Source: Gemmatimonadales bacterium (GTDB lineage: Bacteria > Gemmatimonadota > Gemmatimonadetes > Gemmatimonadales > JACORV01). From it: a stretch of 38,076 nucleotides of DNA. Below are positions 1 to 38,076 of this stretch, piece by piece. The stretch covers positions 1 to 38,076 of the forward strand of contig JAUYOW010000070.1 in the NCBI GenBank assembly GCA_030697825.1, given 5' to 3'. Position 1 is the first letter of the stretch. Each line of letters opens with the position of its first letter. Position numbers and translations under genes: made by a program. Under the pieces are notes generated by a model that searched no databases, was not told the origin of the DNA, and saw only the letters and a program-made list of their open reading frames with translations.

Positions 1-397
1 TGGCCGACGCCCATCGATAGGAATTTGAATCGCCGCTCCCAGAGTATGCGCCTAGTGCCGAGCTGCGGCGAGAGGGGTGCGGGCGCAGAACCGGTCCGCC
101 GACGCGCGTGCGCACCGACGCCACGCTCAGGTCACGGTCGACTTGCCCCGTGGCGAGCCACAAGTAGATGATGCGACGGCTGACGCCCAACTGCCGGGCG
201 ATCGCCGCCTTTGTGAGGCCCTGATCCAGCAAGTGTCTGAGCAGCACCAGTCGCTCCCATCCGTACACCGGTGTCTCCCCGCAACAAGGAGACCCCAAGG
301 TGAAGGCAAGGCTGGGCGTACCACCACCCAACCGGGATCACGACCGAGTGTGCAATTTCACCCGGTGCTTCTGTGCAATTTCAAACCGGTGATGACA
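1..397 (-). mobile_element. End of an IS21-family-like insertion sequence, cut by the window edge
   Basis: Read on the minus strand, the element starts with TG at 397. It then carries two direct copies of a unit with core GAAATTGCACA (near 370-385 and 347-360), about 24 bp apart. Multiple direct repeats at the ends are usual for IS21. A short istA-like frame begins about 130 bp inside. Only one end is in the window, so the other end, istB and the target duplication cannot be checked. Confidence 0.6.
2..268 (-). pseudogene. istA: istA-like transposase, N-terminal piece
   Basis: The frame opens with GTG at 268 after GGGGAGA. Its first ~50 residues read like the IstA N-terminus: VYGWERLVLLRHLLDQG, then a helix-turn-helix with AIARQLGVSRR, then TGQVDRDL. 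This part would bind the terminal repeats. After residue ~55 the expected proline-rich linker and LDPY motif are not recognisable, although no stop appears before the window edge. The copy is therefore probably frameshifted or joined to unrelated DNA, and I treat it as a broken remnant. An intact but divergent gene continuing to the left is possible. Confidence 0.5.
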
Positions 398-702
398 TAA
401 ACTGCCATCAGATTGCGGTGGGCGATAGGCCGAGCGGCCTAGGGGCCGCGAGCCCGTCCGTTAGCCAGGGGCGTCGCCCGCCGTGCTAACCAATCGCGCT
501 TAAGTGGGCCGTGCCGGCGCGCCTCGCTCGCCTGGTCCAACCGTACTACTCGAGCACGATGCGCCCGCCACACGCGCCAGCGCCCCGCCTGCGCCCCGAT
601 CTCGGCCCGGGGCTATCCGGGGTGGCCTCGCCGTGCGCGGCCCGTCCAGCCGCCCGCCGCGCGCCGTAAGCCATAGTTGAGCCATAGTTGGGCCGGAAAG
701 CG
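398..702. other. Non-coding stretch between the IS end and the tRNA-Leu terminator
   Basis: No open frame here has recognisable protein sequence. Visible are a GC-rich inverted repeat near 429-450 (GGCCGAGCGGCC followed by GGGGCCGCG) and a direct repeat GCCATAGTTG at 670-679 and 681-690. It may be a decayed integration zone next to the tRNA gene; nothing more can be supported. Confidence 0.4.
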
Positions 703-726
703 AACGGGGCGCCGAAGCGCCCCGTT
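703..726 (-). terminator. Hairpin terminator of tRNA-Leu
   Basis: A perfect 10-bp stem AACGGGGCGC / GCGCCCCGTT closes on a TTCG tetraloop when read on the minus strand, 24 bases after the tRNA 3' end. The tail CGCTTTCC is only weakly T-rich, so termination may be partial. Confidence 0.7.
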
Positions 727-749
727 GGCCAAGTCCTTGTCCTGTCTGA

Positions 750-832
750 TGCCCGAGGAGAGATTCGAACTCTCACGCCGTCGCCGGCACGGGATTTTGA
801 GTCCCGCGTGTCTGCCATTCCACCACTCGGGC
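750..832 (-). tRNA. tRNA-Leu (anticodon CAA)
   Basis: The minus strand folds as a class II tRNA. The acceptor stem is GCCCGAG / CTCGGGC (832-826 with 757-751) with discriminator A at 750. The anticodon arm CGGGA-CTCAAAA-TCCCG carries CAA. A variable arm follows, then the T-arm GAGAGTTCGAATCTCTC. The long variable arm and CAA anticodon identify leucine decoding UUG. The CCA tail is not encoded. A UUCG-loop terminator lies just downstream. Confidence 0.95.
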
Positions 833-839
833 GGCTGGT

Positions 840-952
840 ACTGACGTGATGAGTAATAGGTGATGGCTGATGGGTGATGGGGGCCGCACGAATTCCCCCT
901 TCACTCATCACCTATAACTCCTACCCATCACTCATCACCTATCACCTACGGG
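840..952. repeat. GGTGATG-type repeat tract with inverted halves
   Basis: The left half has tandem GATGGGTGATGG-like units on the plus strand (845-880). The right half has the complementary CATCACC-type units (903-950), around a GGGGG/CCCCC centre. The tract fills the gap between tRNA-Leu and the next gene and supplies that gene's last codons and stop at 935-937. I do not recognise the family. Confidence 0.75.
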
Positions 953-1693
953 TCTTCCCAAGATCTCGCTCAGCACCACGGCGTCTCCCGGCCGCCCCGT
1001 CGCGAACCGCGCCAGCTTGCCCGGCTTGGCGGCCGTGACGCGTCGTTCCACCCGGGCCTCCGCCGCTGCGACCTTCTCGTGCCAGGCCTGGTGCTCCACC
1101 CTGCCGCCGATGGCCGCGCCCTCCTCGACCACCGCACGTCGCGCCGTCTGCTCGCTACTCAGCTCCTCGTTCGAGACCTCCGGCGCCACCTCGCGGTCGG
1201 CCCAACGACGGCGCGCCTCGATGATGGCGGCGGCCTGGTCGTCGTAACCGGCCCCCTCGAGGCTGACTACCGTTTCATCTTCCGACGTCTTGTCCGCGTC
1301 GTCGTCCTCGAACTCCAGGACCGGGCGGCGGGTCACGCTGGGTCGGGCAGGCTTCTTGGGATAGAACACTTCGCGCGTCGGCTGCTGCTTCATCAGGCGA
1401 TTCGCCGCGGCCTTCCGCGCGTCCGGGTATGCCCGCGCCCGGACCTCCTCGTCCGACTCCGCCGCCGGACGCGGCCGCTGCGGCGGCCGCGTGGCCACCT
1501 GCTCCGCCGCCTTCAGCTCCGCAAGGGCCCGCGCCAACTGGCCCATCGGCGCGCCCGATTCTCGCACGCTCTCCGTGGACTCGAGGGACGCGCCTGTGGA
1601 CCGCGCCGCCGGCCTCTTCTTCTTGCCGAAGAGCACCGCGACGACCCAGAGGATCAGGATCGGCCAGACCAGATTGAAGTCCGCGAGAATCAC
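935..1693 (-). CDS. Unknown membrane-anchored charged protein
   Basis: This 252-residue protein has one N-terminal transmembrane helix (about residues 5-22, WPILILWVVAVLF) followed by GKKKR, which suggests the rest is cytoplasmic. The remainder is highly charged, predicted helical or disordered and alanine/arginine-rich, with an acidic patch EFEDDD near 127-132. I recognise no family. The start is GTG at 1693, with GAGGG upstream. It lies 42 bp after floA on the same strand, so it may belong to the same membrane-domain operon, though repeat DNA fills the gap. Its final codons come from the GGTGATG repeat tract. It is real by position, strand consistency and its clear membrane helix; its function is unknown. 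Confidence 0.65.
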   Translation of the reverse strand: MILADFNLVWPILILWVVAVLFGKKKRPAARSTGASLESTESVRESGAPMGQLARALAELKAAEQVATRPPQRPRPAAESDEEVRARAYPDARKAAANRLMKQQPTREVFYPKKPARPSVTRRPVLEFEDDDADKTSEDETVVSLEGAGYDDQAAAIIEARRRWADREVAPEVSNEELSSEQTARRAVVEEGAAIGGRVEHQAWHEKVAAAEARVERRVTAAKPGKLARFATGRPGDAVVLSEILGRPVGDR

Positions 1694-1701
1694 CCTGCCC
1701 T

Positions 1702-1757
1702 CACTCCCCTCTCTCCCCTGTCTCCCCTGTCTCCCCTAACTCCCCTGACTCCCCTGC
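1702..1757. repeat. CTCCCCTGT tandem repeat at the floA 3' end
   Basis: Six imperfect 9-10 bp units with core CTCCCCT run in tandem. The tract encodes the last residues and stop codon of floA and the gap to the next gene. Units differ by single bases, so this is degenerate rather than a fresh slippage array. Confidence 0.8.
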
Positions 1758-2734
1758 TCTCCACCAGTCTCCTCCGCGATCGCCGTCCGCATCGACGTAT
1801 CAGCCTGCACGTTCCGGTACCGCGCGAAGTCCATGATCCCGAGGTTTCCCTTCCGGAACGCCTCGGCGATGGCGAGTGGTATCTGGGCCTCCGCCTCAAC
1901 GACCTTGGCCCGCATCTCCTGCACCCGCGCCTTCTGCTCCTGCTCCACCGCCACGGCGAGCGTACGCCGCTCCTCCGCCTTGGCCTGGGCGATCCGCTTG
2001 TCCGCCTCCGCCTGGTCGGTCTGAAGCTCGGCGCCGATGTTCTTTCCCACGTCCACGTCGGCGATGTCGATCGAGAGGATCTCGAATGCCGTACCGCTGT
2101 CGAGACCCTTGGCCAGAACCGTCTTCGAGATCATGTCAGGGTTCTCGAGCACCTTCTTGTGCGACTCCGCCGAGCCGATGGTCGAGACGATCCCTTCGCC
2201 CACCCGCGCGAGGATGGTCTCTTCACCCGCGCCGCCCACCAGGCGATTGATGTTGGCGCGGATGGTGACGCGCGCCAGCGCCAGCAGCTGGATGCCGTCC
2301 TTGGCCATCGCGGCGACCTTGGGCGTCTGGATGACCTTGGGGTTCACGGAGAACTGCACCGCCTCGAGCACGTCGCGGCCCGCGAGGTCTATCGCCGAAG
2401 CCTGCTTGAAGGTGAGCCCGATCCCGGCCTTGTCCGCCGAAACGAGCGCGTTCACTACCCGGTCCACGTTGCCATGGGAGAGGTAGAGCGACTCGAGCTC
2501 GTTGATGTTGAGCGAGAGCCCGGCCTTGGTGGCCTGGATCAGCGGGTAGACGATCCTCTTGGGATCGACCCCCCGGAACCGCATGCCGATGAGCGTGCCG
2601 AACTTCACCCACACGCCGGAGGCGGCCGCCGTTATCCAGAGGCGGATGGGGACGAAGTGGAAGAACGTGAACACGAGACCGATGCCGGCCACTACCAGGA
2701 CGAGCAGGATCGGACCGCCGAGATTTTCAGGCAT
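1736..2734 (-). CDS. floA: Flotillin-like protein FloA
   Basis: FloA scaffolds membrane microdomains from the cytoplasmic face. The 332-residue protein has an N-terminal membrane hairpin (about 7-30, [20 protein letters not shown]), the FloA signature [19 protein letters not shown] (about 55-73), an SPFH-like core, and an Ala/Glu-rich coiled coil (about 235-300, [17 protein letters not shown]). Length matches the family. The start is ATG at 2734. A NfeD-family gene lies 30 bp upstream on the same strand, the usual partner. The tail after residue ~320 (GGEQGSQGS) is encoded by the adjacent CTCCCCT repeat, so the original C-terminus was probably replaced or extended by repeat sequence. Confidence 0.93.
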
Positions 2735-2764
2735 GCCAGGCTCCAGTAGGTTGAGAGACCCGCG

Positions 2765-3220
2765 TCACGCGGGAAGCTTGGGTGCGGGCCGCACCAGGAC
2801 GCGCATTCCTTCGGCGCGGACCACTGTTACGACCGTGCCCGCATACACGAACTCGCCTTCGGTCGTCACGTCGACCCGCTCGCCCTCGATCTGCGCGATG
2901 CCTACCGGCCTCAGCTCGGACAGGGCGACGCCGATCTTGCCCACGAGGTCCACCCTCGGCTCGGCGGAAACGAAACCCTCCGCGCTCGCCACTGCCTCCT
3001 GATGCAGTATGCCGGCGAGTCGGCGGCTGGCCGGCAGGTGCAGCAGGAGCGCGACTCCGACCGCGGCCACGATCCCGACACCCACGGCGACGCCGGTGAT
3101 CAGTTCCCAGATGTTGGGCCACCCGGCGGTGGTCCTCCCCAGCATGAAGAATATGAGGCCGAAGATGATCGCGCCGAGGACGAGTCCGCCGACCAGACCG
3201 ATCTTGGGATGCACGGCCAT
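2765..3220 (-). CDS. NfeD-like membrane protein (short form)
   Basis: Short NfeD proteins pair with FloA-type flotillins and probably tune membrane-domain assembly. The 151-residue protein shows two transmembrane segments (about 8-29 and 40-63) and a C-terminal OB-fold-like domain (about 75-145) with the pattern LVGKIGVALSELRPVGIAQIEG then YAGTVVTVVRAEGMRVLV, typical of NfeD C-termini. It lacks the N-terminal ClpP-like protease domain of long NfeD. The start is ATG at 3218-3220. It is the first gene of the floA cluster. A strong hairpin at 3277-3303 separates it from the sigma-factor operon upstream. Confidence 0.88.
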   Translation of the reverse strand: MAVHPKIGLVGGLVLGAIIFGLIFFMLGRTTAGWPNIWELITGVAVGVGIVAAVGVALLLHLPASRRLAGILHQEAVASAEGFVSAEPRVDLVGKIGVALSELRPVGIAQIEGERVDVTTEGEFVYAGTVVTVVRAEGMRVLVRPAPKLPA

Positions 3221-3270
3221 AGAGTTGTGAAGCTAGCGACCCGTCACGACGCCCGCGAGGCCCGCTGGAA

Positions 3271-3303
3271 AGAGAAGGGCGCCGGCATCGTTCGCCGGCG
3301 CCC
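3271..3303 (-). terminator. Terminator after the Spy-like gene
   Basis: A perfect 10-bp stem GGGCGCCGGC / GCCGGCGCCC with a 7-base loop (3277-3303) lies 33 bp past the Spy-like stop. Read on the minus strand it is followed by TTCTCTTT. It ends the sigma-factor operon ahead of nfeD-floA. Confidence 0.85.
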
Positions 3304-3335
3304 CACTTTCCTTCGCGATCCCGCTCAGCCGCCCG

Positions 3336-4013
3336 TTACATCTCGTCTTCCGGCGGCCCACCGGGCTGCCGTGCCCCCGGCCGCGGACGGCGCTGGAACT
3401 GCGGCTCCGGCTGGCCCTGCTGCGGCCCCATCATCCCCGGCCGGGACCGGTCGCGGACCCGATCCACCTGGTCCATCAGCGCCCGCCGCATCATGAGCAG
3501 CCGAGCGCGCTGGATCGGCGTCAGGAACGCCGCCAGCTCCCGCAGCTCCTGCTGCTCGAGCTGAGCCCGTGCCACGTGGTTCTGCGCGATGGCGTCGAGC
3601 AGGCGGGCGAGGCTGTCCTGGTTGGCCGCCACGCCGGGCTGGAGCTGCGCCACTGCCGCGCGGTGCAGGTCCGCCTCACGGCGGCCCAGGTCCCGATGAC
3701 GGTCTTCGTTGGTGCGCCCCGCCTGTCGCAGCCGCTCCATCTGCTGGTCGTTGAGCCCCAATTCCGTCTGGACCCGCTGCGCGAAGCGTTCCTGGATCTG
3801 CTGTTGGAGGCGCTCGCGGTCCGGCCGCCCCTGCATCCGCATCCCCATTCCGGGCTGCATCTCCATTCCGGGCTGCATCCCCATCCCCGGCGCGGGTTGA
3901 ACCGTCACGGTGTCCGGCGGCGGCGGACGCCGCGGTGGGTTCTGCGCCAGCGCCACACCGGCACCCAACACCAGGACCGCCACGGTGGTGGCGCGATGGA
4001 TCACGTGCTTCAT
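3336..4013 (-). CDS. Spy/CpxP-like periplasmic protein (LTXXQ type)
   Basis: The 225-residue protein has a signal peptide (1-23, cleaved after ALAQ), a proline- and Met/Gly-rich linker with three near-repeats of PGMGMQ/PGMEMQ (about 42-60), and an all-helical Spy-like region (about 65-200). That region contains a first helix motif ELGLNDQQMERL and a second LTPIQRARLLMM, matching the LTxxQ box. The C-terminus is Pro/Gln/Arg-rich. Spy and CpxP homologues are periplasmic chaperones or metal/envelope-stress sensors. The Met-rich linker might bind copper or another soft metal, which is inference. ATG overlaps the anti-sigma stop (ATGA), so it is the third gene of an ECF sigma operon and likely its effector or feedback sensor. 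Confidence 0.82.
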   Translation of the reverse strand: MKHVIHRATTVAVLVLGAGVALAQNPPRRPPPPDTVTVQPAPGMGMQPGMEMQPGMGMRMQGRPDRERLQQQIQERFAQRVQTELGLNDQQMERLRQAGRTNEDRHRDLGRREADLHRAAVAQLQPGVAANQDSLARLLDAIAQNHVARAQLEQQELRELAAFLTPIQRARLLMMRRALMDQVDRVRDRSRPGMMGPQQGQPEPQFQRRPRPGARQPGGPPEDEM

Positions 4014-4480
4014 ATAGCTCCCTCTTTCGACTGCATTGCCTGCAGCAAGGCTCGCAGCTCCGGTTCCGACAGATCGTCAACCGACATAGCAGACGCACGG
4101 GGGACAGTGGCGTTAACCGCTCGGACCTGGTCCACCACTCGGAGAACGGCCTCCGCCTCGCTCTGGTCGAGCGAATCAACGCCCGAGACCGGCAGCGTGA
4201 CGACGACCGAAGCTGTGTGTCCACCGCTCCGGACGCCCATCATCGTCACCGTGCCGGCGACGATCACGAGCGAAGCCGCGGCCGCGACCCGCAACCCGCG
4301 CGGTGCCGAGAGGACGCGACCGATCAGTGTGGCGGGCGCTTCCGGCTCCTGGTTCAGCCGCGCGAGAACGCGCGCCGCCACCCGCTCCGCGTCCACCCGC
4401 GCAGCGCTACGCTGCGCCTTCGCATCCAGCTCCGCGAGCGCCTTCGCCAGCCCCGTGGGCAGTTCGTTCATCGGATCCAT
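4010..4480 (-). CDS. Probable anti-sigma factor, single membrane helix
   Basis: This 156-residue protein directly follows, and overlaps by 13 bp, an ECF sigma factor gene, the usual arrangement for an anti-sigma factor. It has a cytoplasmic helical N-terminus (1-60), one transmembrane helix (about 63-83, LRVAAAASLVIVAGTVTMMGV) and a ~70-residue extracytoplasmic C-terminus. There is no zinc HxxxCxxC motif, so it is not a ZAS-type factor. The C-terminal LSEPELRALLQAMQSKE is a conserved-looking helix. Function is inferred from position and topology, not sequence family. ATG at 4480 is used; a second ATG at 4471 is possible. Confidence 0.75.
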   Translation of the reverse strand: MDPMNELPTGLAKALAELDAKAQRSAARVDAERVAARVLARLNQEPEAPATLIGRVLSAPRGLRVAAAASLVIVAGTVTMMGVRSGGHTASVVVTLPVSGVDSLDQSEAEAVLRVVDQVRAVNATVPRASAMSVDDLSEPELRALLQAMQSKEGAI

Positions 4481-5013
4481 GACTTCAACCTCTTCACCGC
4501 GTGGTGATAGTGCACCCGCGCCGCCCCTTCACTGATCCCGAGCCCGCCCGCGATCTGCGCGTACTCCATCCCCTGCTGGGCCCGGAGCAGGAAGACCTCG
4601 CGCTGGAGCGGCGCCAGCGCCGCGATCCCTTCCTGGATCTTTTCCGCCGTCCAGGTCGCTTCCGCCTCGCCGTCCGGCGTCCCGCCGGGGTCCCGCAGGT
4701 CGGGTGTCAGCTCGATCACCTGCCGCCGTTTCCACTGCCGGCGCCGGTCCTTCAGAAGGTTGCTACCGATGGTGAGCAGCCACGTGCGGAAGCTCGATCC
4801 GCCACGGAACGACCGGAGTCCCCGAAACGCCTTGAAGAAGGCGTCCTGGCTGATGTCCTCCAACTCGTCGTCGGGCGCGCCTTGCACCGCCAGATAGCGG
4901 GCGAGCGGCGTGCTGTGCCGCCGCACCAGCTCCGCGGCCGCGCGCTCGTCGCCCGCCAGGTAGCGGGCGATCAGGTCGCCATCCGACTCGACGGCGGTCG
5001 CCAGTGCTCCCAT
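4468..5013 (-). CDS. ECF-family RNA polymerase sigma factor
   Basis: The 181-residue protein has region 2 (about 15-85) with DELEDISQDAFFKAFRGLRSFRGGSSFRTWLLTI and region 4 (about 120-178) with LAPLQREVFLLRAQQGMEYAQIAGGLGISEGAARVHYHHAVKRL, the normal ECF layout. It directs core RNA polymerase to stress promoters. I place the start at ATG 5013; a TTG at 5037 gives an 8-residue extension, and neither has a clear ribosome-binding site. The operon runs sigma, membrane anti-sigma and Spy-like protein with overlapping stops and starts, ending at the 3277-3303 terminator, and reads as an envelope-stress circuit. Confidence 0.93.
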   Translation of the reverse strand: MGALATAVESDGDLIARYLAGDERAAAELVRRHSTPLARYLAVQGAPDDELEDISQDAFFKAFRGLRSFRGGSSFRTWLLTIGSNLLKDRRRQWKRRQVIELTPDLRDPGGTPDGEAEATWTAEKIQEGIAALAPLQREVFLLRAQQGMEYAQIAGGLGISEGAARVHYHHAVKRLKSWIR

Positions 5014-5160
5014 TAGTCGAAGAATTGGACGTTCCAAGGTGGGGCCCGTTAAGGCGCAGGACCGGCCGGCTCAGGGGGCCTCCATGCTCGGTTCTCCTCG
5101 CACCCAAAATGCGCCAAGCCGAGCCCTTGCGCGAGATGTGAACCGCCGCGATACTTCGGC

Positions 5161-5178
5161 TTCGAACGCTCGTTCGAA
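5161..5178. promoter_or_regulatory. Perfect palindromic operator, PaaR-type
   Basis: TTCGAACGCTCGTTCGAA is a perfect 8-2-8 inverted repeat ending 9 bp before the TetR gene start. Its core CGAACGCTCGTTCG fits the CNAACGNNCGTTNG site reported for Thermus PaaR. It lies between two divergent transcription units (ECF sigma and the aromatic-CoA run), where a repressor of its own operon would bind. Confidence 0.8.
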
Positions 5179-5187
5179 ACAATCCGA

Positions 5188-5784
5188 GTGCTCATGACAG
5201 GATTCGACAACCGCCGGGAAAACCTGCTCGCTGTAGCGGCCCGAGTCTTCGCGGCTACCGGCTACGACCGCACTTCCATGCGGGACTTGGCCCGCGCGTC
5301 GTCCATGAGCCTCGCCGGAATGTACTACTACGTGAAAGGCAAAGAGGACCTGCTCTTCCAGATCCAGCGGAACTGTTTCGAGCTGGTTCAACAGGGTGCG
5401 CTCGATGCCATCGGCCGTCAGCTATCGGCCGAGGAGCGACTGGCCGCTTTCATCCGCCACCACGTCACGTTCTTCGCGACTCACATGGCCGAGATGAAAG
5501 TGCTCGCGCACGAGGCGGAGTCGCTCTCCGGAGCGGGGCTCGAGACGGTCCGGCGGCTCAAGCGCGGGTACGGGGACGTACTGCTCGGTCTTCTGACGGA
5601 GCTCGGCGGCCACGGTTCTGGAGCGCAGGTGGACCGGCACGTCGCCGCCTACACGTTGTTCGGCATGATGAACTGGATCTACACCTGGTACGACCCCAAG
5701 GGCCCCGTCGATGTGGCGGAGCTCGCCGACTCGATCACCCGGCTGTTCCTGAACGGCTACTCTGCGGAGGTCTCGGTAAGATGA
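5188..5784 (+). CDS. paaR: TetR-family repressor, likely PaaR
   Basis: The 198-residue protein has an N-terminal TetR helix-turn-helix (about 12-58: AARVFAATGYDRTSMRDLARASSMSLAGMYYYVKGKEDLL) and a helical ligand domain. It opens the aromatic acyl-CoA gene run, overlapping the next gene (ATGA). With the PaaR-type palindrome upstream, this suggests an acyl-CoA-responsive repressor released by phenylacetyl-CoA or a similar thioester. The ligand is inferred; KstR2- and FadR-like TetR proteins look alike at this level. GTG at 5188 and ATG at 5194 are both usable starts and neither has a strong ribosome-binding site. Confidence 0.8.
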   Translation: MLMTGFDNRRENLLAVAARVFAATGYDRTSMRDLARASSMSLAGMYYYVKGKEDLLFQIQRNCFELVQQGALDAIGRQLSAEERLAAFIRHHVTFFATHMAEMKVLAHEAESLSGAGLETVRRLKRGYGDVLLGLLTELGGHGSGAQVDRHVAAYTLFGMMNWIYTWYDPKGPVDVAELADSITRLFLNGYSAEVSVR

Positions 5785-6602
5785 CGGCGACATTGGAGAA
5801 GGATACGGCGACGAAGCGGCTGGTGAACTACCGGACCGAGGACGGCATCGCCGTCATCGAGCTGGACGACCCGCCGGCCAACACCTACACCTACGAGCTG
5901 AACCGCCAGCTGGACGACGCGATCCTCCGGGCGCGGTTCGACGACACCGTGTACGTGATCGTGCTGCGCGGCGCCGGCAACAAGTTCTTCTCGGCGGGCG
6001 CGAACATCAGCATGCTGAACACCGTCACGCCGCAGTTCAAGTACTACTTCTGCCTGCACGCCAACGAGACGCTCAGCCGTCTCGAACAGACCCCCAAGCT
6101 GGTCATCGCGGCGCTCAACGGGCACACGGTGGGCGGCGGCCTCGAGATCGCGATGGCGGCCGACATCCGCATCGCGCGGAAGGAAGCGGGCAAGATCGGC
6201 CTGCCCGAAGTGAACCTGGGCGTGCTCCCGGGGACGGGCGGCACGCAGCGCATGGCCCGCCTGATCGGCAAGGTGAAGTCGCTGGAGCTGATGCTCTTCG
6301 GCAAGCAGCTGTCGTTCGATACTGCCAAGGATATGGGCCTCGTCAACGACGTGTGGGACGCGACGCCCGAGGCGTTCTGGGACCAGATCATGGCCTACGC
6401 CAGGCAGTTCTGCCCGCCGAACAAGGCGGCCATGGCGGTGGGCCACATCAAGCGCTCGGTGCAGTCGGGCCTCGAGGTGCCGTTCGAGTACGGGCTGGCG
6501 CTGGAGCGTGAGCTCCAGTCGTTGCTGTTCAAGAGCCAGGACGCCAAGGAGGGCATCGCGGCATACGTCGAGAAGCGCATGCCGGTCTTCAAGGGCAAGT
6601 GA
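5781..6602 (+). CDS. Enoyl-CoA hydratase/isomerase (crotonase family)
   Basis: This 273-residue crotonase has the oxyanion-hole segments SAGANI (71-76) and HTVGGG (115-120). Both catalytic glutamates are present, E122 in GGGLEIAMAAD and E143 in GLPEVNLG, so true hydratase activity is expected. The N-terminus is about 15 residues longer than in short crotonases, and an aromatic segment FKYYFCLH (86-93) lies in the acyl pocket region. Its position behind the PaaR-like regulator suggests hydration of a ring-opened or dehydro-dicarboxylyl-CoA intermediate. It overlaps the upstream stop (ATGA) and the downstream start (TGATG), so it is translationally coupled. Confidence 0.88.
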   Translation: MTATLEKDTATKRLVNYRTEDGIAVIELDDPPANTYTYELNRQLDDAILRARFDDTVYVIVLRGAGNKFFSAGANISMLNTVTPQFKYYFCLHANETLSRLEQTPKLVIAALNGHTVGGGLEIAMAADIRIARKEAGKIGLPEVNLGVLPGTGGTQRMARLIGKVKSLELMLFGKQLSFDTAKDMGLVNDVWDATPEAFWDQIMAYARQFCPPNKAAMAVGHIKRSVQSGLEVPFEYGLALERELQSLLFKSQDAKEGIAAYVEKRMPVFKGK

Positions 6603-8038
6603 TGCGGACGGACCTCTACATCAACGCCGGGTGGGCGCCGGCCGCGGCCGGCCGGCGCTTCCCCGTGGTGAACCCGGCGACCGAAGAAGTGTTGGGCGAG
6701 GTCTCGGAGGGGGACGCGCAGGACATCGACCGGGCCGTGCAGTCGGCGCGGGGTTGCTTCGAGTCCGACGGGTGGCGGAAGCTCGCGCCGAGGCAGCGTG
6801 GCAGGATGCTGGCGAAGGCGGCCGATATCCTGGAGTCACGGCTCGACGAGTTCTCGAAGCTCGAGACGCAGCACAACGGCAAGCCGCTCTTCGAATCGAA
6901 GATCGACGTATCGATGGCGATCGAGACGCTGCGGTACTACGGCGGCTGGGCGGACAAGATCGTGGGCGATACCCTGCCCCTCGCGCCCAACTTCCTCACC
7001 TACACGCTGAAGGAGCCGGTCGGCGTGGTAGGCGCGATCACGCCGTGGAACTTCCCGCTCAACCTCGCCACCTGGAAGTTCGCGCCCGCGCTCGCGTCGG
7101 GCTGCACGGTGGTATCGAAGCCGCCGTCGGAGACGCCGCTCACCATCCTCCTGATGGGCGAGGTGTTCGAGGCCGCCGGCTTCCCGGCCGGGGCGTTCAA
7201 CGTCGTCGCGGGGAGCGGGCGGGTGGCGGGGAACGCGCTGGTGCGGCATCCCGGCGTGGACAAGATCGCTTTCACGGGCTCGACGGAGGTCGGCAAGGGC
7301 ATCATGCGCGAGGCCGCCGAGACGGTGAAGCGCGTGACGCTGGAGCTGGGCGGCAAGTCGCCCAACGTGATCTTCGCCGACGCGGACATCCCGGCGGCGA
7401 TCCGCGGGGCGCAGAACGGCATCTTCTACGGCAAGGGCGAGGTGTGCGCCGCGGGGTCGCGGCTCCTGGTCGAGCGCCAGGTGCACGACCAGGTGGTCGA
7501 GGAGTTGGGCGCGCGCGCGAAGAAGCTCTTGCCCGGTGATCCATTCGACAAGAACACCCGCTTGGGCGCGGTAGTCTCCCTGAAGCAGCAGCAGACGGTC
7601 CTCCGCTACATCGAGCAGGGGAAGCAGGAGGGCGCCGAGCTGGTCGCGGGCGGGAACGCGGCCCAGGTGAACGGCAAGGGCTTCTACGTCGAAGCCACGG
7701 TGTTCGACCAAGTGAGGCCGGAGATGACGATCGCGCGGGAGGAGATCTTCGGCCCGGTCCTGGCGGTGCTCACCTTCGACGACGTCGAGGAGGGGATCGC
7801 GCTCGCCAACCAGTCGATGTACGGGCTGGCCGCGGGCATCTGGACCAAGGACATACAGAAGGCTCACCGGGTTGCCCGCGCGATCCGCGCCGGGACGGTC
7901 TGGATCAATACGTACAACTTCTACGACGCGGCGGCTCCGTTCGGAGGGTACAAGGCGTCGGGATTCGGGCGGGATCTGGGGCGCGAGGCGCTCGAGGGGT
8001 ATCTGGAAACCAAATCGGTATGGGTCAGCCTGCAGTGA
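6602..8038 (+). CDS. Aldehyde dehydrogenase for a CoA-bound semialdehyde (inferred)
   Basis: The 478-residue NAD(P)-dependent aldehyde dehydrogenase has the full catalytic set: N150 (TPWNFPL), K173 (SKPPSE), the FTGST nucleotide loop (about 224-228), E248 (LELGGKSPN) and C282 (GEVCAAGSR). In phenylacetate breakdown the semialdehyde made by ring opening is oxidised by the PaaZ dehydrogenase domain, and in the benzoyl-CoA epoxide route by BoxD. This stand-alone enzyme could fill either role, judged from neighbours (thiolase, PaaG-like, BoxB-like). Betaine-aldehyde-like function cannot be excluded from sequence. ATG overlaps the previous stop by one base. Confidence 0.88.
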
Positions 8039-8043
8039 GCGGT

Positions 8044-8085
8044 AGAGTTGCAGGGTTGCAGAGTTGCAGCGGCTGCCAGTGGGCA
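8044..8085 (+). repeat. GTTGCAG repeat, copy 1 (intergenic)
   Basis: Three tandem units of the AGAGTTGCAG / AGGGTTGCAG type are followed by CGGCTGCCAGTGGGCAG. It fills the gap between the aldehyde dehydrogenase stop and the thiolase ribosome-binding site. Three further copies at 14632, 18121 and 19641 are inside coding frames. Confidence 0.85.
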
Positions 8086-8099
8086 GCGATCGGGGGGAT

Positions 8100-9308
8100 A
8101 TGCGCGACGCCGTGATCGTAGATGCGGTGAGGACGCCGATCGGGAGACACGGTGGGGCGCTGGCGTCCGTGCGCCCCGACGACCTGGCGGCCGTGCCGAT
8201 CCGCGCGCTGCTGGAGCGCACTGCCATCGACCCAGCGGTGATCGACGACGTGATCTTCGGCTGCGCGAACCAGGCGGGAGAGGACAACCGCAACGTCGCG
8301 CGAATGGCGGCGCTCCTGGCCGGGATCCCTCCCGAAGTGCCGGGGCAGACGGTGAACCGCCTCTGCGGCTCCGGCCTCCAGGCCGTGATGAGCGCGGCGC
8401 ACGCCATCCGGTGCGACGAGGGCGAGTGCTTCGTCGCGGGCGGCGTGGAGTCGATGTCGCGCGCTCCGGTAGTGATGCTCAAGCCGGGCGAGGCCTGGCC
8501 GCGCAGCGCACCGCAGGCCGCGGACACGACCATCGGGTGGCGCTTCGTCAATCCCGCCATGCCCTCCCGGTGGACGATCTCGCTGGGCGAGACGGCGGAG
8601 ATCGTCGCGGACCGGTACCACATAACGCGCGAGGACCAGGACCGGTTCTCCGCGGAGAGCCAGAAGCGGGCCGCGGGCGCGCTCGCGGATGGCGTCTTCG
8701 AGGATGAGATCGTGCCAGTGGAAGTGAGGACGGACGGACGGACCGACCGACGCACGGTCGTGGACCGGGACGAGCATCCGCGGCCGGAGGCCACGATGGA
8801 ATCGCTCCAGAAGCTGAAGCCGGCGTTCCGCAAGGCAGGCGGCACGGTAACGGCGGGCTCCAGCTCGGGGATCAACGACGGGGCCGCGGCCCTGCTGGTG
8901 ATGGAGCGGAAAGCGGCCGTGGCGCGCGGATACCTGCCGCTGGCGCGGGTCGTGGCGAGCGCGGTCGCCGGCGTTGACCCAGACGTGATGGGCATCGGCC
9001 CGGTGCCCGCCACGCGCAAGGCGCTCCAGCGCGCAGGACTCCACGTGAAGGACCTCGACCTCGTCGAGTTGAACGAAGCGTTTGCCGCCCAGTCGCTCGC
9101 CTGTATCCGCGAGCTGGGCTTTCCCGAGGACCAGGTGAACGTCTATGGCGGCGCGATCGCGCTGGGCCATCCACTCGGCGCGTCGGGCGCGCGCATTCTG
9201 ACGACCCTGGTGCACGCGCTCAGGCGGCGCGGCGGCCGTTACGGGCTCGCCACGATGTGCATCGGCGTGGGCCAGGGGATCGCGATGGTCGTGGAGAGAG
9301 AAGCATGA
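8100..9308 (+). CDS. pcaF: Beta-ketoadipyl-CoA-type thiolase (PcaF/PaaJ)
   Basis: This 402-residue degradative thiolase cleaves 3-oxoacyl-CoA with CoA. It shows the PcaF/PaaJ-like stretch [18 protein letters not shown] (about 53-70), nucleophile C89 (NRLCGSG), H357 ([10 protein letters not shown]) and C387 (TMCIGVGQG). In the phenylacetate and box pathways it would release acetyl-CoA and succinyl-CoA. I start at ATG 8100, which has GGGGGG upstream and the standard [15 protein letters not shown] beginning; an in-frame ATG upstream reads through repeat DNA. Residues about 207-218 ([12 protein letters not shown]) come from a GACG/GACC tetranucleotide tract at 8728-8756, an unusual surface insertion. 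Confidence 0.92.
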
Positions 9309-9315
9309 GAGAACC

Positions 9316-9424
9316 GGGGAGCGGGGAGCGGTACCTTGGGGAGCGGTACCTTGGGTGGCCCGTCGCAGTACTCGTGCGCCGCGATGGGCACCAAAAGGTA
9401 CCGCTCCCCGCTCCCCGCTCCCCC
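9316..9424. repeat. GGTACC hairpin element, copy A (about 109 bp)
   Basis: The left arm (9316-9337, GGGGAGC units ending in GGTACCTT) is followed by a second arm unit (9338-9353). A unique core (9354-9391) comes next, then a right arm (9395-9424) that is the reverse complement of the left. The core matches copy B at 22209-22250 in all but a few positions. It is intergenic, between thiolase and paaG. It looks like a MITE- or REP-like element with no coding capacity. Confidence 0.85.
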
Positions 9425-9437
9425 GGGATCCCCACCC

Positions 9438-10238
9438 ATGGCTGAGGGCGCCTTTTCTACGGTCGCGGTCTCCATCGAGGCCCACGTCGGGACCATCACG
9501 CTCAACCGCCCCGACAAGCTCAACGCGCTCACGGCGGAGATGGTGGACGAGCTGGCCGACGCGCTCCGGATGCTCACCGGAGCTGAAGCGGTGCGGGCCA
9601 TCGTCATCACCGGCGCGGGGAGCGCGTTCTGCGCCGGTGCGGACCTGGGAGCACTGAAGGCGATCCTCGACGCCAGGGACGAGGCGGCGGGCCGACGGCT
9701 GGTGGACGGCGCGCGCACGATCCACCAGCTGATCCGCGAGGCGCCGCAACCGGTGATCGCGAGCATCAACGGCGTGGCGGCCGGAGGCGGCGCGAACCTC
9801 GCGCTGGGCTGCGATCTCCGGATCGCGGCCGACACCGCGAAGATCGGGCAGGTCTTCGCCAAGCTGGGCCTGCACCCTGACTGGGGCGGCAGCTTCTTCC
9901 TGCCTCGGCTGGTGGGCGCCTCGAAGGCGCTGGAGCTCTTCCTCTCCGCCGAGCTGGTGGACGCCCCGCGGGCGCTGGCGCTGCACCTCGTCAACCGCGT
10001 CGTCCCGGCGGACGAGCTGGGCGCCGCCACCTCCGCCTGGGCCAGGGCCATCGCCGCGGGGCCACCCCAGGCGGTCCGCCTGGCCAAGCAGGCCGTCTAC
10101 CGGAGCGAGCGCGCCTCGCTCGACGAGATGCTGGACTGGGAGCTGGAAGCGCAGATGGCGTGCTTCGCCAGCGGCGACTTCCAGGAAGGACTTACCGCGT
10201 TCCTCGAGAAGCGAGACCCGAACTTCACCGGTCGCTGA
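9438..10238 (+). CDS. paaG: PaaG-like ring-epoxyacyl-CoA isomerase
   Basis: The 266-residue crotonase-fold protein lacks the usual first catalytic glutamate (N120 in GGGANLALGCD). It carries D148 in LGLHPDWGGSFFLPRLVG, the position of the catalytic aspartate in PaaG. PaaG isomerises ring-1,2-epoxyphenylacetyl-CoA to the oxepin. Length and C-terminus (EKRDPNFTGR) fit. ATG at 9438 follows the GGTACC hairpin element; an upstream in-frame start would translate the repeat, so I reject it. The nearby BoxB-like oxygenase supports an epoxide substrate. Generic Delta3-Delta2 isomerase activity, which PaaG also has, is the main alternative. Confidence 0.82.
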   Translation: MAEGAFSTVAVSIEAHVGTITLNRPDKLNALTAEMVDELADALRMLTGAEAVRAIVITGAGSAFCAGADLGALKAILDARDEAAGRRLVDGARTIHQLIREAPQPVIASINGVAAGGGANLALGCDLRIAADTAKIGQVFAKLGLHPDWGGSFFLPRLVGASKALELFLSAELVDAPRALALHLVNRVVPADELGAATSAWARAIAAGPPQAVRLAKQAVYRSERASLDEMLDWELEAQMACFASGDFQEGLTAFLEKRDPNFTGR

Positions 10239-10252
10239 GGAGACAAGACTCA

Positions 10253-11374
10253 ATGCTGCGCGTGCACACCTTCGACGAGTGGATCGACCTCTTCAAGTCC
10301 TGGCAGACCGACATCGGCCTGGCGGCGCACGAGATCCGGGACTTCAAGTTCGACATCAAGTTCGCTGACCCCGAGGTGGACGAGATCGAGTTCGGCCACT
10401 ACCGGGGCCAGAGGAAGTGGCCGACCATCATGCACATCCCGGACCAGCGGATCCGGGACGCCCTGCTCAACCTCATCGTCTACCAGGGCGACACCGAGTT
10501 CGCATCGGTGGAGCAGCAGCGCAACCTGCTCGAGAATTCGCCGTCGTCCTACGACCTCCTCTCCATCATGCGCGTGATGTGCGAGGAGATGCGGCACGGC
10601 TGGCAGATGTCGTACCTGCTGGTCGCGCATTTCGGCGACGAGGGGAAGCGCGAGGCACAGAAGCTCCTCGAGCGCCGCGCCTTCGAGGGCAAGCGCCTCC
10701 TCGGCTCGTTCAACGAGCGGGTAGACAACTGGCTGGACTTCTTCACCTACACCCAGTTCATCGACCGGGACGGCAAGTTCCAGTTGAAGATGCTCTCGAC
10801 CTCGGCCTTCGATCCGCTCGGCCGCTCCATGGGGCCGATGCTGAAAGAGGAGTCGTATCACCTCGGCACCGGGAACAACGGGCTGCTGCGGATCATCAAG
10901 GCGGGAAGGATCGAGCTGGAGATCATCCAGCGCTTCTTCAACAAGTGGGTCCCGACGGCGTTCGACCTCTTCGGGACCGACAACTCGTCATCGGCGCACT
11001 GGGCGTACGAGTGGGGCCTCAAGGGACGGTTCGACGAGCGGGAGAACCCGCAGCCGGCCGAACGGCCACACCTGAACGAGGCGTCCCGCGGGCTCTACCG
11101 GCAGGAGATCTCGCGGCTGGTGGACCGGATGAACCAGCTCATCCCCGACCGCGACCGCTGGCTCAGGGTCCCGGAGCTCCAGTTCAACCGGAAGATCGGC
11201 CAGTGGGCTCACCAGCACTGGACGGTGGACGGCCAGGAGATCCGCGCCGACAAGTACGCCGAGTACCAGGCTTCGGTGCTGCCCCAGCCGGAGCACTATG
11301 CCAGGCTGAACGACATCTTCAAGGACCAGGACTGGATCACCCCGAAGAAGTCCGACCTGCCGGAAACCGCCTGA
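10253..11374 (+). CDS. BoxB/PaaA-like di-iron acyl-CoA epoxidase subunit
   Basis: The 373-residue protein aligns by eye with BoxB: YQGDTEFASVEQQRNL (77-92), CEEMRHGWQ (110-118), DRDGKFQL (171-178) and FDPLGRSMGPMLKEESYHL (186-204). Candidate di-iron ligands are E82, E112, H115, D173, E200 and H203, matching BoxB spacing. BoxB epoxidises benzoyl-CoA with the BoxA reductase; PaaA does the same to phenylacetyl-CoA with PaaBCE. About 40-80 N-terminal residues of classical BoxB are absent, and no reductase, BoxC, PaaB, PaaC or PaaE gene lies in the window. AGGAGA sits at a good distance before ATG 10253. The true substrate (benzoyl-, phenylacetyl- or another aryl-CoA) is unknown. Confidence 0.82.
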   Translation: MLRVHTFDEWIDLFKSWQTDIGLAAHEIRDFKFDIKFADPEVDEIEFGHYRGQRKWPTIMHIPDQRIRDALLNLIVYQGDTEFASVEQQRNLLENSPSSYDLLSIMRVMCEEMRHGWQMSYLLVAHFGDEGKREAQKLLERRAFEGKRLLGSFNERVDNWLDFFTYTQFIDRDGKFQLKMLSTSAFDPLGRSMGPMLKEESYHLGTGNNGLLRIIKAGRIELEIIQRFFNKWVPTAFDLFGTDNSSSAHWAYEWGLKGRFDERENPQPAERPHLNEASRGLYRQEISRLVDRMNQLIPDRDRWLRVPELQFNRKIGQWAHQHWTVDGQEIRADKYAEYQASVLPQPEHYARLNDIFKDQDWITPKKSDLPETA

Positions 11375-11418
11375 GCGGCGGACTGGAGACCGGCGGCCCC
11401 GCGCGGTAGGTTGGAAGC

Positions 11419-12108
11419 ATGGGCGGGCCGCTGGTCATAGCGCATCGCGGGGCGTCGGGGTACGAGGTCGAGAACTCCCTCGCCGCGTTCCGGGCCGCAC
11501 ACACCTTGGGTGCCGACGCCGTAGAGCTGGACGTTCACGCGACGGCCGACGGCGCCCTCGTCGTCCACCACGACGAGATGATCGGCCCGCACCACATCGC
11601 CCACTGCTCGCTCAAGGAAGTCCGCGCGCAGCCGCTGAAGAACGGCGAGCCGGTGCCCACGCTCGACGAGGCGCTCGCGGTCATTCATCCGCACCTGAGC
11701 GCGTTCGTCGAGATCAAGTCGATGAGCCCCCGGCTGGACGAGAAGCTCTTCGCGATCCTCGACGCGGCGCCCGCGCCGCAAAAAGTGGCGGTGCACGGCT
11801 TCGACCACCGAATAATGCACCGGCTCGGCGAGCGCCGGCCTCACCTCAGGCGCGGACTCCTGTCGTCGTCCTACCCCATCTGGCCCATCCGCGTCCTGGA
11901 GGACGCCGACGCCACCATACTGTGGCAGCACTGGGAGCAGGTGGACCAGGCGCTGGTCGAGTCCGTTCACGCCGCGGGCATGACGATCTACGTCTGGACC
12001 GTGGACGGGCCGGCGGCGATGCAGCGCCAGCTCGCCCTGGGGGTGGACGGCCTCTGCACCGGCTATCCCGACCGGGGCCGAGCCGCGGTAGATTCCCTGC
12101 CCCGGTGA
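11419..12108 (+). CDS. Glycerophosphodiester phosphodiesterase family protein
   Basis: This 229-residue cytoplasmic GDPD TIM barrel has motifs AHRGASGYEVENSLAAF (8-24: catalytic His and metal Glu), AVELDVHATADGALVVHHDE (about 35-54) and a second-half EIKSMSP. The C-terminus VWTVDGPAAMQRQLALGVDGLCTGYPD is typical. The family cuts glycerophosphodiesters to glycerol-3-phosphate and an alcohol. There is no signal peptide. It sits between the BoxB-like gene and the hydroxyacyl-CoA dehydrogenase, overlapping the latter by 4 bp (GTGA). It is therefore co-transcribed with, but not obviously part of, aromatic breakdown, and may be a passenger. Confidence 0.88.
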   Translation: MGGPLVIAHRGASGYEVENSLAAFRAAHTLGADAVELDVHATADGALVVHHDEMIGPHHIAHCSLKEVRAQPLKNGEPVPTLDEALAVIHPHLSAFVEIKSMSPRLDEKLFAILDAAPAPQKVAVHGFDHRIMHRLGERRPHLRRGLLSSSYPIWPIRVLEDADATILWQHWEQVDQALVESVHAAGMTIYVWTVDGPAAMQRQLALGVDGLCTGYPDRGRAAVDSLPR

Positions 12109-12968
12109 GCCCAATACGAGCGGTCACGGTCGTCGGCGCCGGCACGATGGGGCACGGCATCGCGCAGGTCGCCGCCCAGGCGGGCTACGCCGTGCGGCTG
12201 GCCGACTCCGTCCCGGGAGCAGCCGCGCGCGGCTTCGAGCGCATCCGCAACAACCTGGACGGCGCGCTCGAGCGCGGCAAAGGCACGGCCGAGTCGCGCG
12301 AGGCCGCCCTGGCCCGGCTCACCGCATCGGACGACGTCGAGACCGCCGCCCGAGGCGCCGACCTCGTCATCGAAGCTATCCCCGAGGAGCTGGAGCTGAA
12401 GCGGGAGCTGTTCAGCCGGCTGGAGAAGATCCTCCCTCCTCCCTCCATTCTCGCGACCAACACCAGCTCGCTCTCCGTTGCCGCCATCGCCGGAGCGGTC
12501 TCCCACCCGGAGCGAGTGGTCGGCATGCACTTCTTCAATCCCGTGCACCTGATGAAACTGGTCGAGGTGGTGACGCACCCGGGCACCGCCGACGCTACCC
12601 GCGACGCCGCGGTAGCCGTGGCGCGCCGCATGGGCAAGGAGCCGATCGTGGTGAAGGACTCGCCCGGCTTCGCCTCCAGCCGACTCGGCGTGGTCCTCGG
12701 CCTGGAGGCGATGAGGATGCTGGAGGAGGGGGTCGCCGGCGCGGAGGACATTGACCGCGCGATGACCTTGGGCTACAACCATCCGATGGGGCCGCTGCGC
12801 CTGACCGACCTCGTGGGGCTCGATGTGCGCCTGGCCATCGCGCGGTACCTCCACCAAACGCTGCGGTCCGACCACTACGCCCCGCCGGCCATCCTCGCGC
12901 GCCTGGTGGCCGAAGGAAAGCTCGGCCAGAAGACCGGGCAGGGATTCTACACCTGGACGGAGCCATGA
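12105..12968 (+). CDS. 3-Hydroxyacyl-CoA dehydrogenase
   Basis: The 287-residue protein oxidises L-3-hydroxyacyl-CoA to 3-oxoacyl-CoA with NAD. Its Rossmann motif is VVGAGTMGHGIAQVAAQAGY (about 9-28). Downstream are EAIPEELELKRELF, TNTSSLSVAAIA and the catalytic histidine/glutamate region SHPERVVGMHFFNPVHLMKLVEVV, with the C-terminal domain GYNHPMGPLRLTDLVGLD. Length is typical of Hbd/PaaH-type single-domain enzymes. The start is GTG at 12105, overlapping the upstream stop; it gives SPIRAVTVVGAG, the expected N-terminus. It would supply the dehydrogenation step before the PcaF thiolase. The next crotonase overlaps its stop by 4 bp. Confidence 0.93.
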   Translation: MSPIRAVTVVGAGTMGHGIAQVAAQAGYAVRLADSVPGAAARGFERIRNNLDGALERGKGTAESREAALARLTASDDVETAARGADLVIEAIPEELELKRELFSRLEKILPPPSILATNTSSLSVAAIAGAVSHPERVVGMHFFNPVHLMKLVEVVTHPGTADATRDAAVAVARRMGKEPIVVKDSPGFASSRLGVVLGLEAMRMLEEGVAGAEDIDRAMTLGYNHPMGPLRLTDLVGLDVRLAIARYLHQTLRSDHYAPPAILARLVAEGKLGQKTGQGFYTWTEP

Positions 12969-13747
12969 AAGAACCACCTCACGTCCTGACCGAGCGCCAG
13001 GGCGGGATCGGCATCATCACCATCAGCCGTCCCGACAAGCGGAACGCGCTGGACGCGCCTACGCACGACCAGTTGCTGGCCGCATTCGAGGCGATGAAGC
13101 GGGACGAGGCGGTGCGGGTCGTGGTACTCACCGGCACCGGGAAGGCCTTCGTCTCCGGCGCGGACGTGCGCGAGTTCGTGGGACAATCGCCGGTGGACAT
13201 GCTGGGCCGGCTGCTCCAGCAGCCCTCCGCGATCGAGGTCGCCGACGGGTTCCCGAAGCCGCTCATCGCCATGATCAACGGCTACTGCCTCGGCACCGGG
13301 AACGAGCTGGCGATGGCGTGCGACATCCGGATCGCGAGCGAGGACGCGAAGTTCGGACAGCCGGAGATCAACCTCGGGATGATCCCGGGCGGCGGCGCCA
13401 CGCAGCGGCTCCCCCGCCTGGTCGGCCTGGGCAAGGCGCTGTGGATGATGTATACCGGCGCGATCCTCGACTCGTCGGACGCCCTACGGATGGGCCTGGT
13501 GGACCTCGTGGTGCCGCCCGAGCAGCTGCGCCCGCGCACCATGACCCTGGCCCAGATGATCGCGTCGAAGAGCGCGGTGGCCCTCGCCATGATCAAGGAG
13601 GCGGCGCGCGCCAGCGTGCGCGCCCCGCTCGACGACGGGATCCGCCACGAGCAGAGCCTGGCCAGCGTGGTGTTCTCGTCGAAGGACATGCAGGAGGGGC
13701 TGAAAGCCTTCCTGGAGAAACGTCAGCCGCGATTCACCGGAGAGTGA
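12965..13747 (+). CDS. Enoyl-CoA hydratase (PaaF-like)
   Basis: This 260-residue crotonase has both catalytic glutamates (E114 in TGNELAMACD, E134 in GQPEINLGMIPG), the oxyanion segment VSGADV (63-68) and a canonical C-terminus EKRQPRFTGE. It is a genuine hydratase, directly coupled (ATGA) to the hydroxyacyl-CoA dehydrogenase, so together they perform hydration and oxidation of a 2-enoyl-CoA, as PaaF and PaaH do. Substrate range is inferred from context only. It is the third crotonase in this run, next to the likely isomerase at 9438 and the coupled one at 5781. Confidence 0.9.
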   Translation: MKEPPHVLTERQGGIGIITISRPDKRNALDAPTHDQLLAAFEAMKRDEAVRVVVLTGTGKAFVSGADVREFVGQSPVDMLGRLLQQPSAIEVADGFPKPLIAMINGYCLGTGNELAMACDIRIASEDAKFGQPEINLGMIPGGGATQRLPRLVGLGKALWMMYTGAILDSSDALRMGLVDLVVPPEQLRPRTMTLAQMIASKSAVALAMIKEAARASVRAPLDDGIRHEQSLASVVFSSKDMQEGLKAFLEKRQPRFTGE

Positions 13748-14610
13748 GCAGCCCTGAAGCCGCGGGCGTCACCGACGTCCACGTCCACATCCAGCCGTGG
13801 CGGCAGATGAAGCCCGCCGTCATGGAGGCCATGCGGCGGGGCAAGGAGGACCACTGGGAGTTCCTCCTCGCGCTCATGGACGACCCGAAACTCCTGCTCG
13901 ACATCATGGACAAGTCGGGGATCTGGCGGGTGGGGATGGTGAACTACCCGAGTCCCGACCTGATGGGCTTCACCGACGAGACCAACACCTTCGCGGCGCG
14001 CTACGCCGAGGCAGCGCCGGAGCGGCTGCTGCCGTACGGCGGCGTCCACCCCCGCTTCGCCGGCGACATCAATGCCCAGGTGGACGAGCTGCTGGAGCTG
14101 GGCATCCGATGCCTCAAGATCCACCCGTCGCACCAGCTCTTCCCGGCCAACGCGCACACCCAGGGGATGCAGACGCTGGGCGCTATCTACCGGCGCTGCG
14201 AGGACCGCGGCTTGCCGGTGATGATCCATACCGGCACCAGCATCTTCCCCGGGGCGCGCAACAAGTACGGCAACCCGATGGAGCTCGACGACGTCGCCAT
14301 AGACTTCCCCGACCTCACCATCATCATGGCGCACGGCGGCCGGCCACTCTGGATGGACGAAGCGTTTTTCATTCTGAGGCGTCACCGGAACGTGTACCTG
14401 GACGTGTCGGGCATTCCGCCGCTCAAGATCACGGAGTACTTTCCCCGCCTCGGCGAGATCGCGGATCGCGTGCTGTGGGGGACGGACTGGCCGAGCCCCG
14501 GAGTGCGCGATCTGAAGACCAACCTCGATCAGTTCATGAGCCTGGCGTTGTCGCCGGACGTCAAGACGGCGGTAACGTGCACCAATCCGCTGAAGGTGTT
14601 CCCACAGTAA
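13744..14610 (+). CDS. Amidohydrolase-2 (TIM-barrel metal hydrolase/decarboxylase)
   Basis: The 288-residue protein has the amidohydrolase-2 pattern: H13 and H15 in DVHVHI, KIHPSHQLFPAN, a mid-barrel histidine in VMIHTG, IIMAHGG, and a late aspartate in LWGTDWPSPG. The family includes aromatic acid decarboxylases (ACMSD, gamma-resorcylate) and lactone hydrolases. GTG at 13744 overlaps the upstream stop (GTGA), so it belongs to the aromatic-CoA operon and might act on a side product such as a lactone or carboxylated ring. The substrate cannot be told from sequence. The next gene follows after 10 bp. Confidence 0.87.
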   Translation: MSSPEAAGVTDVHVHIQPWRQMKPAVMEAMRRGKEDHWEFLLALMDDPKLLLDIMDKSGIWRVGMVNYPSPDLMGFTDETNTFAARYAEAAPERLLPYGGVHPRFAGDINAQVDELLELGIRCLKIHPSHQLFPANAHTQGMQTLGAIYRRCEDRGLPVMIHTGTSIFPGARNKYGNPMELDDVAIDFPDLTIIMAHGGRPLWMDEAFFILRRHRNVYLDVSGIPPLKITEYFPRLGEIADRVLWGTDWPSPGVRDLKTNLDQFMSLALSPDVKTAVTCTNPLKVFPQ

Positions 14611-14620
14611 GGAGACTACG

Positions 14621-16012
14621 GTGATCAGTAGTGGGCAGGGTTGCAGAGTTGCAGCGGTTCGCAGCTTGCAGGCGACAGGACTGGCCTGCCTCCTGGCTGC
14701 CCTTCCGCTCCAGGGACTGAGTGCCCAGAACGCCGGGCGCATCCCGTTCGAGACGTACACGCTGCCCAACGGGCTGCGCGTGGTGCTGTCGGAGGATCGC
14801 TCGACCCCCATCGTGACGGTGAACGTCTGGTACCACGTGGGGAGCGCGAACGAGCGGGTGCGGCGGTCCGGCTTCGCGCATCTCTTCGAGCACATGATGT
14901 TCCAGGGGTCAGCCAACGTGCGGAAGGCCGAGCACTTCCAGCTGGTCGAGCGCGCCGGCGGCGAGATGAACGGCTCGACCAATGAAGACCGCACCAACTA
15001 CTTCGAGACACTGCCCTCCAACCGGCTCAACCTCGGCCTGTGGCTCGAGGCGGACCGGATGCGCTCGCTGGCCATCACGCAGGAGAACTTCGAGAACCAG
15101 CGCCAGGCGGTGAAGGAGGAGCGCCGGCTTCGGGTGGACAACCAGCCGTACCAACGGGTACTCCTGGAGGCCCTCACAGTGCCGTTCGACTCGACGGGCT
15201 GCTTCGCCTATGCGCACACGGTGATCGGCGACATGAGCGACCTCGACTCGGCCCGGGTCGAGGACGTGCAGGAATTCTTCCGCGCCAACTATGCCCCCAA
15301 CAACGCTGTGCTGACGATCGTGGGCGACTTCGATGCGGCCCAGGCTCGACGGCTGGTCGAGCAGTACTACGGCGACATCCCGCGCCAGGCCGACATTGCG
15401 GACGTGCGGTGCGAGACGCGCTACGGTACCGGTACCCGCCGCGTGGACGCGACCGACAACAACGCCAACCTCCCGGCGGTCGTGCTCGTCTACAAGGTGC
15501 CGCCGCGGTCCGACGCCGACGCCCCCGCGCTCGACCTGCTGACCACCATCTTGGGTGGCGGCGAGTCGTCCCGCCTCAACCGGCGGCTGGTGCGCAGCGA
15601 GCGCTCGGCCCTCGCTTCCGCCGGCTTCGCCAACCTGCGACGCGGGCCGGGCGTACTGCTCCTATTCGGCATCGCCAACCAGGGCGTCGAGGCCTCGCGC
15701 GTCGAGGTCCAGCTGAACGAGGAGGTGGACCGGTTGCGCAGCGACTCGATCGCCGAGGCCGAGTTGGCCAAGGCGCGCAACCAGTACCGCGCCGGAGCCA
15801 TCCGCTCGCGCCAGAGCACCATGGGCGTCGCCGAGACGCTCCAAGGCGCGCTGCGCTTCCAGGGCAGCCTCGAGGCTGCCAACACGGAGACCGATCGCTA
15901 CATGGCCGTGACCGTCGCCGACCTGCGCCGCGTGGCGCAGCGCTACCTGATGCCGGAGAACCGGCTCACCGTCGTCGTGAACCCGCCGGCTAACCGGGGA
16001 GGGAGCAACTGA
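14621..16012 (+). CDS. Exported M16 zinc peptidase, active subunit
   Basis: The 463-residue protein has a signal peptide (about 1-35, ending LSAQ) and an M16 domain. It carries the inverted zinc motif H87-L-F-E90-H91 and the distal ligand E167 (KEERRL), spaced as in pitrilysin-like peptidases. The second M16 half follows (about 250-455, LGGGESSRLNRRL). It probably degrades peptides in the periplasm together with the next protein, as M16B heterodimers do. The signal-peptide n-region (residues 4-20) is encoded by the GTTGCAG repeat. The start is GTG at 14621, with GGAG 7 bp upstream. It overlaps the second subunit by one base (TGATG). Confidence 0.9.
   Translation: MISSGQGCRVAAVRSLQATGLACLLAALPLQGLSAQNAGRIPFETYTLPNGLRVVLSEDRSTPIVTVNVWYHVGSANERVRRSGFAHLFEHMMFQGSANVRKAEHFQLVERAGGEMNGSTNEDRTNYFETLPSNRLNLGLWLEADRMRSLAITQENFENQRQAVKEERRLRVDNQPYQRVLLEALTVPFDSTGCFAYAHTVIGDMSDLDSARVEDVQEFFRANYAPNNAVLTIVGDFDAAQARRLVEQYYGDIPRQADIADVRCETRYGTGTRRVDATDNNANLPAVVLVYKVPPRSDADAPALDLLTTILGGGESSRLNRRLVRSERSALASAGFANLRRGPGVLLLFGIANQGVEASRVEVQLNEEVDRLRSDSIAEAELAKARNQYRAGAIRSRQSTMGVAETLQGALRFQGSLEAANTETDRYMAVTVADLRRVAQRYLMPENRLTVVVNPPANRGGSN
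14632..14675 (+). repeat. GTTGCAG repeat, copy 2 (inside the M16 signal peptide)
   Basis: Two GTTGCAG units followed by CGGTTCGCAGCTTGCAGGCGACAGG, the same order as in the copies at 18121 and 19641. It is translated as GCRVAAVRSLQATG. Confidence 0.85.
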
Positions 16013-18114
16013 TGCGCGCTCCTGGAATCGCCCTGGCCGCCGCAGCCATGATGGCAGTGCCGTCCGTGGCCGCCGCGCAGGTCCCGACCACGCCTCCGGC
16101 CCCGACGGCGCTGCGCCCAGTGCGCTTCCCGCCGTTCGTCAACGCGCGCCTGGCCAATGGCGTGAGCCTCGTCGTGGTCGAGAACCACGAGCAGCCGGTG
16201 GTCACCGTGTCCCTCGCCGTGCCCGCCGGCGGACGGTACGAGCCCGCCGACCGGAGCGGCCTGGCGGGCATGGTCGCCACGCTGCTCACCAAGGGAACCG
16301 AAAGCCGCACCGCCGACCAGATCGCCGCCGAGGTCGAGGGCGCGGGTGGCGGGATCGGCGCCGGCGCGGGCAACGACTTCCTGTCCATCACGGTCTCGAC
16401 CCTGACCGCGAACCTCCCGCAGGCGATGAACGTGCTCGCCGACGTGGTGGCGCACGCCAACTTCCCCGCCACCGAGGTGGACCTCGCCCGGACGCAGGCG
16501 CTGTCCACCCTCCAGCTCACGCTCTCCCAACCGGCGGCGATCGCGCAACGCATATTCGACCGCGAGGTCTACGGCGAGCACCCGTACGGCCGCAGCGAGA
16601 CGCAGGCTTCGCTCCGGGCCATCACCCGGGACGACATCGTGCGCTTCTTCAACGAGCGGGTGAAGCCCGCGGGCGCGCTCCTGGTGGTGGCCGGCGACGT
16701 GCAGCCGGCCGCGGTGCGCCGGCTGGCCTCCGAAGCCCTCGGAACCTGGCAAGGCGCTCCGGCGCCGGCCGCGGCGGAGCCCGCGGTCCCCGTACGCGCC
16801 GCCACGGAGATCGTGTTGGTGCACAAGCCCGGCGCGGTGCAGTCGAACATCGTCGCGGGCTTTCCCTTCATCACGCCGCGTGACCCGACGTTCTACGCGC
16901 TCACGGTCATGAACCGCGTCCTGGGCGGCGGCGCCGACGCGCGGCTGTTCATGATCCTGCGCGAGCAGAAAGGCTGGACGTACGGCGCCTATTCGGGCTT
17001 CACACGCCCGCGCGGCATCGGCCGCTTCGCCGCCACCGCCGAGGTCCGTACGCCCGTGACCGACAGCTCGCTGGCCGAGCTGCTCCACCAGCTGAACCGC
17101 ATCCGCACCGAGACGCCGCCCGACAGCGAGATCACGGGGGCGAAGAACTACCTCGTGGGCCGCTTCCCTCTCAGCATTGAGACGCCGGAGGAGATCGCCG
17201 GCGCGGTGGCGAGCGCGCGGCTCCTAGGCCTGCCGGACGACTACGTGATCCGCTACCGCGAGCGGCTGGCCGCCGTGACCGCCGCCCAGATCCAGGCCGC
17301 GGCTCGCCGGCACCTCACGACCGACAGGATGGTGATCGTCGTAGTGGGCGACGGACCGAGCATCTTGAACGGCCTCAAGGCGCAGGGCCTTCCGGTCCGC
17401 ATCGTGGACGTCGAGGGCCGGCCGATGACCGAGGCGGACCTCACGCCTCGCGCCGACGGCGTGGCGTGGGCGCGCGAGCGAATCGAGCCCGGGACGGTGA
17501 CGTACCGGGTCCTCCTGCAGGGCAACCCGTTCGGCCAGCAGACGCGTTCCATCTCCCAGGCGACTGAAGGAGGCCGGCCGGTACTGCGCGTGATCACCGC
17601 CTCCAACCTTGGCCCGATCATCAACCAGAGCGACACGACCGCGATGGACGCCGCGACCCTCGCACCGCTACGGGTCCGGCAGGGCGGCACGGTGCAGGGC
17701 CAGGCGACGTCGCTCAGTCTGGACTACGACGGGATGCACGTGAGGGGCCAGGGCCACACGCCGAGACCCGGCGGCGCCGCCCGCGACGTCACGGTGGACA
17801 CGACACTCGCCGCCGGCACCGTTGACAACGATCAGCTTGGCCTGTTGATCACCGCCCTGCCCCTCGCGGCCGGCGGCCGCTGGACCTTCGCGGCCTTCGA
17901 CGGCGCCGAGAACACGGTCCGGACGATGGCGGTGAGCGTGAGCGGCGAGGAGTCCGTCACGACGCCCGCCGGGACCTTCGCTTGCTGGCGGGTGGAAGTG
18001 AACGGGGGGCAGATACCGGTGGTGTTCTTCGTGCCGAAGGAGGCGCCGTACGCGCACGTGAAGCTGGAACTCGTCGGGCCACCGGTCGTGTTCGAGTTGA
18101 CAGGAAGAAACTAG
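16012..18114 (+). CDS. Exported M16-like inactive subunit fused to a C-terminal beta-rich domain
   Basis: The 700-residue protein has a signal peptide (about 1-23, VAAAQ) and two M16 repeats (about 40-460). The HxxEH site is replaced by GLAGMVATLL (about 84-93), so it has no zinc site. The substrate-binding motif of the second half is kept (LREQKGWTYGAYSGF, about 319-333). Such subunits pair with an active M16 partner, here the gene just upstream with overlapping codons. From about 480 to 700 an extra domain resembles the DUF3108-type beta-barrel region (YRVLLQGNPFG, VTTPAGTFACWRVEV, FFVPKEAPYAHVKLEL). That assignment is a guess from pattern. The fusion might tether the peptidase to a lipid or envelope ligand. 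Confidence 0.85.
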   Translation: MRAPGIALAAAAMMAVPSVAAAQVPTTPPAPTALRPVRFPPFVNARLANGVSLVVVENHEQPVVTVSLAVPAGGRYEPADRSGLAGMVATLLTKGTESRTADQIAAEVEGAGGGIGAGAGNDFLSITVSTLTANLPQAMNVLADVVAHANFPATEVDLARTQALSTLQLTLSQPAAIAQRIFDREVYGEHPYGRSETQASLRAITRDDIVRFFNERVKPAGALLVVAGDVQPAAVRRLASEALGTWQGAPAPAAAEPAVPVRAATEIVLVHKPGAVQSNIVAGFPFITPRDPTFYALTVMNRVLGGGADARLFMILREQKGWTYGAYSGFTRPRGIGRFAATAEVRTPVTDSSLAELLHQLNRIRTETPPDSEITGAKNYLVGRFPLSIETPEEIAGAVASARLLGLPDDYVIRYRERLAAVTAAQIQAAARRHLTTDRMVIVVVGDGPSILNGLKAQGLPVRIVDVEGRPMTEADLTPRADGVAWARERIEPGTVTYRVLLQGNPFGQQTRSISQATEGGRPVLRVITASNLGPIINQSDTTAMDAATLAPLRVRQGGTVQGQATSLSLDYDGMHVRGQGHTPRPGGAARDVTVDTTLAAGTVDNDQLGLLITALPLAAGGRWTFAAFDGAENTVRTMAVSVSGEESVTTPAGTFACWRVEVNGGQIPVVFFVPKEAPYAHVKLELVGPPVVFELTGRN

Positions 18115-18115
18115 T

Positions 18116-19633
18116 GTGAAGGCAGAGTTGCAGAGTTGCAGGGTTGCAGCGGTTGGCAGGCTGCAGGTGACAGGAATGGCGCTCCTGCTGACCGCTTGCG
18201 CGCGCGCGGCAGGAGCGCCGCAGCCGGCGCCGGTGCCCGCCGTCGCCACGGCGACGACCGCCGCGGCCGCCGCGGTGCGGGCGCCAAGGCAGCCGCCGGC
18301 GCAGGGCCCTCAGCCGTATCGCGACACCTTGTCGTTCGACCGGGAACAGTACCCGTCCACCTACCGCCCGCGGCCGTCGCCGCCGGTGCTCATCCGCAAT
18401 GCCACGATCCTCACCGCGACGGGAGTCGAGATCGAGCGCGGCTCCATCCTCCTGCAAGACGGAAGGATCAGCGCGGTGGGAGCGGACCTGCCGGCCCCGG
18501 CGGGCGCGATCGTCGTGGACGGCACCGGCAAGTTCGTGACGCCGGGACTCATCGACACCCATTCGCACCTCGGCGTGCATGCGGCGCCGGGGACGGCCGC
18601 CGAGGACAACGGCAACGAGTCCACGAACCCCAACACCGCGCAGGTGTGGGCGGAACACTCGTTCTGGCCGCAGGACCCTCAGCTGCCACTCGCCCAGGCC
18701 GGCGGCGTCACCACGATCCAGGTGCTGCCCGGCTCCGCGAACCTCATCGGCGGCCGCAGCGTCACCATGCACGTGGTCCCCGGCCGGACGGTGCAGGACA
18801 TGAAGTTCCCCGGCGCGCCGTATGGGGTGAAGATGGCGTGCGGCGAGAACCCGAAGCGCGTCTACGGCCGCCGAAACAGTGCGCCCTCCACGCGCATGGG
18901 GAACATGGCCGGCTACCGCTCGGCCTTCATCGCCGCGGAACGGTACCGGCGCCGCTGGGACGCGTGGAACCGCGATCGCACCGGCGACCCCCCTGAGCGC
19001 GACCTCCAGCTCGAGACCCTCGCCGGCGTGCTCCGCGGCCGGATCCTGGTCCAGAACCACTGCTACCGCGCCGACGAGATGGCGCAGATGATGGACCTGG
19101 GACGCGAATTCGGGTTCCACATCCGCTCGTTCCACCACGCGGTCGAGGCGTACAAGATCGCCGACGTGCTGGCGCGCGAGAATGTCGCCTCCTCGGTGTG
19201 GGCGGACTGGTGGGGCTTCAAGATGGAAGCGTTCGACGGAGTGCAGCAGAACGCGGCCCTGATCACCCAGGCTGGAGCGCGCGCCGTCATCCACTCCGAC
19301 GACGAGCGCGGGATCCAGCGCCTCAACCAGGAGGCGGCGAAGGCGATGTGGTCCGGGCGACGGGCCGGCATCTCGATCACGCGCGACCAGGCGCTCCGCT
19401 GGGTCACCGCGAATCCGGCGTGGGTGATCGGGCTGGATTCCGTGATCGGCACGCTGGAGGTGGGCAAGAACGCCGACGTGGTGGTCTGGAACGGCGATCC
19501 GTTCTCGGTATACGCGCGGGCGGAGCTCGTCTACGTGGACGGCGCGCTGATGTACGACCGGAACGATGCGGCGACGTGGTGGAGGACGGATTTCGAGCTG
19601 GGGAATGTGCCTGCCGCCGGGAGGGATCGGTGA
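18116..19633 (+). CDS. Lipoprotein amidohydrolase, metal site intact
   Basis: The 505-residue protein has a lipoprotein signal (LLTAC, lipidated C28) and an Ala/Pro-rich linker (30-65). Its imidazolonepropionase/prolidase-type amidohydrolase fold has H149 and H151 (DTHSH), K240 (YGVKMACGEN), H315 (VQNHCY), H340/H341 and D395 (IHSDDE). All metal ligands are present, so it is probably an active, outer-surface or periplasmic metallohydrolase. Start GTG 18116, one base after the M16 stop. Residues 3-20 are encoded by the GTTGCAG repeat. An internal ATG at 18176 would leave too short a signal. It pairs with a degenerate paralogue downstream. Confidence 0.88.
   Translation: MKAELQSCRVAAVGRLQVTGMALLLTACARAAGAPQPAPVPAVATATTAAAAAVRAPRQPPAQGPQPYRDTLSFDREQYPSTYRPRPSPPVLIRNATILTATGVEIERGSILLQDGRISAVGADLPAPAGAIVVDGTGKFVTPGLIDTHSHLGVHAAPGTAAEDNGNESTNPNTAQVWAEHSFWPQDPQLPLAQAGGVTTIQVLPGSANLIGGRSVTMHVVPGRTVQDMKFPGAPYGVKMACGENPKRVYGRRNSAPSTRMGNMAGYRSAFIAAERYRRRWDAWNRDRTGDPPERDLQLETLAGVLRGRILVQNHCYRADEMAQMMDLGREFGFHIRSFHHAVEAYKIADVLARENVASSVWADWWGFKMEAFDGVQQNAALITQAGARAVIHSDDERGIQRLNQEAAKAMWSGRRAGISITRDQALRWVTANPAWVIGLDSVIGTLEVGKNADVVVWNGDPFSVYARAELVYVDGALMYDRNDAATWWRTDFELGNVPAAGRDR
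18121..18175 (+). repeat. GTTGCAG repeat, copy 3 (inside the lipoprotein signal)
   Basis: Three GTTGCAG units, then CGGTTGGCAGGCTGCAGGTG, then ACAGGA just before the hydrophobic core. It is translated as ELQSCRVAAVGRLQVTG. Confidence 0.9.
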
Positions 19634-20970
19634 TCGGTCGGCAGGGAGAGTTGCAGAGTTGCAGAGTTGCAGCGGTCGGCAGGTTCAAGTGGGCAGGTAC
19701 GCTTGGGCGGCTCCTGCTGCTCACCTTGATGTCCGCCGTTGCGCCGTTCCGCCCTTCCGCCCTTTCCGCCCAGGTCATCGCCATCACCGGCGGCCGCGTC
19801 ATCCCGGTCTTCGGCCCGCCGATCGAGAACGGCACGGTTCTGATCCGCGACAGCATGATCGTGGCGGTCGGGGCGAACGTGGTGATCCCCGAGGGCGCCC
19901 GGCGCATCGACGCGCGCGGGAAGATCGTGACGCCGGGGCTCATCGACGCCAACACGCAGATCGGCCTGGTCGAGATCCCGCTGGGGACCCTGACGCAGGA
20001 GCTGGGCGTTCAGGGCCCGGTGGCCGCGAGCTTCAACGTGGCCGAGGGCATCAACCCGGCGTCCGTGCTCATCCCCGTCAACCGGGTGGAGGGCATCACC
20101 AGCGCCCTGGTCGTGCCGAGCGGGCCGTTCCTGGCCGGGCAGAGCGTGTTCGTGGACCTGGCGGGCGAGACGATCGACCAGATGATCGCGGGGAGCCCGG
20201 TCGCGATGCACGTCACGCTCGACGAGACCTCGAAGGAGGCCGGCTCGGGAGCGCGCGCTGGCACGCTGGCCCGGCTGCGCCGGATCCTCGGCGACGCCCG
20301 CGCCTACGCCTCGCGCCGCGCCGACTTCGAGCGGCGGCAGATGCGCGATCTGGCGGCCTCGCAGGCCGACCTCGAGGCGCTCCAGCCGGTGCTGGCCGGC
20401 CGAATGCCGCTGGTCGTCACCGCGCATCGGGTCTTCGACATCCGCAACGCGATGCGCGTGGCGCGGGAGTTCGGCCTGCGGATCGTGTTGGCCGGCGCCA
20501 CCGAGGGTTGGGAGATCGCGGACGAGATCGCGCGGGCCGGCGTGCCGGTCCTGGTCGAACCGATCGCCAACATCCCCAGCTTCAACCAGCTCGGCGCGCG
20601 GTACGAGAACGCGGCGCGGCTGGCGGCGGCCGGGGTCAGGATCGCGATCGTGACCGGAGGCTACGGCGACGGCACGACGCACAACGTGCGCCTCATCAAG
20701 CAGGAGGCCGGCACCGCGGTGTCGTACGGCCTTCCATACGAGTCCGCCCTCTATGCCGTCACCCTCGCGCCCGCGGAGATCTTCGGCATGAGCGACCGCT
20801 ACGGCTCGCTCCAGCCGGGACGGGTGGCCAACGTCGTGGTGTGGTCGGGGGATCCGTTCGAGTTCTCGACCGGAGTGGAGCACGTCTTCATCCGCGGCCG
20901 CGAGATCCCGCTCACCAGCCGCCAGACCGAGCTGCTGGAGCGCTACCGGACCCTGCCGCCTCGCTGGTAG
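19630..20970 (+). CDS. Exported amidohydrolase-like protein, metal site lost
   Basis: The 446-residue paralogue of the upstream lipoprotein keeps the beta-sandwich start (ITGGRVIPVFGPPIENGTVLI) and the closing ITGGY...LQPGRVANVVVWSGDPFEF. At the HxH position it reads LIDANTQIG, with N108 and Q110 replacing both histidines, and the later aspartate is missing. It is therefore a likely pseudoenzyme. The signal peptide is long (1-48, ending SALSAQ); its n-region comes from the GTTGCAG repeat. GTG at 19630 overlaps the upstream stop. A partner or regulatory role for the active neighbour is inferred. It ends the 15.8-kb co-directional run. Confidence 0.85.
   Translation: MIGRQGELQSCRVAAVGRFKWAGTLGRLLLLTLMSAVAPFRPSALSAQVIAITGGRVIPVFGPPIENGTVLIRDSMIVAVGANVVIPEGARRIDARGKIVTPGLIDANTQIGLVEIPLGTLTQELGVQGPVAASFNVAEGINPASVLIPVNRVEGITSALVVPSGPFLAGQSVFVDLAGETIDQMIAGSPVAMHVTLDETSKEAGSGARAGTLARLRRILGDARAYASRRADFERRQMRDLAASQADLEALQPVLAGRMPLVVTAHRVFDIRNAMRVAREFGLRIVLAGATEGWEIADEIARAGVPVLVEPIANIPSFNQLGARYENAARLAAAGVRIAIVTGGYGDGTTHNVRLIKQEAGTAVSYGLPYESALYAVTLAPAEIFGMSDRYGSLQPGRVANVVVWSGDPFEFSTGVEHVFIRGREIPLTSRQTELLERYRTLPPRW
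19641..19700 (+). repeat. GTTGCAG repeat, copy 4 (inside the second amidohydrolase signal)
   Basis: Three GTTGCAG units, then CGGTCGGCAGG. It is translated as GELQSCRVAAVGR, almost the same peptide as in copy 3. Confidence 0.9.
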
Positions 20971-21015
20971 GAACGCATGCGCGGACCCGGGAGGGGCTGC
21001 AGGATGGTGTAGGAG

Positions 21016-21366
21016 TTAGGGGTTCGGGGGTGGCTCCGCCTCCGACGTCGCCCCGGGCGTCGTCTCCGCTGGAGGCGTTTCGGCAGCTAGCTTCGGGTCG
21101 GTGCGGACCCCTCTGACGCGGGCTTCCAGCCGCTCGATCTCCGCCTCCGCCTCGGCGATGCGCCGCGTCAGGCCTTCCACTTCCCCCTCCGCGGGGGTGG
21201 CGCCCTTGGTCTGGCGATACACGAGGTAGCCGAGGTCGCGCGCGGCGTTGTCCTTCCGGCGCCGGATTCGCACCAGGTCCACGCGCACCTTCCCCTCGTC
21301 GAGGGCCTGGTTGGCTTTCCGGCCGAGAGTGTCGAGACCGGAGGTGAGACGGTCGAAGATGCTCAT
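21016..21366 (-). CDS. Small coiled-coil protein of unknown function
   Basis: This 116-residue protein has an amphipathic start (MSIFDRLTSGLDTLGRKANQALDEGKVRVDLVRIRRRKDNAARDLGYLVYRQTKG), a coiled-coil middle (about 60-85, RRIAEAEAEIERLEARV) and a disordered Pro/Thr/Glu tail. There is no signal peptide or membrane helix. ATG at 21366 has GAGGGAA upstream. It follows the rpmA terminators on the same strand and converges with the amidohydrolase. I do not recognise a family. The shape suggests a small structural or stress protein; function is unknown. Confidence 0.75.
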   Translation of the reverse strand: MSIFDRLTSGLDTLGRKANQALDEGKVRVDLVRIRRRKDNAARDLGYLVYRQTKGATPAEGEVEGLTRRIAEAEAEIERLEARVRGVRTDPKLAAETPPAETTPGATSEAEPPPNP

Positions 21367-21438
21367 GGTGTTCCCTCCTCTAACACCCTACGGCTGGGAA
21401 AGGCTGCGGGTTGCACGCTCTCCCCCTCTCACCCCCCA

Positions 21439-21469
21439 GAACAAAACGGCCCCCGCTTTCGCGAGAGCC
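21439..21469 (-). terminator. rpmA operon terminator
   Basis: Read on the minus strand, GGCTCTCGC-GAAA-GCGGGGGCC (21469-21448) is followed by GTTTTGTTCT: a GNRA-loop stem with a T-rich tail. A second stem GCCGC-TACG-GCGGC lies at 21504-21491. AGAACATAAGG occurs twice, once before each stem, which suggests a duplicated terminator. Confidence 0.85.
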
Positions 21470-21514
21470 TTATGTTCTGCACATCCGGAAGCCGCCGTAG
21501 CGGCCCCTTATGTT

Positions 21515-21772
21515 CTACGCGGCCGGATAAACGCTCACCTGCCGCCGGTTCTTCGACTGCCACTCGAACTTCACCACGCCGTCAACCAGTGCGAACAAGG
21601 TGTGGTCCACGCCCTTGCCGACGTTCTGGCCGGCATGGATGTTGGTGCCACGCTGCCGCACGATGATGTTGCCCGCTCCCACCTGCTCGCCGCCATAACG
21701 TTTCACGCCCAGGTACTGCGGTCCCGAGTCGCGACCGTTGCGGCTACTGCCTACGCCCTTCTTGTGAGCCAT
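21515..21772 (-). CDS. rpmA: Ribosomal protein bL27
   Basis: The 85-residue protein has the L27 signature [43 protein letters not shown]27 sits in the large subunit near the peptidyl transferase centre. The N-terminus begins directly with MAHKKG, without the cleavable extension of Firmicutes. It is downstream of rplU, 49 bp apart, and half of a GGTACC hairpin element lies in that gap. No obg gene follows, contrary to the common rplU-rpmA-obg order. Confidence 0.98.
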
Positions 21773-21792
21773 GTGCCGTTACCCTGCGCTAT

Positions 21793-21817
21793 GGGGAGCG
21801 GGGAGCGGTACCTTGGG
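21793..21817. repeat. GGTACC element, half copy
   Basis: It contains only the left arm (two GGGGAGC units, GGTACCTTGGG) found in the two longer copies. It lies in the rplU-rpmA gap and ends a few bases before the rplU stop codon (21822-21824). Confidence 0.8.
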
Positions 21818-21821
21818 TGCC

Positions 21822-22136
21822 TCAACCCAGCTCGACCGACTCAATCCGTACTTCCGTGAAGCCCTGCCGGTGGCCCTGCTTGCGCGCGTAGCCCTTCCGC
21901 CGCTTGTACTTGAACACCACTATCTTCTTGTCCTTGCCGTGACGGACGATCTCGGCGGTCACTTTGGCGCCCGCGATGACCGGCACGCCGGCCTTTACGG
22001 TGGAGCCATCGGAGCCGAGGAGCACTTCGGCGAACGTCAGCTTGGTGCCCGGCTCGGCGGTAACCGAAGGAATGCGCACGGTGCGCCCCGGTTCCGCCCT
22101 GAACTGTTTGCCGGCTGTCCTGAAGATCGCGTACAT
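21822..22136 (-). CDS. rplU: Ribosomal protein bL21
   Basis: The 104-residue protein has the L21 pattern MYAIFRTAGKQFR (1-13), a central LTFAEVLL segment, and the RNA-binding C-terminus FKYKRRKGYARKQGHRQGFTEVRI. L21 binds 23S rRNA. It lies 145 bp after the rng stop, and most of that gap is a GGTACC hairpin element. It is transcribed with rng and rpmA. Confidence 0.98.
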   Translation of the reverse strand: MYAIFRTAGKQFRAEPGRTVRIPSVTAEPGTKLTFAEVLLGSDGSTVKAGVPVIAGAKVTAEIVRHGKDKKIVVFKYKRRKGYARKQGHRQGFTEVRIESVELG

Positions 22137-22177
22137 AGCCTGTAAAACTACCCACAGATGCGGCTGGGGTCAACGGC

Positions 22178-22281
22178 GGGGAGCGGTACCTTTGGGGGGA
22201 GCGGTACCTTGGGTGACCCGTCGCAGCGCTCGTGTGCCGCGACTGGCACCGGGAGGTACCGCTCCCCGCTCCCCGCTCCCC
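22178..22281. repeat. GGTACC hairpin element, copy B (about 104 bp)
   Basis: Same order as copy A: arm units at 22178-22190 and 22195-22210, core 22211-22250, and right arm 22254-22281. The core differs from copy A at roughly 9 of 52 compared positions, while both arms stay complementary. It ends at the base before the rng stop triplet. Confidence 0.88.
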
Positions 22282-23883
22282 TCACGCCACCAGATACGCC
22301 TCGGTCACGTCCCGGCCCGCCGGCTGGCTCATCAGCTTGAACTCGTCCAGCTTCATCATCGGGTCGTCCCGGACCTCGAGGTCGATCCCGGTCTGCTTGA
22401 TGAGCGTCTTGAGGAAGTGCGGCTCCTCCTCCAACAGGTACAGCGCCACCTCGGGATGCAGTCGCACGGTCATGCGTTTGTCGCGGTTCTCCGCCGACGC
22501 CCGCTTGAGCGACCGCTCCAGCCGCCGCACCACGGTCTCAGGCAGGAAGACGCGCCCCGAGCCCGCGCACGTCGGGCAGGCCTGGGTCATGCTCTGGTAG
22601 AGCGACGGCCGCACCCGCTGCCGCGTCATCTCGATGAGGCCGAGGTCCGAGACCGCGAAAGCCCGGGTCCGGGCCCGGTCGCGCGCCAGGACCTGCCGCA
22701 GCTCCTGGAGCACCCGCTCGCGGTTGCCGCGCGTCTCCATGTCGATGAAGTCGCACACTATGATCCCGCCGATGTCGCGGAGCCGCAGCTGCCGCGCGAT
22801 CTCCCGCGCCGCATCGACGTTGGTCTTGAGGATGGTCTTCTCGGGGTCCTTCTTGCCGGTGTAGCGCCCGGTGTTGACGTCGATGGAGACCAGCGCCTCG
22901 GTGTGCTCGATCAGGATGTGTCCGCCGGACGGCAGGTCCACCCGGCGCTTGAAGAGGTCCCGGATCTCGCTCTCGATGTCGTGCTTGTCGAACAGCGGGG
23001 TGGACGCGCCGTGGAACTCGACCCGCTCCTTGAGCTCCGGCCCCACTTGGTCGAGGTAGTTCAGGATCTCGGTGTGGAGCTCCTTCGAGTCCACCGCGAG
23101 ATGGTCGACCTTGGCGGAGAAGAGGTCGCGGATGATGCCCCGCGTGAGGCTGGTCTCGCGCTGCACCAGCGCCGGCGCGCGCACGAACGTCGCCTTCTTG
23201 GTGATCTTCTTCCAAAGCTTGAGCAGTGAGTCCAGCTCGCGCTTGAAGTGGTCCTCGGTCAGCTCCTCGCCCACTGTCCGGACGATGACGCCGCCCGATT
23301 CCTGGGGCAGGATGTTCGTGACCATTTGCCGCAGCCGTGCCCGCTCCTCGCGCGACTCGATCTTGCGGCTCACCCCCACCTTGGAGGCGTACGGCATGTA
23401 GACGAGGAACCGACCGGGAATGGAGATCTGCCGGGTGACGCGCGGGCCCTTGGTGCCGATGGGCTCCTTGGAGACCTGGACCAGCATGGTCTCGCCGCGC
23501 TTGACGATGTCCTGGATGGGCGGGAGCTTGCCGCGTCGGCCCTCGCCGCCGTTGCCCCGGCCGCCGTTGCCCTTCTCGCCGTTCTCCGGCTTGCCTTCGC
23601 CGTTCTGCTCTTCTCGAGGATCCACCTCCTCAGCGTCCTCGTCTTCATCCTCGTCGGGCTCGACGAGGTCCGAAGCGTGCAGGAAGGCGCTCTTCTCGTG
23701 TCCTATGTCAACGAAGGCTGCCTGGATGCCGGGCAGGACCGCATCGACCTTGCCGAGGTAGATGTCGCCCACCGAGCGGCGGGCATCGGGACGATCGACC
23801 AGCAGCTCAACTAGGGTGTCGTCCTCGAGGATCGCCACGCGCGTCTCGCGCGGGGCGCCGTTGATCAGAATCTCGCGTTTCAA
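22282..23883 (-). CDS. rng: Ribonuclease G/E family endoribonuclease
   Basis: This 533-residue RNase G-type enzyme processes rRNA and mRNA. It has an N-terminal S1 domain (about 36-145) interrupted by a disordered acidic and Gly-rich insert (75-118, DEDEDEDAEE then NGGRGNGG). Catalytic D335 (SIDVNTG) and D378 (DFIDM) and the zinc-link C436/C439 (CPTC) have exactly the RNase E spacing of 43 and 58 residues. There is no long RNase E-type C-terminal scaffold. I choose TTG 23883 (MKREILINGAPRETRVAI, the family start, with GGAG 9 bp upstream). In-frame upstream starts add about 50 residues unlike the family. Co-transcribed with rplU-rpmA. Confidence 0.95.
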   Translation of the reverse strand: MKREILINGAPRETRVAILEDDTLVELLVDRPDARRSVGDIYLGKVDAVLPGIQAAFVDIGHEKSAFLHASDLVEPDEDEDEDAEEVDPREEQNGEGKPENGEKGNGGRGNGGEGRRGKLPPIQDIVKRGETMLVQVSKEPIGTKGPRVTRQISIPGRFLVYMPYASKVGVSRKIESREERARLRQMVTNILPQESGGVIVRTVGEELTEDHFKRELDSLLKLWKKITKKATFVRAPALVQRETSLTRGIIRDLFSAKVDHLAVDSKELHTEILNYLDQVGPELKERVEFHGASTPLFDKHDIESEIRDLFKRRVDLPSGGHILIEHTEALVSIDVNTGRYTGKKDPEKTILKTNVDAAREIARQLRLRDIGGIIVCDFIDMETRGNRERVLQELRQVLARDRARTRAFAVSDLGLIEMTRQRVRPSLYQSMTQACPTCAGSGRVFLPETVVRRLERSLKRASAENRDKRMTVRLHPEVALYLLEEEPHFLKTLIKQTGIDLEVRDDPMMKLDEFKLMSQPAGRDVTEAYLVA

Positions 23884-23966
23884 CTGAAAAGTCTCCGACG
23901 GACCCGCCAGCCACCCGGGACGGAGAGCCTCCGCCCGCGTGCCGCATGCCCGCCACAAAGATGAGA

Positions 23967-23995
23967 GGCCGGACCCCCAGGGACCGGGGCCGGCC
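23967..23995. other. Stable hairpin in the probable rng 5' leader
   Basis: GGCCGGCCCC and GGGGTCCGGCC pair (minus strand) around a short loop with one bulge. It lies between the proposed promoter and the TTG start. It could be an attenuator, an RNase G target for self-control, or a leftover terminator of the upstream acyl-CoA dehydrogenase gene. Confidence 0.5.
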
Positions 23996-24080
23996 ATGTA
24001 TCCCGAGCGGTGCGTCAGGGTGACCTCCGTACCACTCACCCCTCATGACTCGCTCACAGTAAAGTCCCATGTCGATAGCT

Positions 24081-24109
24081 AAAATAATGCTGGCATTGAA
24101 GTTAGTCAA
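24081..24109 (-). promoter_or_regulatory. Sigma-70-like promoter of rng-rplU-rpmA
   Basis: On the minus strand TTGACT (24109-24104) and TATTTT (24086-24081) are 17 bp apart. The surrounding ~40 bp is AT-rich in an otherwise GC-rich window. The -35 box overlaps the stop codon of the acyl-CoA dehydrogenase. It gives a leader of about 190 nt. Confidence 0.6.
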
Positions 24110-25326
24110 TCCTGAAGCAGATTCCCCAGAATCTGGCGGGCGATGACGAGCCGCTGGATCTCGCTGGTCCCCTCCCCGATCTCGCACACCTTGGCGTCCC
24201 GCATCATCCGCTCGACCGGGTACTCGGTCGTGTATCCGTACCCACCGTGGAGTTGGACAGCCTTGATGGTGGTGCGCATGGCCAGCTCGGAGCAGTACAG
24301 CTTGGCCATGGCTGCCTCCTTCTTGTGCGGCCGGTCGTTCTGCTTGAGCCAGGCGGCATGGTAAGTGAGGAGCTTCCCTGCCTCGATCTCCATCGCCATG
24401 TCCGCGAGGGCGAAACTCACGCCCTGGAAGCTGGCGACCGGCCTTCCGAACTGCTTTCTGACGCTGGTGTACTTGAGCGCCTCCTCATACGCCCCCTCGG
24501 CGATGCCGAGGGACAGGGCGGCGATGCCGATGCGCCCCGAGTCCAGGGTCTTGAGGAACTGGACGAATCCCTCGCCGACCGCGCCGAGGAGGTTCTCCTT
24601 CGGCACGACGGCGTCCTCGAAGTACAGCTCGCGGGTGTCGCTGGCCCGCCAGCCCATTTTGTCTTCCTTCTTCCCCGCCCTCACCCCTGGCGTCCAGGTG
24701 AGGGATGGCTCGTGGCCCATGCCATGCTTGGCCGCGGCGGCCTGGTCCACCGTTTCCTTGGTGACGATGAACGCGGTGATCCCCCGATTCGTCTTGCCGG
24801 GAGTCGTACGCGCCGTGCACACGAAGATCTCGCCGACGCCGGCGTGGGTGATGAAGATCTTGGAACCGTTGAGGAGGTAGTGGTCGCCCTGGTCCACCGC
24901 CGTCGTGGCGGTGCCGCCCGCGTCAGAACCCGCGCCGGGCTCGGTGAGTCCGAACCCGCCCAAGACCTTGCCCGCGGCGAGCAGCGGCACGTACCGCCGC
25001 TTCTGCGCATCGGTGCCGAAGTCCATGATGGGCGACGTGCCGAGGGTGGTATGGGCGGATACGGTGAGGCCGTGCGACGCGTCCACCTTGGCCAGCTCGT
25101 GGACCGTAGTGATGTAAGAGAGGTAGTCCATGCCGGCGCCGCCCAGCTCCTCGGGCCACGGCACGCCGAGCAAGCCGAGGTCGGCCATCTTCTTGACCGT
25201 CGCCCAGGGGAACTCCGAGGTCGCATCGTGCTCGCGGGCGACGGGAGCGATCTCGTTCCGGGCGAAATCACGCACCATCTCGCGCACTTCGAGGTGGTGC
25301 TGGTTGAAGAAGAGGGCGTCGTCCAT
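24106..25326 (-). CDS. Acyl-CoA dehydrogenase
   Basis: The 406-residue flavoenzyme introduces a 2,3 double bond into acyl-CoA. Motifs: [14 protein letters not shown] (about 124-137, FAD/substrate loop), [24 protein letters not shown]-type helix ([12 protein letters not shown]), [22 protein letters not shown], and catalytic E385 in GEGTSEIQR. Residues [10 protein letters not shown] between MGHEP and GKKEDKMGW look like an in-frame insertion and are encoded by a palindrome (24678-24704). A short-, branched- or glutaryl-type substrate cannot be chosen from sequence; nearby AtuA and carboxylase genes make a branched substrate plausible. It follows recQ on the same strand after 33 bp. Confidence 0.93.
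24678..24704. repeat. Palindrome inserted inside the acyl-CoA dehydrogenase gene
   Basis: CCCTCACC and GGTGAGGG form the outer arms; CCTGG/CCAGG extend the stem around CGT. It translates to part of [11 protein letters not shown], residues not expected in this family. Confidence 0.6.
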
Positions 25327-25359
25327 CCGAGGAATCTAGCCTGCGGCCTCAGCATCCGG

Positions 25360-26580
25360 CTATACCGGGCGCATGCTCCTCAGCCTGAGGAGGCGCCACC
25401 GGGCGCACCGGTCGCAGCCGCGGCAGCGCTTCACGGCCTCGCCGAAGTGCGCCAGGAGCAGTTCGCGCCGGCACGGGAAGGCCATCACATAGCGGATCAG
25501 CGGATCCAGCTTCCGGGTGTCGGGCACGATCCGTCGCTGCAGCGCGAGGTCGCCCCTGGTCCACAACACTTCGCAGCGCGCTCGCCTCCCGTCCCTGCCG
25601 GCCCGACCCGCTTCCTGGTAGTACGCCTCGAGACTGGTGGAGAGACCAAGGTGGACGACGCGACGGACGTCCGGCTTGTCGATGCCCATCCCGAAGGCCG
25701 ACGTGGCGACGACGCAGTCCAGGTGGCCGGTCAGGAACTCATGTTGGATGCTCCGCCGCACCGAATGCTCGAGGCCGGCGTGATATGGCGCCGCGACCAC
25801 TCCGGCGTTGAGCAGGGCCCGCGACCACTTCTCGGCACCGGACCGCGTGGGCACGTACACGATGGCAGCCCCCCGGTGCGGCTTCAGGTGCGCGAGCAGC
25901 CGCCGGCGACGCTCGGCGTCGTCCCGCACCTTCACGACGCTGAAGTAGAGGTTGGGGCGATCGAACGACCCCACGATCCGTTCGACCGTGCCGAGCCGAA
26001 GCGTGTCGATGATGTCGTCGCGGACTGCGCGGGTGGCCGTCGCCGTGAGCGCGAGCGTGGGTGGCCGGCCCAGCGCGAGCCGCGCGATGCCGAGCCGCCG
26101 GTAGGCCGGGCGGAAGTCGTGGCCCCACTCCGAGACGCAGTGCGCCTCGTCAACCGCCAGCAGGCTCACCCGAACCGCCCTCAGGAGGCCGATGAGGCGA
26201 CCGGTCGCGAGGCGCTCGGGCGCGACGTAGAGCAGCTTCAGCCCGCCGCCGGCGACGTCCTGTAGAACGCTTTGGCGCTCGGCCGGCGTCATGGCGCTGG
26301 TGAGCGCGGCGGCACTGATCCCGCGCCCGAGCGCCGCCTGCACCTGGTCCTGCATGAGCGAGATGAGCGGAGAGACGACCACGGTGAGTCCGTCCAGCAC
26401 CAGCGCCGGCACCTGGTAGCAGATGGACTTGCCGCCGCCGGTCGGGAGAACCACCAGCGCGCTGCGTCCGGCCAGCGCCGCTCGCACGGCGCGGAACTGC
26501 CCGGTTCGAAAGGCCGGGTACCCGAAACGCGACCGCAGGACCTCGGTCGCGCGCTCCATTTGCCACGCGAGCACCGTCAT
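25360..26580 (-). CDS. recQ: RecQ-family DNA helicase, short form
   Basis: This 406-residue 3'-5' helicase has a Q-motif region RFGYPAFRTGQFRAVRAAL, Walker A LPTGGGKS, VVVSPLISLMQDQV, VDEAHCVSEWGHDFRPAYRRL (DEAH and aromatic loop), LTATAT, VYVPTRSGAEKWS, ATSAFGMGIDKPDVR and YYQEAGRAGRDG. The zinc cysteines (RARCEVLW, FPCRRELLLAHFGE, CRGCDRC) follow. It stops right after the zinc module and so lacks the winged-helix and HRDC domains of long RecQ; helicase function is still expected. ATG at 26580 is used; a second Met at residue 8 is possible. Its first ~27 codons and upstream bases are repeated in the chimera upstream. Confidence 0.93.
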   Translation of the reverse strand: MTVLAWQMERATEVLRSRFGYPAFRTGQFRAVRAALAGRSALVVLPTGGGKSICYQVPALVLDGLTVVVSPLISLMQDQVQAALGRGISAAALTSAMTPAERQSVLQDVAGGGLKLLYVAPERLATGRLIGLLRAVRVSLLAVDEAHCVSEWGHDFRPAYRRLGIARLALGRPPTLALTATATRAVRDDIIDTLRLGTVERIVGSFDRPNLYFSVVKVRDDAERRRRLLAHLKPHRGAAIVYVPTRSGAEKWSRALLNAGVVAAPYHAGLEHSVRRSIQHEFLTGHLDCVVATSAFGMGIDKPDVRRVVHLGLSTSLEAYYQEAGRAGRDGRRARCEVLWTRGDLALQRRIVPDTRKLDPLIRYVMAFPCRRELLLAHFGEAVKRCRGCDRCARWRLLRLRSMRPV

Positions 26581-26591
26581 GGCCGACCAAG

Positions 26592-26957
26592 CTACAAGGT
26601 CAACCTAGAAAGATGGTGGCGAATCCTTGCGTTGCGTGGCTTTTCTATGCTGAGCGAAGCGGAGAATGAAGGCGGCGACATCGCGTCGCTGTCCTCGGCC
26701 GCAGCGAAGATTCGGAGGAGGTTCTTCTCGGTCTCGCCGATGTACTTGGGCACGACCGCCGATAGGTCGATCCGGTACAGGTCGAGGCCGAGCCAGCGCG
26801 CGAGCACCTCGGCGGCCATTCGTTTTGTGGGCGCCGCGGGCCCCCGGATGCCGCAGGCGCGCACCGCGCGGAACTGGCCGGTACGGAAGGCCGGGTACCC
26901 GAACCGCGACCGCAACATCTCCGTCGCCCGCTCCATGTGCCACGCCGGCGCGGTCAT
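26592..26957 (-). pseudogene. Chimeric remnant: RecQ N-terminus joined to an AAA+ ATPase piece
   Basis: The 121-residue frame begins MTAPAWHMERATEMLRSRF and continues GYPAFRTGQFRAVRA, nearly the same as the RecQ start just downstream. It then switches to AAA+ ATPase sequence: MAAEVLARWLGLDLYRIDLS, then AVVPKYIGETEKNLLRIFAAAED. The expected Walker A GPPGTGKT is degenerate (GPAAPTKR), and Walker B and everything after are missing. The tail (about 93-121) is read-through into intergenic DNA. Third-base differences from recQ indicate an old duplication. The bases before both starts are also alike (TTGTCGGCC / TTGGTCGGCC). It is most simply a decayed gene; a short expressed peptide cannot be excluded. 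Confidence 0.75.
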
Positions 26958-27144
26958 CGGCCGACAACTTATGGAGAGAGGGCGGTATCACGGTGGCAAA
27001 ATCGAGCGGGTGCGGCGCTTTCCTTCGCGGTCTACTTCGGCGGCGTGCGCCACGCGCCGTGGGAGCCTTCCTTGCGCCGCGGCGCGCGGTTACGCATGCT
27101 GAAGTGGGTCGGCTCACGGGCAGGACGATTCCTCGGAGGGGCAG

Positions 27145-28191
27145 ATGGCTGGCATCGTGGGGTACGGCGCGTTCGTTCCGCGCAACCGCATCACGACCGA
27201 CGAGATCGCCCGGCAGTGGGGGAAGGAGCCCGAGTCCATCCGGCGCGGGTTACTCCTCGAGGAGAAATCGGTCCCCGGGCAGGACGAGGACACCATCACC
27301 ATCTCGGTCGCGGCGGGACGCGCGGCGCTCGCGCGCGCTGGCGTCGCCCCCGGCCGGGTGGGCGCGCTGTACATCGGCTCGGAGTCGCACCCCTACGCGG
27401 TGAAGCCCAGCGGCACCGTCGTGGCCGAAGCGCTCGGCATCGGTCCCGAGCTCCACGTGGCCGACTTCGAGTTCGCCTGCAAGGCCGGGACCGAGGCGAT
27501 GTTCGTCGCGCTCGGGCTCGTGGAGTCGGGTCGCGTCGAGTACGCGCTCGCGATCGGGGCGGACACCTCGCAGGGCGCGCCGAACGACGCGCTCGAGTTC
27601 TCCGCCTCGGCGGGCGGGGCCGCCTACCTCTTCGGGAAGAGCGACCTCATGGCCGACGTCCGCGCGACGTACAGCTACACGACGGACACACCGGACTTCT
27701 GGCGGCGCGAAGGCGAGTTCTACCCGCGGCACGGCGGGCGCTTCACCGGCGAGCCGGCGTACTTCAAGCACGTGACGGCGGCGACGCGGGCCATCCTTGA
27801 GCGGACCGGCCTCAAGCCCGCCGACTTCCGCTTCGCCGTGTTCCACATGCCGAACGGGAAGTTCCCGCTTTCCGTGGGTCAGACGCTCGGCTTCACCCGG
27901 AAGCAGCTGGAGACCGGGTACCTCGTCCCCACGATGGGCAACACGTACTCGGGCTCGTCGCCGACCGGCCTCGCGGCGATTCTCGACGTGGCCGATCCCG
28001 GCGATCTGATCCTGATCACGTCGTTCGGCTCCGGCGCGGCGAGCGACTCGTTCGTGCTGGAGGCGAAGCCGGCGCTGGCCGAGCGCCGCGGCCGCGCCCC
28101 GACGGTGCGCTCGATGCTCGATGGGCCGCGGCGCTACCTGACCTACGGCCAGTACGCGAAGGTCCGCGACAAGATCATCCTGAACGAATAG
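27145..28191 (+). CDS. Archaeal-type hydroxymethylglutaryl-CoA synthase
   Basis: The 348-residue protein condenses acetyl-CoA with acetoacetyl-CoA to HMG-CoA. It matches the archaeal family closely: GIVGYGAFVPRNRITTDEIA (3-22), EEKSVPGQDEDTITIS (39-54), YIGSESHPYAVKPSGT (76-91), DFEFACKAGTEAM (107-119) and AIGADTSQGAPNDALEF (136-152). Catalytic residues E80, C112 and H234 (FHMPNGKFP) are present. Eukaryotic/Firmicute MvaS proteins lack this pattern. GGAGGGG precedes ATG 27145. The thiolase and DUF35 genes follow at 30 and 2 bp, the gene order of the archaeal three-protein complex. Mevalonate synthesis or an HMG-CoA/3-methylglutaconyl-CoA route are both possible uses. Confidence 0.93.
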   Translation: MAGIVGYGAFVPRNRITTDEIARQWGKEPESIRRGLLLEEKSVPGQDEDTITISVAAGRAALARAGVAPGRVGALYIGSESHPYAVKPSGTVVAEALGIGPELHVADFEFACKAGTEAMFVALGLVESGRVEYALAIGADTSQGAPNDALEFSASAGGAAYLFGKSDLMADVRATYSYTTDTPDFWRREGEFYPRHGGRFTGEPAYFKHVTAATRAILERTGLKPADFRFAVFHMPNGKFPLSVGQTLGFTRKQLETGYLVPTMGNTYSGSSPTGLAAILDVADPGDLILITSFGSGAASDSFVLEAKPALAERRGRAPTVRSMLDGPRRYLTYGQYAKVRDKIILNE

Positions 28192-28221
28192 AGGGCGTCC
28201 AGCGCTCCTGAGGAGGAGACG

Positions 28222-29370
28222 ATGCGCGAAGTGGCGATTGTCGCGGCGGGCATGACCAGGTTCGGCGAGCTGTGGCGCTCGAGCCTCCGCGACCTGTTCG
28301 TGGAGGCCGCGGCGGAAGCGATCGCGGGCGCCCACATCGACCGGGTGGACGCGATCGTCGTGGGCAACATGTCCGGGGGCCAGTTCGTGGGCCAGGAGCA
28401 TCTCGGGCCACTCATGGCCGACCACCTCGGGATGGCCGGCACGCCGGCCATCCGCGTGGAGTCCGCATGCGCCTCGGGGGGCGCGGCCCTGCACGTGGCG
28501 TTCCTCGAGGTCGCCTCCGGCGCGTGCGATCTCGTGCTCGCGGCCGGCGTCGAGAAGATGACCGACGGCGCGGACGTGACGGCCGTGCTCGCGAGCGCCG
28601 CGGACCAGGAGACCGAGGTCTATCACGGGATCACCTTCCCGGGCCTCTACGCGATGATCGCCCGCGCCCACATGGAGGCGTACGGCACCACCGAGGAAGA
28701 CCTGTCCTGGGTCGCGGTCAAGAACCACCGCCACGGCGCGCTGAATCCGAAGGCGCAGTTCCGCCGTGAGGTGAAGCTGGAGGAGGTGATGGCCTCGACG
28801 ATGGTGGCGGAGCCGCTGCGGCTGCTCCACTGCTCGCCCGTGAGCGACGGCGCGGCCGCCGTGCTGCTGTGCCCGCTGGACCAGGCCAAGCGCTACACGG
28901 ACCGGCCGGTGCGGATCCGGGCCAGCGCCCTGGCCACGGCGCCGATGGCGCTGGCAGAGCGGAAGAACCCGGCCGTTCTGGACGCCGTGGCGCTGTCGGC
29001 CGAGCGGGCGTACACGATGGCGGGCCTGGGACCCGACGACATCCACGTCGCCGAGGTGCACGACTGCTTCACCATCGCGGAAATCTGCTGCATCGAGGCG
29101 CTGGGCTTCGCCGAACGGGGATGCGGCCGGGTGGCAGCTCGGGAGGGGCTCACCGCGCTGGGTGGCCGCATCCCCGTCAACACCAGCGGCGGTCTCAAGG
29201 CGAAAGGGCACCCGGTAGGCGCCACCGGTATCGCGCAAGCGATCGAGATCTTCGAGCAGCTGCGCGGCGAGGCGGGCGAGCGCCAGGTTGCCGATGCCCG
29301 CATCGGTCTCGCGCAGAACATGGGTGGCTCGGGCGCCAGCTCGGTCGTCCACATCCTCGAGGGGGCCTGA
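28222..29370 (+). CDS. Archaeal/SCP2-type acetoacetyl-CoA thiolase
   Basis: The 382-residue thiolase resembles the archaeal acetyl-CoA acetyltransferase class: [17 protein letters not shown] (1-17), nucleophile C83 (VESACASGG), [32 protein letters not shown], and the late KGHPVGATG histidine. It lacks the usual bacterial C-terminal CxG cysteine, as in SCP2-like thiolases. It would supply acetoacetyl-CoA directly to the HMG-CoA synthase encoded 30 bp upstream, through the complex held by the DUF35 protein. AGGAGGAG precedes ATG 28222. Clearly different from the PcaF-type thiolase at 8100. Confidence 0.92.
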
Positions 29371-29372
29371 CC

Positions 29373-29765
29373 ATGCCGAGTCCGAGATACTGGCGGGAGA
29401 TCCCGACGCGCTACCGGCTTGAGGCCCAGCGCTGCCGCGGCTGCGGAACGCACATCTTCCCGGCCCGCCGGATCTGTCCGGGATGCCGCGGCACGGATTT
29501 CGAGCGGAGCGCCCTGTCGCTCCACGGCACCGTCGTCACGTCCACCGTGGTCCACGTGGCGCCCGAGGACCTCGCGATGCAGGCCCCGTACGCCATGGCG
29601 ATCGTCGAGACGCCCGAGAAGGCGCGCCTGATGGTCCAGGTGGTGGACTGCGATCCGGCGACCGTGACGCCCGGGATGGCCGTCGCGCTCGAGTTCAGGC
29701 GGATCCGGATGGAGGGGCGCGGGGGCATCCTCTGCTACGGCCACAAGGCGGTACCCGCGGCCTGA
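29373..29765 (+). CDS. DUF35 zinc-ribbon/OB-fold protein
   Basis: The 130-residue protein has a rubredoxin-like zinc ribbon (C21, C24, C35, C38: CRGCG and CPGCR) and a C-terminal OB fold (about 45-120, GTVVTSTVVHVAP to VALEFRRI). In methanogens this protein bridges thiolase and HMG-CoA synthase and lets acetoacetyl-CoA swing between their active sites through a shared CoA site. Here it starts 2 bp after the thiolase stop, so the three are made together. A small GCGGG/CCCGC hairpin follows at 29770-29785 before the convergent gene. Confidence 0.92.
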   Translation: MPSPRYWREIPTRYRLEAQRCRGCGTHIFPARRICPGCRGTDFERSALSLHGTVVTSTVVHVAPEDLAMQAPYAMAIVETPEKARLMVQVVDCDPATVTPGMAVALEFRRIRMEGRGGILCYGHKAVPAA

Positions 29766-29777
29766 GTGCGGCGGGTT

Positions 29778-29942
29778 TCAGCCCGCGGACTTCCGGCGCT
29801 GGAGGAAGCGGACGAGGAAAGCGGACAGAATCAGCCCCAGGCCCGGGTATCCCAACCACTTCTTCCCGGTCTGGTCCGCGAACAGGACGAGCGCCAGCCC
29901 GGCGAGGGCCAGCGCGTACTTGGCGAGGGTCGAGCCGCTCAC
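29778..29942 (-). CDS. Small two-helix membrane protein (54 residues)
   Basis: GTG at 29942 overlaps the enoyl-CoA hydratase stop (GTGA), so it is translationally coupled. The peptide VSGSTLAKYALALAGLALVL continues through FADQTGKKWLGYPGLGL to ILSAFLVRFLQRRKSAG. It has two hydrophobic helices (about 6-21 and 30-46) linked by a charged turn and a basic tail. There is no family I recognise. Start/stop overlap and the membrane pattern support it as real. Confidence 0.6.
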   Translation of the reverse strand: MSGSTLAKYALALAGLALVLFADQTGKKWLGYPGLGLILSAFLVRFLQRRKSAG

Positions 29943-30733
29943 TTCTTGAGAAACGACGCGATCGCGCTCCTGAAATCGGGCGTCCCGCGCGCTACTGCAT
30001 TCACCTTGGCGCCGAGCTTGATGCCGTCCACGAGGCTCAGACCGTCGAGCTGGTAGAACTGTTGCTTGGTGAGAGCCAGCGCCGTGGCGGAGAGCGCGGC
30101 GAGCTGGCCGAGTTGTCGCTCGACCTCCGCGTCGAACCCGTCGGCGGGAAAGACGCGGGACACGATCCCCACCCGCTCAGCCTCCGCCGCGTCCACGAGG
30201 CGTCCCGTCGCCGCGAGGTCGAACGCGACCTTCTCGCCGACCAGGCGCCGCAGCATGGTCATCACCATGGCGGGCACGAACCCGCGATTGATCTCCGGGT
30301 AGCCGAACTGCGCGCCGGCCTTCGCGAAGACGAGGTCGCACGCGGTGGCGAGCCCGCAGCCGCCGGCGAGGCACCGCCCCTCCACTACCGCAACGACGAC
30401 CTTGGGCATCTGTCTCAGCCTGACGAAGACCTCGCCCAGGTCCCAGGCGCGCTGCTCGTTCTCAGCGAGGGTGAGGTCCGCGGACTCGAGCAGCTCGTTG
30501 AGGTCGAGGCCGGCGCAGAAATCCTTCCCCGCCCCGCGGATCGCCACGATACGCACGTCCGCCGCGAGGTCCACCGTCTCGATCGCCGTCTTCAGCTCGG
30601 CGATCATGCGGCGGTCGATGGCGTTCTTCTTGTCAGGACGGTTCAGCGTCAGCGTGGCTACGCCGCTGGCGCGGTCCATGAGGACCCGCTTCTCCTGTGC
30701 CCCTGTGCCTCCGTGCCCCTGTGCCCCCGTCAT
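29939..30733 (-). CDS. Enoyl-CoA hydratase-family protein, methylglutaconyl-CoA hydratase-like
   Basis: The 264-residue crotonase (from ATG 30733) has the oxyanion segment CAGLDL (73-78) and AGGCGLATACD, where the first catalytic Glu is glycine (G127). The second is kept: E147 in GYPEINRGFVPAM. Missing the first Glu and having a Pro-Ala after the second resembles 3-methylglutaconyl-CoA hydratases (LiuC/AtuE). With AtuA and carboxylase neighbours this suggests the HMG-CoA/3-methylglutaconyl-CoA interconversion. The first ~16 residues (MTGAQGHGGTGAQEKR) are translated from a GCACAGG repeat. ATG at residue 19 (30679) may be the original start, but the ATGA overlap with the gene upstream favours 30733. 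Confidence 0.82.
   Translation of the reverse strand: MTGAQGHGGTGAQEKRVLMDRASGVATLTLNRPDKKNAIDRRMIAELKTAIETVDLAADVRIVAIRGAGKDFCAGLDLNELLESADLTLAENEQRAWDLGEVFVRLRQMPKVVVAVVEGRCLAGGCGLATACDLVFAKAGAQFGYPEINRGFVPAMVMTMLRRLVGEKVAFDLAATGRLVDAAEAERVGIVSRVFPADGFDAEVERQLGQLAALSATALALTKQQFYQLDGLSLVDGIKLGAKVNAVARGTPDFRSAIASFLKK
30693..30730. repeat. GCACAGGGGCACAGG-type tandem repeat
   Basis: On the minus strand, four imperfect ~9-bp units of GGGGCACAG / GGAGGCACAG lie at the 5' end of the enoyl-CoA hydratase gene. They sit directly at the overlap with the AtuA-tail gene and would encode TGAQGHGGTGAQ. Confidence 0.75.
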
Positions 30734-31044
30734 TCCGTTTCGATCTCCATCCTTAGCAGCGCCGTACTCAAAGTCTTCCCCTGCGCGTCGGTCTTGAGGG
30801 AGATGGTCCCGCCGCCGCCCAGCGCGCCGTGGAGGAGAAAGTTGAGCGCGTGCAGGTTAGGCAGCTCGAAGCGCTCGACCCCGCCGGTGAGCATCCCCGC
30901 GAAGTGCCGCGTGACGCGCTCCACCGTCAGCTCCCGCACCAGCACCGGATAGTACTCCGGCTTGAGCGCGATGACGCCGACGTTGGCGGTGTCGCCCTTG
31001 TCGCCGCTGCGGGCGTGGGCCAGCTCGACCAGGCGCCGCTTCAC
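30730..31044 (-). CDS. AtuA C-terminal (ferredoxin-fold-like) domain as a separate protein
   Basis: The 104-residue protein begins KRRLVELAHARSGDKGDTANVGVIALKPEY, the hallmark of the C-terminal domain of AtuA proteins. It continues with YELPNLHALNF-like FELPNLHALNFLLHGALGGGGTISLKTDAQGK. In many bacteria it is fused to AtuA; here it is separate, 7 bp after it on the same strand. Role: presumed partner subunit of AtuA in acyl-CoA turnover of acyclic terpenes or branched acids; the chemistry is not established. The stop overlaps the next start (ATGA). Confidence 0.88.
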   Translation of the reverse strand: MKRRLVELAHARSGDKGDTANVGVIALKPEYYPVLVRELTVERVTRHFAGMLTGGVERFELPNLHALNFLLHGALGGGGTISLKTDAQGKTLSTALLRMEIETE

Positions 31045-31051
31045 TTGGACG

Positions 31052-32419
31052 TCACGCTGTGAAAACCCGGACTTCCGGACGAATCTCGCCCTTGGGCACG
31101 AGCGCCGGCCAGTACGCGACGATCTCCTCCACCTTGGGCCGGCCGCCCGCGAAGCCCGTCACGCTCGGCGGGCCGTTCAGGATGAGCGGCGCCAGCTCGC
31201 GCGTGAACCGCTCGACCGGACCCTTGTGCTCGGCGCGCACGCCGAAGCGCAGTTGCACCTCGGCGATGTCGGGCGAGGGCTCGCCCGCGAGCAGCCCGTG
31301 CGTGGCGTTGACGCCCACGAACTCGGTCAGCCGCCCCTCGAACTTCAGGCCGAGCCGGTCGAGCCGCGCCCGGAGCACGCGGTCGGCCTCCCGCGCCTTG
31401 GCGTAGGCGTCGGGCCAGGCGTACACGAGCGTGCCAACCGCCTTGTAGCCGTGCCGGTAGGCGATCGAGACCTTGAGCAGGTCGGTCTCCGGACGGCCTT
31501 CGATGCCGGACACGCGCACCCGGTCGTGCCCCGCCTGCTCCAGGCGGATGCTCGTGAAGTCGGCGACGCAGTCCGGCGTGATGTAGGCGCGGGGGTCGCC
31601 CATCTCGTAGACCAGCTGCTCGGCGACGCTCGCCACGGTAATCGCGCCGCCGGTGCCCGGGTGCTTGGTGATCTCGAATGTGCCATCCGGGTGCGCGTCG
31701 ACGATCGGATAGCCGATGTCTTCGAGATTGGGGGTCGCCGGCCAGCCGGCGAGGTAGTTGCCGCCCGAACACTGGGCGCCGCACTCGAGGATGTGCCCGG
31801 CGATCGTGCCCGCGGCCATGAGGTTCCAGGCATCGCGCTTCCAGCCGAACTCGTGGATCATCGGCGCGAGGGTGAGGCCGGTGTCGGTGACGCGCCCGGT
31901 GATGACGACGTGCGCGCCCTGTTTCAGCGCCTCGGCCACCGGCCAGGCGCCGAGGTACGCGTTGGCCGACAGCACCTTGTCGCGGACCTCGGCCAATGGC
32001 CGGCCCGTGTCCATGTGATGCAGCCCGATGCCGCGCGCGAGAAAGTCGTCGAGCCGGCCGAGGATGTCGTCGCCGCTGACGACGCCGACCCTGAGCTTGC
32101 CCGCGAGGCCAAGCTTGCGCGCGCTCTCGAGGATCGCCTCGGCGCACCCCGCGGGGTTCACGCCGCCGGCGTTCGTCGTCACGCGGATGTTGCGCTCCAC
32201 CACCTTGGGGAGGATCCGCGCGAGCAACGGCACCACGTCGCGCGCGTACCCCATCCTGGGGTCGCGTTCCTTTTGCTTCTGCATGATGGACATCGTCACT
32301 TCGGCGAGGTAGTCCATCATCAGGTAGTCGATGGGCCCGCCCTCGACCTGACGCACCGGGGCCTCCAGCCAGTCACCCCAGAAGCCCTGGCCGGACGCGA
32401 TGCGGATGGTGCGCGTCAT
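31052..32419 (-). CDS. atuA: AtuA-like protein (DUF1446)
   Basis: The 455-residue cytoplasmic protein shows the DUF1446/AtuA pattern: [17 protein letters not shown] (5-21), [61 protein letters not shown] and [23 protein letters not shown]. Further on are [11 protein letters not shown] and [22 protein letters not shown]. AtuA is required for citronellol/geranyl breakdown in Pseudomonas, but its reaction is unknown; the family also occurs with fatty-acid and propionyl-CoA genes. It is placed with its split C-terminal domain, a hydratase and a carboxyltransferase, fitting the Atu/Liu setting. ATG at 32419, 9 bp after the subtilisin gene stop. Confidence 0.88.
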
Positions 32420-32428
32420 GGCTTCTAG

Positions 32429-35383
32429 CTACCGCGGGAGCATGGGGAAGGTGCTCTCGAGCACGACCCAGTCGTCGGCGCGGGCGGAGGCGCGGACCCG
32501 CACCAGCGGGACCCAGCCCGGCCCGATCTCGTACGCACCGTTCCGGTTGACGCGCAGGTCTGTCGTGCCGCCCGCCGGGATGCGCATCGTCGCGTCGCCC
32601 TGGAGCGCCGGGCGCGGCGCGCCCACGAACGTCACCCGCACCTTCACGTCCACCCGCGCCGGCGCTTGGCGCATCGCGAAGCCCGGGAACAGCTCGACTG
32701 CCACTCGGAAAGGCTCATTCCGCCGGGCGGGGAGATCCGCTCCCACCCGATGGTAGTCGTAGTTCATCGCCCCGTTGCCGAGCTGCGCGCCCTCGCGATC
32801 GAAGACGGTGATGACGAAGTCGGTCACCTGGTTCCACGTTTCCGGGGTCAGCTGCGCTTCGACGATCATCTTCGTGGCCCACGCGGGCGCCTCGAACTCG
32901 CGCCGGTAGGTCTCGCCCCGTTCCACCTCCACCACCCACGCGGTCAGGGCTCCCACGTGCTCGGCGGTGACCGTGAGCGTAGTCTCCTGTGCAGCGGAGG
33001 AAGCGAACACGATGCCCGGTGTCCCCGACGTCGAATCCACCGCCGCGATGCGTACTGCGGGAATGGCCGCCTGGAGATCGAAGGTCACGTCGCGCGCGGG
33101 CAGAGCCTGCACCACCGCTTCCCACACGCCCGGAACGATGTCGTTCGCGATCACCCTGAGCGTCGCGCGGGAGCCGTCCTCGCGTCCGACGTCCGCGCGG
33201 TCCTCGCCGCGTGCGGGGCGGCCGCTCGGCTCGAACAGGAAGAAGGAGCCGGGCGCCGCAGTGTCCCGAAGCGAGAGGCGCAACGACAGCCCCGATGCGC
33301 CCGGCGGCACGGTGAGGTAGTACCGCGCGGCCGAACCCGCCGTGAGCTTCCGCCCCCCGACCGACATGACCCGGCCCATCACGGAGTCGGTCACGATGAC
33401 CGTGTTCGCCAGGACGAACACCTGGCCGGCTGCCGTGTCGGCCTCGGAAATGCCGTACACGGTGCCGACGTACCTTCCGGCGCGCGTGATCCGCGAAGCA
33501 TCGTAGCGCACTTCGACGACGGCCGATCCCGTGATCGAATCCACCGTGACCGTTGGCTGAGCGGGCCGGAGCCACGCCGCGTCCGAGTACAGCCGGTACC
33601 CTTCGGTACGTGGGCCCGTCCGTCCCGGCAGTCGGCTCACCCGGAACCGCTGCGCCGTATCCGCCGCCGCCGCCAGTCCGTTGCGCCGATAGGCCGCCGT
33701 GGGCCTGACGGCTTCGCGCGCCGGGCCGACATCGCCGTCGCTGCTCCGGGCCATCTGGATGGGACGCCCAGGCGTCGCTTCACGCGCGGGCGGGAGCGCC
33801 TGGACGCGATAGCGCACGACCGCGTGCCCGGCCCGGAGCCACTGGTAGGCCGCCTCGACGCGAGGCACACCGGCGCCCTGATCGATCACGCTCTCGCCGG
33901 CGAACCGTCGCGCGGTGGCGCGCAGCGCCTGCGTCAGCTCCGCCGCGGACGCGGTCCGCCCTTCCTGAGCCATGGCCGAGACCAGCAGCGCCACGAGGCC
34001 TGCCGTGTACGGCGAGGCCATAGACGTGCCGAGCTTGATCTCCGAGCCGGTGTTGTATCGCGGGACCGTCGAGTAGGCGAGCCCGGGCGTCACGATGTCC
34101 GGCTTGGCCAGCTCACCACCCCGCGCGCCCCACCAACCGAGGATGTCGGGGCTGGCGGCGTTGAACTGGGCCATCGCGAACGCGCCGGGGTAGACGGCGC
34201 CGCTCGTGAGCGCCAGCTCCGCCGAGCCGGGCAGCCCCATCGTGGACGTGCCGGGCCCGTCGTTCCCGGCGGCGATCGCGAAGACGACGTTGGGGTGGGC
34301 GATGAGAAACGCGTTCACGATCGAGTCCATCACGGCGTGCGGCTCGCCCTCGTTCCCGATTCCGAACGACACGTTCATCACCAGCGGGAGCCGGCGCTCC
34401 TCCGCGAACCCTACCGCGTACTCCATCGCGCGGAGCATGGACCCGTTGGTGGTGACGCCTCCCCGCGCGTTGTTCGCGATCTTGAGCGCGATGATGCGGG
34501 CGCCGGGCGCCACGCCGTCGAAGCCGCGCACCCCGTACATGTCGTGTGCCGCGGCGATCCCGGCGGTGTGGGTGCCGTGGCTCGACGTGTCGAGGAAGAA
34601 CGTCAGCACGGGCCGGCCGCCCTCTTCCGTGAGGTTCAGCGCCGCGGTGATCGGGCCGCGGCCGCGGGGCGCGAAGCGGGAGGAGAAGGTGAACGTTTCG
34701 GCGCGCACGAGGTAATCCGCCACCGCGGTCTCGTCGCTCAGCGAGCCGTCGCCGTTGGTGTCCACGAAAGCCAGCCAACCGGACGCTCCGCGCACCACCA
34801 CGACTCCGAAGCGGTCCCGGTTCGAGCCGTTGCCGTTGAAGTCGGCCTCCGGCCTGCTTCCGAAGGGCAGCTCGCTCAGCAACCCGCCGTACCACGCCGA
34901 ATCCGTCGCAACGGCGCTCACCGCGCCCGCGCCCAGGAGCGTGATTCCGCCCTCGACGGCGATACGGCCCATGGCGTCGGCGCGTACCGGTGCGAGCGTC
35001 ACCCGTCCCTCGCCGGAGAAGTCGCGTAGGTCGAGGATCTTCCGCTCGCCGAGCGTCGTGGTCTGGAGGCCGGGGACGCCGGGATCGGTGCCGCTGTCGA
35101 GGATGGCGATGAGGACGCCGCGTCCGTCGTAGGTGGGATGAAGCTGCCGGAACTCGGTCACGCCGGCCGACGCGAGCGGCATGAGGCCGAGCTGCTGCGC
35201 CAACATGGGCGGCGCCACGGGCCGCCGCTCCGGCGGCGGCGAGGTCGTGGTCTCGGCGGTCGGGACGGGCGCGGGGGCCGCGGCCACTGGCGCCTCGGGC
35301 GCGGTCTCGCGGACGGTGCGCGCGCAGGCCGCGAGCGTGAGCGGAAGAACGGCTGCGAGCGTGAGGCTATCAAGAAGCGACAT
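32429..35383 (-). CDS. Subtilisin (S8) lipoprotein, tripeptidyl-peptidase-II-like
   Basis: The 984-residue protein has a lipoprotein signal (LTLAAC, C20), a Pro/Ala linker (22-58), and a subtilisin domain with D96 (IAILDSGTDPG), H269 (SSHGTHTAG), oxyanion N374 (AAGNDGPG) and S454 (GTSMASPYTAG). A ~170-residue insert lies between D96 and H269, as in TPP-II-like S8 proteases. It contains EF-hand-like calcium loops DFNGNGSNRD (181-190) and DTNGDGSLSDE (208-218). About 480 C-terminal residues form beta-rich modules (VTVDSITGSAVVEVRYD). Expected to be an active protease anchored outside the cytoplasmic membrane. Its place between AtuA and carboxylase genes is probably chance co-transcription. Confidence 0.93.
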   Translation of the reverse strand: MSLLDSLTLAAVLPLTLAACARTVRETAPEAPVAAAPAPVPTAETTTSPPPERRPVAPPMLAQQLGLMPLASAGVTEFRQLHPTYDGRGVLIAILDSGTDPGVPGLQTTTLGERKILDLRDFSGEGRVTLAPVRADAMGRIAVEGGITLLGAGAVSAVATDSAWYGGLLSELPFGSRPEADFNGNGSNRDRFGVVVVRGASGWLAFVDTNGDGSLSDETAVADYLVRAETFTFSSRFAPRGRGPITAALNLTEEGGRPVLTFFLDTSSHGTHTAGIAAAHDMYGVRGFDGVAPGARIIALKIANNARGGVTTNGSMLRAMEYAVGFAEERRLPLVMNVSFGIGNEGEPHAVMDSIVNAFLIAHPNVVFAIAAGNDGPGTSTMGLPGSAELALTSGAVYPGAFAMAQFNAASPDILGWWGARGGELAKPDIVTPGLAYSTVPRYNTGSEIKLGTSMASPYTAGLVALLVSAMAQEGRTASAAELTQALRATARRFAGESVIDQGAGVPRVEAAYQWLRAGHAVVRYRVQALPPAREATPGRPIQMARSSDGDVGPAREAVRPTAAYRRNGLAAAADTAQRFRVSRLPGRTGPRTEGYRLYSDAAWLRPAQPTVTVDSITGSAVVEVRYDASRITRAGRYVGTVYGISEADTAAGQVFVLANTVIVTDSVMGRVMSVGGRKLTAGSAARYYLTVPPGASGLSLRLSLRDTAAPGSFFLFEPSGRPARGEDRADVGREDGSRATLRVIANDIVPGVWEAVVQALPARDVTFDLQAAIPAVRIAAVDSTSGTPGIVFASSAAQETTLTVTAEHVGALTAWVVEVERGETYRREFEAPAWATKMIVEAQLTPETWNQVTDFVITVFDREGAQLGNGAMNYDYHRVGADLPARRNEPFRVAVELFPGFAMRQAPARVDVKVRVTFVGAPRPALQGDATMRIPAGGTTDLRVNRNGAYEIGPGWVPLVRVRASARADDWVVLESTFPMLPR

Positions 35384-35391
35384 CGGGGCGC

Positions 35392-37011
35392 CTAGACTAT
35401 CGATGAGGGTAGCACGTAGGGGCCGAGGTGCGGCCCGGAGAAATTGGAGCAGACGTCGAGGGTGAAGGCAAGCATGTCGCGCGCTTCCTCGGGAGTGAGG
35501 ATCGCGTCCACGTACCCGCGCGCGCCGGCGTACTTCGCATCGAGCTGGTGCTCGTAGTCGGCGCGCATCGCCTCCACCTGCTCGGTCAGCTTGGGTGTGG
35601 GGCCGCCGGCCTGCTGCGCCTTCTCGAGCTCCGGTCCGTACACCGCCCCGACCGCCGACTCGCCTTCCATCACTCCCATCCTCCCCGTCGGCAGCGAAAA
35701 GATGAAGTCAGGATCGAAGCCCTGGCCCGCCATGGCGTAATAACCCGCGCCGGAGGCGTGATTCACGGTGAGCACGATCTTGGGGACGGCCGCGGTCGCC
35801 ATCGCCTCGACGAACGCAGCGCCGGCCCGGATGATGCCGGATGTCTCGGCCTCGGGACCCACCATGAAGCCCGAGACGTCTTGCACGAAGAGGATGGGGA
35901 TACCCTCACGGTTCGCGTTCTCGATGAAGTAGGCGACCTTCTCCGCGCTCTCCGTGTAGATGATGCCGCCGAACCGCGCCGGCCCGCCGCCCGGCGTCTT
36001 CACCAGCCCGCGCCGGTTGGCGATCAGCGCCACCGTGTGACCCTCGATGGCGGCATGCCCGCAGAGCATCTCCTTCGCGAGGTCCGGCTGGAACTCGTCG
36101 AACTTCCCTTCGTCGAGGATGCAGGCGAGCACGTCGTGCACGTCGTAGGACATGCGATGGTCGGAGGGAAGCGCCGCGTACAGGTCGGTAGGAGGCCGCT
36201 TCGGCGCCCGGGTCTTTCGCTTGGACGGCTGGCGGCTCACGGCCGGTTTGGGGAGGCGCGCTATCTGCTCGCGCAGCAACTCCAGGCAGGCCTGGTCGTC
36301 CGCGGCCAGGTAGTGCGCGACCGCGCTCGCGCTGGTGTGCATGCGGGCGCCGCCCAGCGACTCGCTGTCCACCACCTGGCCCGTCGCGCCCTTCACCAGG
36401 TTCGGGCCCCCGAGGCCCATGAAGCTGGTGCCGTCCACCATGACGATGACGTCGGACAGCGCGGGCAGGTACGCGCCGCCCGCGATGCACGGTCCCATGA
36501 CCGCGGCGAGCTGCGGCACCTTGAGGTAGCGGCGCATGAGCGAGTTGTAGTAGAAGATCCGGCCCGCGCCGTACTGGCCCGGGAAGACGCCGCCCTGATA
36601 GGGGAGGTTCACACCCGCGGAGTCCACCAAGTAGACGATGGGGATCCGCTGGCGCATCGCGATCTCCTGCGCCCGCAGGATCTTCCTGATCGTCTCGGGC
36701 CACCAGGAGCCGGCCTTCACCGTCGCGTCGTTGGCAACGACGACGATCTCCCGCCCCGCCGCGACGCAGAGTCCGGTGACGACGCCGGCGCCGGGCGCCT
36801 GGCCGTCGTACTGGTCATACGCCACCAGCAGCCCTACCTCGAGCCAGGGAGCATCCTTGTCGCAGAGGAGCGCGATGCGTTCCCGCGCGGTCAGCTTCCC
36901 GGCGTCGTGCTGTTTCTTGATCTTGTCGGGGCCGCCGCCCTGGCGCAGCCGATCGGCGAGCGCCCGGTATTCGTCGGTGAGGGTCTTGAGCCGGCTTTTC
37001 TTTTCGGACAC
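35392..37011 (-). CDS. Acyl-CoA carboxylase carboxyltransferase (beta) subunit
   Basis: This 539-residue biotin-dependent carboxyltransferase has two crotonase-fold halves. N-terminal: GKLTARERIALL, YLVDSAGVNLPYQGGVFPGQYGAGRIFY, MGPCIAGGAYLPALSD, GPNLVKGATGQ. C-terminal: GFMVGPEAETSGIIRAGA, LTVNHASGAGYYAMAGQGFDPDFIFSLPTGRMGVMEGESAV. The FPxxxxxGRIFYxNSLM and GPxLVKxATGQ patterns favour methylcrotonyl-/geranyl-CoA over propionyl-CoA carboxylase, with moderate certainty. A basic linker (about 256-272, KRKTRAPKRPP) is unusual. GTG 37011 overlaps the upstream stop (TAGTG). No biotin carboxylase alpha subunit is in the window. Confidence 0.9.
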   Translation of the reverse strand: MSEKKSRLKTLTDEYRALADRLRQGGGPDKIKKQHDAGKLTARERIALLCDKDAPWLEVGLLVAYDQYDGQAPGAGVVTGLCVAAGREIVVVANDATVKAGSWWPETIRKILRAQEIAMRQRIPIVYLVDSAGVNLPYQGGVFPGQYGAGRIFYYNSLMRRYLKVPQLAAVMGPCIAGGAYLPALSDVIVMVDGTSFMGLGGPNLVKGATGQVVDSESLGGARMHTSASAVAHYLAADDQACLELLREQIARLPKPAVSRQPSKRKTRAPKRPPTDLYAALPSDHRMSYDVHDVLACILDEGKFDEFQPDLAKEMLCGHAAIEGHTVALIANRRGLVKTPGGGPARFGGIIYTESAEKVAYFIENANREGIPILFVQDVSGFMVGPEAETSGIIRAGAAFVEAMATAAVPKIVLTVNHASGAGYYAMAGQGFDPDFIFSLPTGRMGVMEGESAVGAVYGPELEKAQQAGGPTPKLTEQVEAMRADYEHQLDAKYAGARGYVDAILTPEEARDMLAFTLDVCSNFSGPHLGPYVLPSSIV

Positions 37012-37457
37012 TACGGTCTCAGGTGCTCCCGCGCCCAGGACCGGATGTAGGCGATGAGCTCGGAGGTGGCGGTGCCCGGCCCGAAGAGCCGGCCCACGCC
37101 GCGCTGGTGCAGGGCTTCGATGTCCTCCTTGGGGATGATGCCGCCGCCGGTGATGAGCGCGTCGCCTCGGCCGGCCTCGCGCAGCAGCTGCACCACGCGC
37201 GGGAACAGCGTCATGTGCGCGCCGGAAAGGATGGAGAGGCCGACCACGTCCACATCCTCCTGGACCGCCGCGGCCACGACCATCTCCGGCGTCTGGTGGA
37301 GGCCGGTGTAGATGACCTCCATCCCGGCATCGCGGAGCGAGGCGGCGACGACCTTCGCCCCGCGGTCGTGCCCGTCGAGCCCGGGCTTCGCGACCAGCAC
37401 CCGGATGGGGCGCGGGAGCGAAATCTCCCCGGAAGCGGCTGGAGCCGTGGCGTTCAT
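37011..37457 (-). CDS. B12-binding small subunit of an acyl-CoA mutase
   Basis: This 148-residue stand-alone cobalamin domain is the C-terminal part of methylmalonyl-CoA mutase-type enzymes. It has the DxHxxG motif D28-G-H30-D-R-G33 ([15 protein letters not shown]), where His30 ligates cobalt, then [33 protein letters not shown] and [12 protein letters not shown]. The catalytic large subunit is not in the window. ATG at 37457. One-base overlap with the carboxyltransferase start ties the two, as in propionyl-CoA to succinyl-CoA conversion. Hydroxyisobutyryl- or isobutyryl-CoA mutase small subunits are alternatives. Confidence 0.93.
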
Positions 37458-37469
37458 GGCGCGCGGAAC

Positions 37470-38076
37470 CTATGCCGCGTCCAGCAGCGAAACAAGCTCG
37501 CGGCAGTACGAGGGCACATCCCGGGCGGTACGGCAATCGCGGCCGCCGTAACGGTCCAGCGGGTCGAGCAGGACGGGGGTCAGCCCGGCCCGTCGCGCGC
37601 CGACGACGTCCACCGGGTAGATGTCCCCGACGTACACCGCCTCCCCGGCCGGGACGCCCGCCAGAGCGAGGGCGATCTCGAAGATCCGAGCATCCGGCTT
37701 CTCGATGCCGACTTTGCCGCTGTCCACGACGAACTTCAGGTGGGCGAGGAGCCCCACCCTTTCGAGCAGCCGGTCCACCGTGCCGTCCGCGTTGGAGACA
37801 CACCCGACCACCAACCCCAGGCGGTTCAGCGACGCCAGCGCCTCAGCCGTTCCCGGCAGCGGGTTGCTCCAGAGGTTGTTGCGCTTGTGCTCGGCGATGA
37901 TGTCCGGGGCCGCCAATGTGAATTCGTCCTCCGAGAGGCCGAGCGCGCCGAGCATGGCGGAGAAGTGGATCGTCCAGCGCGAAAAGTCGCTGGAGCTTTC
38001 GTTCCTGGCCATGGAAGCCTCCACAGCCGCACGACCCGCGTACTCCGCCTCCACGAACCCCTCGACCGGCAACGCG
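37470..38076 (-). CDS. HAD-superfamily hydrolase, N-terminus outside the window
   Basis: About 200 residues are visible. HAD motif II VSNADGT, motif III with GIEKPDARIFEIAL, and motif IV VYVGDIYPVDVVGARRAGL are present, as in small phosphatases of the GmhB/PGP/dehalogenase group. Motif I (DxDxT) with the nucleophile is missing because the reading frame runs off the window's right edge; the visible first codon (TTG) is therefore not the start. The cap region is helical (about 15-85). It lies 12 bp before the mutase subunit on the same strand. Substrate unknown. Confidence 0.85.
   Translation of the reverse strand, partial: ALPVEGFVEAEYAGRAAVEASMARNESSSDFSRWTIHFSAMLGALGLSEDEFTLAAPDIIAEHKRNNLWSNPLPGTAEALASLNRLGLVVGCVSNADGTVDRLLERVGLLAHLKFVVDSGKVGIEKPDARIFEIALALAGVPAGEAVYVGDIYPVDVVGARRAGLTPVLLDPLDRYGGRDCRTARDVPSYCRELVSLLDAA

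Follow-up and report, generated by a model that had tools for sequence, protein, structure and literature searches.

Signal-peptide n-regions in this Gemmatimonadota lineage probably tolerate the in-frame capture of intergenic repeats, such that the shared N-termini of otherwise different exported proteins would be captured intergenic DNA with no sequence-specific function. The window (the whole 38,076-nucleotide stretch of DNA analysed, contig C70) belongs to the G000 genome, an assembly of 3.37 Mb in 333 contigs. It contains GTTGCAG 11 times, always on the plus strand and always inside one of four arrays, three of which lie in frame after the GTG start of a predicted exported protein. Each of these three genes reads through its array into a hydrophobic stretch followed by a cleavage-like or lipobox motif, with the encoded N-terminal peptides being VISSGQGCRVAAVRSLQ... 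(gene at 14621), VKAELQSCRVAAVGRLQ... (18116) and VIGRQGELQSCRVAAVGRFK... (19630). Signal peptides were called by inspection and simple rules, and on this basis all three are predicted to have Sec or lipoprotein signal-peptide features (a positive n-region, an uncharged h-region, and LSAQ, LTAC or ALSAQ, respectively). The features are as follows.

8047 to 8069, plus strand: GTTGCAGR array of 3 units, intergenic, in the 5' leader of the thiolase gene and 3' of the aldehyde dehydrogenase gene
14610 to 14614, plus strand: Shine-Dalgarno (SD) sequence AGGAG, 6 nt before GTG 14621
14621 to 16012, plus strand: M16a, predicted exported M16 peptidase (Pfam M16), with its GTG upstream of the array
14640 to 14654, plus strand: octamer array of 2 units, encoding CRVAAV in the M16a n-region
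16012 to 18114, plus strand: M16b, second M16 peptidase, with an ordinary signal peptide (MRAPGIALAAAAMMAVPSVAAAQ); its G002 ortholog has an array after the ATG
18116 to 19633, plus strand: amidohydrolase-family lipoprotein, GTG start, lipobox LTAC
18127 to 18149, plus strand: octamer array of 3 units, read as LQSCRVAAV within the signal peptide of the lipoprotein and shared by the G001 and G002 orthologs
19620 to 19625, plus strand: Shine-Dalgarno sequence GGAGGG, before GTG 19630
19630 to 20970, plus strand: predicted exported amidohydrolase, its GTG overlapping the stop codon of the preceding gene
19650 to 19672, plus strand: octamer array of 3 units, encoding ELQSCRVAAVGR in the amidohydrolase n-region
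19732 to 19771, plus strand: another, distinct 8-bp run (TCCGCCCT), which in the amidohydrolase signal peptide gives the c-region PFRPSALSAQ

The first-pass annotation of this DNA had reported a repeat of 7 bp at four sites, one of them purely intergenic and three encoding a near-identical n-region in exported proteins whose mature parts were unrelated. Arrays are indeed present at all four sites, although the coordinates quoted were 3–9 bases early, and the fourth copy (quoted at 8044) is intergenic, lying between the aldehyde dehydrogenase and thiolase genes. The unit, however, is 8 bp and not 7, reading GTTGCAGR (GTTGCAGA/G; AGAGTTGC/GTTGCAGR). Likewise, the array-encoded peptide is shared by the three exported proteins as described, but these represent only two protein families: the lipoprotein and the amidohydrolase both match Pfam Amidohydro_1/3 and are paralogs with 30% mutual identity (E=2e-35), leaving the M16 peptidase alone as unrelated. 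The closest named relatives of the latter are from Gemmatimonadota/Gemmatimonadetes MAGs, and the M16a ortholog in the same-genus genome G002 shares 74% identity with it and has its start arranged in the same way.

It had also been proposed that such tracts be counted genome-wide and their frame compared with start codons and exported proteins. Using the tandem-pair pattern GTTGCAGRGTTGCAG we obtained 75 matches in the whole G000 genome (47 forward and 28 reverse) and none with reversed-pattern controls; the window makes up just 1.1% of the genome yet holds seven of these. The same pattern matched 93 times in G001 and 40 times in G002, both of the same genus, and 22 times in G006, of the same family, with a single match, in one genome only, across 57 further relatives. 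GTTGCAGR pairs are therefore common in both further genomes of the genus and in one from the same family, and all but absent from the rest of the order.

We inspected 117 arrays in fetched stretches of G000, G001, G002 and G006. These are head-to-tail octamers with a period of 8 and 2–7 units (most commonly 2 or 3), dispersed and mainly intergenic, with a conserved AGA (often GTAGA) upstream and a downstream consensus of CGGTnGGCAGG-nGnCAGG-nnnCAGG that fades after ~25 bases. Neighbouring arrays form 23 convergent inverted pairs (sense then antisense, 49–156 bp apart) and no divergent ones. The pairs fold as hairpins of ~110–200 nt (-59 to -122 kcal/mol) whose centres differ between loci, whereas single arrays are direct repeats that require an inverted partner 49–156 nt away to form a hairpin. 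For the 104 arrays with both neighbouring genes called, 49 were co-directional sense, 30 convergent, 21 co-directional antisense and four lay between divergent genes, and most copies are found at non-exported genes, at convergent gene ends or beside tRNAs. In 14 arrays from G000–G002 the stop codon of the upstream gene is the element's own TAG (TAGA-GTTGCAG). This pairing, placement and use of TAG as a stop codon identify the element as an intergenic foldback repeat at gene 3' ends. An Rfam search of the window returned tRNA only, with no known RNA family at the arrays.

Other short repeats are also present in the window. A second foldback family, at 846–946, runs from degenerate GTGATGG heptamers into CCATCAC heptamers and adjoins a tRNA gene (750–832, minus strand). 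The same heptamer also contributes ITSPHHPITA to the G002 L229 signal peptide; GTGATGG carries TGA in sense, and in this one case seen the signal peptide reads CATCACC. In addition, a 9-bp tandem run (CTCCCCTGA-like) at 1698–1762 lies between the minus-strand genes 935–1693 and 1736–2734 and enters the 3' end of the second.

Beyond the window, arrays read as translated were found in G000 (L038, ...RSCRVAAVYRLKEAGAKSLYCLLLCAVTCLPLAAQ; L050, where a downstream GTG is also possible), in G001 (two genes at L186, plus L195 and L215) and in G002 (M16a, M16b, the lipoprotein and L229), with G001 L195 and its G002 ortholog L229 both having an ATG start (MTELQSCRVAAAGR...). Comparison of orthologs showed that the array is present in M16a of G000 and G002, in the lipoprotein of G000, G001 and G002, in the amidohydrolase of G000 and G001, and in M16b of G002, where it immediately follows the ATG (MTRVAGLRSCRVAVGSSVQVAVMVALLAAW...). 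Orthologs with no GTTGCAGR repeat at the same site are M16a of G004 and G006, M16b of G000 (MRAPGIALAAAA...) and the amidohydrolase of G002. The array is thus gained or lost independently of the gene, as M16b illustrates, and this variation, along with a genome-wide intergenic family, bears out the earlier proposal that the shared N-terminus derives from the DNA repeat and not from gene ancestry. In several ortholog pairs both members descend from a single ancestral capture, and events are accordingly fewer than cases. Wherever orthologs differ in the distance separating the start codon from the mature protein, they do so by a multiple of 3 (3, 18, 102/120, 3 and 12), and within the array most codon changes are non-synonymous, which means that the frame is preserved and the sequence drifts. 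We considered phase variation through unit slippage, which is conceivable because 3 does not divide the 8-bp unit length, but rejected it given these length differences.

The G002 amidohydrolase ortholog (L185, contig C215) is in fact shorter by ~100 bp in its signal peptide, nearly all of which is missing (VIALLLAQTIAITGG; VIALLLAQ), and its export may have been lost as a result. In a further M16 paralog of G000 (L243 on C41, 5019–5130) the signal peptide appears to be built from three distinct 8-bp runs (AGACGCGC, TACGGCGG and CCGTTCCG) that its G002 and G006 orthologs do not have. An iron-binding-type lipoprotein of G006 (L234) reads a whole foldback element in frame from an upstream GTG.

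We assessed the link with export using an automatic rule, applied to arrays lying before a co-directional gene with orthologs merged, which asks for an in-frame start ≤75 nt upstream of the array together with an SD. Arrays with a start and SD upstream preceded six exported and no other proteins, compared with 8/22 for the remaining arrays (p=0.0015), and accepting any in-frame start gave 9 exported and 1 other versus 5/21 (p=0.0002). This bears out the association of array frame with starts and exported proteins. A hand-sorted version gave 8/0 versus 1/25 but is less independent than the automatic rule, and the signal-peptide rule is crude, with false positives that bias against the association. 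The shared frame in 6/8 translated arrays was given no weight, as GTAGA before many 3-unit arrays closes one other frame. The wider idea that most G000 signal peptides are period-8 repeats was rejected, with a strict threshold identifying 1/60 exported N-termini beyond the GTTGCAG ones. Exported N-termini are richer in intergenic 11-mers (mean 0.140 vs 0.086, p=9e-7), a comparison that is uncorrected for composition and suggestive only.

G004, from the same family and a different genus, has no GTTGCAG pairs and has an octamer of its own, GACGCCAA, for which the pattern GACGCCAAGACGCC gave 46 matches in G004 and none in G000–G002 or in controls. This octamer encodes the n-regions of M16a (VTSDKTPRRPATRGAG) and M16b (MNQHPDAKTPRNHAVSF) and, in degenerate form, that of the amidohydrolase (MTDARTSRRQGARGR), with further translated copies in a LolA-like protein (MRTELQVTRRQDAKSAG..., assigned by eye) and a lipoprotein (MTGVRRQDAKGS...). 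One copy is read in antisense, in a lipoprotein of iron-binding type (MRRFPSPRRLGAWLLATSPWRLGVWLLVAGC); the corresponding G002 protein (L222) carries an antisense GTTGCAG arm in its signal peptide. Most G004 copies are intergenic, some as inverted pairs. Among the translated copies, exceptions to the export pattern are one that extends the N-terminus of an enoyl-CoA hydratase and three in linker-like segments; in G004 alone the association with export is non-significant (start and SD 2/1 vs 6/10, p=0.55). Neither GTTGCAGA nor GACGCCAA contains a stop in any frame on either strand (VAELQSCR / SATLQLCN and DAKTPRRQ / LASWRLGV, respectively), but we do not regard this as a special property since ~74% of random octamers at 69% GC share it. 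No recurring short repeats of this sort were seen in the inspected N-termini of M16 homologs from other Gemmatimonadota. G006 was rejected as a further parallel: its two M16 n-regions share a non-octamer motif, but this occurs only twice in that genome. Within the window, a run of the octamer GGGCACAG at 30692–30733 (minus strand) forms the N-terminus (MTGAQGHGGTGAQEKRVLMDR) of an enoyl-CoA-hydratase-like, apparently cytosolic protein (gene 29939–30733), and a similar G004 protein has a GACGCCAA run at its N-terminus.

Whether the arrays are translated depends on where initiation occurs, and one alternative is that they are untranslated leaders with upstream GTGs present by chance and initiation downstream of the repeat. 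Most arrays elsewhere are plainly in 5' leaders or intergenic, plausible downstream starts exist in L050 and in G002 L226 and L229, and a codon-usage caller preferred a post-array start in two of the three window genes (TTG 14666 and ATG 18176), leaving the choice of start unsettled by coding statistics. However, no usable downstream start exists for the amidohydrolase, for the lipoprotein in three genomes or for G001 L195. In the amidohydrolase there is no start codon between array and h-region and the only alternative is a TTG within the array; L195 likewise has one ATG, before the array, and otherwise only a TTG inside it. The lipoprotein could start at a TTG within its array, at GTG 18167 or at ATG 18176, with the latter two leaving just 10 and 7 residues before the Cys, and the sole downstream start of M16a, TTG 14666, has no SD and strips the protein of all positive charge. 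Furthermore, good SDs precede GTG 14621 and GTG 19630, and the frame is conserved across all orthologs. We therefore consider initiation downstream of the repeat unlikely, and from the sequence the best reading for the window genes is translation through the array.

If the arrays are translated, the N-termini might instead be homologous, through duplication or conversion of a signal-peptide segment from gene to gene with the intergenic copies secondary. The paralogy of the two amidohydrolases fits this, as does the finding that after the array the n-regions of M16a and the lipoprotein are identical at 25/30 and 24/30 positions within a genome, compared with 15/30 in all four cross-genome comparisons, which suggests conversion between these neighbouring signal peptides. 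Intergenic copies nevertheless far exceed translated ones and bear the entire foldback structure, and orthologs differ in whether they have the array at all, making gene-to-gene copying a very improbable source of the repeat. The repeat might otherwise have a specific selected function at exported genes, such as an RNA signal for translation coupling or mRNA localisation, in line with the enrichment of translated copies in exported genes and their conservation at orthologous lipoprotein starts in three genomes. Against this, the bulk of copies lie away from exported genes, G000 M16b and the G002 amidohydrolase manage with no array, G004 employs an unrelated octamer, and array codon changes are mainly non-synonymous; such a function also appears unlikely.

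We thus favour the capture of intergenic DNA by permissive n-regions. The GTTGCAGR element, with 2–4 octamers, accumulates just 3' of genes, singly or as a convergent inverted pair, and we infer that its spread relies on the recombination or slippage to which foldback repeats are prone. If the gene that follows in the same orientation codes for an exported protein, there would be room for the repeat between start codon and hydrophobic core: it is stop-free in every frame on both strands and would supply arginines from its sense strand. The n-region would require little more than positive charge and is then removed by cleavage, so insertions should be tolerated; at genes for cytosolic proteins the repeat would normally remain in the untranslated leader. 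The array-bearing signal peptides would be translated, cleaved and neutral. The first-pass annotation saw a repeat that had become signal peptides, which suggests recruitment; the repeat does appear to be read through in them, but the relaxed amino-acid change, the cytosolic and linker exceptions in G004 and the use of another octamer at the same genes point to tolerance of insertions where the protein is under weak constraint. More tentatively, signal peptides in this family could be continually rebuilt from whichever octamer is expanding, with genera overwriting the same signal peptides differently and copies homogenising within a genome. Sense strands would then give arginine-bearing n-regions and antisense strands hydrophobic or uncharged stretches, as in the iron-binding-type lipoprotein of G002 and G004. 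This possibility is somewhat less likely than not to hold, and if true would constitute a repeat-driven route to new secretion signals.

The origin and fast sequence turnover of signal peptides are usually ascribed to point mutation in sequence under weak constraint. In the present case parts of signal peptides appear to come from intergenic repeats, with the same set of orthologs affected in parallel in two genera, making the origin of a targeting signal traceable and testable. For annotation, starts called after such repeats would remove signal peptides; nor do N-termini that look alike in these genomes imply common ancestry.

In architecture GTTGCAGR is closest to the GGGAATC and GGGGA(C/T)T heptamers of Xanthomonas and Nostoc, as both are dispersed, intergenic tandems of 6–9 nt units (PMC4692102). 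Those heptamers occur in few tandem copies, ~90% intergenic and near the 3' end of the upstream gene, with frequent convergent inverted pairs and rare placement between divergent genes, and 7–11% of copies are intragenic, with signal peptides unmentioned in the text of that paper (PMC4692102). GTTGCAGR arrays share the preference for convergent pairs (23 vs 0 divergent) and the avoidance of divergent regions, but have an 8-bp unit with no G-tracts and hence no G-quadruplex candidate. GTAG/CGTC REPs similarly lie between co-directional and convergent genes, with a terminal TAG that is often the stop codon of the flanking gene (PMC3733652). GTTGCAGR resembles GTAG REPs and REPIN doublets in position, in TAG as a stop codon (14 arrays) and in its inverted doublets; unlike REPs, a single copy has no 20–40 nt palindrome or hairpin. 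The GTAG tag directly precedes the first unit in only ~34 of ~117 arrays (~29%), and a Y1_Tnp/RAYT (PF01797) profile search gave no hits in 7 genomes, with positive controls detected. On these grounds we rejected identity with REP/REPIN-RAYT systems.

Repeat-derived coding is a known kind of phenomenon. In Yersinia, an RU-2 repeat encodes residues 1–30 of the predicted signal peptide of YPO1552, homologs of which elsewhere have unrelated signal peptides, and the same article cites Rickettsia palindromic elements (RPEs), which insert into protein-coding genes without breaking the frame and are translated (PMC2759123). Unlike the single gene YPO1552, the GTTGCAGR case involves several gene families, octamer tandems and a second genus with another repeat, and in a limited literature search we found no description of several gene families, ortholog presence/absence and sister-genus octamers. 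As with RPE and RU coding repeats, the host frame is preserved and orthologs with no repeat exist. RPEs are whole palindromic elements within mature proteins, whereas the translated GTTGCAGR copies are mostly half-elements within signal peptides.
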